DNA of 64,000 bases from contig NZ_JADEYP010000005.1 in assembly GCF_020295405.1 (NCBI RefSeq), positions 104,338-168,337 of the forward strand, in the 5' to 3' direction. Below, piece by piece: positions 1-64,000 of this stretch (within the stretch, counting starts at the first letter, position 1; every line of letters starts with the position of its first letter). The stretch comes from Sphingobacterium bovistauri. GTDB taxonomy: Bacteria; Bacteroidota; Bacteroidia; Sphingobacteriales; Sphingobacteriaceae. Under the pieces are notes generated by a model that saw only the letters and a list, made by a program, of their open reading frames with translations, was not told the origin of the DNA and ran no database searches. The position numbers and the translations under genes are program-made.

Positions 1-2051
1 TATCAAAAAGATCAAATGAGAATTCTTCGGCAGAGATTTTCAAATTGATTAATAGTGGTAGTCCGGCAGTAAGAAGTGCAGCGTTTGTCGCATTACCTAA
101 TGTGGTAAAAGATAGTGATTTTGATACCATAGCAGAGTTGTTAGGTAAGGCAAGTGATAGTGAAGTGAAATTAGCACAACAAGCCGCTATTGTAGCTTTG
201 CAAAACAATACAGCTAAAGAAAGTATTGTGAAGAAACTTTCTGCAAATATTTCGAGATCTTTAGCTCCATCTTCAGTGCGTTATTTCCCAGTTTTTGCTG
301 GTGAAGGTAGCGTAGAAGCACTACAAACAGTTAAGAATTATATTGGTAAGGATAACCCATTACGTGCCGAGGCTATTAAATCATTGGCAAGTTGGTCAAA
401 TCCATCTTCATTAGATGCTTTGACTGAATTATTGCGTACAGAAAAGGAGCCCTCAATTTTTAGTACAGTATTCGACGGTTTCGTTAAGCAATTGAATGCG
501 AGTTCGGTTAATAATGATCAAAAAACAATTTTGTTGAAAGATGCTTTTGCTTTTGCGCAAAACAACAAACAAAAGAATACCGCATTAGGAAGTTTAAAAT
601 CTACAAATACATATTCTGCTTTAGCTTTTGCGAGTAAATATCTAAATGATAAAGATCTTAAAGGGGTGGCTACTGATGTGGTGATGAATATAGCTTCGGA
701 TAATAAAGACTTTATCGGTAAAGATGTTCGTAATTGGTTGGAGAGCGCTATGAACAATCTTTCAGGTAGTGAAAGCTCCTATTTGCGTGAGGCTATTGTT
801 CGTCATTTGGCAGAAATGCCAAAAGGTGAAAGTTTCGTTTCTATGTTTAATGGTAAAGATTTGACAGGTTGGAAAGGATTGGTTGAAAACCCAATTAAAC
901 GTGCCCAAATGTCTGCGAAAGAACTTGCCTCAAAACAAGTAGAGGCGGATAAAGCTATGAATAACACATGGGCAGCAGAAGACGGAAGTTTGGTGTTTTC
1001 GGGTCATGGTCAAAATATTGCTACACAAAAACAATATGCTGATTTCGAGTTGATATTAGATTGGAAATTAGACAAAAATGGTAAAGAACCAGATGCAGGT
1101 GTATATTTGAGAGGAACACCTCAAGTACAAATGTGGGATATCTCGCGTACTAATGTTGGTGCTCAAGTAGGTTCTGGTGGTTTATACAATAATCAAAAAA
1201 ATGAATCGAAACCTTCTAAAGTAGCAGATAATCCACTAGGCGAATGGAATAACATGAAAATTCGTATGGTAGGAGAGAAAGTGTGGGTATGGTTGAATGG
1301 TGAAAAAGTTGTTGACAACGTTACTTTAGAAAATTTCTGGGATCGTAGTCAACCGATTTTTCCAATTGAACAAATTGAATTGCAAGCTCACGGCTCGAGA
1401 GTGTGGTACCGCGATATTTATATCAAGGAAATTCCTCGTAAAGTAACGTTTACGTTGAATGAGCAAGAGAAAAAAGAAGGATTTGAGATGTTATTCGATG
1501 GTAAAAACTTGAATAAATGGACTGAGTCACCAGCATATGAAATCGATTCAGAAGGTTCTTTAAGATCAAATCCAGATGCTAAATTTGGTAAAAACATATA
1601 TACGAAAGAGCAATATGGAGATTTTGTATACCGTTTTGAGTTCAAATTGACTCCGGGTGCAAATAACGGTGTAGGTATTCGTACGCCGATTGAAGGGGAT
1701 GCTGCCTACTTAGGTCACGAAATTCAAGTATTGGATGATGATGCGGATGTTTACAAAAATCTAAAACCTTATCAATATCACGGTTCGGTATATGGTATCA
1801 TTGCATCAAAACGCGGTGCATTAAAGCCTATGGGGGAGTGGAATCAGCAAGAGATCCGTGTTCAAGGATCTAAAATCAAAGTAACATTGAATGGTAAAGT
1901 GATTGTTGACGGTGATATTAAGGAAGCATCTAAAAATGGAACTGCAGACAAGAAGGATCATCCTGGATTGAAGCAAACAAAAGGCCATATTGGGTTCTTA
2001 GGACACGGTACTGAAGTTTTCTTCAGAAATATTCGTGTGAAACAGCTTTAA
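1..2051 (+). CDS. HEAT-repeat protein with two DUF1080 domains (5' partial)
   Basis: The reading frame is open to the left edge (from base 3), so the start lies outside the window and the first possible start codon, TTG at 45, is probably internal. The visible part has an alpha-helical HEAT-like region of about 260 residues (alternating S/A-rich helices of about 30 residues). Two DUF1080 (3-keto-disaccharide hydrolase, concanavalin-like) domains follow. They start near residues 263 and 478 counted from base 45, each opened by the hallmark MFNGKDLTGW or LFDGKNLNKW. DUF1080 proteins are usually secreted or periplasmic and act on sugars; the missing N-terminus presumably carries the signal peptide. 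HEAT + DUF1080 fusions are common in Bacteroidota polysaccharide metabolism. The family call is firm; the substrate is unknown. Confidence 0.85.
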   Translation, partial: SKRSNENSSAEIFKLINSGSPAVRSAAFVALPNVVKDSDFDTIAELLGKASDSEVKLAQQAAIVALQNNTAKESIVKKLSANISRSLAPSSVRYFPVFAGEGSVEALQTVKNYIGKDNPLRAEAIKSLASWSNPSSLDALTELLRTEKEPSIFSTVFDGFVKQLNASSVNNDQKTILLKDAFAFAQNNKQKNTALGSLKSTNTYSALAFASKYLNDKDLKGVATDVVMNIASDNKDFIGKDVRNWLESAMNNLSGSESSYLREAIVRHLAEMPKGESFVSMFNGKDLTGWKGLVENPIKRAQMSAKELASKQVEADKAMNNTWAAEDGSLVFSGHGQNIATQKQYADFELILDWKLDKNGKEPDAGVYLRGTPQVQMWDISRTNVGAQVGSGGLYNNQKNESKPSKVADNPLGEWNNMKIRMVGEKVWVWLNGEKVVDNVTLENFWDRSQPIFPIEQIELQAHGSRVWYRDIYIKEIPRKVTFTLNEQEKKEGFEMLFDGKNLNKWTESPAYEIDSEGSLRSNPDAKFGKNIYTKEQYGDFVYRFEFKLTPGANNGVGIRTPIEGDAAYLGHEIQVLDDDADVYKNLKPYQYHGSVYGIIASKRGALKPMGEWNQQEIRVQGSKIKVTLNGKVIVDGDIKEASKNGTADKKDHPGLKQTKGHIGFLGHGTEVFFRNIRVKQL

Positions 2052-2069
2052 TCTCAAAAGTGGTTAATA

Positions 2070-2105
2070 AAGAAACCCCAATTACTTTAGTAATTGGGGT
2101 TTCTT
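2070..2105. terminator. Bidirectional intrinsic terminator
   Basis: A perfect 16-bp stem (AAGAAACCCCAATTAC and its complement) with a 4-nt TTTA loop lies between two convergent genes and is T-rich on the plus-strand 3' side. It can stop transcripts of both the DUF1080 gene and prs. Confidence 0.85.
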
Positions 2106-2127
2106 ATTTTTTATAAAATATGATCGA

Positions 2128-3084
2128 TTAATCTACATCAAATAAATCAGAAATTGATGAGTGTTGATTCACACTTTTTATCGCTTTTGCAAATAAATCT
2201 GCTGTAGACAAGACTTTAATTTTAGTTGAGTTTTTAGCTTTTTCAGCGTCTAATTTAATTGTATCTGTTACAATCATTTCAGCTAAAACCGAATTTTCAA
2301 TAGTTTCGTAAGCCTTCCCCGACAATACGGCATGTGTACAAACTGCTCTAACAGAATTAGCGCCATTTTCCATGATCAAAGCTGCTGCTTTTGATAGAGT
2401 ACCTGCTGTATCACAGATGTCATCAATTAACACAACGTCTTGACCTGTTACATCACCTATAATAGACATTGATTCGATTTCGTTAGCACGTTTACGACGC
2501 TTGTCACAAATGATAACTTCCGCATTGAAGAATTTAGCAAAAGTACGCGCGCGGTATGAACCACCCATATCAGGAGATGCTATTGTTAAATTAGGAAGAT
2601 TCAACGATTTGATGTAAGGGACAAAAATAACCGATCCATCCAAATGATCTACTGGAATGTCAAAGAAACCTTGTATCTGAGCAGCATGCAAATCCATTGT
2701 CATAATACGACTTGCACCAGCAGCGGTAATCAAGTTTGCAATCATTTTGGCGCCAATAGCTACACGAGGCTTATCTTTACGATCTTGACGAGCAAATCCA
2801 AAATAAGGAACTACAGCAGTAATATAGTGAGCTGAAGCTCTCTTCGCTGCATCAATCATCAATAATAATTCAAAAAGATTGTCGGTAGGTTGGTTGGTCG
2901 ATTGGATTAGGAATACGTCACTTCCTCTTACAGATTCATTGTAGAACGGTTGAATTTCGCCGTCACTAAATTTAGATAGTGTTTTTTCTCCTAAAGCTTT
3001 CCCGTACGACTGGGCGATTTTTTCTGCTAGTTCTTGCGTTCCTGAACCTGCAAATAATTTAACCGTGTTAAATTGCAAAGGCAT
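2128..3084 (-). CDS. prs: Ribose-phosphate pyrophosphokinase (PRPP synthetase)
   Basis: Makes PRPP from ribose 5-phosphate and ATP in the cytoplasm, feeding purine, pyrimidine, His, Trp and NAD synthesis. The 318-aa product has the standard length. Visible motifs: N-terminal KLFAGSGTQELAEK, the PRPP-loop sequence VVLIDDICDTAGTL, and the flexible catalytic loop region DKRRKRANEIESM. The frame extends 13 codons further up to an ATG at 3123, but that ATG lies inside a TAnnTTTG -7 box (3121-3128), and family members begin with the MPLQFNTVKLF-type start, so I chose 3084. It converges on the DUF1080 gene. pyrR and pyrB, which use PRPP-derived pathways, are 10 kb away. Confidence 0.95.
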   Translation of the reverse strand: MPLQFNTVKLFAGSGTQELAEKIAQSYGKALGEKTLSKFSDGEIQPFYNESVRGSDVFLIQSTNQPTDNLFELLLMIDAAKRASAHYITAVVPYFGFARQDRKDKPRVAIGAKMIANLITAAGASRIMTMDLHAAQIQGFFDIPVDHLDGSVIFVPYIKSLNLPNLTIASPDMGGSYRARTFAKFFNAEVIICDKRRKRANEIESMSIIGDVTGQDVVLIDDICDTAGTLSKAAALIMENGANSVRAVCTHAVLSGKAYETIENSVLAEMIVTDTIKLDAEKAKNSTKIKVLSTADLFAKAIKSVNQHSSISDLFDVD

Positions 3085-3120
3085 GGTGTTGTAGTATTTA
3101 TATGTTTTGTGAATGATGCA

Positions 3121-3128
3121 CAAAGTTA
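3121..3128 (-). promoter_or_regulatory. -7 box of prs promoter
   Basis: TAACTTTG on the minus strand matches the Bacteroidota -7 consensus TAnnTTTG. It is about 37 bp before the chosen prs start. No good TTTG -33 box is visible at the usual spacing. Confidence 0.5.
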
Positions 3129-3211
3129 GATAAATGAAATTGAAAATAAAAAGACTATAATAAGAAATAAAACTATAGAAATTAAGTTGTTGGATTGGTA
3201 TATAAAGAAAA

Positions 3212-3240
3212 AAGAGAGTTATTTATATAACTCTCTTTTT
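3212..3240 (-). terminator. Terminator of tRNA-Gln copy 1
   Basis: AGAGAGTTAT with its complement ATAACTCTCT around a short AT loop, flanked by A/T runs, directly after the 3' end of the first tRNA-Gln on the minus strand. Confidence 0.75.
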
Positions 3241-3241
3241 G

Positions 3242-3312
3242 TTGTCCGACCTGGATTCGAACCAAGACAAACAGTACCAAAAACTGTCGTACTACCCTTA
3301 TACTATCGGACA
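3242..3312 (-). tRNA. tRNA-Gln(TTG), copy 1
   Basis: The minus strand folds as a cloverleaf: acceptor TGTCCGA/TCGGACA, D-stem GTAT/GTAC, anticodon stem ACAGT/ACTGT with 7-nt loop TTTTGGT (anticodon TTG, glutamine), T-stem CTTGG/CCAGG with loop TTCGAAT, discriminator A. No CCA is encoded. It is identical in sequence to the second copy 209 bp away. Confidence 0.95.
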
Positions 3313-3362
3313 ATCATACAATCAAAATGCTAGATTTAAACCTTGTTTTTTCAACTGCTGTG

Positions 3363-3393
3363 CAAAGATAAAAACTAAAATTAAAGATTCAAA
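3363..3393 (-). promoter_or_regulatory. Promoter of tRNA-Gln copy 1
   Basis: On the minus strand, TTTG (3390-3393) is followed by a 19-nt spacer and TATCTTTG (3363-3370), matching the Bacteroidota TTTG-N19-TAnnTTTG consensus. It lies 50 bp before the tRNA 5' end. Confidence 0.7.
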
Positions 3394-3419
3394 TAAAAAA
3401 TAAAATATTTTAAAATAAA

Positions 3420-3450
3420 AAAAGGAGTTACAATTTGTAACTCCTTTTTG
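3420..3450 (-). terminator. Terminator of tRNA-Gln copy 2
   Basis: AAAAGGAGTTACAA paired with TTGTAACTCCTTTT, just beyond the 3' end of the second tRNA-Gln on the minus strand. It separates the two tRNA units. Confidence 0.75.
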
Positions 3451-3521
3451 TTGTCCGACCTGGATTCGAACCAAGACAAACAGTACCAAAAACTGTCGTA
3501 CTACCCTTATACTATCGGACA
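3451..3521 (-). tRNA. tRNA-Gln(TTG), copy 2
   Basis: Same 71-nt cloverleaf as copy 1, with anticodon TTG and discriminator A. It has its own upstream promoter and downstream terminator, so the two genes are independent transcription units. Confidence 0.95.
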
Positions 3522-3566
3522 AACATTACCAAACTTTATGTGTCCCTGTTTCATCGTTTGATGATG

Positions 3567-3597
3567 CAAATATACGCTGATTTTTGAACCCGTCAAA
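3567..3597 (-). promoter_or_regulatory. Promoter of tRNA-Gln copy 2
   Basis: TTTG (3594-3597), 19-nt spacer, then TATATTTG (3567-3574) on the minus strand, 45 bp before the tRNA 5' end. It has the same architecture and spacing as the copy 1 promoter. Confidence 0.75.
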
Positions 3598-3849
3598 TTT
3601 TTTTTGCTTATAGAGTCTATTTTGCTTGATTTTCAAGGGAATATTTTTTTTGATATTTTTCGAAAAGGCTTTAGTTTGGGTAAAAAGTACTAAACTGTGT
3701 TAAAATGTTATTTATTTATTCATTAGTAGAAATGTATTCCTTATTTTCGAAGCAGGTTTGTAATCATTTAACCTAGATAAGGCTAAGTATAAATATTTCA
3801 GTATTAAATTTTACTTAGTTGTAGATCAATAATGCAATTAACATATATG
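3598..3849. other. Intergenic region upstream of the DUF2723 gene
   Basis: AT-rich divergent region between the tRNA-Gln promoter and the DUF2723 gene. I see no exact TTTG/TAnnTTTG pair on the plus strand and no open frame worth calling. Confidence 0.4.
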
Positions 3850-6800
3850 ATGAATTATAATAAGATTAACAATTTGCTTGGATGGCTTTGTGCTGTCGTA
3901 GCTACACTTGTTTATGTCGTTACTGCTGAACGTACAGCTAGCTGGTGGGACTGTGGAGAGTTTATCGCATCTGCATATAAGATGCAGATTGTGCATCAAC
4001 CTGGTGCGCCTCTATTTTTAATGATTCAAAACATATTCTCTAACATGGCTATGGGTGATAAATCACAAATCGCATTTTGGATGAATGTTGGTTCTGCTGT
4101 CAGTTCGGGTTTAACTATTCTATTTTTATTTTGGTCAATTACAGCTTTAGGGAGAAAGATATTTCTTGGTAATGCTGATTTATCGCATACTTTAAATCCT
4201 ACGCAGACTATTGTAGTGATGGGCGCAGGTTTAGTAGGTGCATTAGGATATGCTTTTACAGATACATTCTGGTATTCAGCGGTAGAGTCTGAAGTATATG
4301 CCATGTCTTCTTTGTGTACGGCAGTTGTGTTCTGGGCGATTTTAAAGTGGGAAGTGCGAGCTAATGAAGAGGGAGCTGATCGTTGGTTGATATTAATAGC
4401 CTACGTGATGGGACTTTCTATAGGTGTTCACTTGTTGAATTTATTAGTTATTCCAGCGATAGCGTTAGTCGTTTATTTTAGAAAAACAAAGGAGGTAACG
4501 AAAGGAGGTGCTTTCAAAGCATTCTTAATCGGGGTTGTAATATTAGGATTTATTTTATGGGGTGTGATCCAGTATTTAATCAAGTTTGCTGCATTTACAG
4601 ATTTATTATTTGTGAATTCATTAGGCTTAGGATTTGGTACAGGTGTTGCATTTTTTGCTTTATTGGTAGTTGGTGGTCTAGTATTTGGTATTTGGTATTC
4701 TATTAAGAAAGTTAAGCCTATTTTGAATATTGCTCTTGTGTCATTGGGTTTTATCATTTTTGGATATAGCTCATTTACTATGATTACGATTAGGGCGAAA
4801 GCTGACCCGACATTGAATAATTCTGATCCTGATAATGTATTTACATTTTTAAGTTACCTGAATCGTGAACAGTATGGAGATGAACCATTATTCAAGGGTA
4901 AGTATTTTGATGCTAAGCCGACTGATGCTTTTGATGCGGGTAATGTTTATCGTAAGGATAATGATAAATATGTAGTAGCTCGTAAGAAAACAAATTACAC
5001 ATATGATAGAGAGACTGTATTCCCACGAATATATAGTGATAGGGCAGAGCATGCTAGTTTTTATAGACAGTATCTTGGTTTAGGCCCTGAAGAACAGCCT
5101 ACTTTCTCAGATAATTTAAAATTTTTCTTTGGCTATCAAATTGGCCATATGTACTTCCGTTATTTCATGTGGAATTTCGTAGGTAGACAGAATGATGTAC
5201 AGGGGCATGGGTCTGTGCTAGAGGGAAATTGGATTTCAGGTATCAAGCCTATCGATAATACATTTGTGGGTGGTCAAAGCAATTTGTCAGAGTCTGAAAA
5301 GAGTAACCCTTCGCGCAATACCTATTTCTTCCTACCATTAATTATAGGTCTAATAGGTGCATATTGGCATTTTGGAAAAAATCAGCGTGATGCACTTGTG
5401 GTTATGTTATTATTCTTTTTTACTGGTTTGGCGATAGTGCTGTATCTCAATCAAAATCCACTACAACCACGTGAGCGTGACTATGCATATGCGGGTTCGT
5501 TCTACGCTTTCTCTATTTGGATTGGTTTGGGAGTAATTGCAATTTGGGATTTTGTATCAAAAAAAGTAAACGCAAAATCTGCTGCAATAGGTGTTACAGC
5601 ATTAGGTTTATTAGCTGCTCCAGTCTTATTTGCTTCACAAAATTGGGATGATCACAATAGATCAGAAAAATTATTATCTCGTGACATGGCACAGAATTAT
5701 TTAGAATCTTGTGCACCTAATGCAATTTTATTCTCTTATGGTGATAATGATACCTATCCATTGTGGTATCTCCAAGAGGTAGAAGGTATTCGTACAGATG
5801 TAAGAGTGGTAAATTTGAGTTTATTGTCTTCGGATTGGTATATGCGTCAAATGATGAAAAAAGTCAACGATGCAGATGCGTTACCTATCAATATCGATCC
5901 AGAGAAAATCAAGGATGGTGTTCGTGATGTTATTTATTATTACGATTACAATATCCCAGGAAATATTGAGGTTAGTGATGCTTTGCAGGTGATGTTGTCG
6001 GATGATGCTGAAAACAAAATGCAAACGCAGTCAGGTGAAAGTGTAAATATTTTGCCTACTAAAAATTTAAAGTTGAATATTGACAAGCAAGCGGTGTTAG
6101 CGAATAATGCTGTTCCGACCATGTTTAAAGATTCAATAGCCGATTCTTTGAGTTTCGTATATCCAATGGGGTATGTTTCACGTGCAGAACTTTCTGTGTT
6201 GTCTGTATTAGCTAATAATAATTGGAAGCGTCCAATTTACTTTACAACAACAACTCCACAGCAGTATTATTTGGGATTGGATAAGTACTTAATATCTGAG
6301 GGATTTGCTTTGCGATTAATTCCTGTTGATACAAAAGTTCAAGATGCGGAGCAGGGTGCTATACAGGATACAGATTCAGTGTATGACAAAATAATGAACA
6401 AATATAAATGGGGCAATATTGGAAATGCTAAATATTTGGATCCAGATACGTATCGTTATTTGACGTTTTATTTGAGTTCGATATTTGGTGAGACAGCTCA
6501 AAATTTATTAAATGACGGTAAGAAAAAAGAAGCACACAATGTAGTGATGAAGGCTTATGACAATCTTCCTAAAAGGATTTTTCAAATGAGCGAAGCTATG
6601 AGTTATATTCCGTTATTGGATGCCATGTACCAAACAGGAGAGTCTGCAAAGGCTAAAGAGATTGCATTACGTAATTTATCTTACATAAAAGATAATATGC
6701 AGTATTTTGAAGGTAATCAATACATAAAAGATATATCTGCTGAGCGTAATGTTCGTTTAGCTTTAGTTGGAATGCAACGAATTAAAATGTTAGCAGAGCA

Positions 6801-6876
6801 ATATAAGGATGCGGATGTTAAAAAGGCATCAGATGAGCTTTGGAAAAAATACGGCTATTTCTTTGGAGAGGAATAA
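3850..6876 (+). CDS. DUF2723 multi-pass membrane protein (GT-C-like)
   Basis: About 1008 aa. The N-terminal half is the DUF2723 domain, with the hallmark TASWWDCGEFIASAYKMQIVHQPGAPL segment near residues 25-51, shown here only by its key WDCGEF residues. About a dozen hydrophobic helices follow. A periplasmic region with QNPLQPRERDYAY and, near residue 640, YGDNDTYPLWYLQEVEGIR comes next, and the C-terminal ~150 residues are helical and repeat-like. The membrane topology and acidic loop resemble GT-C glycosyltransferases, and the family has been linked to protein O-glycosylation in Bacteroidota; that role is inferred. ATGs at 3832, 3847 and 3850 are all in frame. I chose 3850 because family proteins typically start MN-x-KxINNLxGW. 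A terminator follows. Confidence 0.85.
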   Translation: MNYNKINNLLGWLCAVVATLVYVVTAERTASWWDCGEFIASAYKMQIVHQPGAPLFLMIQNIFSNMAMGDKSQIAFWMNVGSAVSSGLTILFLFWSITALGRKIFLGNADLSHTLNPTQTIVVMGAGLVGALGYAFTDTFWYSAVESEVYAMSSLCTAVVFWAILKWEVRANEEGADRWLILIAYVMGLSIGVHLLNLLVIPAIALVVYFRKTKEVTKGGAFKAFLIGVVILGFILWGVIQYLIKFAAFTDLLFVNSLGLGFGTGVAFFALLVVGGLVFGIWYSIKKVKPILNIALVSLGFIIFGYSSFTMITIRAKADPTLNNSDPDNVFTFLSYLNREQYGDEPLFKGKYFDAKPTDAFDAGNVYRKDNDKYVVARKKTNYTYDRETVFPRIYSDRAEHASFYRQYLGLGPEEQPTFSDNLKFFFGYQIGHMYFRYFMWNFVGRQNDVQGHGSVLEGNWISGIKPIDNTFVGGQSNLSESEKSNPSRNTYFFLPLIIGLIGAYWHFGKNQRDALVVMLLFFFTGLAIVLYLNQNPLQPRERDYAYAGSFYAFSIWIGLGVIAIWDFVSKKVNAKSAAIGVTALGLLAAPVLFASQNWDDHNRSEKLLSRDMAQNYLESCAPNAILFSYGDNDTYPLWYLQEVEGIRTDVRVVNLSLLSSDWYMRQMMKKVNDADALPINIDPEKIKDGVRDVIYYYDYNIPGNIEVSDALQVMLSDDAENKMQTQSGESVNILPTKNLKLNIDKQAVLANNAVPTMFKDSIADSLSFVYPMGYVSRAELSVLSVLANNNWKRPIYFTTTTPQQYYLGLDKYLISEGFALRLIPVDTKVQDAEQGAIQDTDSVYDKIMNKYKWGNIGNAKYLDPDTYRYLTFYLSSIFGETAQNLLNDGKKKEAHNVVMKAYDNLPKRIFQMSEAMSYIPLLDAMYQTGESAKAKEIALRNLSYIKDNMQYFEGNQYIKDISAERNVRLALVGMQRIKMLAEQYKDADVKKASDELWKKYGYFFGEE

Positions 6877-6931
6877 GCTATTTATTAAATCTATCTAGTG
6901 TTTACATAAACTAGACTTTTAATTTTTATAT

Positions 6932-6974
6932 AAAAAGGTGCATTAGCGATAAATAAGGCTAATGCACCTTTTTT
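6932..6974 (+). terminator. Intrinsic terminator after DUF2723 gene
   Basis: 16-bp stem AAAAAGGTGCATTAGC with its complement, 10-nt loop, ending in a T-run. Confidence 0.85.
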
Positions 6975-7322
6975 GTTGACGATGAGATACGATTAATATT
7001 ATTGCTAATTAAATATAGTCTATGATATTGCTCAGTTATTTATTATTATTCTGTTCATGTATTTGATTACAATGAGCAGCTAGGTGTCTGCTTCTTCTTG
7101 GTTTGTGTACTGAGTGTTTATATTATGGTAGTTTAATAGGATTGGTAGAAGCACATGTTATATTTAGACGCTTATATATCTTGGAATAATAGATTTAAAT
7201 ATCGTGCTATTTGATAGGTTTGGGTGATTAATCCAATAGGCGTTTGTCTTAATAATAAATAAGGTCCTGTATACAATTATACAGGACCTTATATTATTTT
7301 ATTAAAGCTTTTGTTAACTAGG
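6975..7322. other. Intergenic region between convergent genes
   Basis: Between two terminators (6932-6974 and 7261-7290). I see no supported gene or promoter in it. Stop codons are frequent in all frames. Confidence 0.4.
7261..7290 (-). terminator. Terminator after lipoprotein module 1
   Basis: 12-bp perfect stem AAGGTCCTGTAT with its complement, 6-nt loop, 33 bp after the stop of the minus-strand lipoprotein. AT-rich on both flanks. Confidence 0.65.
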
Positions 7323-9374
7323 CTATGGGTTATATCTCCATGGTCTAATGCCTTTAAATTCTGCTAGTTCTGCTGCCCATAGCATTAGGTTTCCTGCTAT
7401 GATACTATTTTGAGCATCTTGACTTCTAGCAACATAATTTTTTGGACTATAAGCGTTTCCATATGGTTTTGCCTTAGGTCTGCCTGTCGTTGCATCAAAT
7501 TCAAAGGGACATGCAGTAGAGGATGTGCCTCCGTCATAGGCCGTCAAACCGCCGTCTCCTAGATAGAAAAAGTTTTTTGTCTTATGACTAAACATTGAAG
7601 GTGTTATAGCGTCTGTAACGTCATCTGCTCTGTTGATCGCCTGTCCGTAAGAATAGATAGTTACCTCACTGCTTGGGACACCAAGTAGACCAACTGAGGT
7701 TGAACTGTCCTCACCCCAATACTTACCTCTAACATCTCCAAAAGGGCCATTTAAGACTCTGTCATTAACATTTAAAAGTGGATACATAGCCCCAGATGTT
7801 GATAGGAATCTAGGTGTAATCGTACCTGTGGGAAGTGCGAATAGTTTGTTTAGTAATGCACCAACCCCTGTAGGGTGGATGTATTCATTCATCAATATAA
7901 AAATTCCACCAGCATTTACATAGTTCACGATTGCATCTTGGAGTGCTGTAGTGTAGGTAAGCTGGTCGAACGCAAATATCACAATATCAGGTCTAAGTGT
8001 CGCGTCTGTTGGATTAAGTTTGGCTAAAATAGTCGCTGTAGTATTAGCATTTACATAGTTTGCTGTATTGTCAGTCGCAGTGCCCCCTATCCACACACCT
8101 TTGCTAGGTGTTGCTGCATCCCAAGGCACCATCCTAACTAAACTGTTGTCTAGGTTTCCAAAATTGCGTAGATCACTAAGCATTTTCCAAGGTGCATTTC
8201 GTTCCATCGCGTAACCCCATACACCACCACTAGAAACATGAAGTATTCGTTTTGAAGGTAATGTATAGGAAAGTCCAACATTAGCAATAAGTTCATCGCC
8301 ATAAGTAGGTGATGTATATTTGAATAGAAATTTGATATCTTTCACAACTGGATAATTAGCATTAGTAAAGGTCGCTAAGTTTATTGATGCTTTAGATGGA
8401 TCTACTGACTTGAAAGTGACTGGAAGATGGGATACTTTAATTTCGAATTCATCCATTATGGATGGATCAGCTGTGTAATAGCTAAACTCCCAAGTGTTTG
8501 ATGGATTGACTGCGTTTGCATCCAAAAATTGACTTACTGGAACATTCTGTAAGTTAGAAAATGAGTTTTGCTTAACATCAAATGTTGCGCTTTTAAAATT
8601 ATTTTGATCTATAAAATGTGCTTTAATTCCGTTTACTGTAGCATACATTCCCAATTTAGTAGCATCTACTTTGACAGTTACTTTTGTCATTTTGTGCTTA
8701 AATAAAATTGGGACATTATAAGTTTTGATGTTGCCTGTTGGAGTACCTGTAGGTATATTTAAGGTGCCCTGTGCATGTAATAAATCCTTGTTAATAGGAG
8801 CTTCTACAGTAGGGTTTTGCAAATCAGCTATAGCGGGTAATGGCTGATCTTCATTATAAGAGTAGGCTATCCATTGATAGGAATCACCTTTGGATACGTC
8901 GAATTTAATAGGAGTCCCGACGGTGCCATCGAAAGTTTTCCAGACAGTTGGGGAATTGTTTTTATAGAACAATATACGATAAGTATGACCTGGGGTCATA
9001 TTCGCTGCAGTTTTCCTTGTTGTTCTATTTTTTATTTTGTCCCTTAGTGATGTCTTGTTATCAAAAGAGGATATACCGTTTCCAATTGAAGTTTGTTCAG
9101 CAATAGCATCTACGGTAAATCCAACCTCATTAGTATAGGTGGTACTTACTGAAACAGTTTCTTGACCATCACTTGAGTATTGTGTGTTTAGACTTGCTAA
9201 TTTAATAGGGTCGGGTGATTGAGATTTTGAATCTTCTATACCAGTAACGGTAAATGAAACGGTTGTTTCGCCATCTTCGGATCCAAATTCATCCTTGTCT
9301 TTAGAGCAACTACTTGAAAATAAGATGAATGCAGTAAATATGGATAGCTTTATGTGTTTAAAAATATTGTTCAT
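7323..9374 (-). CDS. Module 1 lipoprotein: fimbrillin-like N-domain + GATase/ThuA-like C-domain
   Basis: 683 aa with an N-terminal lipoprotein signal (hydrophobic stretch, then SSS-C at Cys23). Residues ~40-370 resemble the Bacteroidota fimbrillin/Mfa family: a VSFTVTGIEDSKS opening strand, PGHTYRILFYKNN, a DLQNP segment and FKHKMTKVTVKVD, the usual fimbrillin motif. Residues ~375-683 form a second domain: KRILHVSSG, PDIVIFAFDQ, a YVNAGGIFILMNEY segment, VLNGPFGDVRGK, NFFYLGDGGL, IIAGNLMLWAAELAEF. This is the alternating strand/helix pattern of a class I GATase-like or ThuA-like fold. I see no clear catalytic Cys-His-Glu triad, so it may bind rather than catalyse. It is 35-55% similar by eye to the products at 10285 and 47760. 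It follows a small peptide gene by 18 bp, probably in the same transcript. Likely cell-surface or outer-membrane; the function is unknown. Confidence 0.75.
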   Translation of the reverse strand: MNNIFKHIKLSIFTAFILFSSSCSKDKDEFGSEDGETTVSFTVTGIEDSKSQSPDPIKLASLNTQYSSDGQETVSVSTTYTNEVGFTVDAIAEQTSIGNGISSFDNKTSLRDKIKNRTTRKTAANMTPGHTYRILFYKNNSPTVWKTFDGTVGTPIKFDVSKGDSYQWIAYSYNEDQPLPAIADLQNPTVEAPINKDLLHAQGTLNIPTGTPTGNIKTYNVPILFKHKMTKVTVKVDATKLGMYATVNGIKAHFIDQNNFKSATFDVKQNSFSNLQNVPVSQFLDANAVNPSNTWEFSYYTADPSIMDEFEIKVSHLPVTFKSVDPSKASINLATFTNANYPVVKDIKFLFKYTSPTYGDELIANVGLSYTLPSKRILHVSSGGVWGYAMERNAPWKMLSDLRNFGNLDNSLVRMVPWDAATPSKGVWIGGTATDNTANYVNANTTATILAKLNPTDATLRPDIVIFAFDQLTYTTALQDAIVNYVNAGGIFILMNEYIHPTGVGALLNKLFALPTGTITPRFLSTSGAMYPLLNVNDRVLNGPFGDVRGKYWGEDSSTSVGLLGVPSSEVTIYSYGQAINRADDVTDAITPSMFSHKTKNFFYLGDGGLTAYDGGTSSTACPFEFDATTGRPKAKPYGNAYSPKNYVARSQDAQNSIIAGNLMLWAAELAEFKGIRPWRYNP
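8798..8869. repeat. 72-bp identical tract shared with 11814-11885
   Basis: This stretch in the module 1 lipoprotein gene is base-for-base identical to 11814-11885 in module 2, while flanking sequence differs at many third positions. It encodes the conserved AYSYNEDQPLPAIADLQNP segment. A recent gene-conversion tract is the simplest reading. Confidence 0.75.
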
Positions 9375-9392
9375 TTTCAGTAAAATAAGAAA

Positions 9393-9596
9393 TTAAAAAT
9401 CAAAAAATTCTGTGTCTTCTTTTTTAGTCCAATCCTCTACCTGAATATCTGTTGGAGCATTTCCAATTATTCCTTGTGTAGAAGCAGTTGCTATAGAATT
9501 TTCAATTTCAAACAATGCAACATGCATTGTTGGAGTGAGGTATTTTTTTAATGCAATATACTCATTTCCAGTTTTTATAGTATTATTTTCTCTCAT
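9393..9596 (-). CDS. Module 1 small peptide (67 aa)
   Basis: A short, signal-less, probably cytoplasmic precursor-like protein. I chose ATG at 9596 because it aligns with the start of the module 2 paralog; a TTG 11 codons upstream (9629) is also possible. It has three parts: a variable polar N-terminus, a YLTPTMHVALFEIEN strand-like segment, and a C-terminal 38 residues (EIENSIATAST to FFDF) identical to those of the 12424 peptide. The DNA of that part differs at 8 positions, all silent. The lipoprotein gene follows 18 bp later. Short proteins of the form aromatic-x-P-x-(I/V)-x-V...E-E followed by a Ser/Thr-rich segment occur near fimbrillin-like genes in Bacteroidota; as far as I know they have no assigned function. 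Confidence 0.75.
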   Translation of the reverse strand: MRENNTIKTGNEYIALKKYLTPTMHVALFEIENSIATASTQGIIGNAPTDIQVEDWTKKEDTEFFDF

Positions 9597-9680
9597 TTTG
9601 ATATAATATTTCGCATCGTTTCTGCTCAAATTGTCAGTTTTCGTGCTTTTACTTAAAAAGATAAATTATAATAGAAAGCT

Positions 9681-9700
9681 GTTTGTGTAGCTGTAAGTTT
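9681..9700 (-). promoter_or_regulatory. Conserved leader element, module 1
   Basis: Plus-strand GTTTGTGTAGCTGTAAGTTT, lying in the leader between the -7 box and the peptide start. A close match is present at 12692-12711 in the module 2 leader, and a weaker one (GTTTGT, then TAGCT) at 50785-50801 in module 3. Confidence 0.35.
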
Positions 9701-9739
9701 ACTTTCTAGTTAAGATTTTATTCTTAACTATTGTTGGGT

Positions 9740-9747
9740 CAAAGGTA
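9740..9747 (-). promoter_or_regulatory. -7 box upstream of module 1 peptide
   Basis: TACCTTTG on the minus strand fits TAnnTTTG, 144 bp before the peptide start. No TTTG -33 box at normal spacing; the nearest is TTGA with a 24-nt gap. Confidence 0.45.
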
Positions 9748-10222
9748 TGGATGAGTTAAATCTCTCGTATTCAATTCTGCCTTTATTTTATTTAACTTGT
9801 GGCTTTACAATTACATTGATTTTTTCTTTTTGTAAAAATATTTTTTTTTGTTTTGCGTTTTTTTAAAAAAATGAGATGGCTCTTTTTGTGCTGTTGGTAG
9901 TATGTTTGTGTCGAGTATAGTGTGTTTAACGCTTGTTTTTAGAAAAGTGATTTGTCATTATTCGGGATGCTTGATTGTTATTTTTGTAAATATTTCTTTT
10001 ATAACGCAATGTTTTTTATTGATTAAGTTTCTTGAAAAAAATAAAAGGGTATATCAGCAATTGATAGGAGTTCTCATTTGCTTATGGATAAAGGAATTTT
10101 ATACATTACTATATTGGTTTGTATTGAAGATTGTTTGTTAAATATAATGGGGTTTAAGATTCAATGATTTGTTCTGATTTTAATTAGGGAGGTATTTGGT
10201 TCGCTTTAATATATTTTGTATT
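9748..10222. other. Intergenic region between modules 1 and 2
   Basis: Very AT-rich. It contains an open frame at 9902-10141 on the plus strand, but this has no recognisable similarity, promoter or start context, and I treat it as chance. Nothing else is seen. Confidence 0.4.
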
Positions 10223-10267
10223 AAAAGAAGAAGGTTCTGTTTGTTGAAAACAGAACCTTCTTCTTTT
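10223..10267 (-). terminator. Terminator after lipoprotein module 2
   Basis: 20-bp perfect inverted repeat (AAAAGAAGAAGGTTCTGTTT and its complement) with a 5-nt loop, just beyond the stop of the minus-strand lipoprotein gene. The A/T runs at the base fit either direction. Confidence 0.85.
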
Positions 10268-10284
10268 AACCTTTTTTTAAAATC

Positions 10285-12405
10285 TTATGGTCTATACCTC
10301 CATGGCGTTATACCGTTAAATTCTGCAAGTTCACCTGCCCACAGCATAATGTTTCCTGCGATGATTCCATTATATGCATAATCACTTCTTTCGTTGTAAC
10401 GAGGTCTTGGATCACTAGCAGGGGGTATGTATAGATTACCGAATAATTTTGGTATAGGTCTAGCGGTAGTAGGATTGTAATCAAAAGGGCAGGCTGTTGG
10501 TGAGACGGCTCCATCGTAAGAAATTAATCCACCATCACCTAAGAAAAAGAAGTTTTTTTCCGTATGTCTAAACATCGTAACATAAGATGCATTTGTCGCA
10601 TTAGGGAGTCTGTTAACTGCTTGACCATAGGAATATATCTCTACTTTATTAAGTGGTAATCCTGTTACTCCATGCGTTACGGAAGCGTCTTCTCCCCACA
10701 ACTTACCTCTAGCATCACCAAAAGGACCATCTAATACACGATTACCATCCGCTATGCCGTCTGTTTTGCTTAGCAATCGATACATAGCTCCGCCATCACC
10801 AAACCCATGTACTTTGATTGGGTTGTCAGCTACTAAAGGTTGATCTGTACCAAACAATTTATTTAAAAATAATGGGATAGTTGGATCATGAAATTCATTC
10901 ATCCAAATAAAGACACCGCCAGCATTTACAAATCGAAGAAGTGCATCACTAACTGTGGTTGGTAAAGATACCTGATCGTAAGCGAATATGATTATGTCGG
11001 GTCTTTTGCTAGCGTCTGATGGTTCAATTTTTGCAAGAAGAGTAGCTGCAGCTGAGTTAGCTAAAAGCCAGTTTTCTGTTTTATCATCTGTGTTAAAATT
11101 ACCACCTTTCCATACTCCTTTACTTGGAGTGGTTGGATCCCATGGAGCCATTCTTACTAGACTATTATCCAAGTTGCCGAAATTGCGAAGATCACTAATC
11201 ATTCTCCACGCAGGTCCCTCTTGAAATGAATAGGCATATGTTGTATTATTAGAAACATGAAATATACGTTTCGAAGGTAGTGTGTACGATAATCCTACTT
11301 TCGCTATTAATTCATTACCTATAGCTGGATTAGTGTAGTTAAACGTGAATTTGATGTCTCTAACAACAGGAAAATTGGCATTGGTAAAAGTTGCTAAGTT
11401 AAGGCTAGCAATTGACGGATCTACCGATTTGAATGTAACAGGAAGATCTGTAACTTGAATTTGAAACTGACTTAATACAGACGGGTCAACAGTATAGTAG
11501 CTATATTCCCAAGTGTCATTTGTAGGCGTTGTGGCATCTAATATTTGGCTAACAGGAACCGTCTGAATATTTGAAAATGTATTATCTTTAATATTAAAAG
11601 TTGCTTTTTTGAAGTTGTTTTGATCTAGAAACTGAACTTTTATACCTCTTATTTGTGCATACAACGCCAGATTTACTGCGTCAATTTTAACAGTAACTTT
11701 TGTCATCTTATGCTTAAAAAGGATTGCTATAGGATACATTTTTATGTTTCCTGTAGGGGTTCCAGTTGGTACAATTAATGTTCCTTGTGCATACAATAAG
11801 TCTTTGTCAGTGAGAGCTTCTACAGTAGGGTTTTGCAAATCAGCTATAGCGGGTAATGGCTGATCTTCATTATAAGAGTAGGCTACCCATTGAAATGAAT
11901 CTCCTTTGGTGACATCAAATTTAATAGCAGTTCCTACGGTGCCATCAAAAGTTTTCCAAACAGTAGTAGAATTATTTTTATAAATTAATATTCTGTACGT
12001 GCGACCATTAGCCATGTTCGCTGCAACGCGAGTGCTATTTGCACTTTTATTCAGTCTTTCTTTTAAAGATAGCCCGTTATCAGCGGTACTAATACCCTTG
12101 CCAATTGAGGTTTGCTCAGCAATGGCATCTACTGTAAATCCAACTTCGTTATTAAACGTTGTTGATACTTTTATGCCATCGGAATTTTCGTTTGAAATTT
12201 CCTGCATTAAATTCTTGTTAGTGCTGGCAATTCGGATTGGTTCAGGGGATTGGCTCTTTGAATCTTCGATGCCGCTAACATTAAATGTTACGGTCATTTC
12301 TCCATTTTGGGCATCAAATTCATTTTTATCTCTTGAACAACTGCCTGCAAATACAACAAAGGCGGCAAATAGAGATAGTTTTATATGTTTAAAAATATTG
12401 TTCAT
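10285..12405 (-). CDS. Module 2 lipoprotein: fimbrillin-like N-domain + GATase/ThuA-like C-domain
   Basis: 706 aa, paralog of the 7323 product. Lipoprotein signal MNNIFKHIKLSLFAAF...AGSC with Cys23; the first 11 residues match module 1 exactly. Fimbrillin-like part: VTFNVSGIEDSKS, RTYRILIYKNN, FKHKMTKVTVKID. The C-terminal domain keeps KRIFHVSN, WRMISDLRNFGNLDNSLVRM, PDIIIFAYDQ, FVNAGGVFIWMNEF, VLDGPFGDARGKLWGED, NFFFLGDGGL and the closing MLWAGELAEFNGITPWRY. Conservation is strongest in the C-terminal domain, which suggests that domain carries the shared function. The peptide gene lies 18 bp upstream. Probably exported and lipid-anchored; a glycan-binding or pilus-like role is only a guess. 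Confidence 0.75.
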   Translation of the reverse strand: MNNIFKHIKLSLFAAFVVFAGSCSRDKNEFDAQNGEMTVTFNVSGIEDSKSQSPEPIRIASTNKNLMQEISNENSDGIKVSTTFNNEVGFTVDAIAEQTSIGKGISTADNGLSLKERLNKSANSTRVAANMANGRTYRILIYKNNSTTVWKTFDGTVGTAIKFDVTKGDSFQWVAYSYNEDQPLPAIADLQNPTVEALTDKDLLYAQGTLIVPTGTPTGNIKMYPIAILFKHKMTKVTVKIDAVNLALYAQIRGIKVQFLDQNNFKKATFNIKDNTFSNIQTVPVSQILDATTPTNDTWEYSYYTVDPSVLSQFQIQVTDLPVTFKSVDPSIASLNLATFTNANFPVVRDIKFTFNYTNPAIGNELIAKVGLSYTLPSKRIFHVSNNTTYAYSFQEGPAWRMISDLRNFGNLDNSLVRMAPWDPTTPSKGVWKGGNFNTDDKTENWLLANSAAATLLAKIEPSDASKRPDIIIFAYDQVSLPTTVSDALLRFVNAGGVFIWMNEFHDPTIPLFLNKLFGTDQPLVADNPIKVHGFGDGGAMYRLLSKTDGIADGNRVLDGPFGDARGKLWGEDASVTHGVTGLPLNKVEIYSYGQAVNRLPNATNASYVTMFRHTEKNFFFLGDGGLISYDGAVSPTACPFDYNPTTARPIPKLFGNLYIPPASDPRPRYNERSDYAYNGIIAGNIMLWAGELAEFNGITPWRYRP
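11814..11885. repeat. 72-bp identical tract shared with 8798-8869
   Basis: Module 2 partner of the identical tract in module 1. Confidence 0.75.
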
Positions 12406-12423
12406 TTTGAATGATATGTGAAA

Positions 12424-12633
12424 TTAAAAATCAAAAAATTCTGTATCTTCTTTTTTAGTCCAATCTTCTACCTGGATATCAGTTGGCGCATTTCCAATTA
12501 TTCCTTGTGTTGAAGCTGTTGCTATAGAATTCTCAATTTCAAATAGTGTAACTTGAATTGTTGGCGCAAAGTATTGCTTCAATGGAATTTTTTCATTGTT
12601 CTTATTGTATCTAATCGTGTTGTTATTTTTCAT
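12424..12633 (-). CDS. Module 2 small peptide (69 aa)
   Basis: ATG start at 12633. The N-terminus (MKNNNTIRYNKNNEKIP) differs from the module 1 peptide. A YFAPTIQVTLFEIEN strand follows, then the same 38-residue C-terminus ending EFFDF. No signal peptide or membrane segment. Eight silent and no replacement differences over the shared 38 codons indicate purifying selection, so this is a real coding gene despite its size. It lies 18 bp before its lipoprotein gene. Function unknown; possibilities include a secreted precursor, a subunit or chaperone of the lipoprotein, or a regulatory peptide. Confidence 0.75.
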   Translation of the reverse strand: MKNNNTIRYNKNNEKIPLKQYFAPTIQVTLFEIENSIATASTQGIIGNAPTDIQVEDWTKKEDTEFFDF

Positions 12634-12691
12634 GTTAATATAATATTTTAATTTTAACGACTATATTGTTTGCTGATCGCTGTATAACCGA

Positions 12692-12711
12692 GTTTGTTGT
12701 AGCTGTAATTT
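12692..12711 (-). promoter_or_regulatory. Conserved leader element, module 2
   Basis: Plus-strand GTTTGTTGTAGCTGTAATTT, one indel and one substitution from the element at 9681-9700, at a similar distance below the -7 box. Confidence 0.35.
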
Positions 12712-13009
12712 GATATGTCGGTATAATACTAAATGTGGTGGCTAAATGTGTTTTACAAAGTTATATTATGATTAATTTATTTTTGTAAAATGAAATGTAT
12801 TATATTATTGAGATCGTAGTGTTTCTTTTACTTTTTGTTTTGTTAACTCAAATGGGGTTGTGGGAAAATATGTTTTGTTGTTTTTATTACTGGTAATGAT
12901 ATTTTGAGGTGCTAGTTTTTAAGACAATTAATGGGTTATATAATAGGCGATTGGTGGCAAATTCGATTGCCTTAAGGTTTTTTCTATTTCAGTTATGGAT
13001 TAAAAAGGT
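12712..13009. other. Divergent intergenic region between module 2 and pyrR
   Basis: AT-rich, about 400 bp from peptide start to pyrR start. It holds the -7 box at 12756-12763 and a possible pyrR -7 box at 13010. I see no PyrR-binding or attenuator structure and no gene. Confidence 0.4.
12756..12763 (-). promoter_or_regulatory. -7 box upstream of module 2 peptide
   Basis: TAACTTTG on the minus strand, 123 bp before the peptide start. No -33 TTTG at normal spacing, as in the other two modules. Confidence 0.45.
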
Positions 13010-13017
13010 TATTTTTG
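13010..13017 (+). promoter_or_regulatory. Possible -7 box of pyrR
   Basis: TATTTTTG fits TAnnTTTG, 16 bp before the pyrR ATG, implying a very short leader. No matching -33 box. Confidence 0.3.
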
Positions 13018-13033
13018 TACAAATAATCCTATA

Positions 13034-13579
13034 ATGAAACAATCGATTTTATTAGACGGTCCTAAGTTTCAAATTACAATCAAAAGATTGTGTCAACAAT
13101 TGATTGAAAATCACGGAGATTTCTCGAATTCAGCAATTATCGGTATTCAGCCCCGAGGTACTTTTTTGGCTAATCGTATAGCCAAGGAGCTGAAAGAGCT
13201 TTTAGGCAAAGATGTGGATGCGGGTATATTAGATATTACATTTTTTCGTGATGATTTTCGTCTGAAGGGAAATTCACCTTTACTTGCTAACAGTACACAG
13301 ATTGATTTTATTGTGGAAGGTAAGAATGTGATTTTTGTCGATGATGTGCTTTGGACTGGTCGTACTATTCGTTCAGCTATGGATGCTATCCAAGCATTTG
13401 GTCGTTCAGAGCGTATAGAGCTTTTATGTTTGGTAGACCGCCGATTCTCAAGACAGATACCTATTCAACCAGATTATATCGGTATACAAGTCGATTCTAT
13501 CGATTCTCAAAAGGTAATTGTGAGTTGGGAAGAGGTCGATGAGGAGGATAGTATCGTATTGATTACGGACAAGAAATAA
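13034..13579 (+). CDS. pyrR: PyrR-type phosphoribosyltransferase (pyr regulator / UPRTase)
   Basis: 181 aa, normal PyrR length. Type I phosphoribosyltransferase fold with the PRPP loop VIFVDDVLWTGRT at residues 99-111, N-terminal GIQPRGTFLANRIA, and the PyrR-typical hood segment DITFFRDDFRLKG. In Bacilli PyrR attenuates pyr operons; in Bacteroidota it is often retained as a phosphoribosyltransferase next to pyrB. pyrB starts 27 bp downstream on the same strand, which supports a pyrimidine role. Whether it regulates here is not shown: no anti-terminator pair is evident upstream. Confidence 0.9.
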   Translation: MKQSILLDGPKFQITIKRLCQQLIENHGDFSNSAIIGIQPRGTFLANRIAKELKELLGKDVDAGILDITFFRDDFRLKGNSPLLANSTQIDFIVEGKNVIFVDDVLWTGRTIRSAMDAIQAFGRSERIELLCLVDRRFSRQIPIQPDYIGIQVDSIDSQKVIVSWEEVDEEDSIVLITDKK

Positions 13580-13606
13580 TTTTTTCAGCGAAAATAGTAG
13601 TTAACA

Positions 13607-14545
13607 ATGCCAACAACAACAGAACAGTTAAGTACACGCCACCTATTAGGCATCAAAGACCTAACTGAGCATGACATTCAATTAATTTTAGATACAGCAG
13701 CAAATTTTAAGGATGTCTTGAATCGTCCGATCAAGAAAGTTCCTTCGCTAAGAGACATCACTATTGCCAATGTATTCTTCGAAAATTCTACCCGTACACG
13801 TCTATCTTTTGAATTAGCAGAAAAACGACTTTCAGCCGATACCATCAATTTTGCTGCTTCTTCTTCTTCGGTAAGTAAAGGGGAGACGTTGATTGATACT
13901 GTCAATAATATTTTAGCAATGAAAGTTGATATGATCGTAATGCGTCATCCATATGCGGGGGCTGGTGTGTTTTTGAGTAAGCATGTAGACGCACAAATCG
14001 TGAATGCAGGAGATGGGGCTCATGAACATCCAACACAAGCATTATTAGATTCATTTTCTATTCGGGAGAAGTATGGTGATGTAGCCGGACGTAAGGTGGC
14101 TATCATTGGTGATATTCTACACTCGCGTGTAGCTCTTTCAAATATTTTGTGTTTGCAAAAGCAAGGTGCGGAAGTAATGGTTTGCGGACCTACGACTTTA
14201 ATCCCAAAATATATCACTTCATTGGGAGTGAAGGTGGAGCATGATTTGATGAAGGCGTTGAATTGGTGTGATGTGGCAAATATGTTGCGCATTCAATTGG
14301 AGCGTCAAGATATCGCATATTTCCCATCATTACGTGAATATTCCATGCTATATGGTTTAAATAAAGAGATATTGGATTCTCTTGATAAAGAAATAACAAT
14401 TATGCACCCAGGTCCGATTAATAGAGGTGTAGAGATTACATCGGATGTGGCAGATAGCTCGCATTCTATTATTCTCGACCAAGTAGAAAATGGTGTTGCG
14501 GTGCGAATGGCGGTTTTATACTTGCTAGCAGGAAAGAGAGGTTAA
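13607..14545 (+). CDS. pyrB: Aspartate carbamoyltransferase catalytic subunit
   Basis: 312 aa. Carbamoylates aspartate, the committed step of UMP synthesis, in the cytoplasm. The carbamoyl-phosphate motif STRTRLSFE lies at residues 61-69, HPTQALLDSF near 140, and the aspartate-loop MHPGPINRGVE near 265. Length and motifs match catalytic chains. No pyrI regulatory chain gene is adjacent. The second gene of the pyrR-pyrB unit; its stop codon is inside the terminator stem. Confidence 0.97.
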   Translation: MPTTTEQLSTRHLLGIKDLTEHDIQLILDTAANFKDVLNRPIKKVPSLRDITIANVFFENSTRTRLSFELAEKRLSADTINFAASSSSVSKGETLIDTVNNILAMKVDMIVMRHPYAGAGVFLSKHVDAQIVNAGDGAHEHPTQALLDSFSIREKYGDVAGRKVAIIGDILHSRVALSNILCLQKQGAEVMVCGPTTLIPKYITSLGVKVEHDLMKALNWCDVANMLRIQLERQDIAYFPSLREYSMLYGLNKEILDSLDKEITIMHPGPINRGVEITSDVADSSHSIILDQVENGVAVRMAVLYLLAGKRG

Positions 14546-14567
14546 GGTGTTAACCTCTCTTTTTTTA
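14535..14567 (+). terminator. Terminator overlapping the pyrB stop codon
   Basis: Stem AGAGAGGTTAA / TTAACCTCTCT with a 4-nt loop and a T7 tract. The TAA stop (14543-14545) is the top of the left arm. The T-tract overlaps the end of the convergent gene. Confidence 0.85.
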
Positions 14568-16565
14568 ACCTTCTTTTTTTGGAGGGAAAAAGAATTGTAG
14601 TGGGCTAAGTAAGAATAAGGCCCATATAGCCTTACTAACTAATGCTAATTCATATAGTTTTAATTTGTGGGCACGGAAGGCTAGTATTAGCGATAGGGTA
14701 AAGCTGACAATGAAATTGACAAAACCTATTACACCTATCCCTAAAATCCCCCAAATAATCATGTCATTTGGGGCTCTCCAGTCACTTCCATACATGCCTA
14801 AAGCTAAATTGCCACTAGCAAAAGTGATATGACGTATATCAATATTTAACCCTAAGAATATTCCTATGGATCCGGTCATTCCCATGAATATACCAAACCA
14901 AATATTCGATATCACACCAGCCCATTTCTTTTTGTACCAATTCGCAATTTTTTTAGTTTTTTCTTTTCCAAATATTTTTTTTAGAATAGGGTGCTGTTCC
15001 ATGCGATAGTACAGGGAATTATATTTATCTCTGTTGGCAACACTACCAGCAATTATTCCCGAAAGAAACAAAAATAGACCCGCTATGGAAGCGTGTGCTA
15101 TTGCAGGAGAGTCTATAGGGTCTAAATCAGTAATTAATCCCCTCCATTTTGTAGATGCTATATTGTAGGAAAATAATGTGTCAATTCCCCATATTAATAA
15201 CATTGCAATCGGAAATGCAAGAATTACATTGCCTACGAATGCGATGAATTGGGATCTGAATACTTGGGAAAAGAAATTGGCAAAAGACCAATATTTGTAA
15301 TTACGTTCTTCTTTACTTTCTGTCTTTCGTTCCAAAGCACTGACGAGGGCAGAAGCGGTCATAGCTGGTTGTTTGGTCGCTAGTGTACAGCCTAGCAAAT
15401 AAATAGCGGTGAAACCTAATGCATAGTTTAAACTGTATAAGACAGCGTGTCCGAATATACTGGTGTCTGCTTTGGCCATCAGTACCTTTATGATACACAA
15501 TACTGCAACAATAGAGCCACCGCCACAGGCGGACCAAAACATATTAATGTATTCTTTTCTGGATGAGGTGATGTAATGTTCACCAGTTTGAGCTGTATGT
15601 TGGGTAATTTCATAAGCGATAGATTGGGTGCTTTCATTGATGAGCGTACTAACATCTGTTTTGTTCGAATTAATACTAATTAATTTTTTGATGAAAGCAA
15701 TGGTCTGCTCAGTTCCTTTGCTTGGATCATCAAGAATTAGGTAAGGTAAAATTTCTTTGATGCGACCTAATTGTTGACGTAAGCGCAATAAAGATTGGTT
15801 TACTTTCATAGAGATACCTAGCTTTTGTGAATTTCCAAATGCATCGTCTATATATTTGTCGCATTGCTGTAATAGAATATTTATCTGCTTATAATTTATA
15901 TCCGAGCTCTCTAGGTACGGTTGGTTTTGTGTACGAATAAATTGAATTATTCCGTCCATTTCCTGTAGTAATCCAATGAATGGATTGTCAAAGTTTCGAT
16001 ATTCAGGAGTCATCTTACTTACATCTGCTTCCATTGCACGACCAGACGCACGCTGTGTTAATACTTCAAGTCCATAGAGTATTTCAGAAATTGGATGGTT
16101 GTTGCTGTTGTCCGCATAAACATTAGCTCCGCCTAATAAATTGACTAAGCGAACAATCTGTTCGTCAGGAATGTGTTGTATCCACTGAGAATCTGTGCGT
16201 GCATAGAAAATTTGATTAAGTACAAATTCTAAAGATTCTGGAGGAGCTTGATGCGGTATGACTTTAGCTATCAGCCTTCGTTTGACCTCGTACAGAAAGT
16301 CGTTATAATTGATAATACCTACATCAGAAATGATTTGATCGAAATCTCGTTTTTTAAGCTCTAAAGACGAAATTTTTGAAATAAGTAAAGATTTATAAGT
16401 GTAGTCAAATTCCAGTAATTCAATTAGTTCAGTAATGTCTAATAATAGTGAGTTTTTGTTTTTTCTAAATATATTAACAAGCTCTATCAAAAAATCTAAA
16501 CCATCAATATGCTGATGTATAGACTTCTCAAATAATTGTGTGATTTCATGTTTTAGTTCCGTCAT
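14565..16565 (-). CDS. Gcr-like (COG4389) membrane protein
   Basis: 666 aa. The N-terminal ~330 residues are soluble and helical (MTELKHEITQLFEKSI...); several strongly hydrophobic helices follow from ~340 to 665 (e.g. GSIVAVLCIIKVLMA, LNYALGFTAIYLLGCTLA, IWFGIFMGMTGSIGIFLGLNIDIRHITFASGNLALG). This is the family catalogued as 'site-specific recombinase Gcr', but the architecture is that of an integral membrane protein and no recombinase catalytic motif is visible, so the recombinase name is probably misleading. Standalone gene, convergent with pyrB. The function is not established. Confidence 0.75.
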   Translation of the reverse strand: MTELKHEITQLFEKSIHQHIDGLDFLIELVNIFRKNKNSLLLDITELIELLEFDYTYKSLLISKISSLELKKRDFDQIISDVGIINYNDFLYEVKRRLIAKVIPHQAPPESLEFVLNQIFYARTDSQWIQHIPDEQIVRLVNLLGGANVYADNSNNHPISEILYGLEVLTQRASGRAMEADVSKMTPEYRNFDNPFIGLLQEMDGIIQFIRTQNQPYLESSDINYKQINILLQQCDKYIDDAFGNSQKLGISMKVNQSLLRLRQQLGRIKEILPYLILDDPSKGTEQTIAFIKKLISINSNKTDVSTLINESTQSIAYEITQHTAQTGEHYITSSRKEYINMFWSACGGGSIVAVLCIIKVLMAKADTSIFGHAVLYSLNYALGFTAIYLLGCTLATKQPAMTASALVSALERKTESKEERNYKYWSFANFFSQVFRSQFIAFVGNVILAFPIAMLLIWGIDTLFSYNIASTKWRGLITDLDPIDSPAIAHASIAGLFLFLSGIIAGSVANRDKYNSLYYRMEQHPILKKIFGKEKTKKIANWYKKKWAGVISNIWFGIFMGMTGSIGIFLGLNIDIRHITFASGNLALGMYGSDWRAPNDMIIWGILGIGVIGFVNFIVSFTLSLILAFRAHKLKLYELALVSKAIWALFLLSPLQFFFPPKKEG

Positions 16566-16897
16566 CTAGTCTATATGTCTGTCTATATTTTTTTGTAGCA
16601 AGGAATAAATTACACTTTTCAGTTGGAACATACAATTTTCTGTTTGTTTTTAATTTGAGTAGGGGACGGAAATTATATTTACTAATGTGAAAAAATGTTA
16701 AAATTTCAATAAATATCCCTCTTGATCGTAATATTGGCGTTATAAATGTAGTTTATCAACAGATGTTAACAACTTTTGAGGAAAACTTGATTTTGAACTA
16801 CTAATTTAGTAGACTGAAGAGTAGTGTCCGCATGTCACACTTAACAGGTACTATTCTTTTTGATTTTTAGAAATTTAGATATAAGAAATACACCATT
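16566..16897. other. Divergent intergenic region upstream of the TPR/Ton operon
   Basis: 332 bp between divergent genes, presumably holding promoters for both. The only structure I find is a short palindrome, CTACTAATTTAGTAG (16798-16812; 7-bp arms around one base). No gene. Confidence 0.4.
16798..16812. promoter_or_regulatory. Small palindrome before the TPR/Ton operon
   Basis: CTACTAA-T-TTAGTAG, a perfect 7-bp dyad, 85 bp before the first gene of the operon. A possible operator; no partner regulator is identified. Confidence 0.25.
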
Positions 16898-19800
16898 ATG
16901 TACAAGAAAATTTACGGATTGGGTGTTGCATTGAGCTTGATGGCAGTTCCAGTATTTGGTCAACAAACAGCTTGGCAAGATATTAATAGGGCTTATAAGA
17001 ATGGTTTGGAGTTATATGAGCGTGGAAAGTTTAGTTCTGCTGCCAAACAATTTGATAAAGTCGAAGAGCTGCGTACGAAGTCAACTTTGCAGCTTGATGA
17101 AACGGAAGAATTGACGTTAATTAAAGAGGGCGTACGTTTCTATCAGGCAGTCTGTGCACTAGAATTAGGAGATTCGGATGCTGAGGGGCGTTTTCTGAAA
17201 TATATTAAGGACTATCCGTCAAGTGCGAACTCGAAGGCAGCCTATTTTCAAATCGGTCGTTCGTATTATGCTAAAAAGGACTATACCAAAGCAATAGAAT
17301 GGTTCACTAAAATCGAGAGTAAAAATCTTGCTGGAGCTGAAAATATAGAGTACCGTTTTAAGTTAGGGTACGCACAATTTATGACTAACGATTATAAATC
17401 GGCAAAACCTTTATTTGAAAAACTTAAAGATGAAAATAGTGAATACCAAGAAGCTTCGATTTATTACTATGCTTATCTGTGTTATCTAGATGCAGAATAC
17501 AAAACAGCACTTAATGAATTCGAACGTTTGAATGGATCTAAGACTTTTGAGACTACTTATCCATATTATATCACGGCATTATATTTCTTAGACAAACGCT
17601 ATGATGATGTGCTAGGCTATGCATTGCCTATTTTGCAAACAACAAAGCAACAATATGAAACAGAGATGTTTCGAATATTGGGGGCTACTTACTTTATTAA
17701 AGGTGACTTAGCAAAATCAAAAGAATATTACGATAAGTTCCAATCACAAGATCAAGGTAAAACGCAGAATAACCAAGATAGCTACCAAATCGGTTATATA
17801 GCATATAAATTGTCTGATTACAGAAAAGCTATCACTGAGCTTGAAAAATTAACTGATGCTGATGAGTATTACCAAAGTGCAATGATCACTTTAGGGGATT
17901 CATTTATCAAAACAGGAAATAAGCAAAGTGCACGTAATGCTTTCTTCAAAGCTTCTAAATTGGACTTTGATCCACAGTTGCAAGAAGAAGGTTTGTTCAA
18001 TTATGCAAAGTTGTCATATGAACTAGAATTCCATCAAGTGGCTTTAGATGCGGTACAGGAATATTTGGCGACGTATAAAGACAATAAACGTAATGAGGAA
18101 GCGAAAACATTACTTGCTGAAGTATTGTTGAGTACGAAAAATTATCGTAATGCTGTCGATGTCTTAGAGTCATTCCCATTGACAAGTAAAGAGGCTAAAG
18201 CAGCGTATCAAAAAGTAACCTACTATCGCGGATTGGAGTTTTATAATGAGCGGGCCTTCGAAAATGGTATCTCTATGTTTATGCGTTCGGAAGCCAATCG
18301 CTACGATGAAGAAATTTATGCTTTATCAACCTACTGGAAAGCAGAAGCAATGTATGAAGTTCGTAAATACAAGGAAGCGGTAGCAAACTTTAATAAATTC
18401 ATTCAACTACCAGCAGCGCGCAAGACAGATGTTTACCATTATGCAAACTATGCATTAGCGTATGCCGCTTTTAGAAATGATAACTTTAATACATCTGCGA
18501 ATTATTTTGAACGTTTCTTAGCTGGAGGAGGTAAAGATGGTATTGAGTTAAATACCAAGAATGATGCTATCGCACGTCTAGCAGATTCATATTTTGCCAC
18601 GAAAAACTATGGTCGTGCAATGTCTTATTACGACAGATTGATTAGTTCAAATGCACAAAGTCAAGATTATGCATTGTTCCAAAGAGGAATTATACAAGGA
18701 TTGCAAGGAAATAATGATGCAAAAATAGCGACATTGAACTCTGTAATAGCTAAATATCCGAAATCAAATTATGCTGATGATGTGGCATTTGAGATTCCAT
18801 ACACATATTTCTTGATGAATGATTATGATAAAGCTATCGGTGGTTTGCAAACTATGGTTGAAAAATATCCTCGTAGTTCGTATGTGCCTCGTGCTTTATT
18901 GACAATTGGTTTAGTACAATACAATCAAGATAATACAGACGCGGCAAGACAGACATTCGAGCGAGTAGTAAGTCAATATGCGACTACTGATGAGGCTAAA
19001 CAAGCTATCCGTTCTATTGAAAATATTTATTTGGATAAAGGCGATGCTTCGGGCTATATCCGTTATGCGACTTCAACTAATATTGGTAACCTTTCACAGG
19101 CAGAACAAGATTCACACACTTTCGGCATAGCACGTAATCTATTCGATCGTGGCAATTATCAAGGAGCAGTAGAAGCTGTAAATGCATATTTTGATAAATT
19201 CCCTAAGCCAATCAACGAAAAGTTTGCTCGTTTTATTCGCGGGGAAAGTTACGCGCAGTTAAAACAAGATAAAGAGGCGCTTCATGATTTCAATATTATA
19301 ATGAATGATTGGACTTCTGAATATACAGAGAAGACACTGATTAGCGTTGCAAAATTACACCTACGTAATAAGTCCTACAATGAAGCTGTTCAAGTTTTGA
19401 AAAAGCTCGAGTTGACTTCTGAATACAAAGAAAATTATGGTTTTGCAATCAAAAATCTTCTGATTTCTTATTACAATATCGGCGATGTCACAGAGACGTT
19501 GAATTATGCAAATATTCTTAAAGGTTATGAAAAATCATCTGAAGAAGATATTGCATTAGCTCATTTGTATGCTGCAAAGGCTTTTGCTAAGCAAAATAAA
19601 GCAGCTGATGCTACTAAAGAGTTGAATCTAGCGGCGTTGAAATCAAAAACAGAAACAGGTGCTGAGGCTCGTTATTTGGTAGCAGAACAACAATTGAAAG
19701 CTAAGCAATATGATAAGGCTATTGAATCAGCGTTTGATATTTCAAGTACCTTTTCGTCGTATGACTATTGGGTAGCGAAAGGCTTTATTTTGATGTCTGA

Positions 19801-19927
19801 TGCATATGTGGGTAAAGGCGATAAGTTCCAAGCGAAAGCAACATTAGAAAGTGTCATTGAGAATTATGAAAATGATAAAGATGATGTTTTGAAAATTGCG
19901 AAGGAACGTTTACAAAAATTGAAATAA
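16898..19927 (+). CDS. Periplasmic tetratricopeptide-repeat protein
   Basis: 1009 aa with a Sec signal peptide (MYKKIYGLGVALSLMAVPVFGQQ). The rest is a long series of TPR units: recurrent AY-x-(I/L)G-x-(S/A)Y-x(4)DY-x-(K/R)A and YP-x-S-x-(Y/A) patterns, the YbgF/TolA-binding style, spread from ~25 to the end. First gene of a seven-gene plus-strand operon with an outer-membrane barrel, an HU/SPOR protein, ExbB, ExbD, a TonB-like protein and FolC. The context suggests an envelope scaffold working with the energised Ton/Tol complex. A protein-protein interaction role is inferred from the repeats. Confidence 0.85.
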   Translation: MYKKIYGLGVALSLMAVPVFGQQTAWQDINRAYKNGLELYERGKFSSAAKQFDKVEELRTKSTLQLDETEELTLIKEGVRFYQAVCALELGDSDAEGRFLKYIKDYPSSANSKAAYFQIGRSYYAKKDYTKAIEWFTKIESKNLAGAENIEYRFKLGYAQFMTNDYKSAKPLFEKLKDENSEYQEASIYYYAYLCYLDAEYKTALNEFERLNGSKTFETTYPYYITALYFLDKRYDDVLGYALPILQTTKQQYETEMFRILGATYFIKGDLAKSKEYYDKFQSQDQGKTQNNQDSYQIGYIAYKLSDYRKAITELEKLTDADEYYQSAMITLGDSFIKTGNKQSARNAFFKASKLDFDPQLQEEGLFNYAKLSYELEFHQVALDAVQEYLATYKDNKRNEEAKTLLAEVLLSTKNYRNAVDVLESFPLTSKEAKAAYQKVTYYRGLEFYNERAFENGISMFMRSEANRYDEEIYALSTYWKAEAMYEVRKYKEAVANFNKFIQLPAARKTDVYHYANYALAYAAFRNDNFNTSANYFERFLAGGGKDGIELNTKNDAIARLADSYFATKNYGRAMSYYDRLISSNAQSQDYALFQRGIIQGLQGNNDAKIATLNSVIAKYPKSNYADDVAFEIPYTYFLMNDYDKAIGGLQTMVEKYPRSSYVPRALLTIGLVQYNQDNTDAARQTFERVVSQYATTDEAKQAIRSIENIYLDKGDASGYIRYATSTNIGNLSQAEQDSHTFGIARNLFDRGNYQGAVEAVNAYFDKFPKPINEKFARFIRGESYAQLKQDKEALHDFNIIMNDWTSEYTEKTLISVAKLHLRNKSYNEAVQVLKKLELTSEYKENYGFAIKNLLISYYNIGDVTETLNYANILKGYEKSSEEDIALAHLYAAKAFAKQNKAADATKELNLAALKSKTETGAEARYLVAEQQLKAKQYDKAIESAFDISSTFSSYDYWVAKGFILMSDAYVGKGDKFQAKATLESVIENYENDKDDVLKIAKERLQKLK

Positions 19928-19945
19928 CAAGAAATAGGAAATAAG

Positions 19946-21664
19946 ATGAAATTGCATAAAACAGTATTTAAGAATTATGCTATAGTAGCATTGTTATTAG
20001 GGATGGGGCAACAAGCTTATGCTCAGGTTGATACTGTGCGTCCTGTAACGATTGATTCATTTGATGTAGTACGCGATTATAAGCCTATTCTTGCGGATGC
20101 GGTAAAGATAAGACGTAGTCCTGATATGACTAACAAGCGTTCATATATGCCAAAGTTGAATTATGGAAATGTACCAGATAAAAAGTTAGATATCAATACT
20201 GGTTTAAAAGAGTTGACTGTTCAGGAATTACCTTTCACTCGACTTCAAGAAATTACGTCAAATTATATTAAACTTGGCGTAGGTAATTTAGGTACGATTC
20301 TAGGCGAAGCGTATGTAGCTAATGAACAATATGAAAACCTACGTTTTGGGGCGTTTGTTAAACATTTGAATCAAAAGGGGGCCTTAGAAGAGCAAAAGTT
20401 TTCTAGACAGGAAGTTGGTGTTTTTGGGCGACGTATCCTCGATGCTTTTACAGTAGATGGATTATTGGGTTACAATAGATACGGTACTCGCTTCTACGGT
20501 ATTCCGACAGATGTGAGTGGAATGACATTAAATCCTGCAAAAGAAGCTCAGGTATTTAATGATATCTATTTTACGGGGGAATTGACAAGTAATTTTGATC
20601 CAAAGAACGAAGAAGCGGTGTCTTATTCAGCAAAATTGGATGCCTATACCTATAAAGATAAATTTGAAGGTAGTGAGAACTCAATTGCTTTATCTGGGTA
20701 TTTAAATAAGCGGGTTCGTACATTCAATATAGGTGCCAATGTTGCTTTGGATATTAATTCAATAGGAGGTGTAGGACAGAATTTAGATAAATTCAAAAAT
20801 TCAGTTGCTACAATTAATCCATATATTAGTTTCAAGGGAACAAACTATACCTTGACTTTAGGTGGTAATATTGTTTCAGAATTTGGAGATGAGAGCCGAT
20901 TTAATATTTTTCCGTCAGCTGAGATTGATTTCTCTTTGGTGCCAGGATACATTAATTTGTTTGGTGGCTTGAATGGTGGAGTTCAGAAAATATCATATAA
21001 GTCGTTGACCCAATTGAATCCATATTTGGGTCCAAATCAAACTTTCCAAAATCAAATTGATCGATTGCACATCTTTGGTGGTATCAAAGGAAATGCAGGA
21101 GCAACGTTCGGTTATAAAGCTAAAGTTGTGTACAAGTCAATCGAGGGATTACCATTATTCATGAATAGCAAGGACGCTCCATTTCAGTTTGACTTGGTGT
21201 ATGATGGAAATGATGATGATAAAGCAACTTATTTAGGTATAGAAGGAGAGATCAGTGTGCGTTTGTCGCAGTTAGTCAATTTAGGAGGTCGTCTTAATAT
21301 AGATGGCTACACAATGGCTACGCAAGACGAAGCATGGTTTACCCCAAAAATGAGATTGGCAGCAAATGCACGCTTTAATATTTCAGAAAAATTGTATATT
21401 GATGCTGAAGCATTATTCCATGGTTCATCATGGGCAGCTGCATATGATTATGATTTGGGTACTAGTCCCGTGACAATTAACAACTACCGCAAGGTATCTG
21501 TTCCTGAATTTTTTGATTTAAGTGCTGGAGCAGAATATAAGGCAATGTCTAATTTGGGTATATTTATAAAAGCGAACAATATTTTTAATAAAGAATATGA
21601 ACGTTATTTGTATTATCCAAAATTAGGTTTCAACGTGATAGGTGGGGTTAATTTTTCATTTTAA
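19946..21664 (+). CDS. Outer-membrane beta-barrel, TonB-dependent-receptor-like without obvious plug
   Basis: 572 aa. Signal peptide ends at ...QQAYAQ. A ~70-residue N-terminal tail (VDTVRPVTIDSFDVVRDYKPIL) precedes alternating amphipathic strands that continue to the end and finish VIGGVNFSF, with the terminal Phe typical of outer-membrane barrels. A FIKANNIFNKEYERYLYYP element near the C-terminus is typical of TonB-dependent receptors. It is shorter than full receptors and lacks a clear plug, so it may be a reduced barrel. It lies 18 bp after the TPR gene. Confidence 0.75.
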   Translation: MKLHKTVFKNYAIVALLLGMGQQAYAQVDTVRPVTIDSFDVVRDYKPILADAVKIRRSPDMTNKRSYMPKLNYGNVPDKKLDINTGLKELTVQELPFTRLQEITSNYIKLGVGNLGTILGEAYVANEQYENLRFGAFVKHLNQKGALEEQKFSRQEVGVFGRRILDAFTVDGLLGYNRYGTRFYGIPTDVSGMTLNPAKEAQVFNDIYFTGELTSNFDPKNEEAVSYSAKLDAYTYKDKFEGSENSIALSGYLNKRVRTFNIGANVALDINSIGGVGQNLDKFKNSVATINPYISFKGTNYTLTLGGNIVSEFGDESRFNIFPSAEIDFSLVPGYINLFGGLNGGVQKISYKSLTQLNPYLGPNQTFQNQIDRLHIFGGIKGNAGATFGYKAKVVYKSIEGLPLFMNSKDAPFQFDLVYDGNDDDKATYLGIEGEISVRLSQLVNLGGRLNIDGYTMATQDEAWFTPKMRLAANARFNISEKLYIDAEALFHGSSWAAAYDYDLGTSPVTINNYRKVSVPEFFDLSAGAEYKAMSNLGIFIKANNIFNKEYERYLYYPKLGFNVIGGVNFSF

Positions 21665-21709
21665 CAAATAAGATTATAACTTTGTATCACATTTTAAAAG
21701 TGTAATTAA

Positions 21710-22804
21710 ATGATTCTTGGTAGACATATTTATTCTTTGCTCAAAAGACATTCTGCTGTGTTTGTCACAGGATTAGGTACGTTTAGACGTATACGGACAT
21801 CAGCATCTTTTGATGCCAAACGTAATGTTGTCTTACCACCATTGAGTTACATTGAGTTTGAATACGAGGTAAAAGACGGTTATGATTTTACATTGTATGT
21901 TCAACAGAGTCAGCAATTGGATAAACCAGATGCGGATAGATATGTTCAGTATGAGATAGAGAAACTAGTTAATACTGTCAATAAGGATGGACAAGCTACC
22001 TTAGATGAATTGGGCCAATTAGTTTCCTATGGTAATTCATATATCTTTAAGCCTTTTGATTTAAGTGGTTTTCAATTTCTTCCTATTGAAGACCCATATG
22101 TCTCTGGAGATTATGTAGACCCAACTGCTGAAAGTACTATAGCTGAACCTTCATCAGAAGTCGGTAATGATATCGTAGAGAATGGATCTAGCGAAAGAAA
22201 TATTTCTACCCCTCAAGATGAAAAATCTTCTTTGACTAATAAGGTCGAACCACAGCAAGAGCATGTACCGCAAGGCCAGGTCTATTTTGAAGATGAACCA
22301 AAGCGAGGCAATGGGATGATATATGCTATAGTTGCGGTATTAGCATTGATTATTTTAGGCGGTATCTATTATTACAGTATTCTTTCGAAGAAATTGGATA
22401 ATGTAGATAGATTTATAGCGGATATTGACTCTTCCGAAAATGAAGTTGATACGCTGCTTAATGCTGCTGATACTAATCTAATATCATTCTCTGAAACGGG
22501 AGAAATGATGGTTGATTCTATTGCTAAGAAGGACACTATTGTTACCCCTCCTGTAGTAGAAGAAAAAGTTCCACATAAGTATACAATTGTTATTGGGACG
22601 CATCCTAAGTTAGAACAAGCTGAGGCCGAAGCTACAGAATATCAACAAAAAGGCTTCAAGCATGTACGTGCCTTACCTTCTAATTTAGCTAAAAATCGTA
22701 AAAGAGTAATTTGGGATACATATCCCACAAAAGAGCTTCGTGATTCAGCTTTACGTTATGTACAGAAAAATGTAAAGTCTGATGCTTGGCCAACAGTATT
22801 ATAG
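21710..22804 (+). CDS. HU-CCDC81 / SPOR domain membrane protein
   Basis: 364 aa. N-terminal ~1-125: HU-CCDC81-like fold (ILGRHIYSLLKRHSAVFVTGLGTFRRIRTSA...), the Bacteroidota type often found with SPOR. Then an acidic linker, one membrane helix at ~202-224 (MIYAIVAVLALIILGGIYYYSIL), and a C-terminal SPOR domain from ~287 (HKYTIVIGTHPKLEQAEAEA to DAWP). SPOR binds denuded peptidoglycan glycan strands, often at the septum. The topology places HU-CCDC81 in the cytoplasm and SPOR in the periplasm. Its place before exbB supports an envelope role. Confidence 0.85.
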   Translation: MILGRHIYSLLKRHSAVFVTGLGTFRRIRTSASFDAKRNVVLPPLSYIEFEYEVKDGYDFTLYVQQSQQLDKPDADRYVQYEIEKLVNTVNKDGQATLDELGQLVSYGNSYIFKPFDLSGFQFLPIEDPYVSGDYVDPTAESTIAEPSSEVGNDIVENGSSERNISTPQDEKSSLTNKVEPQQEHVPQGQVYFEDEPKRGNGMIYAIVAVLALIILGGIYYYSILSKKLDNVDRFIADIDSSENEVDTLLNAADTNLISFSETGEMMVDSIAKKDTIVTPPVVEEKVPHKYTIVIGTHPKLEQAEAEATEYQQKGFKHVRALPSNLAKNRKRVIWDTYPTKELRDSALRYVQKNVKSDAWPTVL

Positions 22805-22845
22805 TTCAGTAAATAGAAACCAATAAATAAATAGTATTACATATT

Positions 22846-23556
22846 ATGTCATTCATTCAAGACAACCTAATCACAGATTCTTTGAATCGAGCAGTATCAT
22901 TAGCAGATCAAGCAATTGCCGTAGCTCCTCCTGTAGAGGATCAAAATCTCATTCAGTTACTTATGAAAGGTGGTTGGATTATGATTCCAATTGTCATCCT
23001 ATTTTTCTTAGGCTTGGTTATTTTTATTGAACGTTATATTACTATTCGCAATGCATCAAAATCTGATGGGAATTTGATGTCTCAAATTAAAAGTAATGTA
23101 TTGTCTGGTAAATTGGATTCTGCTATAGCCGTGTGCCGCTCAAGTAATTCCGCTTTAGCGCGTATGTTGCAAAAAGGATTAACACGTGTAGGTCGCCCTA
23201 TCAAAGATATCGAAGGTGCTATTGAGAATGCTGGTAAATTAGAAGTGTCTCGTTTAGAAAAAAATATTAATGTTTTAGGAATTATTGCGGGTATCGCACC
23301 GATGCTTGGTTTCGTAGGAACGATTTTTGGAGTAATTCAAATCTTCCGTGAAGTGGAGCTTGCTGGTGGTATTGATATCGGTTCAGTATCAGGAGGTCTT
23401 TACGTGAAAATGATTGCATCTGCTTCAGGATTGACAATTGGTATCTTAGCGTATATCGGTTATCATATTTTGAATATGATGGTGGAGCGTTTGATCCTAA
23501 AAATGGAAACAGAAGCGGTTGAGTTTATTGATTTGTTAGACGAACCTGGGGTTTAA
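22846..23556 (+). CDS. exbB: ExbB/TolQ/MotA-family proton channel
   Basis: 236 aa, inner membrane. Three hydrophobic helices: ~43-65 (GWIMIPIVILFFLGLVIFIERYI), ~142-170 (GIIAGIAPMLGFVGTIFGVIQIF) and ~188-212 (MIASASGLTIGILAYIGYHILN), with the conserved P-x-LG-x-x-GT-x-x-G signature in the second. With ExbD it forms the proton-motive-force motor for TonB or Tol systems. exbD follows 27 bp later. Confidence 0.92.
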   Translation: MSFIQDNLITDSLNRAVSLADQAIAVAPPVEDQNLIQLLMKGGWIMIPIVILFFLGLVIFIERYITIRNASKSDGNLMSQIKSNVLSGKLDSAIAVCRSSNSALARMLQKGLTRVGRPIKDIEGAIENAGKLEVSRLEKNINVLGIIAGIAPMLGFVGTIFGVIQIFREVELAGGIDIGSVSGGLYVKMIASASGLTIGILAYIGYHILNMMVERLILKMETEAVEFIDLLDEPGV

Positions 23557-23583
23557 TCAGGAACTATATTAATCGGATAAACC

Positions 23584-23991
23584 ATGAATATAAGAAATAG
23601 AAGAGGGAAACCTACGGCAGAAGTGCATACAGCAGCATTGAATGACATCATGTTCTTTTTGATGTTGTTCTTTTTGTTGGCCTCGGCTGTAGCTAATCCA
23701 CAAGTGGTGAAACTATTGTTGCCAAAATCGAGTGCTGGAGAACAATCAGTGGCTAAGAAAACGGTGACGGTATCTATAACAGCAGATTTGGCGTATCATA
23801 TCGATAAGCAAACTATTCCGTACGAAGCTCTTGAGCAGACTTTGCAATCTCAAATGACTGCCGGAGAAGAGGTAACTATTATGTTATATGCTGATAGCAC
23901 TGTTCCTATTCAAAATGTAATTTCGGTGATGGATGTAGCCAATCGCTTAAAGATTAAATTGGTACTTGCTACAGAGCCAAAGAAGGATTAA
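23584..23991 (+). CDS. exbD: ExbD/TolR-family biopolymer transporter
   Basis: 135 aa. One N-terminal membrane helix (IMFFLMLFFLLASAVA, ~20-37) preceded by the conserved Asp in LNDIMFFL, then a periplasmic ExbD domain (VTVSITADLAYHIDKQTI...VISVMDVANRLKIKLVLAT). Partner of the upstream ExbB. Confidence 0.92.
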   Translation: MNIRNRRGKPTAEVHTAALNDIMFFLMLFFLLASAVANPQVVKLLLPKSSAGEQSVAKKTVTVSITADLAYHIDKQTIPYEALEQTLQSQMTAGEEVTIMLYADSTVPIQNVISVMDVANRLKIKLVLATEPKKD

Positions 23992-24078
23992 GAATTTGAT
24001 AATTTGACAATTTGGAAAACCTCGAGTCAAAGTAATTGTATTCGTTAGTTTTTTAAATTTCAGTTTTGACTTTTTGTT

Positions 24079-24903
24079 ATGTATTATCATATAAAAGAAG
24101 AGAATAATTTACCTAAAGCCATAGGTTATTCTGCTATTGTTATGGCTGTTTTGGTTGCTATCGGCTATTTCATAGTTTTCGGGCAATCTTCACTTCCTGA
24201 ATATGGGATGGGAGGGATTGTGGTAAATTATGGTACCTCCGATGTAGGGACGGGTGATGATTATATGAGCATTGAAGAACCATCTATGGATGAAAATGCA
24301 AATAATGTACAACCTGATCGTGTGGTGCCAACAGAAACGCCTACACCAACTCCATCTCAGCAAGTCTCCGACAAAGCTGTAGCTACACAGGATATGGATG
24401 ATGCACCTGCAGTCACGAAGACAGAAAAGGCTGTGAAGAATCCAGCTCCAGAGACGACTAAAGCTGTCAAAAACAGTACTCCGACTGTTAACACAAATGC
24501 TTTATATAAAGGTAAAAAGAATAATGGCCAAGGATCTGGTGATGGTGAAGGCGGTGGTGCTGGTAACCAAGGCTCTGCATTAGGAGACCCATTGGCATCA
24601 AACTATGGAGAGGGAGGTTCTGGCTTTGGTAATACACCAATTTCCTTGTCAAGTAGGCATTGGGCTGTAAGACCAAATATTGACGATAAAAGTCAATTTT
24701 CAGGTGTTGTAGTTTGTGAATTGACGGTGGATAGAAATGGTAATATTGTTAGTGTGAGACCTGGAGTCAAAGGTACGACATATTCTTCACCGACAGTATA
24801 CAGCATGTTAGAGCGCGAATTGCGAAAAGCAAAGTTCAACACTGTTCCTAATGCTCCTGAAAGACGTGTAGTACACGTTACAATTAATTTCAAAGTTAGA
24901 TAA
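24079..24903 (+). CDS. TonB-like energy transducer
   Basis: 274 aa. Single membrane helix near 15-35 (AIGYSAIVMAVLVAIGYFIVFG), a Pro/Thr/Lys-rich linker (~75-150), a Gly-rich stretch (GDGEGGGAGNQG), and a C-terminal TonB_C-like domain from ~195 (GVVVCELTVDRNGNIVSVRPG...VHVTINFKVR). It links the ExbBD motor to the outer membrane, plausibly to the barrel encoded upstream. An 87-bp gap to exbD contains AATTTG direct repeats but no clear terminator. Confidence 0.82.
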   Translation: MYYHIKEENNLPKAIGYSAIVMAVLVAIGYFIVFGQSSLPEYGMGGIVVNYGTSDVGTGDDYMSIEEPSMDENANNVQPDRVVPTETPTPTPSQQVSDKAVATQDMDDAPAVTKTEKAVKNPAPETTKAVKNSTPTVNTNALYKGKKNNGQGSGDGEGGGAGNQGSALGDPLASNYGEGGSGFGNTPISLSSRHWAVRPNIDDKSQFSGVVVCELTVDRNGNIVSVRPGVKGTTYSSPTVYSMLERELRKAKFNTVPNAPERRVVHVTINFKVR

Positions 24904-24912
24904 TTAAGTTTT

Positions 24913-26208
24913 ATGCATACTTATACAGAGGTAATTGATTATTTATATAGTCGATTACCTATGTTTACACGTGATGGTGCTTCGGCATTCAAGAAGGATT
25001 TGGATAATACATTAGCGCTTTGTGAAGCATTTGATCATCCACAAAATAAATTTAAAACTATCCATGTAGCTGGAACCAATGGTAAAGGTTCATCTTCCCA
25101 TATGCTTGCTGCTATTTTGGCAAGTGCAGGCTATAAAACAGGACTGTACACATCTCCACATTTAGTTGATTTCCGTGAGCGTATTCGCATCAATGGAGAG
25201 CAGATTGCAGAGCAGTTTGTCGTAGATTTCGTCAATAACCATAAACAATTGATTGACGACGTACAACCTTCATTTTTTGAGACTACTGTGGTAATGGCGT
25301 TTGATTATTTTGCCAAGGAGCAGGTGGATATCGCTATTATTGAAGTGGGATTGGGTGGAAGGTTGGATAGTACCAATGTGATATCGCCAGAAGTTTGTTT
25401 GATTACGAACATCGGTATGGATCATATGAATCTATTGGGTGATACTTTAGAGGAAATAACAGCGGAGAAGGCTGGGATTATTAAGCCGAATACACCAGTT
25501 GTGATTTCGGAGACAAATACAATCACAGCACCTATATTTGAAGCAAAGGCAGAAAAGGAAAGGGCATCGATCACTTTTGCAGATCAAAAAATAAATGCAA
25601 TACGACTTGAAAAGGATGCTTTGACACAGCGCATTCAAATTACAGAAGAATCTGAATCTAACGTATACAATTTGGATTTGACTGGTTCTTATCAAGTGAA
25701 GAATATAGTAGGTGTACTAGGTACTATAGTAGAAATGCGTAAAAAGGGATTCAATATTTCTGAAGAGCAATTGGCTTATGCACTTGGTCACGTACAAGAG
25801 TTGACGGGTTTCCAAGGTCGTTGGCAAACTTTATCTACCGATCCGTTTATTATTTGTGATACTGGACATAATGAAGATGGTATCAAAGAGGTTATTAAAA
25901 ATTTAAACGAAATATCTTACACTAATCTACATATTGTCATTGGCGCAATGAAGGACAAAGATTTGGATCATATGCTTCCTTATTTACCAAAAGAGGCAAT
26001 TTATTACTTCTCGAATCCTGATATGCCACGTGCTATGCATGCTGCGGAATTAGCTGAAAAGGCTTTAACTTATGGGTTGAAAGGAAAAGTTTCTGGTAGC
26101 GTAATTCAGGCTTTGGAAGATGCTAATGAAGCCTACAAAGAAGGTGATTTGATATTTGTAGGGGGATCTAATTTTGTGGTAGCTGAGGTATTGCAAAGTA
26201 TGAAGTAA
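24913..26208 (+). CDS. folC: Folylpolyglutamate synthase / dihydrofolate synthase
   Basis: 431 aa. Mur-ligase-fold ATP-dependent enzyme adding glutamate to folates (and to dihydropteroate). P-loop AGTNGKGSSSHML at ~54-66, IGMDHMNLLGDTLEEI segment, DTGHNEDG near 316. It starts 9 bp after the TonB-like gene, so is very likely cotranscribed; a Ton-operon-to-folC link is common in Sphingobacteriia. Confidence 0.95.
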   Translation: MHTYTEVIDYLYSRLPMFTRDGASAFKKDLDNTLALCEAFDHPQNKFKTIHVAGTNGKGSSSHMLAAILASAGYKTGLYTSPHLVDFRERIRINGEQIAEQFVVDFVNNHKQLIDDVQPSFFETTVVMAFDYFAKEQVDIAIIEVGLGGRLDSTNVISPEVCLITNIGMDHMNLLGDTLEEITAEKAGIIKPNTPVVISETNTITAPIFEAKAEKERASITFADQKINAIRLEKDALTQRIQITEESESNVYNLDLTGSYQVKNIVGVLGTIVEMRKKGFNISEEQLAYALGHVQELTGFQGRWQTLSTDPFIICDTGHNEDGIKEVIKNLNEISYTNLHIVIGAMKDKDLDHMLPYLPKEAIYYFSNPDMPRAMHAAELAEKALTYGLKGKVSGSVIQALEDANEAYKEGDLIFVGGSNFVVAEVLQSMK

Positions 26209-26249
26209 TTAATTTTATCTATATATTTAAGTGATAAAACTTAATTATT

Positions 26250-26747
26250 ATGAGTAAAAAATACATTCTTTTGCTTGTTTCTTTTTTTATTTTTTCAAAT
26301 TCATTTGCTCAAGAAAAGGAAACAGAAATACAAATTACTTTTGAAATAATTAGTTCTTCTATTGATTCTTTACATACTGTCGGAGTGAAAAAATTAAAAG
26401 CTGATGGATATCAAATGAACAAATCAGGTCAATGGGTTGATTCTCATGGTAATGAAGTTTTTTATCTGTGAGCTCCACTCTTTCTCCTAAAAATGGAATG
26501 TTGAGTTTTCAGAAGAAATTAAGAGAGAAAGTAAAAGCAAGCGGATTTAAATCAGGACAAGGGTCTATTATATTTCATATAAGTGAAAAAGGGCGAGGTT
26601 ACTGGAATATATTCTAGTAATGAGGGTAACAAGAGTTTACAAAATGTTTTAAGTGATTTTTTGATGTCCAATGGACCCTGGTCTATGGGCATATCTAGTG
26701 GTCGATCTGCTGCTAGTACAAATAGATTATCTGTGATTATTCAATAG
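26250..26747 (+). pseudogene. Decayed secreted TonB_C-like protein (two frameshifts)
   Basis: Starts with a good signal peptide (MSKKYILLLVSFFIFSNSFAQ) but hits TGA at 26469. The sequence resumes in frame +2 from about 26465 (SVSSTLSPKNGMLSFQKKL...SIIFHISEKG) and returns to the first frame at about 26598 (VTGIYSSNEGNK...LSVIIQ), stopping TAG at 26745-26747. Joined, it is a ~165-aa secreted protein whose end (IIFHISEKGRVTGIY...NGPWSMG) resembles a TonB C-terminal domain. The first break is at a T-run near 26457, the second at GGGCGAGG near 26591. Sequencing error is possible, but decayed neighbours favour a true pseudogene. Confidence 0.6.
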
Positions 26748-26776
26748 AAATACACTCTTCTAAGATTTCAAACATT

Positions 26777-27141
26777 CTACGGTTTATGCACTTCAATTTT
26801 TTTCCATTCTTCGTTTAAATTATAAGTATAATTTCTATTCCCAAGTTTTAGAATACCTTCTAATATTAATGTCTTTCCTTCATCTGAAACTTTGTACGTT
26901 AAGTTGGTTTGAAGTTTATCTAATGCGTTACCGCTTAAATTATCTATTACACTTTCCAAGTATTCGTTTGTGCCCGCAATTTTAAATTTTCCATCAGTCG
27001 TGAAGAGCTTATAAGCGCCAACTGGAATATCATCTATGTTGCCCTGACTTTTTAATTACCTAATCTCTATTAATTGTTTATCTTGCGTAACACTAATCGC
27101 AGCCATTGTCACAAGAAATGTAATTAGTAATACTGTTCATA
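26777..27141 (-). pseudogene. Decayed DUF4488/lipocalin-like protein
   Basis: On the minus strand an ATG at 27141 begins a signal-peptide-like run that becomes readable in the next frame (VLLITFLVTMAAISVTQDKQ). The frame meets TAA just before LKSQGNIDDIPVGAYKLFTTDGKFK and then reads through to TYNLNEEWKKIEVHKP. The stop falls where relatives have a GTWxL motif, so a small deletion probably removed it. The intact portion from TTG 26959 encodes only 60 residues. The family assignment is by eye and tentative. Confidence 0.5.
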
Positions 27142-27149
27142 TCAGAATG

Positions 27150-27256
27150 TTAAAGGGAGCTATAGTATAGCTAAGAAAGTAAGATATTCGTCGTCATCAG
27201 GAAGTGGTAGTTTTGGTGGAGGTTCGTCAGGTAGTAGATCAGGAGATCGTTGGTAA
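27150..27256 (+). pseudogene. 3' relic of a TPM-domain protein gene
   Basis: A frame ending TAA at 27254-27256 encodes GSYSIAKKVRY followed by a Ser/Gly-rich tail (SSSSGSGSFGGGSSGS..GDRW). This matches the end of the intact TPM protein at 30632-32116 (FFTIAKKSRSASSS ... SGSFSDGSTGGGDA). The rest of the gene is absent. Left boundary approximate to a few bases. It ends 10 bp before the next lipoprotein gene. Confidence 0.6.
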
Positions 27257-27266
27257 GCTCTTATAT

Positions 27267-28061
27267 ATGAAAAATATATTATTATTTGGTTTATTGTTGA
27301 TAGGAAATTTCGCATGTGATTCTAGGTCACGAAATTCGATATATACCGTGGCGGATCCCGTTTCGGATTCAATAGGTGCTTTAATTAATAAGGATTCTGT
27401 CGTTTTTAAAAATGATACGATTGCGATTTATAAAATTGATTCTATTGATTTTTTCAATCACCGTAGTAAGGCAAAATTAGTATTAGATACCATTCCTTAT
27501 ATTTCAGATTTTGAGAAAGCTAAAGATTTGTTAAAGGGAAAAGTAACGTTTGGAGGTTATAATTCTGATACAAATAAAATAGATTCTACAGTAGATGGCG
27601 AAATGATTTATAGTGTGTACCCCAGCGTGGGTAAAACAATTATAAGCAACGAACAAGAGTATTTTTGGGATGCAGGTTTTGTGCACTATTATCCTACGTT
27701 AGATATCTTACTATGCGAGGGAGGTCATACCTCAGATTTTAGCATAGACTTGAGAAATGGTAAAATAGGTGCTGATATCGTTGGTAATCCAGCATACATT
27801 TCGGTTTCGCCTACAGACATATATAGATTGAATGGATGGTTTCCTGGTCAAGAGTGTTCGGACTATTTTTTACAAAAGAAAACTGCTCAGGGCTATCAAT
27901 TATTAGCTCGAATACCAATGCATATCTCTAAGGAAGGTTTTGATTTCTGTACCTTAAAGGACTATTATTGGATAAATGATGATACACTTTATTTCCGTAA
28001 TTTTTATTACGGTGCACCTGATGATAGTCGATTGGGATTTTTTAGATTACAAATTAATTGA
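27267..28061 (+). CDS. Lipoprotein of unknown function
   Basis: 264 aa. I chose ATG at 27267 because it starts a lipoprotein signal (MKNILLFGLLLIGNFAC, Cys17); the longer frame from 27204 reads through the TPM relic tail. The mature part is a globular, strand-rich domain with ISDFEKAKDLLKGKVTFGGY and HYYPTLDILLCEGGHTSDF; I do not recognise the family. It ends 2 bp from the stop of the convergent gene and probably once followed an intact TPM gene, as suggested by the relic directly upstream. Confidence 0.7.
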   Translation: MKNILLFGLLLIGNFACDSRSRNSIYTVADPVSDSIGALINKDSVVFKNDTIAIYKIDSIDFFNHRSKAKLVLDTIPYISDFEKAKDLLKGKVTFGGYNSDTNKIDSTVDGEMIYSVYPSVGKTIISNEQEYFWDAGFVHYYPTLDILLCEGGHTSDFSIDLRNGKIGADIVGNPAYISVSPTDIYRLNGWFPGQECSDYFLQKKTAQGYQLLARIPMHISKEGFDFCTLKDYYWINDDTLYFRNFYYGAPDDSRLGFFRLQIN

Positions 28062-28063
28062 TT

Positions 28064-30547
28064 TTAATAGTTATTCAATAATTCTAATTCTAACTTTTTT
28101 AGTGCTGCTTTGTCTTCCTTCAATAGCTCTGCAATATTCTTGAAAGTAAGTGTTTTCTTGATTTCATTTTCATAAATTCCTTCAATACGTATTTGATCAT
28201 TATCTTGAACAATACGAATACCATATGGAATTTTGCCTTGTTCATCATATTGTACAATGCTCAAATATGCCTCATCTGGAAAAGGTGCATATTTTTCAAA
28301 GGCGCTAAATAGGTATTTCTCCATGTTATTTTCAGTTTTAGCACTCTCTAACATTTCAAGAAAAAGTGTTTTGACAGGATTACTTGATTTAATAGGAAAA
28401 GCAAAAAACAATTGATTTACCATGGAAATTTTATCATCTTCTTCCACTTGCTCTGTTATTGACTTTTGGACAGATGTATGTATCTTGTTATCTTTTAAAT
28501 AATAAAATACTAGAGAATTTGGTGCTCCCTCGGTAGCATTTTTGTCTAGCGATGAACTACGAATAATTTTGCTATTATTAACTAAAGAAGCTAAGTAAGT
28601 ATTATTTTCATTATGAATTTCTAACCACTTTGGGGAGTTGATCTCTGCTACTTTTATTTTGTCCTTCTCTAAACTAAATACATATTGGTTGAAGTAATGC
28701 ATGCCAAATACGTTTATTTTGAATTGAATTGGAACACTGGTTTTGTACAAAGTCTCAAGAAGTATACTGTTGCCAACTAATTGATATGTAGGTCCATCTA
28801 CTATTTTGCTATTGTTGTATGTAGATTTTATAGTATAGGTATCTATTTTAAAACCCTCTATTTCTTGTAAAAAATCAAAGGAAAATTTATATTTTAAATT
28901 CCCATTTTCATAATAGTCTATTAATTTAATATTATCAATCAAGGTGTCAAGCTGAAAATATCCATTTTGAGGTTTTCCATTCTTATATATACCTTCATAA
29001 TATTGTTGAGGATATTCGTCTATAAAGAAGTTTCTATACAGGACTTTATCTAAAGTACCATCCTCATGATAAAACTCCTCGATTTCTATTATCTCGTCAC
29101 TTAATATACTTCCAATTTTTTTGTGAATCAGTATCCCATTTTTATAAGTTAACAAGTCAGTCCTTTCTGGGATTTTACCTTCCCAAATTTTGTCATTTTT
29201 ATACATGCTTTCGATTACCTCATCACCTCCAATGTATACTTTTCTAATGCCTTCAAGGATACCATTTTTCATTTCGTAGGTTTCCATTGGCTGACGATCT
29301 GTTAGAAATGGAAACTTTTTTTGAGTCCCCTCTAATACCCCGTTTTTATAATTATGCAAAGTAATTGTATAATCAAGACTGTCTTCTATGGCAAAATTTC
29401 CTGACCAAGGCTTGAAGTTTTTATATTCACCATCCGAAAAATAAGAGCCATCTTCGGTGTTTTGCCAAGTCTCTCTGCCAATTTTTTGACCTTTATTTAG
29501 AATGAATTCATTAACATATAAATTTTGATTAATCTTGAACTTTCCATCGTAAGGTTTACCTTCTTCGTATAAATTTGTCTGCACTATTTTATTGTTGTCA
29601 AATATCTCTACTTTAGTTAGTCGCCCATCATCATAATTAAGCTGTTGTTTGATGGTGCCATCATGTGCATAATGGATACTAGGGCCATCCAAATTATATC
29701 CTATGTAAGATTCCTGTTTAGCTACACTGTAAGCAATTCCATTTTTGGTGTAATATGTGTATTTAACATGTGGGGTAGTATAGAAATTCTCTTCTGCGTG
29801 GTTTACTTGAGATAGTAATTTGCCCGATTGATCCCAAAATCTTTCGAGACTTTTTTTAGTATTGTGTGACTCTTCATATATCACTTTTTGCTCAGCAGCT
29901 TTATGACCATTTTTCCAGAATATATTTATGAGATAGTTTTCTGTTTTATTACTATTGGATTTCGATTTTTGTTCTGAATAATCATTTTCTTCATCCTGAT
30001 AGGGTTGAGCAATGTGTGCTGCTTCATGATATCCATTTTCATCTAACGCGGAGAGGTAAGATCGTTCGACTTCTCTATAGCTAAAACTTCCTACAAAGTA
30101 TGAGTTGTCAACAAGTTTGGCAAATCCTATTTCTTTGTCATTCAAATAGACTTTCACCTCTACTTTTTTGCCTTTATCATTGTATGTGATTTTTTGCCAT
30201 AGTTTTCCATCATCATGGTAATAGCTTAATACTTTATTAGCAGTTGGATTTTCATATTGAGAATAGCTATCATCAAATCCTTGCTCGTCATACCAGTAAA
30301 CATCTCCGACATATTGTTTAGGGTTTTGTTTAAGGACATACCCCTGCATCTGTATGTTTCCATTTTTATAAAAGTCTTGAACGTAGTAAATATCCTGCAT
30401 TTCTTTTTGTGGAAGTAAACGATAATACGTGTGATTGGCCCTATTGGTTTCATTCCACATTTTATCAAAATATAGAGTGTCCTGTGCATACAAATTGCTA
30501 ATTGCAAATAATATTAGCGTTAAAGCTACAGTTTTAGTTTTTTTCAT
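28064..30547 (-). CDS. Secreted MORN/YwqK-like repeat protein
   Basis: 827 aa with signal peptide (MKKTKTVALTLILFAISNLYAQ). Residues ~50-560 contain many copies of a ~25-residue motif of the type YxxGxLKxxxxYxNGKxxxxxxYY (e.g. FYKNGNIQMQGYV, YYHDDGKLWQKITYNDKG, YYENGNLKYKFSF), the MORN-like 'YwqK family' repeat. The remainder is less repetitive. Despite the 'antitoxin' label given to the family, there is no toxin partner here, so I infer a surface or periplasmic structural protein. Monocistronic. Confidence 0.75.
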   Translation of the reverse strand: MKKTKTVALTLILFAISNLYAQDTLYFDKMWNETNRANHTYYRLLPQKEMQDIYYVQDFYKNGNIQMQGYVLKQNPKQYVGDVYWYDEQGFDDSYSQYENPTANKVLSYYHDDGKLWQKITYNDKGKKVEVKVYLNDKEIGFAKLVDNSYFVGSFSYREVERSYLSALDENGYHEAAHIAQPYQDEENDYSEQKSKSNSNKTENYLINIFWKNGHKAAEQKVIYEESHNTKKSLERFWDQSGKLLSQVNHAEENFYTTPHVKYTYYTKNGIAYSVAKQESYIGYNLDGPSIHYAHDGTIKQQLNYDDGRLTKVEIFDNNKIVQTNLYEEGKPYDGKFKINQNLYVNEFILNKGQKIGRETWQNTEDGSYFSDGEYKNFKPWSGNFAIEDSLDYTITLHNYKNGVLEGTQKKFPFLTDRQPMETYEMKNGILEGIRKVYIGGDEVIESMYKNDKIWEGKIPERTDLLTYKNGILIHKKIGSILSDEIIEIEEFYHEDGTLDKVLYRNFFIDEYPQQYYEGIYKNGKPQNGYFQLDTLIDNIKLIDYYENGNLKYKFSFDFLQEIEGFKIDTYTIKSTYNNSKIVDGPTYQLVGNSILLETLYKTSVPIQFKINVFGMHYFNQYVFSLEKDKIKVAEINSPKWLEIHNENNTYLASLVNNSKIIRSSSLDKNATEGAPNSLVFYYLKDNKIHTSVQKSITEQVEEDDKISMVNQLFFAFPIKSSNPVKTLFLEMLESAKTENNMEKYLFSAFEKYAPFPDEAYLSIVQYDEQGKIPYGIRIVQDNDQIRIEGIYENEIKKTLTFKNIAELLKEDKAALKKLELELLNNY

Positions 30548-30631
30548 TTTACATTGTGTTATTTAAATGTAACGAATAATTACTTTAGTCAATCTAATAA
30601 TACAGAAATTTTAATTCCATATTGTTAACCA

Positions 30632-32116
30632 ATGCATACTCTTAAAGAAACTCGTATTGGAGTTCGAGTCTTACTTTTGTTGTTATTTTATCTTTTCCTA
30701 TTTGTAGGGACTGTTTTTTCGCAGCACAGTGTTATTTCACTTGAGTCACCAAAACAGAATGGACAAGATAAATATGTTAGTAATCCCGATAGTATCCTAA
30801 GTTTTGATACAGAAGGTTATTTGAATAAAATATCCATTCAAATAGATAGTGTTTCCGGATCAGAATATGCTATAGTTGTTGTGGATGATTTTTTAGGAGA
30901 AGATGCTTATGATTTCGCCCTTGAATTATTCAACAAGTGGGGAATTGGTAAAGAGGGGTTGAATAATGGGTTACTATTATTTGTCGTAAAGGATAGGCAA
31001 GAATATAGATTCATTTCGAAATATGGGATGGAGCGTGTTTTTCCAGATACTTATTTAAAGAGGATAGGTGAAAAGTATTTGATTCCGAATATTCATAATC
31101 ACAATTATGACAAAGGAGTTATAGAGGCTTCTGAATTTATTCAGCACATCCTTTCTTCACCCAAGCCTATCGAGGAGCTGGAATCACAAATGCCAGAATC
31201 TATGCCTTTTTGGGATTTACGGAATCCTGCCTTTTTAATTAGTATGGTAATTTTGTTCGTTTTTATTTCGCTATACGTGTGGACTCATTTGGTAATCAAA
31301 GGTATTCTCAAGGGCAAGGGGGTGAAGTCCAAAAACATATTACCAATATCTCAAGGGATGGGGTGTATGGCAATATTAATGTTTTTTAGTGTATTTGTAT
31401 TTGCTTTTATATTTAGCAATCTGGGGGAAGTATATAGTAAAAAAAATATCCCATATTTTATTTTCATACTTTGTTCCTTGATTTTGACTATGAAAATATA
31501 TACAGGAAGCAGTCAGATTCATAAAGCCTTTGTTGATGAAGGGCAGAAAATGCAGGCTTTGAAAAAATATGTACCACTTATAATTGTTCCATTATTGTTG
31601 GCTCCTCTGTCTTGGTTTAATGTATTTTCTCTTAGAAGATTAATGAAGCGTAATGAGGAACGTTTCATTCCTCCTGACAACAGTGGAAATTGGGAACGGG
31701 TAGTAAGAAGGAGTAAGATGCCCATCGAAGGTTTTTTAAGTGAGGGGCAGTATAAGGAGGAAAGATTAAAAAGCCGTAAATATGAGATTTGGAAAAACAT
31801 TAAATCAGGTGAGGTGGTAACAGTTCCTTGGGAAATTAAGGATACTTTTCAGGAATGCTCACAATGCAAATTCCATACGATTGAGGTTAATTCTAAAAGG
31901 ATCATTCGAGACTCAACTCATAGATCTACTGGGGAAGGGCAATATGTTGATAAATGCCATAATTGCACCTATACACTTGATAAAGAGTTTTTCACTATAG
32001 CCAAAAAAAGTAGGAGTGCATCATCATCTAGAGGCCGTAGTCGCTCGTCAAGCAGAAGCTCCTCTCGACGTAGTGGAAGTTTTAGTGATGGTTCTACTGG
32101 TGGCGGTGATGCATAA
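30632..32116 (+). CDS. TPM-domain membrane protein with zinc-ribbon-like cysteines and Ser/Arg tail
   Basis: 494 aa. Hydrophobic N-terminus (~12-32), then a TPM (YgcG-type) domain at ~50-180 (YLNKISIQIDSVSGSEYAIVVVDDF, WGIGKEGLNNGLLLFVVKDRQEYRF). Several membrane helices between ~190 and ~340 follow. A cytoplasmic part has two CxxC pairs (CSQC at ~408, CHNC at ~441) that look like a zinc ribbon. It ends in a Ser/Arg-rich tail and GGGDA. TPM proteins are often found with PspA/flotillin stress genes; here that operon is directly downstream and convergent. Confidence 0.82.
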   Translation: MHTLKETRIGVRVLLLLLFYLFLFVGTVFSQHSVISLESPKQNGQDKYVSNPDSILSFDTEGYLNKISIQIDSVSGSEYAIVVVDDFLGEDAYDFALELFNKWGIGKEGLNNGLLLFVVKDRQEYRFISKYGMERVFPDTYLKRIGEKYLIPNIHNHNYDKGVIEASEFIQHILSSPKPIEELESQMPESMPFWDLRNPAFLISMVILFVFISLYVWTHLVIKGILKGKGVKSKNILPISQGMGCMAILMFFSVFVFAFIFSNLGEVYSKKNIPYFIFILCSLILTMKIYTGSSQIHKAFVDEGQKMQALKKYVPLIIVPLLLAPLSWFNVFSLRRLMKRNEERFIPPDNSGNWERVVRRSKMPIEGFLSEGQYKEERLKSRKYEIWKNIKSGEVVTVPWEIKDTFQECSQCKFHTIEVNSKRIIRDSTHRSTGEGQYVDKCHNCTYTLDKEFFTIAKKSRSASSSRGRSRSSSRSSSRRSGSFSDGSTGGGDA

Positions 32117-32143
32117 GGAAGGTATTACTATATAAAATAACTT

Positions 32144-32171
32144 AAAAATGCACCAGCTAAGGGTGCATTTT
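32144..32171. terminator. Bidirectional terminator between TPM gene and ATPase gene
   Basis: 10-bp stem AAAATGCACC / GGTGCATTTT with a 7-nt loop between convergent genes; its right arm touches the stop of the ATPase gene. Confidence 0.8.
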
Positions 32172-35100
32172 CTAATTATTCTGATTTTTTATAGCCTTAA
32201 TAATACCCTCTAAATTTTCATTGAACTCTAAGAGTTGAGCAAATACTTTATCATCTTTTCCTAAACCACCGTGTTTGTTGTTCTTACGGAAAATTTCTTT
32301 GATATCTTCCCAACGTTTTTTCTCTTCAGACGTTATTAATCCAGCCAGTTCTTTCAACTTGAGTAAGTTGCTTTCTGTATCAGCTGTCAATGTTTGGGAT
32401 TCACTTTCATAGTGTACGCGAAGGACATCTTCAATCTCTTTGTCATTCATCATGGGCACAATTTGCGTTACCAATTTACTCATGTTACGGTAAGATCCTT
32501 GCATCTTGAAAGCTGGTTCTGTACGATACGAATCTTGCATAGCTGCGGATTGGATATAGTTTCTATTGACATTTACGACTACATTCCGAATCTTGAATAC
32601 ATGTCGCAAAACAGCAACGAAATTATCAATATCTTGTTTCAAGTAATTTCCTTCTAAGTCAGGCAATTGGTCAGCACCTTTTTGTGCAAAATCAATTAGG
32701 ACGTAAAAATCTTTGAATGATTTACTTGCTATTTTCTCCAAGTGTGGATTCTCAATAGCGGCATTTTCAATCAGACTGAGATTAAATAGATGTTCGGTGT
32801 CGCCTATTACGTCACCCAAATTGTACACATCAGCACGGTTGGCAAGCATATCAGGGATCTGAAATTTAGATCCCGATTCGGTGTATGGATTTCCTGCCAT
32901 GACGATACAAAATCTTTTACCTCGCAGATCATAGGTCTTACTTTCTCCATCAAAAATTCCGTCTATCTTGCGTTGACCGTCTGCCAGAGAGATAAATTTT
33001 TGTAAAAACTCAGGATTCAAGTGTTGTATATCGTCAAGATACAACATCACATTATCAGCCATTTCGAAGGCTAAATTGATCTTCTTTAATTCTTCTCGTT
33101 CTCCAGAAGTTTTGGCCTCTACAGGATCAATGGAGGTTATAGAATGCCCAATAGTAGGGCCATTGACTTTCACAAAATTTAATCCCATAGTCTTAGCCAA
33201 ATATTCCATCAATGTCGTTTTGCCATATCCTGGAGGGGAAATCAACAGCAACATACCCATACGAGCTGTACGTTTGGTATCGCCGGCAGCACCCAATTGT
33301 TTAGCAAGATTGTTTCCTATCAACGGAAAATAAACTTCATTAATTAGTTTATTCCTCACAAAAGAAGTTAATACTTTGGGCTCAAATTCATTGATTTTTA
33401 ACTCCTTTTCATAGGATTTTACTAATTGTTCTTTTAAGGAAGAGAAAGCATTGAATTTCGGAACATCTTGGGATGTAAAGGCTTGCAATTTATCCCTAAA
33501 ATTGTGGTACTGAAAAGAAATTTTGCCTTCGTGCAGCATAGGATGGTTACCTTTCAGCCCCTCTAATTCCATAGTGTCGTGTGCAAAGTGCAAATGATAT
33601 TCTATTTTAGGGAATAGCAATGCTACAGCTACTTCTTCTATATGTGGTCTATAGCTTTCGTACTTGTTATCCTCGTCTACAAAGGCATGCAACCAATTCA
33701 GTGCTAAGTAGTATCGATCTTCAGTCGTGAAAAATGAATTATTTAAATCGTCTTGAAATAGTTTGAATGATTTTTTGTTTTCTAATGCACGAATAAACTC
33801 TTGTTTTAGATGGTCTGCTCGTTCACTCAAAGTCATTTTCGCATGTTGCGCAATAGTTTCGAAGATATATTGAGCTAATTGTTTTGTGTAAATGCTGCTT
33901 GTGTCAATTGTCGTATTCCAATTAAGGAAACTTTTTTCAATCTCTTCAATTGTGCTTTCAAAGCGTTTGGTATTTGGGAAAGTTTTTATGACGGTGCTTG
34001 TCGAATGAATCAAAGCCGTCAATTTTTGACTTATTTCGTCAGCTAACGTATACCAAAATAAATGTGCTGTAGCACGTAAAACGGGTTTGTAACGTAATAA
34101 ACTTAATTTATCATCTATTTCCTTGATGGATTGATAAATCAAAAGTGCATCAAAATTGTGTACCCCTTTGATGTAGTTTTCTGAATAATTCTGTTCTACT
34201 GTTTGCGTGATATAGGCTTCTGCATTAAAGTCTTGTTGATCTAGTGAGGCTAAAAATGTTTTATAGGCTAAATATTCAGCACGATAAACCATTTTATTTT
34301 CCGAGACCAGTTCTTGATCCCAAATGTCTTGATATAGCAGTAAATCTTGATTTTTTACTTTTTGGTAAAAACTTGTACCGGTCAAATGGTAATATAGCTC
34401 ATCATTACGACGCAATAGTGTCAAACTGAGTGGTTGTTTATTTACGGTAAATTTATGCTTGCCTAATGCAATTATGTTTTCACCATCTACATAAAGCTCG
34501 GTTTTATCACGTAACACACGTAATGCATCTTCTTGTGATTTTTTAAGTAGATTTTCTAAGTTTTCAGCTTTTGATACATCATTCAATGATTTTAACTCAG
34601 TGATTAGTTCACGGATTTTGTTAATCATCAAATCCGAAGCGTAAAAGCTTAGTATTTCTTCTCTAGAATTAAAGGTTTTTGTTTTGTTTTCAATATTTTT
34701 TAATACTCGAAGACCAATTTGTTCTAAGGAAGAGCTTCTTTTATTGAGTTGTTCTACGATTTGCTCGCGACGCGCATTAAATGCTTTGATAACTTCATCA
34801 CGTTTGTCCGCAATTTTTAACGCGAAATCATCAAATTCTGAAAATTTGCTATCTAACTCTTCAAGTTGAACGACAATTTTGGTGTAATATTCATCTACTT
34901 TTTCGGCAGATGTTGAAAGTTCTAAATAATTGGTGACAGACTGCTCCAATAAAGTCAGTTGAGCCGAAAATTCGGCTACAGCTTCCTTACTTCGCAATGA
35001 GCTTAATTTGCGTGTAAGTTGTGCACGAACTTCATTCAATGAAGAAAATATCAATGATATTTTCTCAATGATTTTGGTAGTCTGTGTGGCATCTTCAATT

Positions 35101-37019
35101 TTTAGACTGTTGAGAATATCAATCAACAACTCCAATTCAGATGAAATATTTGTGTTGTTCTGCTCTATTTCCTTAGCGTCAAACGCTTTGGTAATTTCTT
35201 CTACCTTTTGCTTTTGTTCGATGACACGTTGCTCATAAGGTAGAAGTGCTTCCTCTTTTAATAAAAAAGCGACGGTTTTTTTCGACAGTTCGGAGGATGT
35301 ATTCTCAATTTTCTCATTCAGTAAAGCAATTTGTGCAGTGTCCGTATACTTTACATTATTCAAATCGATGATTTCACCCTGTAATTTTCGAGCATCAGCC
35401 AATTGATGAACCAATTGATCAAGTTTTTCGACTACAGTGCTATTGACATTGAACAGTAAGGTTTCAAGTTTTTGACTGGTATTCGTAAAAACCTCCAAAG
35501 CATGTTTGCGCAAGGCTTGGACTTTGACAAATTCGTCAATTGCTGTATTGGCTACTTCCGAAATTTGTTTAAGTGGCTCGCCAAAATTTTTTAAAGCAGG
35601 ATCATTTATCCAGAAAAAGCTATCCAATATAGTATTGGTTTTACGAAGAATGTCTTCATACAGACCTTCGTAGCTGTCCTCTTTGTTTACTAATTGAATG
35701 ACCTCTTGTACTTCAGCCATCGCTTGTACAATCTGTTTGTTCCCTACTTTGTAGAGAGGGTCATCTTTACGTCCTGCATTCTCTTTGAGGATCGCCATAT
35801 ATGGCGTTTCCCAGATTTGTACTTGATGGTGTCTTGTTGCTTCTGCTTCGGTGCGAAAATAAATCAATGAACCATCATCAAAGACGGTAAATCCGTTGCA
35901 AATAATAGGTGTTTCGACAGATTGCTGAATGATATTATACGATATCAAGATGTACGTATTTGTCTCCGATTGAGAGAAAATATATAAGAAATCTTCCCCA
36001 TTAGGTGATGCTATACGGCGCAAAAATGAAACGTTTTCAAGTGTATTGTCGAAAACTTTGTACGTGCCGTTTTGTAAATAGTATCCGTTGGAAAAAATTA
36101 CTCCTTGATTATCTGGAAGTAGAATGGCTGATTCATTCAATGCTTTTATATTAACAACTTCTTTCGTGCGTTGATTAAAAATATAAGCTCTGAAATCCTC
36201 TTGATAAGGCTTTATTCGTACAGCAATCAAATTTCCCAAATCAGCATAATAATAATCGGCATCATCCAATTGCTGGTCGGTATTTGTAACTTTTTCTGAA
36301 TAGATTCCTTGCCCAGAATCAGTGTTATTTTCAATTTTGAAAGTAATATCTCCATGCAATGCCTCAATAAAGACCTTGTCCAAGATAGAAATGTGCGAAA
36401 ATTTTCCTAAGCGACGATCTTCCAATGTTGTCTTAGTCCAAGAAAATTCATGTTGGTCAGGTAATTTGACTTCATGAATGCTTCTATCGTCTTGGTAAAT
36501 TAGCTGATTTCCTTTTACCAACCACTTGAATGCCTTCCTATCATCGGCATTTTTGCTGGTTTGAAAAATCATGTATAAATAATTTTCCGTTCTACGGAAT
36601 TTGGAAAAGATAGAGTCGCGGTAATATTTGTAGAGATTTTGGTAGTCGTTGATAAAATTTGGATCGTTGATTAAGTCCAACGACATCGGGTTAAAATGAT
36701 TGTCTTCAAAAGTATAAATACTGAAAACATCCTCCAGTTTAATCTCTGTACGTAGTCCAAAATGTACATTGTATCCGAAAATACAAATGTTGTCTAAAGC
36801 GATGATACCACGTGCGACACAATTGTTTTCAGTCGTGATACGCTGATTAGCTTTTAGTACAAAATTCGTCGAATTGAAGACTTCCTTACGCGCAGCGTTT
36901 AATTCTGCTACACGTTTGGATAAATCATCACGCTGCGTCAATAAACGCTTTCTGATTATTTCGTAGGAGCCCGTATCTAGCGAATCTTGTTTTATAGGTA
37001 CCTCTTTGTTCTCTTGCAT
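32172..37019 (-). CDS. Giant AAA+ ATPase, 'DNA repair ATPase' (DUF3686) family
   Basis: 1615 aa, cytoplasmic. N-terminal ~30-430: DUF3686-like region with beta-propeller-like blades (e.g. RGIIALDNICIFGYNVHFGLRTEI). Then a long coiled coil (~470-850). Near residue 1260 is an AAA+ module with Walker A SPPGYGKTTLMEYL and Walker B VMLYLDDIQHL, and AGNPYTES as the sensor-1 region. The 'DNA repair' name is historical; the operon with PspA, flotillin and an NfeD-like protein points to membrane-stress function instead. Last gene of the operon, 17 bp after the serine hydrolase stop. Confidence 0.85.
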   Translation of the reverse strand: MQENKEVPIKQDSLDTGSYEIIRKRLLTQRDDLSKRVAELNAARKEVFNSTNFVLKANQRITTENNCVARGIIALDNICIFGYNVHFGLRTEIKLEDVFSIYTFEDNHFNPMSLDLINDPNFINDYQNLYKYYRDSIFSKFRRTENYLYMIFQTSKNADDRKAFKWLVKGNQLIYQDDRSIHEVKLPDQHEFSWTKTTLEDRRLGKFSHISILDKVFIEALHGDITFKIENNTDSGQGIYSEKVTNTDQQLDDADYYYADLGNLIAVRIKPYQEDFRAYIFNQRTKEVVNIKALNESAILLPDNQGVIFSNGYYLQNGTYKVFDNTLENVSFLRRIASPNGEDFLYIFSQSETNTYILISYNIIQQSVETPIICNGFTVFDDGSLIYFRTEAEATRHHQVQIWETPYMAILKENAGRKDDPLYKVGNKQIVQAMAEVQEVIQLVNKEDSYEGLYEDILRKTNTILDSFFWINDPALKNFGEPLKQISEVANTAIDEFVKVQALRKHALEVFTNTSQKLETLLFNVNSTVVEKLDQLVHQLADARKLQGEIIDLNNVKYTDTAQIALLNEKIENTSSELSKKTVAFLLKEEALLPYEQRVIEQKQKVEEITKAFDAKEIEQNNTNISSELELLIDILNSLKIEDATQTTKIIEKISLIFSSLNEVRAQLTRKLSSLRSKEAVAEFSAQLTLLEQSVTNYLELSTSAEKVDEYYTKIVVQLEELDSKFSEFDDFALKIADKRDEVIKAFNARREQIVEQLNKRSSSLEQIGLRVLKNIENKTKTFNSREEILSFYASDLMINKIRELITELKSLNDVSKAENLENLLKKSQEDALRVLRDKTELYVDGENIIALGKHKFTVNKQPLSLTLLRRNDELYYHLTGTSFYQKVKNQDLLLYQDIWDQELVSENKMVYRAEYLAYKTFLASLDQQDFNAEAYITQTVEQNYSENYIKGVHNFDALLIYQSIKEIDDKLSLLRYKPVLRATAHLFWYTLADEISQKLTALIHSTSTVIKTFPNTKRFESTIEEIEKSFLNWNTTIDTSSIYTKQLAQYIFETIAQHAKMTLSERADHLKQEFIRALENKKSFKLFQDDLNNSFFTTEDRYYLALNWLHAFVDEDNKYESYRPHIEEVAVALLFPKIEYHLHFAHDTMELEGLKGNHPMLHEGKISFQYHNFRDKLQAFTSQDVPKFNAFSSLKEQLVKSYEKELKINEFEPKVLTSFVRNKLINEVYFPLIGNNLAKQLGAAGDTKRTARMGMLLLISPPGYGKTTLMEYLAKTMGLNFVKVNGPTIGHSITSIDPVEAKTSGEREELKKINLAFEMADNVMLYLDDIQHLNPEFLQKFISLADGQRKIDGIFDGESKTYDLRGKRFCIVMAGNPYTESGSKFQIPDMLANRADVYNLGDVIGDTEHLFNLSLIENAAIENPHLEKIASKSFKDFYVLIDFAQKGADQLPDLEGNYLKQDIDNFVAVLRHVFKIRNVVVNVNRNYIQSAAMQDSYRTEPAFKMQGSYRNMSKLVTQIVPMMNDKEIEDVLRVHYESESQTLTADTESNLLKLKELAGLITSEEKKRWEDIKEIFRKNNKHGGLGKDDKVFAQLLEFNENLEGIIKAIKNQNN

Positions 37020-37036
37020 GGTTAATAGTTTTGAGG

Positions 37037-38467
37037 CTATTTTATTTTATTAAATTTTAGTTCTTGCCCGTTTTGAAATAAGGTCAACGAATTGATTTGA
37101 TCATTTTCTTTCGAAAATTTCAGATCGGCTCTAACAGCAGTGTAGAATAATTCTAATTCACTTCTAGGATATACTTGAATAGATTGTTGTCCCGTAAGTT
37201 GTGCAAATATATTTCCATTATCATCCGCTGTAATATCAAATTTTAGCTCCGTTTGTTTTTCATATGCATAGGTTCCAAGTAATTGTTTGACTTGAAATTC
37301 CATTAATACAATCGCTTCAGATAATGTTTCTCTCTCAATTTTTGGAACTTGTTGGTTCTGTAAAATCTTGTCAATAGCTGAAGTCAGGGGATATACGTTT
37401 ATCGTATTCCATTTGTTAAGCAAGGCAATGAAATAGCGTTGATTTTTATTTTCTCGAACAATAATACTATAATATCCAGGGTAGCCTCCAGTGTGGAAAT
37501 GCATTTTATTTTCATTACTCGTACTATCTGTAAATAACCAGCCATTGCCGTAATACAATCCGGAAAACTGTATATATTTTCCATCATTAAGTGTGTCCAC
37601 ACTAATTGATTTAATGAATTTTTCCTTCTTTAGAAGGCTATTTTTATACAATGCTTCATTCCATTTTAACAAATCTTGTGCTGTACTAGCGATACCATAA
37701 GGACCATTTATACCATCAAAATATTGGACATATCGATACGAAGGAAAATCATCTACAGATTTGAAAGATTTAGATTTTGCATCATATGCTAATCCTTTTG
37801 CATAGTTTTTTAAGTTTGATTTTGGAGAGCGAGCAGAAAAGACAGATGTATTAATCATACCCGCAGGCTTGAAAATATTCTTTTCCATATATTGTGAAAA
37901 TGGTTGTCCAGAAACTTTCTCTACAATCAGTGATAATAAAATCCAATTCGTATTGGAGTACCAGTATTTTTCACCAGGTGTAAACAATAGTGTATCAATC
38001 TTATCTTCTACTATTTTTAATATATCTGCATTCGAATTTATTTTTGTCTTATCAATCCAATTGGGATCCCATGCTAAAAATTCTGAAATTCCAGATGTGT
38101 TTCGTAGAAGATTCTTAATCTTTACGCCTTTGAATTTAAGATTGGAAAAATATTTATTGATTTCATCTTCAAATGATAGTTTTCCCTTCTCCTCTAACTG
38201 CATGACGGCCATTGCGGTAAACTGTTTACTAACTGAGGCCAGCTCGAAACGACTTAATGCATTGATTTTATTATGCTTTTCAGCATCTTCATGTCCAAAG
38301 TACTTTTCAAAAATTACTTTTCCTGAATCGACTACCATAAATGCACCACTTAACTCGCTATCGGTATTTAATGATTCAAATAATGAATCAATCCGGGATG
38401 TTTTATCTTGTGCATATGTGTGAGCTAATAGAATCAGACCTATAATTGTTAGAAATATCTTTCTCAT
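37037..38467 (-). CDS. Secreted serine hydrolase (beta-lactamase class C family)
   Basis: 476 aa from ATG 38467, chosen because it opens a clean signal peptide (MRKIFLTIIGLILLAHTYAQ); an upstream ATG at 38491 adds 8 residues. Class C/DD-peptidase fold: catalytic SxxK in LASVSKQFTAM, YSN in WYSNTNW, and HTGG near residue 340. A C-terminal ~100-residue lipocalin-like extension follows. Substrate unknown: D-amino esterase, carboxypeptidase or other. It sits within the PspA/flotillin operon, which is unusual company. Confidence 0.85.
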   Translation of the reverse strand: MRKIFLTIIGLILLAHTYAQDKTSRIDSLFESLNTDSELSGAFMVVDSGKVIFEKYFGHEDAEKHNKINALSRFELASVSKQFTAMAVMQLEEKGKLSFEDEINKYFSNLKFKGVKIKNLLRNTSGISEFLAWDPNWIDKTKINSNADILKIVEDKIDTLLFTPGEKYWYSNTNWILLSLIVEKVSGQPFSQYMEKNIFKPAGMINTSVFSARSPKSNLKNYAKGLAYDAKSKSFKSVDDFPSYRYVQYFDGINGPYGIASTAQDLLKWNEALYKNSLLKKEKFIKSISVDTLNDGKYIQFSGLYYGNGWLFTDSTSNENKMHFHTGGYPGYYSIIVRENKNQRYFIALLNKWNTINVYPLTSAIDKILQNQQVPKIERETLSEAIVLMEFQVKQLLGTYAYEKQTELKFDITADDNGNIFAQLTGQQSIQVYPRSELELFYTAVRADLKFSKENDQINSLTLFQNGQELKFNKIK

Positions 38468-38539
38468 GTATGGGATAATAGTAATAATCATTTGAAACAG
38501 GAGTTTACTCTTTAGAGCAAACTCCTTGCGTATCCTGCT

Positions 38540-40657
38540 TTAAATTAATTTTTTATTCGATAGTCCTAAGTTTTTAGCTATTCCGAACAATGAATTAATA
38601 AATCCTTTGTCTTCTTCGTTATCTTCCGACGAAGCTGCTTGCTGTAACTTAATCAAGGCTGCCGAAACAGTAAGATTCTTGATGTCGTTTGACGAAATAC
38701 CATATTTATCCGCTAAAGAGCGTACCTTCTCAGCTAAATCACCTTTACCATCCGGCCCCAACAATGAATTCTTGATATCTGTAGCATGTTGTGAATTGTT
38801 TATTAAATGATCAAAACCTTTAGAATTGGATACTTGACGGACAATATTCTCGAAGAACATCGTTTCACCCCCAACGATATCTATTTTAGCCGATTTCAAT
38901 GCTTCAGACAATACAGAAGCTTGTGCTCCTGCGATATCTTTTTGGATATTGATATGTGCCAATTCGATGTCGCGCTCTTTTTGTAATTGCAATTTGAATT
39001 CTTCGTGCGCTTGTCCTGCATCATTCAATTGTTTCATTGCCGATGCTTTTTCTTCAATACCTTTTGCTTCTGCTAATGCCTTCTCGCGTATCACTTCTGC
39101 TTGCGCCAAGCCTTCTTTACGTGTTGCTTCGGCTTTTTTCTCAATTACAGATGCTTCTTTAGTACCTTGAATTTCTACAGCTTCTGCTTTTGCTACCATC
39201 ACTTCTGCTTCTGACAACCCTACAGCAGCTTCTTCTTTTGCCTTAGCTTCTGCAATGATTTTGCGGGCTTCAGCTTCTTTAGCTGAAGCTTCTTTCTTCG
39301 ATTCGGCCTCTATCAATAATTCTTGAGCTTTTTTCTCTGCAATTTTGCGAGATGCTTCTGCGTCTATTACTTTCTTCTCCGCTTCTTGTTCAGCAGCAAT
39401 TTTTGCTGCTTCAGCAGCTTTTACAGTTGCAATTAATCGTTCTTCTGCTTCTTGCGATGCTGCGATGACACCCGCTTGTTTCTTACGTTCTACTTCACGG
39501 AATACTTCTACATCTTTTACAGCTTGTTGTTCTTCAATTACACCTTTTTCTAATTGTACACGCTCTTTGATTACATTTTGAATAGATTTTTGCTCTGTCT
39601 CTATCGAACGTTGCTTGTCAATCTGTGCCAATGTCACGATACGCTCTCGTTCTGTTGCTTCCAATGCACGATCTTTCTCTACACGCTCTGTCTCTACAGC
39701 ATCTGTACGCAATTTGTTTTTCTCTGCGATAATGATTTGGCGCATTTTGTTCTCTTCTTGAATCGCTAATGATTCTTCTGTAGAGATGCGTACTGTTTCG
39801 GATTTTAAACGTTCTTCTTCACGCACTTTAAGTATTTCAGCCTCCTCGCGAGATTTAATATTTTCGATTTCACGTCGTTGCTTCTCCTCTTTCTCCGCCA
39901 ATTGACGTTCCAATTCTAAGATTGCTTCACGTGCTTCTACGTCTTGTTTTTTGATGACTTTTTCTTCTTCACGACGAATTAAGTTTGCATTCATGTTTTG
40001 TTTTGCAGTCAATTCGGTGATTTTTTTAATACCTTCAGAATCTAAGATATTGTCTGGGCTTAGAAATTGTAATTCTGTTTGTTCTAAATAATCAATAGCA
40101 CAGTCATCTAAAATATAACCGTTCAAATCTGTACCGATGATGTTCAAAATTTCATCACGAAATTCTCTCCGTGCTTCATACAATTCGATGAAATCAAATT
40201 TCTTACCTACAGTCTTTAAAGCCTCCGAAAACTTAGATTCAAAAATACTTTTTAAAGTGTCTGGATCACTCGCACGATCACAACCTAAATTTTGAGCAAC
40301 ATTAATGACGTCATCAACGGATTTATTGACACGTACGAAAAATGCAACTTTTATGTCTGCCCGGATATTATCTTTACAAATCAAACCATCACCCTGCATA
40401 CGGTTTATTTCAATTTTTTTCACTGAAATATCCATGATTTCCATTTTGTGGAAAACAGGAATAACGTACATCCCTTTGTTGAAAGTTACACTGGATCCAC
40501 CTACACCTGTACGCACAATGGCTTTGCCTTGTGGTATTTTTTTGTAGAACATGCTCAGTACTACAAAAAATGCAATAATGATAAAGACTACAGCCCCTAC
40601 CGCAATAAGTATCACGCCTGTTAGTCCATCGATTAATAGTAATTGATTAGTAGTCAT
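38540..40657 (-). CDS. Flotillin family protein
   Basis: 705 aa. N-terminal membrane anchor (~10-35, GVILIAVGAVVFIIIAFFVVLSM), SPFH/band-7 domain to ~215, then a very long Glu/Lys/Ala-rich coiled coil (~215-560, many REEEK and EAKKxA heptads) and a short C-terminal domain. Flotillins organise membrane microdomains. The YqiK-like length and the immediately upstream NfeD/YqiJ-like gene match the standard flotillin-NfeD pairing. Confidence 0.92.
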   Translation of the reverse strand: MTTNQLLLIDGLTGVILIAVGAVVFIIIAFFVVLSMFYKKIPQGKAIVRTGVGGSSVTFNKGMYVIPVFHKMEIMDISVKKIEINRMQGDGLICKDNIRADIKVAFFVRVNKSVDDVINVAQNLGCDRASDPDTLKSIFESKFSEALKTVGKKFDFIELYEARREFRDEILNIIGTDLNGYILDDCAIDYLEQTELQFLSPDNILDSEGIKKITELTAKQNMNANLIRREEEKVIKKQDVEAREAILELERQLAEKEEKQRREIENIKSREEAEILKVREEERLKSETVRISTEESLAIQEENKMRQIIIAEKNKLRTDAVETERVEKDRALEATERERIVTLAQIDKQRSIETEQKSIQNVIKERVQLEKGVIEEQQAVKDVEVFREVERKKQAGVIAASQEAEERLIATVKAAEAAKIAAEQEAEKKVIDAEASRKIAEKKAQELLIEAESKKEASAKEAEARKIIAEAKAKEEAAVGLSEAEVMVAKAEAVEIQGTKEASVIEKKAEATRKEGLAQAEVIREKALAEAKGIEEKASAMKQLNDAGQAHEEFKLQLQKERDIELAHINIQKDIAGAQASVLSEALKSAKIDIVGGETMFFENIVRQVSNSKGFDHLINNSQHATDIKNSLLGPDGKGDLAEKVRSLADKYGISSNDIKNLTVSAALIKLQQAASSEDNEEDKGFINSLFGIAKNLGLSNKKLI

Positions 40658-40677
40658 TAGTATTTAAGTTTTATATT

Positions 40678-41361
40678 TTAAAAGTTATTTAGTGTTATAT
40701 TCTTTTGTACGTAATAGTATTTTTTGTCAGGAGTTTCATCTACGATAATGATTTCGTCTTCGTAATTGATGCTTTCTCCATTTAGACTTTTCACATTTAA
40801 TCGAATTACATCATTCTGAATCATTATTTCGGCAGAGCCAATGTTGTTTCCTTTTAATGATGATTTCATTCTACCTGTTCGTCCTAAAAATTCGTGTGCT
40901 TCTTCTCCTGTATATCCTACTTTTTGGTATAATTTCACTACAGGAATAGTGACATAATGCATAAAAAAATAAGTCAGGACAAATATGGGGACCAGAATCC
41001 AAATAGATTTCCATCCATAATTTCCTAAATGAAAAAATAAAGATGTTGCAATAGTGATTATCCAGCCAATAAATTTGAATAGAGTCACAATCACCATCAA
41101 AGGCGCTTTTCCGATATTTATGTAATCCATCGCTTTTGATAGAAATGACGGTTCTACGTTACTGTCATGATCTACATCCGTGTCACCTTCAATATCTTGT
41201 ATATCTGCTCCTTCGAAATTAGCATCCACATCTGTACCTCCAAAATCAAATCCATCGCCCATGAGCATCGTAAATAACCAATACAATAGCGATAGCGCTG
41301 TAAATAACGTCATTATTGCATTTGGCAATGGATTAAAAAGTATATTTAGGACTTCTGCCAT
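40678..41361 (-). CDS. NfeD/YqiJ-like membrane protein
   Basis: 227 aa. Membrane helices at ~8-32, ~85-112 and ~117-140, an acidic loop between the first two (FGGTDVDANFEGADIQDIEGDTD), and a C-terminal OB-fold-like NfeD domain (GRTGRMKSSLKGNNIGSAEIMIQNDVIRLNVK...). It is the expected flotillin partner, 20 bp before the flotillin gene. Confidence 0.82.
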   Translation of the reverse strand: MAEVLNILFNPLPNAIMTLFTALSLLYWLFTMLMGDGFDFGGTDVDANFEGADIQDIEGDTDVDHDSNVEPSFLSKAMDYINIGKAPLMVIVTLFKFIGWIITIATSLFFHLGNYGWKSIWILVPIFVLTYFFMHYVTIPVVKLYQKVGYTGEEAHEFLGRTGRMKSSLKGNNIGSAEIMIQNDVIRLNVKSLNGESINYEDEIIIVDETPDKKYYYVQKNITLNNF

Positions 41362-41370
41362 AATTTAGTT

Positions 41371-41565
41371 TTAAAGAGTTTGTCTTTTAAAGGTGTACAT
41401 GTAAGAAAAGGAAGTGCCACTCATGGATAAATCTTGTACACTTACTAGTTCCCAACCTTGTCGACCCAAGTCATTTAATGTTTCTTCTATATCTTCTACT
41501 TTAATTTCTGTAGTCCACATTGAATTGGGCGCGATCTTAATAGTTTTATATTCGAATCTTTTCAT
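41371..41565 (-). CDS. DUF4177 small protein
   Basis: 64 aa. Begins MKRFEYKTIKI and contains LGRQGWELVSVQ, the defining DUF4177 features; no membrane segment. Tightly packed (1 bp from the next gene upstream), so cotranscribed. Function unknown. Confidence 0.8.
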   Translation of the reverse strand: MKRFEYKTIKIAPNSMWTTEIKVEDIEETLNDLGRQGWELVSVQDLSMSGTSFSYMYTFKRQTL

Positions 41566-41566
41566 G

Positions 41567-41818
41567 TTAATATGTTGGGATTTTTAATTGAAAATGTTTT
41601 CTAATGGTTATTAAATAAATCAATGATCCTAAAATGGGAGTAAACAATATGAGTAACCCTATTAATAGCCTATCTAAGGAGTTATATTTAAAATCTCGTC
41701 TGAATAAATCAACAAATGCTATCACCATTAAAAACAAGGGTATTAAGCATAAGAAAAGTACAGTTATCAACAGGAAGAACTCGTTTACTCCAATATTTAG
41801 AAATAATAGATTTTCCAT
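41567..41818 (-). CDS. PLDc_N-like small membrane protein
   Basis: 83 aa, two membrane helices (~12-37 and ~50-72). DLFRRDF and PILGSLIYLI match the PLDc_N (cardiolipin-synthase N-terminal) pattern. It overlaps no neighbour but is only 2 bp from PspA. An inner-membrane partner is inferred from context. Confidence 0.75.
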   Translation of the reverse strand: MENLLFLNIGVNEFFLLITVLFLCLIPLFLMVIAFVDLFRRDFKYNSLDRLLIGLLILFTPILGSLIYLITIRKHFQLKIPTY

Positions 41819-41820
41819 GG

Positions 41821-42519
41821 TTACAAGTTTTTAATTTTTTGTTTTAATTGTTCCAAATCTTGCATTGCTGTGTTATCCGAGCTATCTAAAAGATAATCTA
41901 TTTGTTGTTCTGTGCTTAGTTGGATAATTTCTTCAGTTGCGTCATTATGAGCTTCTTGGTTTTGTAACTTTAATTTCATTTTTTTCAAAAGCTCAATCGT
42001 ACTATTGTTGTCTATATTGGCCATTTGTTGGTTCGCAAACTCAGAAGCATTATTGATACGTTGTTTGGCTTTTAGTGTAGACAGTTCTTTTTCCCACTTT
42101 GCAATATTAAACTTTAATATATCTATTTTATTGTTAATTAAATTAGTTTTTTCTGCAAAAAGTAAATTTTCGTTTGTGACTTCTGTAGCTTCTTGTGTCA
42201 ATTTCTTTTTGATATTAAGTGCTTCTAATGCTAGATGATCAGCTTTGGAAGATTCTATTTCTTGCTTTTGTGCTTTTTGCAATAATAAAACAGCTTTTGC
42301 TTCATAGCTTTCTGCATCATTAAGTTTGTTCTTAGCTAAATTCTCATTTCTAATGATTTGCGCCCGATTCAAGATATAAGCTTCTGTCAGTTCAGATAAT
42401 TGTTGTTTCATTTCCTCGATTCCGTTTTCAATCAAACGAATGGGATTTTCCATTTTATCGACTAAAGCATGAATCTCTGCCTGTCCGATTTTTAAAAGTC
42501 TTTTGAAAATATTCATCAC
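41821..42519 (-). CDS. pspA: PspA/IM30 family membrane-stress protein
   Basis: 232 aa, almost entirely coiled coil (~25-190) after an amphipathic N-terminus (MNIFKRLLKIGQAEIHALVDKMENPIRLIENGIEEM), the signature of PspA/ESCRT-III-like proteins. It binds stressed membranes as oligomers. The key effector of this operon, with flotillin downstream. Confidence 0.88.
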   Translation of the reverse strand: MMNIFKRLLKIGQAEIHALVDKMENPIRLIENGIEEMKQQLSELTEAYILNRAQIIRNENLAKNKLNDAESYEAKAVLLLQKAQKQEIESSKADHLALEALNIKKKLTQEATEVTNENLLFAEKTNLINNKIDILKFNIAKWEKELSTLKAKQRINNASEFANQQMANIDNNSTIELLKKMKLKLQNQEAHNDATEEIIQLSTEQQIDYLLDSSDNTAMQDLEQLKQKIKNL

Positions 42520-42526
42520 ACGTTCT

Positions 42527-42916
42527 TTATTGTTTTGAAAATTGTATTAGTTGTTCATGATATTCACTTAGTAAAAGTGAAAGGGAATTAATTGCCGCAT
42601 CAAATTCATTTTGATCCAGATTATGCAATTGCAAAGTGTATCTGAAAATTACACGCTTACCATCTTCAGTCAGTGCAAACGCACCATGAATAATATCTCT
42701 ATTTTTAATTAATAGTGATTTGAAAAGATGGATGTTGTCCACGTGTAAAGAAAAAAGATGCTGTTCGAAAATTATAATAGGTGGTGTCACGCCTATAATC
42801 AGATTCTTAATGCCATCAAAATTGTTTTCGATAAGAAAAAAACCTTCTTTTTCATTCTTACTGATGATGGTATAGTCCAAATCCAGAATAAATTTTTCAA
42901 CAGTTTTGAAGTTCAT
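42527..42916 (-). CDS. YbjN/CesT-like small protein
   Basis: 129 aa, globular alpha/beta: FILDLDYTIISKNEKEGFFLI and GAFALTEDGKRVIFRYTLQL resemble the YbjN / secretion-chaperone fold. First gene of the PspA operon, 7 bp before pspA. By position it may be a PspA partner; this is an inference. Confidence 0.65.
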   Translation of the reverse strand: MNFKTVEKFILDLDYTIISKNEKEGFFLIENNFDGIKNLIIGVTPPIIIFEQHLFSLHVDNIHLFKSLLIKNRDIIHGAFALTEDGKRVIFRYTLQLHNLDQNEFDAAINSLSLLLSEYHEQLIQFSKQ

Positions 42917-42931
42917 TGGCTAATTATTTTT

Positions 42932-42939
42932 TATATTTG
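42932..42939 (+). promoter_or_regulatory. -7 box of the XRE regulator gene
   Basis: TATATTTG fits TAnnTTTG; an upstream TTTG at 42905-42908 gives a 23-nt spacer, longer than usual. Confidence 0.4.
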
Positions 42940-42967
42940 CTTATATTGTTAGCATAAAGATACTGAA

Positions 42968-42984
42968 TGCAAAATATTTTTGCA
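42968..42984. promoter_or_regulatory. Candidate operator between PspA operon and XRE gene
   Basis: TGCAAAATATTTTTGCA: 7-bp arms TGCAAAA/TTTTGCA around a 3-nt centre, placed in the 92-bp divergent promoter region. The size suits an XRE-family dimer. Confidence 0.45.
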
Positions 42985-43008
42985 AAATAATTTTACATTT
43001 TTTTTGAA

Positions 43009-43662
43009 ATGAGTCAAATTGGGAATAATATTAAGAAGCTAAGAAAGGTGAAAGGGTTAAGTCAGCAAGCTTTTGCAGATATGTTTAACTTGACTAGGGG
43101 TAATATTTCCTCTTATGAGGAATTTAGAGCTGAACCGAAAATTGCGGTTGTTTTGCATATTGCAAAATATTTTAGCATTCCGGTTGCCGAGTTGTTGGAA
43201 AATCAGCTTACTGTTAATGAGATTTTAAATTTTGAAGATCATTTTGATCAAACGTCTATTAAATTGGATTCAAAAAATCTAACTGAATTACCCTTATTAA
43301 ATCGAGAATATTTACAGAATTCAGATAAAGTTGATATTAAAGAGTTGCCAAATATCTATTTTCCCATATATACTAAGCATAAAATGTTGGCTGTAGAAGT
43401 GACGAATCTGATTCCACATCTAGTTGATTTTCCTTATGTAGAAGGTTCGGTATTATTTTTTGAGCATGTTGAAATAGATATTCTACACACTTTAGATACT
43501 AAAATTGGTTTTTATTTAAATCAAAATGATTTATTTTTTGGATCATATAGTGTCGAGGATAAGGAAATAAAATTGAAATTGAATGATTGGAAGGAAGAAA
43601 CTTTTACGCAAGAAAATAGACAGTACTTCTGGAAGCTCTATGCTCAATTTTCGAGAGTATGA
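43009..43662 (+). CDS. XRE-family transcriptional regulator, LexA-like C-terminus
   Basis: 217 aa. Helix-turn-helix at ~5-60 (IGNNIKKLRKVKGLSQQAFADMFNLTRGNISSYE), then a beta-rich C-terminal half (~95-217) that resembles an S24/LexA-like fold but without an evident Ser-Lys catalytic pair. It diverges from the PspA operon, so it is a good candidate regulator of that operon and of itself. Confidence 0.8.
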   Translation: MSQIGNNIKKLRKVKGLSQQAFADMFNLTRGNISSYEEFRAEPKIAVVLHIAKYFSIPVAELLENQLTVNEILNFEDHFDQTSIKLDSKNLTELPLLNREYLQNSDKVDIKELPNIYFPIYTKHKMLAVEVTNLIPHLVDFPYVEGSVLFFEHVEIDILHTLDTKIGFYLNQNDLFFGSYSVEDKEIKLKLNDWKEETFTQENRQYFWKLYAQFSRV

Positions 43663-43668
43663 TTTAAC

Positions 43669-43709
43669 AAAAAGTCCTCCATTTATAATTGAAATGGAGG
43701 ACTTTTTGT
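43669..43709. terminator. Bidirectional terminator between XRE gene and uvrA
   Basis: Perfect 16-bp stem AAAAAGTCCTCCATTT and complement, 7-nt loop, flanked by A and T runs; convergent genes on both sides. Confidence 0.88.
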
Positions 43710-43710
43710 T

Positions 43711-46554
43711 CTATTTCATTTCTTCTTTCAAGAATCGAGCAGTTTCTGAATTTTTGACTTTAAGTAAGTCTTCTGGAATTCCTGAGAATAATAATTGACC
43801 TCCTTCGCGACCTCCTTCAGGCCCCATGTCTATAATCCAATCCGCTGTTTTAATAACGTCTAAGTTGTGTTCGATAATCAATACTGTATTACCTCTATCG
43901 ACTAAGCGATTTATAACTCCCAATAATACATTTACATCTTCAAAATGTAATCCTGTGGTTGGTTCGTCTAGAATATAGAATGTATTTCCTGTATCTTTTT
44001 TCGAAAGTTCAGTAGCAAGTTTGACACGTTGTGCTTCACCGCCAGATAAAGTCGTCGAAGATTGTCCTAAAGTCAAATAGCCTAACCCGACATCTTGCAG
44101 TGTCTTAATTTTGCGGTATATGGAAGGGATATGTTCAAAGAAATCTACAGCTTCATTGATGCTCATATCTAATACATCCGAAATAGATTTTCCTTTATAG
44201 CGAACTTCCAAAGTTTCACGTGTGTAGCGTTTGCCATGGCACGATTCACAAGGAACTTGCACGTCAGGCAAGAAATTCATTTCAATAAGTTTCATTCCGG
44301 CTCCCTGACAAGTCTCACAACGGCCACCTTTTACATTGAAAGAGAACTGCCCTGGTTTGTAGCCTCGAATTTTTGCTTCTGGCAACTGAACATAAAGCGT
44401 ACGGATATCAGAGAAGACACCTGTGTATGTTGATGGATTTGATCTTGGTGTTCTTCCAATTGGACTTTGATCAATCTCTATGACTTTGTCAATATGATTT
44501 AGTCCTTCAATACTTTTATGCGGCATTGGAGTTGCCTTTGCTCGGAAAAAGTATTTGTTCAGAATAGGGTAGAGTGTTCCTGTTATTAAACTGGATTTGC
44601 CTGATCCTGAAACTCCAGTTACTAGAATCAATTTTCCTAATGGAAAATCAACGGATACATTTTTAAGATTATTCCCTGTGGCTCCTTTTAGAGAAAGTAC
44701 ATTTCCATTACCTTGTCTTCTTTCTAGTGGAACAGTAATTTCTTTTTTACCATTCAAATATGCTGCTGTAAGTGAATTTGATTTTAAAATTTGTTTTGGC
44801 AAACCTTGTGCAACAATTTCACCTCCGTTGATTCCTGCTGCAGGTCCCATGTCAATTACATAATCAGCATTGAGAATCATATCTTTATCATGTTCTACTA
44901 CAAGAACCGAGTTTCCAATATCACGTAGGTTTTTTAATGATTTGATAAGGCGTTCATTATCGCGTTGGTGTAAACCAATGCTTGGTTCATCGAGGATGTA
45001 CAATACATTGACCAATTGTGAACCTATTTGTGTTGCCAACCGAATACGTTGTGCTTCGCCGCCAGATAATGTCTTGGAAGAACGATTAAGGGTAAGGTAA
45101 TTTAATCCTACATCTAACAAAAAGCCAAGACGTGTCTTTATTTCTTTAAGGATTTCAACAGCAATTGTTTTTTGACGATCATCCATTTTATCCTCGATAT
45201 TTTCAAGCCAATTTGCCAACACCGAAATATCCATAGCCGCTAGCTCTGCGATATTTTTGTCAGCAATTTTGAAATGTAAAGATTCCTTTCTTAGTTTATT
45301 ACCATGACATTTGGGACAAATTACTTGTGTGCGAAATTCATCCAAAGCAGGAGCATCATCTGAATATTTTCCGCTTTGTTCTTCTAGCATCTTGAAAATT
45401 CCTGAAAAGCTAACTTTATATTCTCTTGATCCGTATGATCCATAAGAAACGGTAAGAGGAACAGGTTCTTCAGCTCCAAAAAGCATCAAATCAATTTGTT
45501 CTTCAGTCAGTTTGTCTATTGGATTTGTAAGTGAAATTTCAAACTTTTTAGCTACAGCTTTCAGAATTGCACTATTCCAACTCTCTTTTAGTGAGCCTAA
45601 TGGGACAATACCACCTTTTTGAATGCTCAATTTTTTGTCGGGAATAACAATGTCTTTATCTATTTCAAAAACATAGCCCAAGCCATCACACTTAGGACAA
45701 GCGCCATAAGGTGAGTTGAATGAAAAAGTATTAGGTTGCGGTTCATCGTATGAAATTCCCGACTCCGCGTCCATTAAATATCTACTGAAAAATTGCTCTT
45801 TCGTATTATCACGGTTAACAATTTTAATAATTCCTTTTGCTGCTTTCATCGCTTGCAATACCGAAGTGTACAAACGTTTTTTGTCGCCTTCATTTGCACT
45901 AACTCTGTCAATAACAATTTCAATGTCATGAATTTTGTAGCGGTCAACCTGCATTTTAGGAACTAAGTCCATGATTTCTCCATCAACACGTACTTTGGCA
46001 TATCCTTGCTTACGAATTTGTTCAAACAATTCGCGGTAATGTCCTTTACGGCCTTTTACTACAGGTGCTAAAATATTAATACCTTCGCTTTTAAAGTCTG
46101 TCAGAATGCGTTCTACAATTTGCTCTTCGGACATGCGTTGCATTTTTTTACCTGTCGCATAAGAAAATGCCTCACTAGCTCGAGCATAGAGCAGTCGTAG
46201 AAAGTCGTAAATTTCGGTGATAGTACCTACAGTCGATCGTGGATTTTTATTTGTAGTTTTTTGCTCAATAGATATAACCGGACTCAATCCTGAAATTTTG
46301 TCTACATCAGGACGTTCCAAACCGCCTAAAAACTGACGACTATAGGCTGAAAAAGTCTCCATATACCGTCTTTGCCCTTCGGCATATATCGTGTCAAAAG
46401 CCAATGATGATTTGCCGGATCCACTAAGTCCAGTAATAACGACCAATTCATTTCTTGGAAAGGAAACATCAATGTTTTTCAAATTATGGACACGTGCGCC
46501 ATATACTTCTACTTCACTTTGGTCTCCTAAATCGACTGCTTTTGATTTTGACAT
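43711..46554 (-). CDS. uvrA: Excinuclease ABC subunit A
   Basis: 947 aa, normal length. Damage recognition in nucleotide-excision repair. Two ABC ATPase modules: Walker [11 protein letters not shown] near residue 43 and [10 protein letters not shown] near 655; signature sequences LSGGEAQR in each half. Zinc-finger cysteines [17 protein letters not shown] and CETCQGAG...CESCHGKR. Standalone, convergent with the XRE regulator. Confidence 0.97.
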
Positions 46555-46579
46555 ATTGAGCTAAAAATTTTCGAACTTG

Positions 46580-46587
46580 CAAAGTTA
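46580..46587 (-). promoter_or_regulatory. -7 box upstream of uvrA
   Basis: TAACTTTG on the minus strand, 25 bp before the uvrA start. No -33 TTTG at normal spacing. Position fits a short leader. Confidence 0.4.
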
Positions 46588-46689
46588 CTCATTATTGATC
46601 GGACTTTATACTGATGTGTAAGTTGTTATTAGTTAATATTATATTTAGATGATAGAATAATTTTTGTAATTTGGGTAAAAAAGTTCCTT

Positions 46690-47739
46690 TTGAAAAAATT
46701 AGATTTAAGTCGTCAAGATAAGGAGACTGTTGAGGAGGCATTAGCCTTTTGGAAAGCTTCAGGGCAATTGGATGAATCAACAGTAGAAGAATTACGGTCT
46801 ACAATTGATGAGCGCAGCTTTGAGTGGCGAGTATTAGCTCGTTATGCATTTTGGGTGGCTTTAGCATCATTAATTTTTTCTGTGGTATCTCTTTTTTCTG
46901 ACAATACATTAGAGAAGTTTGTACAGCAGTTTTATGATGCTCCTAATATAGTTTATTGTATTTTCTTTGCTGGTTTGGCTGCAGTGTTCTATTATTTAGG
47001 CTTCCGGAATAAGAAATTATATCCTGAAAAGACGTTCTCTAATGAAACATTGATGTTGGCAGGAGCATTTTCTACAGCTGCTTGTATAGGTTTTTTAGGG
47101 CAAATATTGGATAGAGATAATCATTTTTTTACGATTCTATTCTTTATCTCAATACTAATATATGGTGTGTTGTCCATCAAGTTGCAATCTAAACTTATTT
47201 GGGTGTTTACTTTAATAGCATTAGGTATATGGTTTGCTACAGAGACTGCGTACCATAGTGAGTGGGGGTGGAAGTTTTGGGGTATGAATTACCCTTTGCG
47301 GTTTACTATTTTTGGAATCATCCTTACAGCCTGTGCTGTATTTGTTCAGCCTAAATTTTCTCCATTGAAATCTTTTAAATCAACAAGTGTGATTATTGGG
47401 TTGCTCTATACAATGATTGCGTTGTGGATACTTTCGATATTTGGTAACTATAGTGACTTTGAGGCGTGGAGTCGGATTCGTCAGATTGAAATATTTTATT
47501 GGGGTTTAATAGCTATTGCTCTATCATTAGGCTTAGCTATTTATGGATTGAAGAGGAAGGATAATGTGATTCGTGATATTGGTTTTGTATTTTTCTTAAT
47601 TAACTTATATACACGATTTGTTGAATACTTATGGGATAATATTAATAGAACCATTTTCTTCTTGATTTTAGCTGTTTCATTTTGGTTAGTAGGACGCTGG
47701 TCCGAAAAGGTTTGGAAAAAACAAAGCTCTTCGGATTAG
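46690..47739 (+). CDS. DUF2157-like multi-pass membrane protein
   Basis: 349 aa from a TTG start (MKKLDLSRQDKETVEEAL); no better ATG is nearby. A soluble ~45-residue N-terminal helical part (LDLSRQ...EALAFWKASGQLDESTVEELRSTI) is followed by about nine membrane helices, the DUF2157 layout. Its stop codon lies inside the terminator. Function unknown. Confidence 0.75.
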   Translation: MKKLDLSRQDKETVEEALAFWKASGQLDESTVEELRSTIDERSFEWRVLARYAFWVALASLIFSVVSLFSDNTLEKFVQQFYDAPNIVYCIFFAGLAAVFYYLGFRNKKLYPEKTFSNETLMLAGAFSTAACIGFLGQILDRDNHFFTILFFISILIYGVLSIKLQSKLIWVFTLIALGIWFATETAYHSEWGWKFWGMNYPLRFTIFGIILTACAVFVQPKFSPLKSFKSTSVIIGLLYTMIALWILSIFGNYSDFEAWSRIRQIEIFYWGLIAIALSLGLAIYGLKRKDNVIRDIGFVFFLINLYTRFVEYLWDNINRTIFFLILAVSFWLVGRWSEKVWKKQSSSD

Positions 47740-47750
47740 AAGAGCTTTTT
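47723..47750. terminator. Bidirectional terminator overlapping the DUF2157 stop
   Basis: Stem AAAGCTCTTC / GAAGAGCTTT with loop GGATTA; the TAG stop (47737-47739) straddles loop and right arm. It separates convergent genes. Confidence 0.8.
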
Positions 47751-47759
47751 GTATTTATA

Positions 47760-49850
47760 TTATTTTGTTCGATCATATCTCCAGGGTTTAATACCTTTGA
47801 ACTCAGCTAGTTCTGCGGACCAAAGCATTATATTTCCTGCTATATGACCATTGTATGCACTTTGGCTTCCTAAGGGGTAATCTACTCCATCTGGCGTATT
47901 TATCCAAGCATAGCCATATGGTTTTGGTAATGGTCTTCTAGTAGCAGGATCATATTTAAATGGTACTGTGGTATAGGACGTGTTAGTGTTATCTAGAAAT
48001 GAAGTCAGTCCTCCATCTCCTAGGTAAAAGAAGTTTTTGGTTTTATGTCTAAACATTGAAGGTATTGTAGCCCATGCGGTATATCCGGTTACGTTATGAT
48101 TTACAGGAAGACCGTACGAATATACTATGATATCATTTGCAGGTAGCCCATTAACTCCTACAGTCACACTTGCGTCTTCACCCCAATGTTTACCACGGAC
48201 ATCCCCGAATGGTCCATTAGTTACAGGATCATCTACGTTTAAAATTTTATACATGGCGCCTGGTCCGCCTAATGATGTCATGGTTATACTTGATTCAGAA
48301 ACTCCAAATAATTTATATAGAAATTCTTTAGGATATATAGCATTCAATTCATTCATCATAATGAAGACTCCTCCTTTATTAACGTATTCTACTAAGGCGT
48401 TATTTAGGGCTGTTAGCATGTAATACATGTCATGCCCGAATACAACGATATCAGGTTGGATATTGATATTAGTTGATTGAAGTCTATCTATGATTTCCTG
48501 TTGATTTACAACACTAGCCCTTGTTGTTAAGTAATTAGAATTTGCGGCATTAGCTGTTCCAGCGTTCGTAGCGTTTCCTCCTTTCCAAACACCTTGTCCC
48601 GTTGCATAGGGCTGCATGCGAACTAAGCTTTCTGGTAGATTGCCAAAATTTCTTGTATCATTTATTACCGCCCATCCACCGCCTCTTTCCATGGAATATC
48701 CATAAATGCAATCGCATGATACATGTAAAATACGTCTGCTAGGAAAGGTATATGATAAAACAAATTCTGCTAATAGAATTTGACCAGATTGGGGATTAGT
48801 GAAAGTAAATGTCCGTTCTATATTAGCTAGAGGGGTAATTGAATTAGTAAATGTAGCCAAGTTAACATCCGCTATAGAAGGAGCAACGGCTTTAAATGTT
48901 ACTGGTAAATGTGTGATTTTTACATTATATGAAGTTAAAGACGAAGCGTCTGCAGTATAGTATGTAGCTTCCCATATATTGGTAGGATTGGATGCTGTAT
49001 TTAATATTTCCGTAGTAGGAACAGTTGTGTAATTTCCCATGCTGTTATTCTTTATATCAAATGTTCCGCTTTTGATATAATTGTTTTGGGAAAAAGTTGC
49101 TTTTAAGCCATTAATCGTAGCGTACTTTGCCAATAGGGTCCCATCAATTTTAACCTTAATTTGCGCCATTTTATGATTAAAGGTTATATTAATGTTATAT
49201 ATGTTGTTTTGCCCAGGAGGGGTCATTGGAATGACAAGTTGGTCACTAGCATACAATAAGTCTTTGTCTACAGGGGCAGGGACTGTCGGATTTTGAGTAT
49301 CAGAAGGTATTGGTAGGGTTTCTGTATTATTATAAGAATAGGCAAACCATTTATATGTATCACCTTTTGAGACATCTATATTTACGGGTTGGCCCACTGT
49401 AGCATGTATTGTTTGCCATAATTCAGGAGAATTATTTTTATATATAAGTATTCTATATGTTCTGCCGGTAGTCATTGGTGTAGAAGCAGCTAAGGGAGAA
49501 ATGTTTTTTAATGATTTAACTCCATTGGTCAGATTTTTTGTAGCTTCAGTCAGAGTCTGTATTGTGTATGTGTCAATAGTAAACCCTGCGGGATTATCAA
49601 TTTTAGGAAATTTGTTAGTGGATAAATGGTTATTTGTTGTTGAAGTCTCCATTTGATTTTTAGCAAACTTGCTGTTTGCTATAGGTTCGATAGAACTTGA
49701 CTCCTCAATTCCACGAATTTCAAATACTAATTTCGTGTTTTGTGACGATGTGTTCTCATTATGTTTTTTGCACGAGTAAACTAGTATTGTGAGTATTATG
49801 CAGGATATAATATAATAATATTGTTTTTTGTTTTGATAGATGTAGGCCAT
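47760..49850 (-). CDS. Module 3 lipoprotein: fimbrillin-like N-domain + GATase/ThuA-like C-domain
   Basis: 696 aa, third paralog. Signal MAYIYQNKKQYYYIISCIILTILVYSC with lipobox VYS-C (Cys27), unlike the other two. Fimbrillin-like part: KLVFEIRGIEESSSIEP, GRTYRILIYKNN, FNHKMAQIKVKID. C-terminal domain: RRILHVSC, WAVINDTRNFGNLPESLVRM, YVNKGGVFIMMNEL, VTNGPFGDVRGKHWGED, NFFYLGDGGL, MLWSAELAEFKGIKPWRY. The close match of the C-domain across three loci, with looser N-domains, marks the C-domain as the conserved core. Only a decayed peptide relic sits directly upstream; the intact peptide gene is 700 bp away. Confidence 0.75.
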   Translation of the reverse strand: MAYIYQNKKQYYYIISCIILTILVYSCKKHNENTSSQNTKLVFEIRGIEESSSIEPIANSKFAKNQMETSTTNNHLSTNKFPKIDNPAGFTIDTYTIQTLTEATKNLTNGVKSLKNISPLAASTPMTTGRTYRILIYKNNSPELWQTIHATVGQPVNIDVSKGDTYKWFAYSYNNTETLPIPSDTQNPTVPAPVDKDLLYASDQLVIPMTPPGQNNIYNINITFNHKMAQIKVKIDGTLLAKYATINGLKATFSQNNYIKSGTFDIKNNSMGNYTTVPTTEILNTASNPTNIWEATYYTADASSLTSYNVKITHLPVTFKAVAPSIADVNLATFTNSITPLANIERTFTFTNPQSGQILLAEFVLSYTFPSRRILHVSCDCIYGYSMERGGGWAVINDTRNFGNLPESLVRMQPYATGQGVWKGGNATNAGTANAANSNYLTTRASVVNQQEIIDRLQSTNINIQPDIVVFGHDMYYMLTALNNALVEYVNKGGVFIMMNELNAIYPKEFLYKLFGVSESSITMTSLGGPGAMYKILNVDDPVTNGPFGDVRGKHWGEDASVTVGVNGLPANDIIVYSYGLPVNHNVTGYTAWATIPSMFRHKTKNFFYLGDGGLTSFLDNTNTSYTTVPFKYDPATRRPLPKPYGYAWINTPDGVDYPLGSQSAYNGHIAGNIMLWSAELAEFKGIKPWRYDRTK

Positions 49851-49861
49851 AACTATTCATT

Positions 49862-49939
49862 TTAAAAATCCCAGAAATGTTTGTTTTTTAGCCTCCTAAC
49901 TGTTGATTTGTTGTATTCCGAAACGTCTATATTAGGAGA
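49862..49939 (-). pseudogene. Relic of a module small-peptide gene
   Basis: Minus-strand frame ending TAA at 49862-49864 encodes a tail RLKNKHFWDF. This shares the FWDF stop-adjacent end with the intact peptide at 50565 (DQQFWDF) and resembles FFDF of the other two. It stops 11 bp before the lipoprotein start, matching the 18-bp layout of modules 1 and 2. An upstream frame break and TAA (just before 49939) leave only ~25 codons, so no peptide of normal size can be made. Confidence 0.55.
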
Positions 49940-50564
49940 TTAGATGTTGCTGTTTTTCCATGTTTTTTTTACAGATATCGAAAGTTAATTCAATCGACTA
50001 ACGGGTTTCTGTGAGTAAACAATCTTTCTAATTTTAGTGATTGTATACTGTCTTGTATAGTGTAAATTAATAATTTAGTTTTTTCATATGGTTTGATTAC
50101 AATTTAAGAAAAAAAATAAAAATATTTTTATTTTTTTTTAAACAATATTTCATCTTATTGGATAATTACTAATGTTGCTCTTTTTTGTAGCTTATCTATA
50201 GTCTTAGGTTTTTCGTTGTATATAAGATTGCGAAATTTCTTTGTTCCCTACTTTGATTTAAATTTAAAATTAAGGACGAGGGATCGCTATTTATTTAAAT
50301 TTTGTGTTAGATAGGTGTATTTTAAAGGTAAATTGGTTTCTTGAAAAGTAGATGACGATATTATGTCATTGAGAAATTTTAAGTTTTGAGGAGTGTTTTT
50401 TTTGTGAATTTATTAATTTACTGAATTCAAGAGGTTTATGGTATTGTTGCAATATTTATTTTTAGAGATATTATTGTTTTTTGATGTTAATATTATTTAA
50501 TGATTCAGATGTCTAATTGTATAAAAATTCTTTTGTATTGAATGTTGAAATTAAGTGTCGTAAT
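49940..50564. other. AT-rich gap between module 3 peptide and lipoprotein genes
   Basis: No supported gene. Very AT-rich with long T-runs near 50100-50150. A near -7 match (TAACTTTCG, about 49979-49987 on the minus strand) lies above the relic. The expected lipoprotein start after the 50565 peptide is absent, which suggests deletion. Confidence 0.45.
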
Positions 50565-50774
50565 TTAAAAATCCCAAAATTGTTGATCTTTAACTTCTTC
50601 CCAATCGGTAACTTGAGGTGTTCCATTCGTGCCGCCTATTTGAATTTGTGTTGATGCAGTTGCTATACCATCCTCTAATTCAAATAAAACGAATTCAATT
50701 TTTGGGGCAAAGTATTTTTGTTGGATAGAATTTATTTGTTGCAATTTGTGTTGAGTAATCATATTGTTTTTCAT
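50565..50774 (-). CDS. Module 3 small peptide (69 aa)
   Basis: ATG start at 50774. Same layout as the other two peptides: polar N-terminus, YFAPKIEFVLFELEDG strand, IATAST core, then a variable Gly/Thr stretch (QIQIGGTNGT) and an acidic tail VTDWEEVKDQQFWDF. The IATAST, W and aromatic-D-F end are shared, while the middle diverges. No signal peptide. It is separated from the module 3 lipoprotein by 700 bp that includes a relic copy, so it may now be an orphan. Confidence 0.65.
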   Translation of the reverse strand: MKNNMITQHKLQQINSIQQKYFAPKIEFVLFELEDGIATASTQIQIGGTNGTPQVTDWEEVKDQQFWDF

Positions 50775-50829
50775 TTCTCCGTAGGTTTGTTTTCTATAGC
50801 TACATTTATTTATGTTTCTATATGTTTGA

Positions 50830-50837
50830 CAAAATTA
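50830..50837 (-). promoter_or_regulatory. -7 box upstream of module 3 peptide
   Basis: TAATTTTG on the minus strand, 56 bp before the peptide start. No -33 TTTG at usual spacing, as for the other two modules. Confidence 0.45.
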
Positions 50838-51267
50838 CGCTGTTGAGAAATTTGATTTAATTAATTTGACCAATTAATTTCTAATTAAGTAGCTTTTCAA
50901 CTACTTGTTGTTTTTATATTTCTTATAGAGTTATTAGTTAACCTATTTGATTTTTTTTTGTTCAGTGCCAGATACAGAGCTTTTTATGGTCATATTGTCG
51001 ATTTAGTAAAATATTTACCATTTTATGGTTTCAGGCTTGGAGTACCATATTGGCCATCAATTTTAGAACTTTCAACTAGATGTATCCGTTTGATAACTTA
51101 TTTATAATAAATTTTCTAAAATAAAATTCTTAGGAAGTAGTATGTAGGAAATGCGGAGATGTTGTGTTTACTCTAGAAGAGTTTATTGGGATGTCTCTTT
51201 ACAAGTAATTTTGTTGGTATAGTCTAAAGGAACTCTGCACCTACATTAGACATCAATATTAAATAAA

Positions 51268-51307
51268 CAAAGACTGCTCGTCAAATAATATTGACGAGCA
51301 GTCTTTG
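51268..51307 (-). terminator. Terminator after carbonic anhydrase gene
   Basis: Perfect 17-bp stem CAAAGACTGCTCGTCAA with its complement, 6-nt loop, 39 bp after the stop of the minus-strand gene. Confidence 0.85.
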
Positions 51308-51345
51308 TTGTAAATATAGGTAGAATATATAATGTTATTTAGATC

Positions 51346-51993
51346 CTATTTATAAGCGAATACTTCACCCAAATCTTCATTACTTGTGAATGTACAACCT
51401 AAGTCGTTTAATTCTCCAGTTCCAATATTGATTACCATACCATGCACTGCCAAGTCATCACGATTTTTCCATGCATTTTGAATAATTGAAGTTGTACATA
51501 GATTGAAAACTTGCTCTTGAACATTCAACTCGATTAAACGGTCAACTTTGTCATCATGATTTTCGATAGCATCAATTTCTGTAGCATGTAGACGGTAAAC
51601 GTCTTTGATATGACACAACCAGTTGTCAATAACTCCAAATTGTTGACGGCTCAATGATGCAGCTACACCACCACATCCGTAGTGACCTGCAATGATTACG
51701 TGCTTTACTTTCAGTACATTAACTGCGTAATCTAATACAGACAACATACTCATATCCGAGTGAATCACCATATTTGCGATATTGCGGTGTACAAATACCT
51801 CGCCTGGTTTTTTACCTGTGATTTCATTTGCCGGTACACGGCTATCAGCACATCCAATCCAAAGTACTTCAGGACTTTGTCCTTTTGCTAATTGTTGAAA
51901 TTTGCCTGATTCGTCTTTGCTTACGAAATCAACCCATTCTTTATTCCCCTTTAATATTTTCTCAAATCCTAATTCTAACTCTTTATTTCCCAT
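51346..51993 (-). CDS. Beta-class carbonic anhydrase
   Basis: 215 aa. Interconverts CO2 and bicarbonate. Zinc ligands Cys48, His104, Cys107 (CADSR and HYGCGGV motifs) and the Asp50-Arg52 dyad are present. Last of four minus-strand genes, after another carbonic anhydrase and a SulP transporter. The 256-bp gap to the upstream CA gene holds a terminator, so it may have its own promoter. Confidence 0.93.
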   Translation of the reverse strand: MGNKELELGFEKILKGNKEWVDFVSKDESGKFQQLAKGQSPEVLWIGCADSRVPANEITGKKPGEVFVHRNIANMVIHSDMSMLSVLDYAVNVLKVKHVIIAGHYGCGGVAASLSRQQFGVIDNWLCHIKDVYRLHATEIDAIENHDDKVDRLIELNVQEQVFNLCTTSIIQNAWKNRDDLAVHGMVINIGTGELNDLGCTFTSNEDLGEVFAYK

Positions 51994-52140
51994 TATTAAT
52001 AGTTATATTATAATAATCTATGATTGGATATACAAATTACAGTATTTATTATTAATATCTTGTATATAATTTCGGATATGAAAATTTGGTGTTTTCTAAA
52101 TTTCATATTTACGGTATATACAGAAGATATATTTAAAAAA

Positions 52141-52176
52141 ATAAAGCAGTAGTGAGTTTAATAACTACTGCTTTAT
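52141..52176 (-). terminator. Terminator after the second carbonic anhydrase gene
   Basis: 13-bp stem ATAAAGCAGTAGT / ACTACTGCTTTAT with a 10-nt loop, followed on the minus strand by T7. It marks the end of the SulP-CA transcript. Confidence 0.85.
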
Positions 52177-52249
52177 GATACATTTATTTTTCACGTCATT
52201 TTTAGCGCAGGACAATAATCCATTCACAATTGACGAGAGATATTCAGAA

Positions 52250-52885
52250 TTATAACCAGCTTACAACACCAGTTTCTACATTATAGTTTGCGCCTACAAT
52301 TTTTATTTTACCATCTTTTTCCAGTTGGTTCAATGTGTTACTTTGAGTGCGGATATCTTCGATAGTTTGTTTTACATTTTGTACGTTTAATCTTTCTAAT
52401 AAATCCTCATTTTTTGAAGAACGAACTTCTCCTTCGACAAGGATTTCTTCAATGATTGGGTTGAAATGACCAACTAAATGACTAAGATTATTCATCTCAG
52501 TCTGTTGTATTGCAGCAGCATCTAAGCCACCTTTTAATGCACCACATTTTGAATGACCTAAAACAACAACTAATTTAGATCCAGCGACATTACAACCAAA
52601 TTCCATAGAACCCAAAATATCTTGGTTTACAAAATTTCCAGCGATACGTATACTAAAAATATCGCCTAACCCTTGATCAAATATCAATTCTGCAGAAGTG
52701 CGACTATCTATACAACTTAAAATTACAGCAAATGGCCATTGTCCTTCTCTAGTATCATTTACTTGCGATAATAAATCCCTATTAGCTTTTAGGTTTTGAA
52801 CGAATCTATCGTTACCTTCTTTTAATATTTCAAAAGCTTTTTCTGGAGTAATTGTCGCTTGTGTTTCTAAAGTATGTGCCTTCAT
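52250..52885 (-). CDS. Beta-class carbonic anhydrase (SulP-linked)
   Basis: 211 aa. Same zinc site: Cys58, Asp60, Arg62, His111, Cys114 (LSCIDSR and LGHSKCGALKGG). A different subgroup from the 51346 enzyme. It starts 47 bp after the SulP gene, so the two are probably cotranscribed; SulP-CA pairs are typical for bicarbonate supply. Confidence 0.93.
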   Translation of the reverse strand: MKAHTLETQATITPEKAFEILKEGNDRFVQNLKANRDLLSQVNDTREGQWPFAVILSCIDSRTSAELIFDQGLGDIFSIRIAGNFVNQDILGSMEFGCNVAGSKLVVVLGHSKCGALKGGLDAAAIQQTEMNNLSHLVGHFNPIIEEILVEGEVRSSKNEDLLERLNVQNVKQTIEDIRTQSNTLNQLEKDGKIKIVGANYNVETGVVSWL

Positions 52886-52932
52886 TATTCTTTGTTTTTA
52901 ATTTGTTTTGTATTAATAATTAATTGTGTGTT

Positions 52933-54513
52933 TTAAACTGTTTTTTGAAGTTTAGAACTTTTTGATCGAACAGTTTTGCGTTTGTATGTCACGTCTTGCA
53001 ACTCAATTTCTAAACCTTTGCTCATTGCATTTTGTTCGAAATCTTTTAACACTTCTAATACATCTTTGTCAATAAACTTACTGTTCTTTCCATTGATAAT
53101 AACCTTGTCTACAGAGCGTGGTAGGTTATGCAATTTTTGTTGTATTGGTGCTTTATTCAAGAATGATACTTCTTCAGCTAATGTCAATATAGCTGTATTT
53201 TTGCTCTCAACTTCTTCAATCTTGAATTTATATGCATTTTGCATATTTGCTTTCAATATATAGAATGTTGCTACAACGATACCAATTCCAACTCCCATTA
53301 ATAAGTCAGTGAATACAATAGCTACGACAGTGATTGTAAATGGAATGAATTGATCCAAACCCTTTGTAAACATTTGTTTGAAAAGAGATGGTTTAGCTAA
53401 TTTAAATCCTGTATGTAATAGAATCGCAGCTAAACATGCTAAAGGAATATAATTAATCAATGCCGGAATGGCCAATAATGCCACCAATAACCAGATTCCA
53501 TGTAAAATTGCTGCTTGACGCGTACGACCTCCTGAATTAGCATTAGCAGATGAGCGCACAATCACTGATGTAAGAGGTAATCCTCCCAAAAGTCCTGATG
53601 ACATATTACCTATACCCTGTGCTAATAATTCACGATTTGTAGGAGAATTACGCTTGAAAGGGTCAATTTTGTCAACAGCTTCAATGCTAAGTAATGTTTC
53701 TAAACTCGCTACAATAGCTATAGTCGCTGCGACTATCCAAACTTCTTTGTTGCCAATTTGGGTAAAATCAGGGAAAATAAATAAGCCTAAAAATTCATTA
53801 AAGGAAGAAACAACAGGAATGGAAACGTAATGTGATACTGTTCCCAAAGAAAATGCTGTCTGCTGGAAAGCAAAACCTAATCCAACTCCTAATAGTACGA
53901 CAACTAGTGGAGCAGGGATTTTATTTAATCCTTTTATCGATGGCCAAAAAATAAGTATAGCCAAGGACAAAAAACAAATAATTGTAGCTCCCCAATTTAC
54001 AGAGTTGAGTATGGTGTCTGTAAAAGCAGCAATCCCTCCGCCATTATCTAATTCAAAAGCGTGTGCTTCTGTCATACCAAAGGCAATTGGTAATTGTTTC
54101 AAAATAATAGTAATACCAATGGCAGCAAGCATCCCGATGATAACAGATGATGGGAAATAGTTACCAATCATTCCAGCTTTTATAAAGCCCAAAATCAATT
54201 GCATAACACCAGCTAATACTACGGCCAATAAAAATGTTTCGTAAGCACCAAGTTTCATAATAGAGGCAGCTACAATTGTGGTTAATCCAGCTGCTGGTCC
54301 ACTTACGCTAAGTGGTGATCCTGATAAAGAGGCTACGATTATACCTCCAATAACACCAGTTAATACACCAGCAAATAGAGGAGCTCCGGAAGCCATTGCA
54401 ATACCTAAACATAAAGGTAAAGCGACAAGGAATACTACTATTGATGCTGGAAAGTCATATTTTAGATCCCTTTTCGATAATTTTAGAAAAGCGGACACAC
54501 GTGTTCCTAACAT
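52933..54513 (-). CDS. SulP-family inorganic anion transporter (probable bicarbonate)
   Basis: 526 aa. About 11-12 membrane helices in the N-terminal ~430 residues. The region SGSPLSVSGPAAGLTTIVAASI near ~65 carries the SulP motif, and a C-terminal STAS-like domain (~440-510) carries VIINGKNSKFIDKDVLEVL. Adjacent carbonic anhydrases point to bicarbonate, not sulphate, but substrate choice cannot be read from sequence alone. Confidence 0.88.
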   Translation of the reverse strand: MLGTRVSAFLKLSKRDLKYDFPASIVVFLVALPLCLGIAMASGAPLFAGVLTGVIGGIIVASLSGSPLSVSGPAAGLTTIVAASIMKLGAYETFLLAVVLAGVMQLILGFIKAGMIGNYFPSSVIIGMLAAIGITIILKQLPIAFGMTEAHAFELDNGGGIAAFTDTILNSVNWGATIICFLSLAILIFWPSIKGLNKIPAPLVVVLLGVGLGFAFQQTAFSLGTVSHYVSIPVVSSFNEFLGLFIFPDFTQIGNKEVWIVAATIAIVASLETLLSIEAVDKIDPFKRNSPTNRELLAQGIGNMSSGLLGGLPLTSVIVRSSANANSGGRTRQAAILHGIWLLVALLAIPALINYIPLACLAAILLHTGFKLAKPSLFKQMFTKGLDQFIPFTITVVAIVFTDLLMGVGIGIVVATFYILKANMQNAYKFKIEEVESKNTAILTLAEEVSFLNKAPIQQKLHNLPRSVDKVIINGKNSKFIDKDVLEVLKDFEQNAMSKGLEIELQDVTYKRKTVRSKSSKLQKTV

Positions 54514-54639
54514 AGTTTTTGTTAAAAAAATTGTTAAAGTTTTTGTTAAAATAATAAGCCAAAGAATACTGCTTTTAAAAGATTAAATCTTAAAAATCAC
54601 ATAGAGTGTAGTAAACAAAAGCTAAAAAGTTAAAGTAAA

Positions 54640-55005
54640 TTAACAATAATTAGGAGGGGGAGTGGGTACTCTAGGATGGAAGCTGCATATTGATTTCTCG
54701 TTGCGCATATAATTAAGTTGCTTACCACTATTCTCAATAGTGGGGTTAAAACTTAAATCAATAGTATCAGGCTTGAATATTTTAATTCCATGTTCATGCA
54801 AATCTTCATTATTCGAATTTGAAGTTTTCGTTCCTAACTCGATTTCTAATTGCATTACAACTTGTAAAACTGTACCTTGATCTAATACGTTTACAAACAT
54901 TGGGGTAGTAGAGATTAGCATCTTCGTGAAGAAGACAAAAAAACAAAGCTTTGCAGCTATTATTCTTTTGGTTTTATTACTAAACGTTGCGTATCTACTT
55001 TTCAT
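54640..55005 (-). CDS. Small protein upstream of SulP operon
   Basis: 121 aa. N-terminal hydrophobic segment (~16-38) that could be an anchor or signal, then a polar domain ending in a Pro-rich HPRVPTPPPNYC tail. No family is recognised, but similar small proteins with PTPPPN-type ends are met in Bacteroidota. 126 bp before SulP on the same strand; a role in the bicarbonate module is only suggested by position. Confidence 0.6.
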   Translation of the reverse strand: MKSRYATFSNKTKRIIAAKLCFFVFFTKMLISTTPMFVNVLDQGTVLQVVMQLEIELGTKTSNSNNEDLHEHGIKIFKPDTIDLSFNPTIENSGKQLNYMRNEKSICSFHPRVPTPPPNYC

Positions 55006-55204
55006 TACATTACAAAAGTAAAGTTTGAAAGCAAAAAAACAAGAAAAAATAGAATTTTGTTGTGAAAATGTGACAAAAACAAGATAAAATTTTAATTATT
55101 TAACATTTTTGTAATTTAATTCTAACAAATGTTTAAACATAAATATTTCAATTATAGGAATTTGTCTATTTTTTTCTAAATTAGAAAATCTTATTTATTA
55201 GTGT

Positions 55205-56752
55205 ATGAAACAAGAATTTATTGAAAAAATAATAACTTCTTACAATCCAAAGGGAGATTTTATCCAATTGGGATCTGGAATATTGAATGGAGAAGTTGTT
55301 ACTGATGCTAAAGTAAATATTGCGCTGAAGATGATGAATCGTCATGGACTTATAGCGGGAGCTACAGGTACTGGAAAGACGCGAACATTACAATTAATCG
55401 CAGAGCAATTATCGGATAGAGGAGTTCCTGTTTTTATGCTTGATGTAAAGGGGGATTTGTCGGGATTGGCTGAAGTAGGAAAAACGAATGATGCATTGAT
55501 TGAGAGAGGAAATGCTGTAGGTATTCCTTTCGAGCCCTCAAGTTTCCCTATTGAAATATTTTCTTTGACAGGTAAGTTGGGAGCTTCTATGCGACTGACT
55601 GTTGAAGATTTTGGACCGGTGATGTTGTCTCGGATATTGGATCTGAATGATACGCAATCAGGCGTGTTAAGTGTTATTTTCAAATATGCACAAGATAATG
55701 GTTTGCCATTGGTGGACTTTGACGATCTGAAAAGATTGTTATCTTATTTGTCAGAAGGAGTAGGGGCAGAAGAGATAAAGGATGATTATGGCAAAATAAG
55801 TAGCGCAAGTTCAGGCGCTATCCTACGGAAAATCGTGGCAATTGAACAGCAAGGTGTCTCACACATTTTTGGAGAGAAAGAATTTGATATCCAAGATTTG
55901 TTTGGTAGAGTTGATGGCAAAGGAGTAATTACATTGCTTAATATTTCAGATATACAGGACCAACCTCTATTATATTCGACTTTTCTATTAAGTTTACTGG
56001 CTCAATTGTTTAAAAAATTACCTGAGGTGGGCGATTTAGATAAACCAAAGTTAGTTTTCTTTTTAGATGAAGCGCACTTATTGTTTAACGGAGCTTCAAA
56101 AGCTTTTTTATCACAAATTGAACAAATTATTAGATTGATACGTTCGAAGGGGATTGGCGTATTTTTCTGTACACAAGCTGCTACTGATGTTTCAGAAAGT
56201 GTATTAAGTCAATTGGGTAATAGAGTACAGCATGCACTGCGTGCATTTACTCCAAATGACGCAGAGAATTTGCGCAAAACTGTCAAAACGTATCCTACCT
56301 CTGAATTCTATGAAATCGATAAGGTGTTAACTTCTTTGGGTACTGGGCAAGCTTTAGTAACTGTTTTGAATGATAAGGGTATTCCAACTGAGGTCGTAGC
56401 TACACATCTTGTGCCTGCCCGTGCTGTAATGGGCCCTTGTTCTGCGGAGGTGTATGAACAAATTACAAAGCAATCGGATTTTTATTCAAAATATCAAGAA
56501 CGTGTAGAGCGTCGTACTGCAGCCGAAATGCTGGAGGAGAAAGAGCAGCAGAATCAGCTTGCGGAAGAAAGAGAGAAAGCACAAGTAGAAGCCGATAAAC
56601 AGGCTCAAAAGTCACGGGCGACGGGTTCTCGTCGACAGTCTCCACTTGAAGCGGCACAGACTCAAGCTAGTCGTACTTTGGCGCGTGAGGGTGTGAAATT
56701 ATTAGGTAAGCTGGCAACAGGATTGTTGAATGCTTTCTTTAAAAAGAAATAG
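55205..56752 (+). CDS. HerA/YjgR-like (DUF853) ATPase
   Basis: 515 aa. Walker A GATGTGKTRT at ~52-61, Walker B VFFLDEAHLLF near 285, then ARTGxxx-style IRLIRSKGIGVFFCTQ. FtsK/HerA-type ATPase of the YjgR/DUF853 family, a putative helicase or DNA-translocation motor. The C-terminal ~80 residues are charged and coiled (EEKEQQNQLAEEREKAQ). Divergent from the SulP cluster; no partner nuclease gene nearby. Confidence 0.88.
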   Translation: MKQEFIEKIITSYNPKGDFIQLGSGILNGEVVTDAKVNIALKMMNRHGLIAGATGTGKTRTLQLIAEQLSDRGVPVFMLDVKGDLSGLAEVGKTNDALIERGNAVGIPFEPSSFPIEIFSLTGKLGASMRLTVEDFGPVMLSRILDLNDTQSGVLSVIFKYAQDNGLPLVDFDDLKRLLSYLSEGVGAEEIKDDYGKISSASSGAILRKIVAIEQQGVSHIFGEKEFDIQDLFGRVDGKGVITLLNISDIQDQPLLYSTFLLSLLAQLFKKLPEVGDLDKPKLVFFLDEAHLLFNGASKAFLSQIEQIIRLIRSKGIGVFFCTQAATDVSESVLSQLGNRVQHALRAFTPNDAENLRKTVKTYPTSEFYEIDKVLTSLGTGQALVTVLNDKGIPTEVVATHLVPARAVMGPCSAEVYEQITKQSDFYSKYQERVERRTAAEMLEEKEQQNQLAEEREKAQVEADKQAQKSRATGSRRQSPLEAAQTQASRTLAREGVKLLGKLATGLLNAFFKKK

Positions 56753-56788
56753 TATATTTGCCGAAATTAATTATATTACCAATACAAT

Positions 56789-57700
56789 ATGGGAAAACCA
56801 ACTTTGTTAGTGCTAGCGGCTGGAATGGCAAGTCGATATGGCTCTTTAAAACAAGTGGACGGATTTGGTCCACATGGCGAAACGATTATTGATTATTCTA
56901 TTTACGACGCTATCAAAGCAGGCTTCGGAAAGGTCGTATTTATCATTCGTAAGGAGTTTGAAGATGTGATGCGTTCAAAGTTTGATGAAAAGCTTGCTGG
57001 TAAAATTGAAGTTGATTATGCTTTTCAGGATTTTGATTTAACAAAATTTGGTGTGGATCGTGTGATTGAGCGTTCAAAACCTTGGGGTACTGCGCACGCT
57101 GTAATGAGTGCTAAAGACAAAGTTAATGAGCCGTTTTGTGTAATTAACGCAGATGACTTTTATGGTACTGATTCTTTTGAGAAGATGGCCAAATTTTTGA
57201 CTTCAGAAGTTTCTGATGCGCACATGTCTTTGATGGGATTTGAAGTAGGGAAAACGATGTCAGACTACGGTTACGTCTCTCGTGGTGTATGTGAGGTAAG
57301 TGCAGCTGGTAATATGGATTCTGTTACGGAACGTACTAATATTTACTATAAGGGCGAAGGGACTGATCATAAAATTGTCTATAATGAAAATGATATAGAG
57401 TACGATTTAGATCCTAAAACTCGTGTTTCCATGAATTTTTGGGGATTTACTCCTAAGGTGTTTGATGTTTGTTTAAATTTATTTCCTTCGTTTGTGGAAG
57501 AAAATGCAGATAATCCAAAAGCTGAATTCTTTATTCCGTCAATTCCTGATTATATGGTAAAGCATGAGATGGCTGATTTTAAAGTAATCCCAACATCATC
57601 AAAATGGTTTGGAGTTACGTACCCTGAAGATAAACCAATCGTGCAAGATAGTATTTCAAAATTGATTTCAGAGGGAGCGTATCCTGAAAAACTTTTTTAA
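56789..57700 (+). CDS. Sugar-phosphate nucleotidyltransferase family protein
   Basis: 303 aa, GT-A/NTP-transferase fold. LVLAAGMASRYGSLKQVDGFGPHGETIIDY at the start holds the nucleotide-binding G-x-G-x-R-like loop, with NADDFYG the metal-binding region near 115. Substrate unknown; NDP-sugar synthesis or phospho-sugar activation are likely. Ends before a terminator; 36 bp downstream of the ATPase gene. Confidence 0.85.
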   Translation: MGKPTLLVLAAGMASRYGSLKQVDGFGPHGETIIDYSIYDAIKAGFGKVVFIIRKEFEDVMRSKFDEKLAGKIEVDYAFQDFDLTKFGVDRVIERSKPWGTAHAVMSAKDKVNEPFCVINADDFYGTDSFEKMAKFLTSEVSDAHMSLMGFEVGKTMSDYGYVSRGVCEVSAAGNMDSVTERTNIYYKGEGTDHKIVYNENDIEYDLDPKTRVSMNFWGFTPKVFDVCLNLFPSFVEENADNPKAEFFIPSIPDYMVKHEMADFKVIPTSSKWFGVTYPEDKPIVQDSISKLISEGAYPEKLF

Positions 57701-57727
57701 AATATTCTTGTTTTATAATAACTTACG

Positions 57728-57757
57728 AAGTGCAAAATTTTATTTTGCACTTTTTTT
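57728..57757 (+). terminator. Terminator after nucleotidyltransferase gene
   Basis: AAGTGCAAAA / TTTTGCACTT stem with 5-nt loop and a T-run; also fits as the barrier before the next gene. Confidence 0.85.
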
Positions 57758-57770
57758 ATGACTTTAAATT

Positions 57771-58457
57771 ATGAAATATATTAAAATGTTTATTCTGTAC
57801 CCAATCTTAGCGATACTTCTATTTGCGGTAATTTATTTTGCTATAGAAGCTATATTATCTCGGATACCAGCAGATGCTAAGGCAAAATTTAGTAATGATA
57901 AATCGTATACGGTTTATTTACTATCCAATGATGTGCATACTGATGTAGTTTTTCCTGTGAAATCGGATTTAGTTGATTGGCGCGATACTTTCCCAATTTC
58001 GGATATAAAAAGTAAGGATAGTACATATAATTGGGTAGGAATTGGTTGGGGAGACAAAGGCTTTTACCTCAATACACCAGAATGGAAAGATTTAACAGCT
58101 AAAACAGCTTTAGTAGCAGCGATAGGGATTGGAGAGACTGCTTTGCATGTGACTTATCACCACCAAATGCAAGAGGGGAAGCTGTGTTATAAAATTGAAA
58201 TCGATAAAGAGCAATATCAACAATTGATTAATCACGTATTAGAGAGTTTAGAAACGAAGGGAGATAATAAACCAATTTATATTGAAACGACTGCTCAATA
58301 TGGCGATTCAGATGCATTTTATGAGGCGTTGGGTTCGTATAGTATGTTCTATTCTTGTAATACATGGACAAATGAAGCACTCAAAAAAGCTAATCTTCCT
58401 TCTGGTATTTGGACTGTCTTTGATAAGGGGATATTAAGATGGTATGGTTATAAATAG
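57771..58457 (+). CDS. TIGR02117/DUF2459 family protein
   Basis: 228 aa. N-terminal membrane helix (~5-27), then a domain with LSNDVHTDVVFPV, YNWVGIGWGDKGFYL and YSCNTWTNEALKKANLPSG, the pattern of the TIGR02117/DUF2459 family, in which the conserved His and Cys suggest a papain-like peptidase. Starts 13 bp after the terminator T-run. Substrate unknown. Confidence 0.82.
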   Translation: MKYIKMFILYPILAILLFAVIYFAIEAILSRIPADAKAKFSNDKSYTVYLLSNDVHTDVVFPVKSDLVDWRDTFPISDIKSKDSTYNWVGIGWGDKGFYLNTPEWKDLTAKTALVAAIGIGETALHVTYHHQMQEGKLCYKIEIDKEQYQQLINHVLESLETKGDNKPIYIETTAQYGDSDAFYEALGSYSMFYSCNTWTNEALKKANLPSGIWTVFDKGILRWYGYK

Positions 58458-58487
58458 TAAAATATTTTTTACATTTTGTAAAAAATA

Positions 58488-58519
58488 TTTGTCATAATGT
58501 ATGGTTTGTTTTACATTTG
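58488..58519 (+). promoter_or_regulatory. Promoter of the membrane protein/HTH pair
   Basis: TTTG (58488-58491), 20-nt spacer, TACATTTG (58512-58519): a full match to the Bacteroidota promoter consensus, 29 bp before the start codon. Confidence 0.65.
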
Positions 58520-58548
58520 TTTCATTGGCTTAGTAAACTTAAATCATT

Positions 58549-59043
58549 ATGAAAAAAATACCTTTATTACCGCGCTATTTTAGATGGATAGGAATAGTAC
58601 TATTTGTTATAGGAATTTGGTTGACCTATTACGAAAGTAATTATAAAAATACAGCTAGTACATTTGAACATTCTTTTATGGAAATACCGATGTTCGTTTT
58701 TTATGATAATCCTAGCTTGGGGGATGGTGAAGTTTGGTTTAGCTTTACTAAGGTTCACTTTGGATTAACTTTGAGATTGCTTATTTCTTTAGTTTCATTA
58801 AGTTTTATTGCCTTTTCTAGAAATAAAGTAGAGGATGAGATGATAAATAGTATAAGATTGTATAGTTGGTGCTGGGCAATAATTGTTATAGTGGTATTTA
58901 GCTTTATAACAACTTTATTCATTTATAATATAGCTTACTTAAACTTTTCATGTCTTTACATCCAATTTATGTTTGTAACATATATTATATTATTCTGGAT
59001 TAATATATGGAAAATGAATAGGAGGTTAGCTCATGAAGAATAA
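58549..59043 (+). CDS. Four-helix membrane protein paired with HTH regulator
   Basis: 164 aa with four hydrophobic helices (~12-28, ~70-90, ~108-128, ~134-154) and a KVEDEMINSIRLYSW loop. Membrane proteins of this layout (DUF2975-like) typically pair with a small YozG-like HTH protein. The last 11 bp overlap the HTH gene, so the two are translationally coupled. Function unknown; an HTH-linked sensor is a possibility. Confidence 0.65.
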   Translation: MKKIPLLPRYFRWIGIVLFVIGIWLTYYESNYKNTASTFEHSFMEIPMFVFYDNPSLGDGEVWFSFTKVHFGLTLRLLISLVSLSFIAFSRNKVEDEMINSIRLYSWCWAIIVIVVFSFITTLFIYNIAYLNFSCLYIQFMFVTYIILFWINIWKMNRRLAHEE

Positions 59044-59233
59044 CATTAAAATAAACCGCTTATTGAAAGGTTATTCTCAAGAACAATTAGCTAATGAAGT
59101 TGGGGTCAGTCGTCAAACTATTAATGCATTGGAAGCTGCTAAATATGTTCCTTCTACTGTGTTATCTTTAAAATTGGCGAAGATTTTAGAGAAATCTATT
59201 GAGGAATTATTTGAACTGGATGAAAATGATTAA
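59033..59233 (+). CDS. Small XRE/YozG-like HTH regulator
   Basis: 66 aa, a single HTH: IKINRLLKGYSQEQLANEVGVSRQTINALEAAKYVPS, the YozG/Cro-like family. It overlaps the membrane protein gene by 11 bp and likely controls the pair's own promoter. Confidence 0.85.
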   Translation: MKNNIKINRLLKGYSQEQLANEVGVSRQTINALEAAKYVPSTVLSLKLAKILEKSIEELFELDEND

Positions 59234-59251
59234 CTTTAATAGAAATTCATT

Positions 59252-60667
59252 ATGAGAAATCTATATTTAATTATTTTCACCTTTATTTCATTTAATTGTA
59301 TAGCTCAAATTACTATTTCAGGTTAAATAGTAGATATTCCTGCGGATTTAGATGCATATGTCTTTTATTATAATAATCCTATCGAGGATGAGGAAATTTC
59401 ATCTACAAGAGTGACACCTGATAGAAATGGTAATATAAAACTAGAAATATACTGTTCAAAAGCAACACGTGCTTACCTTTACATAGGTGAGCAAAGAATT
59501 AATGTTTATTTGCTGCCTAACACCGATATTAGTTTCATAGCTGATTTTAATAATTTGTATAAATCAATAAAGTTTACTGGTAAAAATGCAGCCGATAATA
59601 ATTATTTGGCAGCTGAGTTTTTAGAGGGTTTTTATGAAAAGTCCAATGCATATAGTCAATTTGAGGATGAGCTAGAATTTAAGCTGTTTGTTGATAGTCT
59701 TGAACTTGCGAATAAGGAATTTTTACAAAATTATGGAATTCAGAAGTTGTCTAATGGGTTTAAAAGCTATATTACCAATAGTATAAACTATCAATACATA
59801 TATCCGCGCTGGATGGATCGAATTGGTTATGACCGTACCACACGTCAATTAGATTTTAACAAACCCGTTTCAGAGGATTTTTTTGATTTTTTGAAAACTC
59901 TGAATTTAGGGGATCAAGAAGCGCATGATAATTCAAGTTATATTTTAGCACTTAATCGATATCTATATGAGTTTCAAGATAAAAAAATAGAGGTGCCGAA
60001 GGAGGTGAATGATGGCGATAGGTTATTGTATAAAGCTAGAGCTAAATTTGATTCACGTAAGAAATTATTCAAAAATAAAGTCTTGGATATGCAGCTAACC
60101 TTGTTAATGAGAGATTATTTAGAAGGTATGGCAAAGGATTCTAATTTCGCAGATTCATTATTGTCTGATTATAGAAATAGTTGCAAGAACTTAGATTATG
60201 TCTCCATTATTGAGAAAATTTATAATCAAAATTTAAATTTTTCTCCTGGAAAACAGGCTCCTGATTTTGAGTTGCAAGATGTAAATGGCAAGTTAGTGTC
60301 TTTATCTTCTTTGAAAGGTAAGGTTGTATTTATGGATTTTTGGGCAACTTGGTGTGTACCTTGTCTTGCCTCAATGCCCAAGACGTTGAAATTGATAGAT
60401 AAGTTTAAAGATAATGCTGAAGTTGTCTTTTTATTGATTAATGTAAGTGATAATATGGAGAATTGGAAGAATTATTTAAAAGAGAACAGTTTGCCTGGAA
60501 TAAATTTGTATGCTAATAAAGAGCAATCAAAAATTATTAGAGATAGCTTTAATATTCCCGGAATACCAAGGTATATTCTGATTGATAAGGATGGTAAATT
60601 TATTGATGCGAAAGCGGGAAATGGCGACAATACTGTAAGACAAATTGCAAATGCTTTGAAATTATAA
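59252..60667 (+). pseudogene. TlpA-like thioredoxin protein interrupted by one in-frame stop
   Basis: ATG at 59252 opens a signal peptide (MRNLYLIIFTFISFNCIAQ) and ITISG, then TAA at 59324-59326, after which the same frame runs uninterrupted to 60667. The rest is a DUF4369-like N-terminal domain and a TlpA/thioredoxin domain from ~345 with WATWCVPCLASM, the CxxC active site intact (CVPC), and a cis-Pro region IPGIPRYILIDKDGK. Relatives carry K or Q where the stop sits, so one base change would suffice. It may be a recent pseudogene, a suppressed stop, or a sequencing error. The ATG-less fragment from 59411 lacks a signal peptide. Confidence 0.75.
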
Positions 60668-60805
60668 TCATATAATTTATTGTATTTTTTAGTATAGTGG
60701 AAGCTTATTTTTCAATCGTTACTGTTAATTTTATTTACTCAGTAAACATACTGTAGATCGTTATCTACTTTAAATATTTTTTGTTGTTAATCAATATTAT
60801 TTAGT

Positions 60806-60836
60806 TTTCTAGAAACTACTTTTTAACCTACTTTTG
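60806..60836 (+). promoter_or_regulatory. Promoter of the LVIVD lipoprotein gene
   Basis: TTTC (60806-60809), 19-nt spacer, TACTTTTG (60829-60836), one mismatch from consensus in the -33 box, 41 bp before the chosen start. Confidence 0.5.
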
Positions 60837-60877
60837 TTTGAAACTTGAGCCTTTCAAGTTTCCAAATAAAATTATCT

Positions 60878-62656
60878 ATGAAAAAAGTTTTTTATTTATT
60901 AAGTGTCTCACTTGCATTTACTGTTATTAGTTGTGATAAAGCAGATCCTATTTCCATTGATAAAGTAATCATTGAGAATAATGAAAGTATTTTGGGGAAT
61001 CGTGTAAGCCACGAAAACGTAGGCCTTTTAAATATTCAAAATAAATCTTCAAACGGTGCGAAATTCAAAAGTGGATCACAAGATGAAACAGTTGTTTTAA
61101 CTTCTGCGGATAAAAATTTTGCTCTAGCCTTAGTGTCAGAAGTTTTATCTCCAGTCTATGAAGGGAGCACTTTGAGATCTACACATGTTGCTATATCGGG
61201 TAATTACGCCTATGTTAGTTACAATACTGAGGGAAATAAATATTTAGGTGGGATAGATGTAATCGATATTTCGGAAATCAATTACCCGAAACTAATATCG
61301 AGCGCAAAACTTCCGAATGTGGATGTCAATGCATTGGCTATAGACGGCAATAAGTTATTAATCGCTGGTGCAGCAGATGTTGACTTTTTCTCTGATCTAC
61401 CAACATCTGCTTGGACTTCGTATATGACTCTTAATAATGGACTATTAGGATCAAATTATGATTTTACGAGTCTGTATGGGCAGGCTGCCATCGATGTTTA
61501 TCCTGGAACATCGAATTCAAATTACGTAGTTTCCGGAAGCCAGGGTGTATTGGCGAAGCTGAATAAGCAAACAGGAAAAGCTGAATTGATGATTGATATC
61601 GCAGATCTGAGGTCTGTAAGAAATGTTAATGGAAAAGTGCTGGCATTAAGTGGTACAGGTGTTTTAAAGGTTTATAATGAGGCATTAGCGTTCGAGAAAG
61701 ATATCAATGTGGCACAAAATAACACAGAATCAAAAAGAGTCTTGGATGTATATCAAAATTATGTTTTTGTTCCTCAAGGAAAAAAGGGATTTGCAACATA
61801 TAATATTATGTCAGGAGGTCTAATTGCTGAGTACGCTATACCTCAATATGTAGGTAATGATAATAATATAAACTTTGAAGATGTTGTTACTAATTCTGTA
61901 TCAGTGAATGGAGATAAGATATTTGCAGCAAATGGAGCTGCGGGTATTTCAATTTATAATTTTGATAACTCTGTTGGCTCAGCTAATTTATTGGGTACCG
62001 CTAGTTTTAATGGATTGGAATTGACTTCAAGTAATTTTGTTATTAGTCGTGAAAATTATGTTTTTGTAGCTTCGGGTAGAGGTGGATTGAAAATTTTAAA
62101 AATGATAGATCTTACCCCTAAAACTATAACTTGTAGTGGGAATTATCCAGTATATAACAAGAACGAGAGTTGGTTAAATATTAATTCTAATGATAGTAAA
62201 AATTACTCTGGAACATATAATTTCCAAGGCGTGAATGTCAATGATGAATTAATTTGGTGTGGAGCTATTGGTTCTATTGCTAGTGATTTAAATATTAATT
62301 CTAATGGAAAGTTTACAGTTTATGGAACATTGGCTGCTTCAAAGGCTTTAAATGTAAATTCAACAGCTAACATTTATGGGGCAGGTGTGGTAGAAGGAAA
62401 TTTGCATTTGAATAGTAATGGTGTATTAAACATAATAGGAACTGTGTCACAGGGTAAAAGTGGTACAAAAACTACATTTCATATTAATGGGAAGTTGATT
62501 ATTGATGGTGAAGTAGTTGTATACGGCGATTTGAATTTAAATAATAGTAGTTCAGTAGAATTTAAAAATACAAGTTCTAAACTCATTGTATACGGAAAGA
62601 TTACTAATAATAATGCTAAAATTATTAATGGTAATATTACTAAAGTAGGAAACTAG
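60878..62656 (+). CDS. LVIVD-repeat lipoprotein with C-terminal beta-helix
   Basis: 592 aa. Start at ATG 60878 gives a lipoprotein signal (MKKVFYLLSVSLAFTVISC, Cys19); a start at 60845 would precede the signal by 11 residues and lies just after the -7 box. Residues ~80-410 are a beta-propeller of LVIVD-type repeats (HVAISGNYAYVSYNTEG, GIDVIDISEINYPKLISS, ENYVFVASGRGGLKILKM). From ~440 an Asn/Ser-rich bactofilin-like strand stack follows (LNINSNGKFTVYGTL, LNVNSTANIYGAG, LHLNSNGVLNIIGTV). Surface-exposed lipoprotein by inference; function unknown. Confidence 0.8.
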   Translation: MKKVFYLLSVSLAFTVISCDKADPISIDKVIIENNESILGNRVSHENVGLLNIQNKSSNGAKFKSGSQDETVVLTSADKNFALALVSEVLSPVYEGSTLRSTHVAISGNYAYVSYNTEGNKYLGGIDVIDISEINYPKLISSAKLPNVDVNALAIDGNKLLIAGAADVDFFSDLPTSAWTSYMTLNNGLLGSNYDFTSLYGQAAIDVYPGTSNSNYVVSGSQGVLAKLNKQTGKAELMIDIADLRSVRNVNGKVLALSGTGVLKVYNEALAFEKDINVAQNNTESKRVLDVYQNYVFVPQGKKGFATYNIMSGGLIAEYAIPQYVGNDNNINFEDVVTNSVSVNGDKIFAANGAAGISIYNFDNSVGSANLLGTASFNGLELTSSNFVISRENYVFVASGRGGLKILKMIDLTPKTITCSGNYPVYNKNESWLNINSNDSKNYSGTYNFQGVNVNDELIWCGAIGSIASDLNINSNGKFTVYGTLAASKALNVNSTANIYGAGVVEGNLHLNSNGVLNIIGTVSQGKSGTKTTFHINGKLIIDGEVVVYGDLNLNNSSSVEFKNTSSKLIVYGKITNNNAKIINGNITKVGN

Positions 62657-62677
62657 TTCTGTATAAACTTTCACGAG

Positions 62678-62708
62678 AGCCATTGATTATTTATCGATGG
62701 CTTTTTTG
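62678..62708 (+). terminator. Terminator after LVIVD lipoprotein gene
   Basis: 10-bp stem AGCCATTGAT / ATCGATGGCT (one G-T pair), 5-nt loop, T6. Confidence 0.75.
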
Positions 62709-62832
62709 TTTAGTAATCAACTAATGATTCGTTATGATTTTCAAGAGGTGATATATAAAACTATACTGTTTTAACATTTGAATGTAACTATACTTTTATT
62801 TGTAATATTTTCAATATTAGCGCGTTATAGGT

Positions 62833-62840
62833 TATATTTG
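62833..62840 (+). promoter_or_regulatory. -7 box of small membrane protein gene
   Basis: TATATTTG 19 bp before the ATG at 62860; no -33 TTTG at normal spacing. Confidence 0.35.
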
Positions 62841-62859
62841 TCTTGTAAATCTAATCAAT

Positions 62860-63075
62860 ATGAACTTTTTTATAACTTTTGGTCGAATCATTCGTTTTGT
62901 GCTAGCAGTCTTTACATTGGTCGCAGCAATTAACTACATTCAAGAATCAACATTCAATATTGAGTTGACGGATATTGCTAAGCAAATGCAAGGAGAATTC
63001 TCAATTCAATTGGATGAGTTTGATGTTAGGTTAGCATTAAATGATAGCACCCTCATGTTGAAGGTTGAAGCCTAA
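62860..63075 (+). CDS. Small single-helix membrane protein
   Basis: 71 aa. Hydrophobic segment at ~5-25 (ITFGRIIRFVLAVFTLVAAI), then a polar C-terminal part (ESTFNIELTDIAKQMQGEFSIQLDEFDVRL). No family recognised. It has a plausible -7 box and a terminator-bounded context, so I regard it as a real gene of unknown function. Confidence 0.55.
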   Translation: MNFFITFGRIIRFVLAVFTLVAAINYIQESTFNIELTDIAKQMQGEFSIQLDEFDVRLALNDSTLMLKVEA

Positions 63076-63116
63076 TTTTAGATTTTGTTACTACAATAAT
63101 GAAAATTTCGAAGAAA

Positions 63117-63722
63117 TTAATCTTCTAGATTTTCTATTTTAATAATGTTTATACCTCTGAAACAATCATCCACACATCCTTGTGGCACATATCCGGCTGT
63201 CGAGATTAGGCCATTATTTTTTGTTTCAAAATAAATTGTTGATTTAGGACGCTTAACAATCCATTCATTTTTTGTTTTATTATAAATCTGTTCTAAGGTC
63301 ATCAGTTCATTTTCACTGCCGTGATTACCTAAGTTCTCTTTATTTTCAACCCATTGCAATTTATCAATAACCTCTGTACCATATGAAGATTGTATTTCAT
63401 CTTCTTTGATGCCTATTTCTTTTAGAGCTTCTATTGCGAGCTGTTTTGTCCAGCCACTTTCTGGTATTGTTTTACTTCCTATTCGAAAGTATTTAAACTC
63501 TCTTTTTGTGATTTGGTTGTTTTCTATGGTAATTTTGGTATGTATAGTAGTTCCTACCCATGAAGTTAGTTGAGTTGTATAAGAGTAGGTTTGGTTGTTA
63601 GTCTTGCTGAATTGCTGCCATGTTTTATAGCTTTTTTCATATTCGTTTTCGTATTCTGAATCATCTTTGCTACAGCTTAAGAATGTAATTATGATTAGGA
63701 GAATGTAGATTATTTTATTCAT
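63117..63722 (-). CDS. Lipoprotein of unknown function
   Basis: 201 aa. Lipoprotein signal MNKIIYILLIIITFLSC (Cys17), then a polar domain with YKTWQQFSKTNNQTYSYTTQLTSWVGTTIHTKITIEN. Two cysteines near the C-terminus (GCVDDCF) could form a disulfide. No family recognised; convergent with the small membrane protein gene. Confidence 0.7.
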   Translation of the reverse strand: MNKIIYILLIIITFLSCSKDDSEYENEYEKSYKTWQQFSKTNNQTYSYTTQLTSWVGTTIHTKITIENNQITKREFKYFRIGSKTIPESGWTKQLAIEALKEIGIKEDEIQSSYGTEVIDKLQWVENKENLGNHGSENELMTLEQIYNKTKNEWIVKRPKSTIYFETKNNGLISTAGYVPQGCVDDCFRGINIIKIENLED

Positions 63723-63810
63723 AATTTTAAGTTTATGTAAATATAACGAAAGGAAATGTCGTATTGCTACAAATAAAAAATCCCCTTAGAAATTTCCGAG
63801 GGCACTGAAA

Positions 63811-63834
63811 AAGTCTCAACTTTTAATGAGACTT
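63811..63834. repeat. Hairpin 1 near right edge
   Basis: AAGTCTCA / TGAGACTT, 8-bp stem, 8-nt loop, preceded by GGCACTGAAA. This start resembles ends of some insertion sequences but is not diagnostic. Confidence 0.4.
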
Positions 63835-63838
63835 AAAG

Positions 63839-63876
63839 AAATGACTGAGTATAGGATTTACCTTACTCAGTCATTT
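63839..63876. terminator. Hairpin 2 near right edge
   Basis: 13-bp stem AAATGACTGAGTA / TACTCAGTCATTT with a 12-nt loop and trailing T-run; terminator-like in either direction. Confidence 0.55.
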
Positions 63877-63931
63877 TTGTTTAAAGGATTTCTGGAAGTT
63901 TGCTTTTTAATGGCCTTGTTAAAGATTTAAC

Positions 63932-64000
63932 CTACTTGGACTTGCTATTTGGTTTTCTAGCATCCCAATTCGATTGTTTTTGAGGCAATACCCCTCCTTT
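63932..64000 (-). other. Possible 3' end of a gene entering from the right
   Basis: A minus-strand frame open at the right edge encodes about 22 residues (KGGVLPQKQSNWDARKPNS...) and stops TAG at 63932-63934, just before the terminator-like hairpin. It may be the C-terminus of a transposase or another gene; too short to identify. Confidence 0.25.

Follow-up and report, generated by a model that had tools for sequence, protein, structure and literature searches.

The window analysed here, 64,000 nucleotides of the Sphingobacterium bovistauri genome, contains three copies (A, B and C) of a module in which the gene for a small peptide accompanies the gene for a large lipoprotein. The original prediction had claimed three such copies, and inspection of the sequence places all of them on the minus strand at the positions, and with the lengths, listed in Table 1. 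An 18-nucleotide gap between the two genes had also been claimed; this holds for copies A and B, while copy C has 714 nucleotides instead. The relic of a second peptide gene lies 11 nucleotides before the ATG of lipoprotein C, and its tail matches that of peptide C over 20 nucleotides (E 6e-4), so that a direct arrangement of peptide and lipoprotein was probably once present in copy C too. Lipoproteins A and B are 61% identical, and the last 39 residues of their peptides are the same. An Rfam search of the whole window at gathering scores returned two tRNAs only, with no known RNA element at the modules.

Table 1. Features of the three peptide-lipoprotein modules (window positions)
Feature	Positions	Strand	Description
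Peptide A	9393..9596	minus	67 aa; without clear export signal; ends EFFDF
Lipoprotein A	7323..9374	minus	683 aa; lipobox Cys23; N- and C-domains by similarity to copy B
Promoter box, module A	9740..9747	minus	-7-type; TACCTTTG
Peptide B	12424..12633	minus	69 aa; ends EFFDF
Lipoprotein B	10285..12405	minus	706 aa; lipobox Cys23; type V pilin-like N-domain (Mfa_like_1), predicted ThuA/GATase-like C-domain without nucleophile Cys
Promoter box, module B	12756..12763	minus	-7-type; TAACTTTG
Peptide C	50565..50774	minus	69 aa; ends QFWDF
Relic 3' end of second peptide gene	49862..49876	minus	...HFWDF stop
Lipoprotein C	47760..49850	minus	696 aa; lipobox Cys27; pilin-like N-domain, C-domain like copy B by alignment
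Promoter box, module C	50830..50837	minus	-7-type; TAATTTTG

In each lipoprotein the lipobox cysteine follows a hydrophobic segment. Against the Pfam family Mfa_like_1 (PF13149, cut-off 27 bits), copies B and C score above the cut-off (27.7 and 28.3) and copy A below it (22.9). Lipoprotein B has no match in the PDB by sequence; its AlphaFold model, submitted to fold searches, suggests a pilin beta-sandwich in the N-domain, and Foldseek aligns the model with 6jzk (FimA prepilin), 5nfi (Mfa2), 5nf4 (Mfa3) and 3sy6 (BF1861) at E 4e-7 to 4e-4, with TM scores by target of 0.32-0.38. The corresponding search of viral structures gave no informative match. The C-domain of the same model is predicted to adopt a ThuA/class I GATase-like fold. 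The description of the lipoproteins as GATase-like is thus borne out for the modelled fold of copy B, and ThuA/GATase-like is one of several interchangeable C-domains in the family, with weak, below-cut-off matches to a FISUMP C-domain in two other loci (L096 and L149). The nucleophile cysteine of glutamine amidotransferases is absent: lipoprotein B has cysteines at 23 and 639 only and lipoprotein A at 23 and 622, and neither Cys639 nor Cys622 occupies the turn that leads from the GGVFI/GGIFI strand into the next helix. The domain is likely a binding module, and the lipoproteins as a whole are predicted to be surface adhesins.

The peptide is a genuine coding sequence, as indicated by eight synonymous and no amino-acid changes in the last 39 codons of A versus B. 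Purifying selection is evident in six ortholog sets (omega 0.085-0.154) and between peptides A and B (omega 0.14); peptides B and C alone give 0.45 from few sites. Searches of Pfam and NCBIfam with the peptide yielded no convincing match, and its profile matched nothing in the PDB by sequence. Among 118 peptides, 116 lack a strongly hydrophobic stretch and two exceed a hydropathy of 1.6, while 19 contain, close to the N-terminus, at least nine consecutive residues that are hydrophobic or small. These values agree with the cytoplasmic appearance originally ascribed to the peptide, which may indeed remain in the cytoplasm. Charge is distributed unevenly, with a median of +2 in the N-terminal part and -6 in the rest. 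The conserved half carries Y-x2-P, an alternating hydrophobic stretch, an invariant E and IA-x2-S; the column counts for Y and P are circular because the pattern used to pick peptides demanded both residues, and E and S were required merely as E/D/Q and S/A/T. The tail is acidic and ends on an aromatic or aliphatic residue. The FxDF ending singled out in the original prediction describes the window peptides and one subtype only, since 60 of the 118 peptides end in W. Links to phages, plasmids or a defence system were considered and rejected: an Elizabethkingia peptide (P0083) found no tblastn match in annotated phage and plasmid collections, and PADLOC, run on three lipoproteins and one peptide, returned one weak match (E 0.08) only. 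The peptides form a small-protein family unnamed until now, which accompanies a large family of adhesin-like proteins almost without exception.

This partnership was assessed with profiles of both proteins. In the S. bovistauri genome the peptide profile, which contains peptide A (E 1.3e-26 for that member), found 18 convincing matches among 20 in total, with E values of 0.56 and 1.0 for the remaining two, and each of the 18 lies ahead of a lipoprotein gene in the same orientation. A single genome with 18 pairs indicates that the pairing is not incidental. Across seven genomes of the genus, a peptide gene lies within 1 kb of 78 of 79 lipoprotein loci, against about 0.7 expected by chance, in keeping with the co-occurrence proposed at the outset. 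The lipoprotein profile was built from the 18 peptide-linked lipoproteins of S. bovistauri, so 78/79 describes that subfamily and not all fimbrillins. The 79 loci are 87 strong matches after merging, some of them broken genes (G038); 17 weak matches, four at linked genes, were left out, and the 13 without a peptide nearby (E 6.6e-5 to 0.009, mostly short and N-terminal) were among those dropped before the 79 were counted. Counter-examples, which in number would have shown the pairing to be incidental, were sought in both directions and proved rare. Conversely to the lipoprotein count, 80 of 81 peptides are linked to a lipoprotein, the 81 including a weak 21-residue piece (G012, E 0.0017); with S. 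bovistauri itself left out, the figures are 60/61 lipoprotein loci and 62/63 peptides. In the six genomes of the genus where the peptide profile found nothing, no full lipoprotein match occurs either. The pairing is therefore close to one-to-one, and where it is missing both partners are missing together. The exceptions comprise a lone peptide in G029 (L177), a peptide without an adjoining lipoprotein (L116), a broken lipoprotein (L129), and an intact peptide in G016 whose broken lipoprotein lies 36 kb away.

Gene order is less strict than linkage. In 66 of 69 named loci the peptide's strand also carries an intact ORF with a lipobox, located after the peptide in 39, before it in 26 and on both sides in one, and 4 of the 81 peptides are divergent from their lipoprotein. 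The peptide-first order noted for the three copies is consequently the usual one but not universal. Independence of linkage from gene order points to a trans-acting product. The small ORF might otherwise serve as a cis-acting leader, coupling or stalling translation of the lipoprotein, as its usual 5' position and short gaps, including the 18-nucleotide gaps of copies A and B, would permit. The 26 loci with a downstream peptide argue against a cis leader, as do the divergent pairs, the long gap in copy C and a conservation profile that peaks in the middle of the peptide; we rejected a leader or attenuator on gene order and regard it as highly improbable.

Transcription signals were examined upstream of the peptides. 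As predicted, a TAnnTTTG box precedes each window peptide, and one occurs within 300 nucleotides upstream in 11 of the 18 S. bovistauri modules (mean 3.8 and maximum 7 in 200 shuffles). The claimed lack of a matching -33 element extends to the genome, with TTG at that spacing in 0 of 17 modules. Overall, the -7 box lies upstream of 49 of 88 peptide-first modules. The similar leader element (TACAGCTA) noted at the window copies recurs in 4 of 17 modules of the genome but in only 1 of 71 others, and hence is not general. These signals bear on a possible role of the peptide as a trans-acting regulator by which expression of the neighbouring lipoprotein is tuned or selected, a role from which up to 18 parallel modules would profit and which would suit a small, acidic product that is almost always a neighbour, in either order and sometimes divergent. 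However, the boxes suggest shared transcription and not control by the peptide, which has no predicted fold and matches no family convincingly, whether regulatory or of another kind, and we consider such a role distinctly unlikely.

Genomes carry up to 18 modules, the maximum being that of S. bovistauri. Relatives in named genomes come from Sphingobacterium or Elizabethkingia only, that is to say from two classes of Bacteroidota, and samples of 395 and 148 genomes from the phylum contained nothing convincing outside the genus. The pairing sought across Bacteroidota thus holds for nearly every member of the lipoprotein family in the Sphingobacterium and Elizabethkingia genomes examined, and the family is not general in the phylum as far as sampled. 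Look-alike small proteins may stand beside fimbrillins in Bacteroidales, which these two samples did not bear out. The three strongest PF13149 matches in the S. bovistauri genome lack a peptide, which sets the family apart from canonical fimbrillins.

To describe how peptides match their lipoproteins, 101 pairs were compared, obtained from 121 by removing eight without a recognised lipobox, three judged spurious or broken by hand, and nine of the remaining 110 without a clear class. A YxF motif in the lipoprotein goes with a W-ended peptide and YxW with an F-, L- or I-ended peptide in 98 of the 101. W-ended peptides accordingly go with a sister clade of lipoproteins, and both clades co-reside in one genome. 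On the tree, the lipoprotein residue changes once and the peptide end four times; the aromatic swap reflects a single split, and direct coevolution was for this reason not counted as evidence of contact. In distance comparisons the peptide follows the N-domain over all pairs and the C-domain inside the F clade, and the two clades yielded opposing results in partial Mantel tests. A fused AlphaFold model revealed no peptide-lipoprotein interface, with peptide pLDDT of 33-50 by blocks of ten, a result that is weak either way since the peptide was present in 10 of 30 alignment rows.

Two further explanations require the peptide to leave the cell. In the first, it does so without a Sec signal and becomes part of the adhesin at the surface, where it would donate a strand to the groove of the pilin domain or cap it, much as in donor-strand complementation but provided in trans. 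Donor-strand assembly is proposed for type V pilins (PMC4789730, PMC11316588), to which the lipoprotein N-domain is matched. The ratio of one peptide to each lipoprotein is what a stoichiometric subunit would call for, and an alternating hydrophobic stretch follows the conserved proline; when the peptide is modelled alone (pTM 0.25), residues 11-30 reach pLDDT 85-86, without a partner strand. Set against this, the peptide has no clear export signal, the 18-module genome has no C39-peptidase transporter and the fused model left the peptide unplaced, making a strand donor possible but rather doubtful. In the second, the peptide is the precursor of a secreted signal or bacteriocin-like product, made up of a leader that is conserved and a core that varies, and the lipoprotein its receptor or immunity factor. 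The first half of the peptide, conserved and bearing an IAAGSA-type motif, and the variable second half resemble such a precursor. Double-glycine leaders have GG, GA or GS with hydrophobic residues at -4, -7 and -12; here that register is missing, with E at -7 and variable residues at -2 and -1. PF03412, the C39-peptidase, was unmatched at E 0.001 in G000 (S. bovistauri), G004, G038 and G053, which carry 18, 8, 8 and 13 peptides, while one or two C39 transporters occur in peptide-bearing G012, G029 and G044 and in four of five peptide-less genomes tested. Its absence from the 18-module genome led us to reject double-glycine secretion, and a secreted precursor appears very unlikely.

We tentatively favor a different role, one that we hold to be plausible though short of probable, in which the peptide is the cognate cytoplasmic escort of the pre-lipoprotein before and during export. 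In its favor stand the near one-to-one linkage in either gene order, the joint absence of both partners, purifying selection on the peptide, the scarcity of strongly hydrophobic stretches, the agreement of peptide end with lipoprotein clade and the distinctness from canonical fimbrillins. Against it stand the unplaced peptide in the fused model, the single split behind the clade agreement, the discordant distance comparisons, the few unpaired peptides and the weak lipoprotein matches without a peptide. The conserved half of the peptide would engage something shared by every module, be it the pilin domain while still unfolded or a general component of export, and recognition of the cognate lipoprotein clade would fall to the acidic tail and the aromatic or aliphatic residue at its end. 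After lipidation the lipoprotein would reach the cell surface and serve there as an adhesin, with the C-domain setting the ligand. That every pilin-fold adhesin, in Bacteroidota of two classes, needs its own 60-residue strand-donating escort, a dedicated mini-protein that provides donor-strand complementation in trans and leaves by an export route without a known signal, strikes us as unlikely. If the escort role is true, it adds a step to the placing of pilin-fold lipoproteins on the cell surface. Should it prove wrong, so tight a pairing still provides a clean genetic test, with the loss of one small gene and one lipoprotein to watch.

The modules can be set beside several known systems. Dedicated secretion chaperones and pilots are encoded beside their substrate as a general kind, and the peptide is likewise a small acidic protein, one per substrate, from an adjoining gene; it differs in that its sequence matches no named family convincingly and in that the substrate here is a lipoprotein. 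Relative to ThuA-like proteins and class I glutamine amidotransferases, lipoproteins A and B have the domain without its nucleophile cysteine. Type V pili (FimA and Mfa fimbrillins; PF13149) share the lipoprotein precursors and the two-domain beta-sandwich fold. In contrast to a multi-gene pilus operon, the modules are mostly scattered, have an extra C-terminal domain and come with an almost obligate small partner, and the canonical fimbrillin cluster of the same genome (G000:C71:19143-23283) is without such a peptide. Lipoproteins that combine an Mfa-type domain with a Fib_succ_major (FISUMP) domain are described in the available text of PMC4159848 as targets of diversity-generating retroelements. 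They resemble the present family in being lipoproteins with an Mfa-type domain and, in the weak matches of L096 and L149, in the FISUMP C-domain; that text mentions no small partner for them, and in the window copies the C-domain is of the ThuA/GATase-like type.

We analyzed co-occurrence within 1 kb by searching separately for peptides and lipoproteins in seven genomes, the window's own and six single-contig ones. Peptide profile A2 (40 rows) returned 81 matches, and lipoprotein profile A5 (18 rows, from peptide-linked lipoproteins of the own genome) returned 104, where 87 strong matches merged into 79 loci and 17 weak ones (E 6.6e-5 to 0.009; 4 at linked genes, 13 without a nearby peptide) were excluded. 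Inspection of these loci reveals a peptide near 78 of the 79 lipoproteins, the lone exception being a fragment, which bears out the proposed pairing. The search likewise placed a lipoprotein within 1 kb of 79 of the 81 peptides, where chance predicts ~0.7. Of the two apparent lone peptides, that of locus L178 (genome G044) has a lipoprotein directly 3' on reading, bringing the linked peptides to 80/81, and that of L177 (genome G029) stands alone as the sole unlinked one. With the own genome removed, 60/61 lipoprotein loci and 62/63 peptides are linked. The two-gene module is real, recurrent and specific.

Peptide matches (at E 0.1) occur in 54 of the 60 genomes sampled from the genus. The six peptide-less genomes, one of them only 85% complete, yielded no full lipoprotein match, with weak partial ones in two (E 1e-5 and 3e-5). 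Among seven genomes with a single peptide match, six have a lipoprotein match at E <=3e-21; the seventh pairs a doubtful peptide match (E 0.05) with a best lipoprotein match of only E 4e-4. Genome G016 carries its lipoprotein in two broken frames and its peptide 36 kb distant, looking as if the module had been split by an insertion element. An IS1595-family transposase ORF adjoins both genes (L175, L176).

A scan of 84,980 species genomes for the pattern E[QN]GIAAGSA, which detects only peptides with that motif, gave 85 stretches, where 70 encode peptide relatives at 69 loci, all in Sphingobacterium or Elizabethkingia. Outside the genus, a phylum sample of 395 genomes gave one doubtful match, within a 323-aa ORF (E 4e-4), and a phylum sample of 148 genomes gave no peptide match better than E 0.01. 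Protein searching recovered 474 relatives; the 120 listed come, where named, from the same two genera, apart from a single Flavobacteriaceae metagenome record (P0042), and none is functionally named except for an ill-fitting source label on record P0002. The peptide of L066 (genome G004, same genus) is identical to that of L149 (Sphingobacterium sp. CZ-2).

Window copies A, B and C are all present where the original prediction placed them. The proposed 18-nt gap between peptide and lipoprotein holds for A and B and fails for C, whose 714-nt interval includes a relic peptide tail 11 nt upstream of the lipoprotein. The final 39 residues are the same in peptides A and B (8 synonymous changes, 0 amino-acid changes), and lipoproteins A and B are 61% identical. 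An own-genome search with peptide B gave nine matches (E 5e-43 to 0.29), each followed by a lipoprotein ORF (9/9). The profile built from these nine returned 20 own-genome matches, 18 at E <=2e-5 and two at 0.56 and 1.0; a same-strand lipoprotein gene follows all 18 good matches, closely in 17 and after the longer interval in copy C.

Gene order was scored at 69 named loci by looking for an intact, same-strand lipobox ORF up to 700 nt downstream or 200 nt upstream of the peptide. Such an ORF occurs at 66 (downstream at 39, upstream at 26, on both sides at 1); the lipoprotein ORF upstream of the L129 peptide is broken, L116 has no lipobox ORF beside it, and L137 is not scorable, its contig starting 427 nt upstream. 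The peptide comes first at 25/25 Elizabethkingia loci and is divergent from its lipoprotein in 4/81 cases across the seven genomes. L032 and L144 each hold two differing peptide genes (LINW-ended and TWDF-ended), as adjacent modules of both clades. Peptide omega is 0.085-0.154 in six ortholog sets, read as purifying selection. Linkage regardless of order, together with selection on the amino acids, points to a peptide that works as a protein in trans.

Counted from the Y of their Y-x2-P core, the peptides (118 sequences, median length 59.5) carry hydrophobic residues at +5, +7, +10 and +12, followed by E (+13), I (+16) and S (+20). Median charge is +2 before YxxP and -6 in the remainder, and the C-terminal residue is W in 60 and F, L or I in 41. 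AlphaFold gave no fold for the peptide alone (pTM 0.25; residues 11-30 at pLDDT 85-86), and in a fusion with the lipoprotein it left the peptide unplaced (pLDDT 33-50). A hydropathy scan, which is not a signal-peptide predictor, gave 15-residue values <1.6 in 116/118 peptides, and a run of >=9 hydrophobic or small residues lies near the start in 19/118. We tentatively rank first a role as cognate cytoplasmic escort of the lipoprotein; export of the peptide as a strand donor ranks second and seems rather unlikely.

In fold searches, the copy B fusion model (782 residues; mean pLDDT 76, pTM 0.71) matches type V pilins, whose proposed assembly is by donor strand (PMC4789730, PMC11316588), over model residues 111-451 and ThuA/GATase-like folds over ~451-780. 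L096 and L149 carry FISUMP/Lcl_C-like C-terminal domains, both under the curated cut-off, and some C-domains end like GKKKIPC. Lipoproteins combining an Mfa-type and a FISUMP domain are reported as targets of diversity-generating retroelements (PMC4159848). We infer that the lipoproteins are surface adhesins with exchangeable binding domains. W-ended peptides pair with YxF in the pilin domain and F/L/I-ended ones with YxW, agreeing in 98/101 pairs. This correspondence is a single split on the tree, FISUMP-like endings (RCV) occur on both sides of it, and distance tests conflict between the two clades. The agreement demonstrates faithful co-inheritance rather than contact.

Features with coordinates (G000, own genome, with the window at G000:C55:104338-168337; L178, locus of genome G044)
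Feature	Location	Detail
Canonical fimbrillin cluster	G000:C71:19143-23283	L057-L059, three Mfa_like_1 genes
Three similar-looking ORFs (324-336 aa) interspersed with three modules: first	L178:612-1586	Weak LuxR-type (GerE) match, under Pfam cut-off
Second	L178:8012-8986	
Third	L178:11562-12572	
Elizabethkingia miricola lipoprotein	L136:4185-5717	C-terminal CBM14 (peritrophin-A) chitin-binding domain, above Pfam cut-off
TACAGCTA	window 9695-9688	Leader element
tRNA-Gln (TTG) genes	window 3241-3521	Two in tandem

A TAnnTTTG box lies <=250 nt upstream in 49 of 88 peptide-first modules, where shuffles predict 18.3. The predicted lack of a matching -33 holds in the own modules: TTG occurs 19-21 nt before the box in 0/17 of them (0.1 expected) and in 4/71 others (1.2 expected). 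The proposed shared leader element survives locally, TACAGCTA recurring in 4/17 own modules and only 1/71 others; it is possibly a local regulatory site.

We found no paper on such peptide-lipoprotein pairing in a literature whose subscription papers lay mostly outside the search, which leaves absence in print unproven. Mfa_like_1 matches occupy nine places in the own genome, comprising six of the 18 modules and the L057-L059 cluster, whose three canonical fimbrillins lack any peptide gene of the module family. The peptide is therefore the marker of one lipoprotein subfamily.
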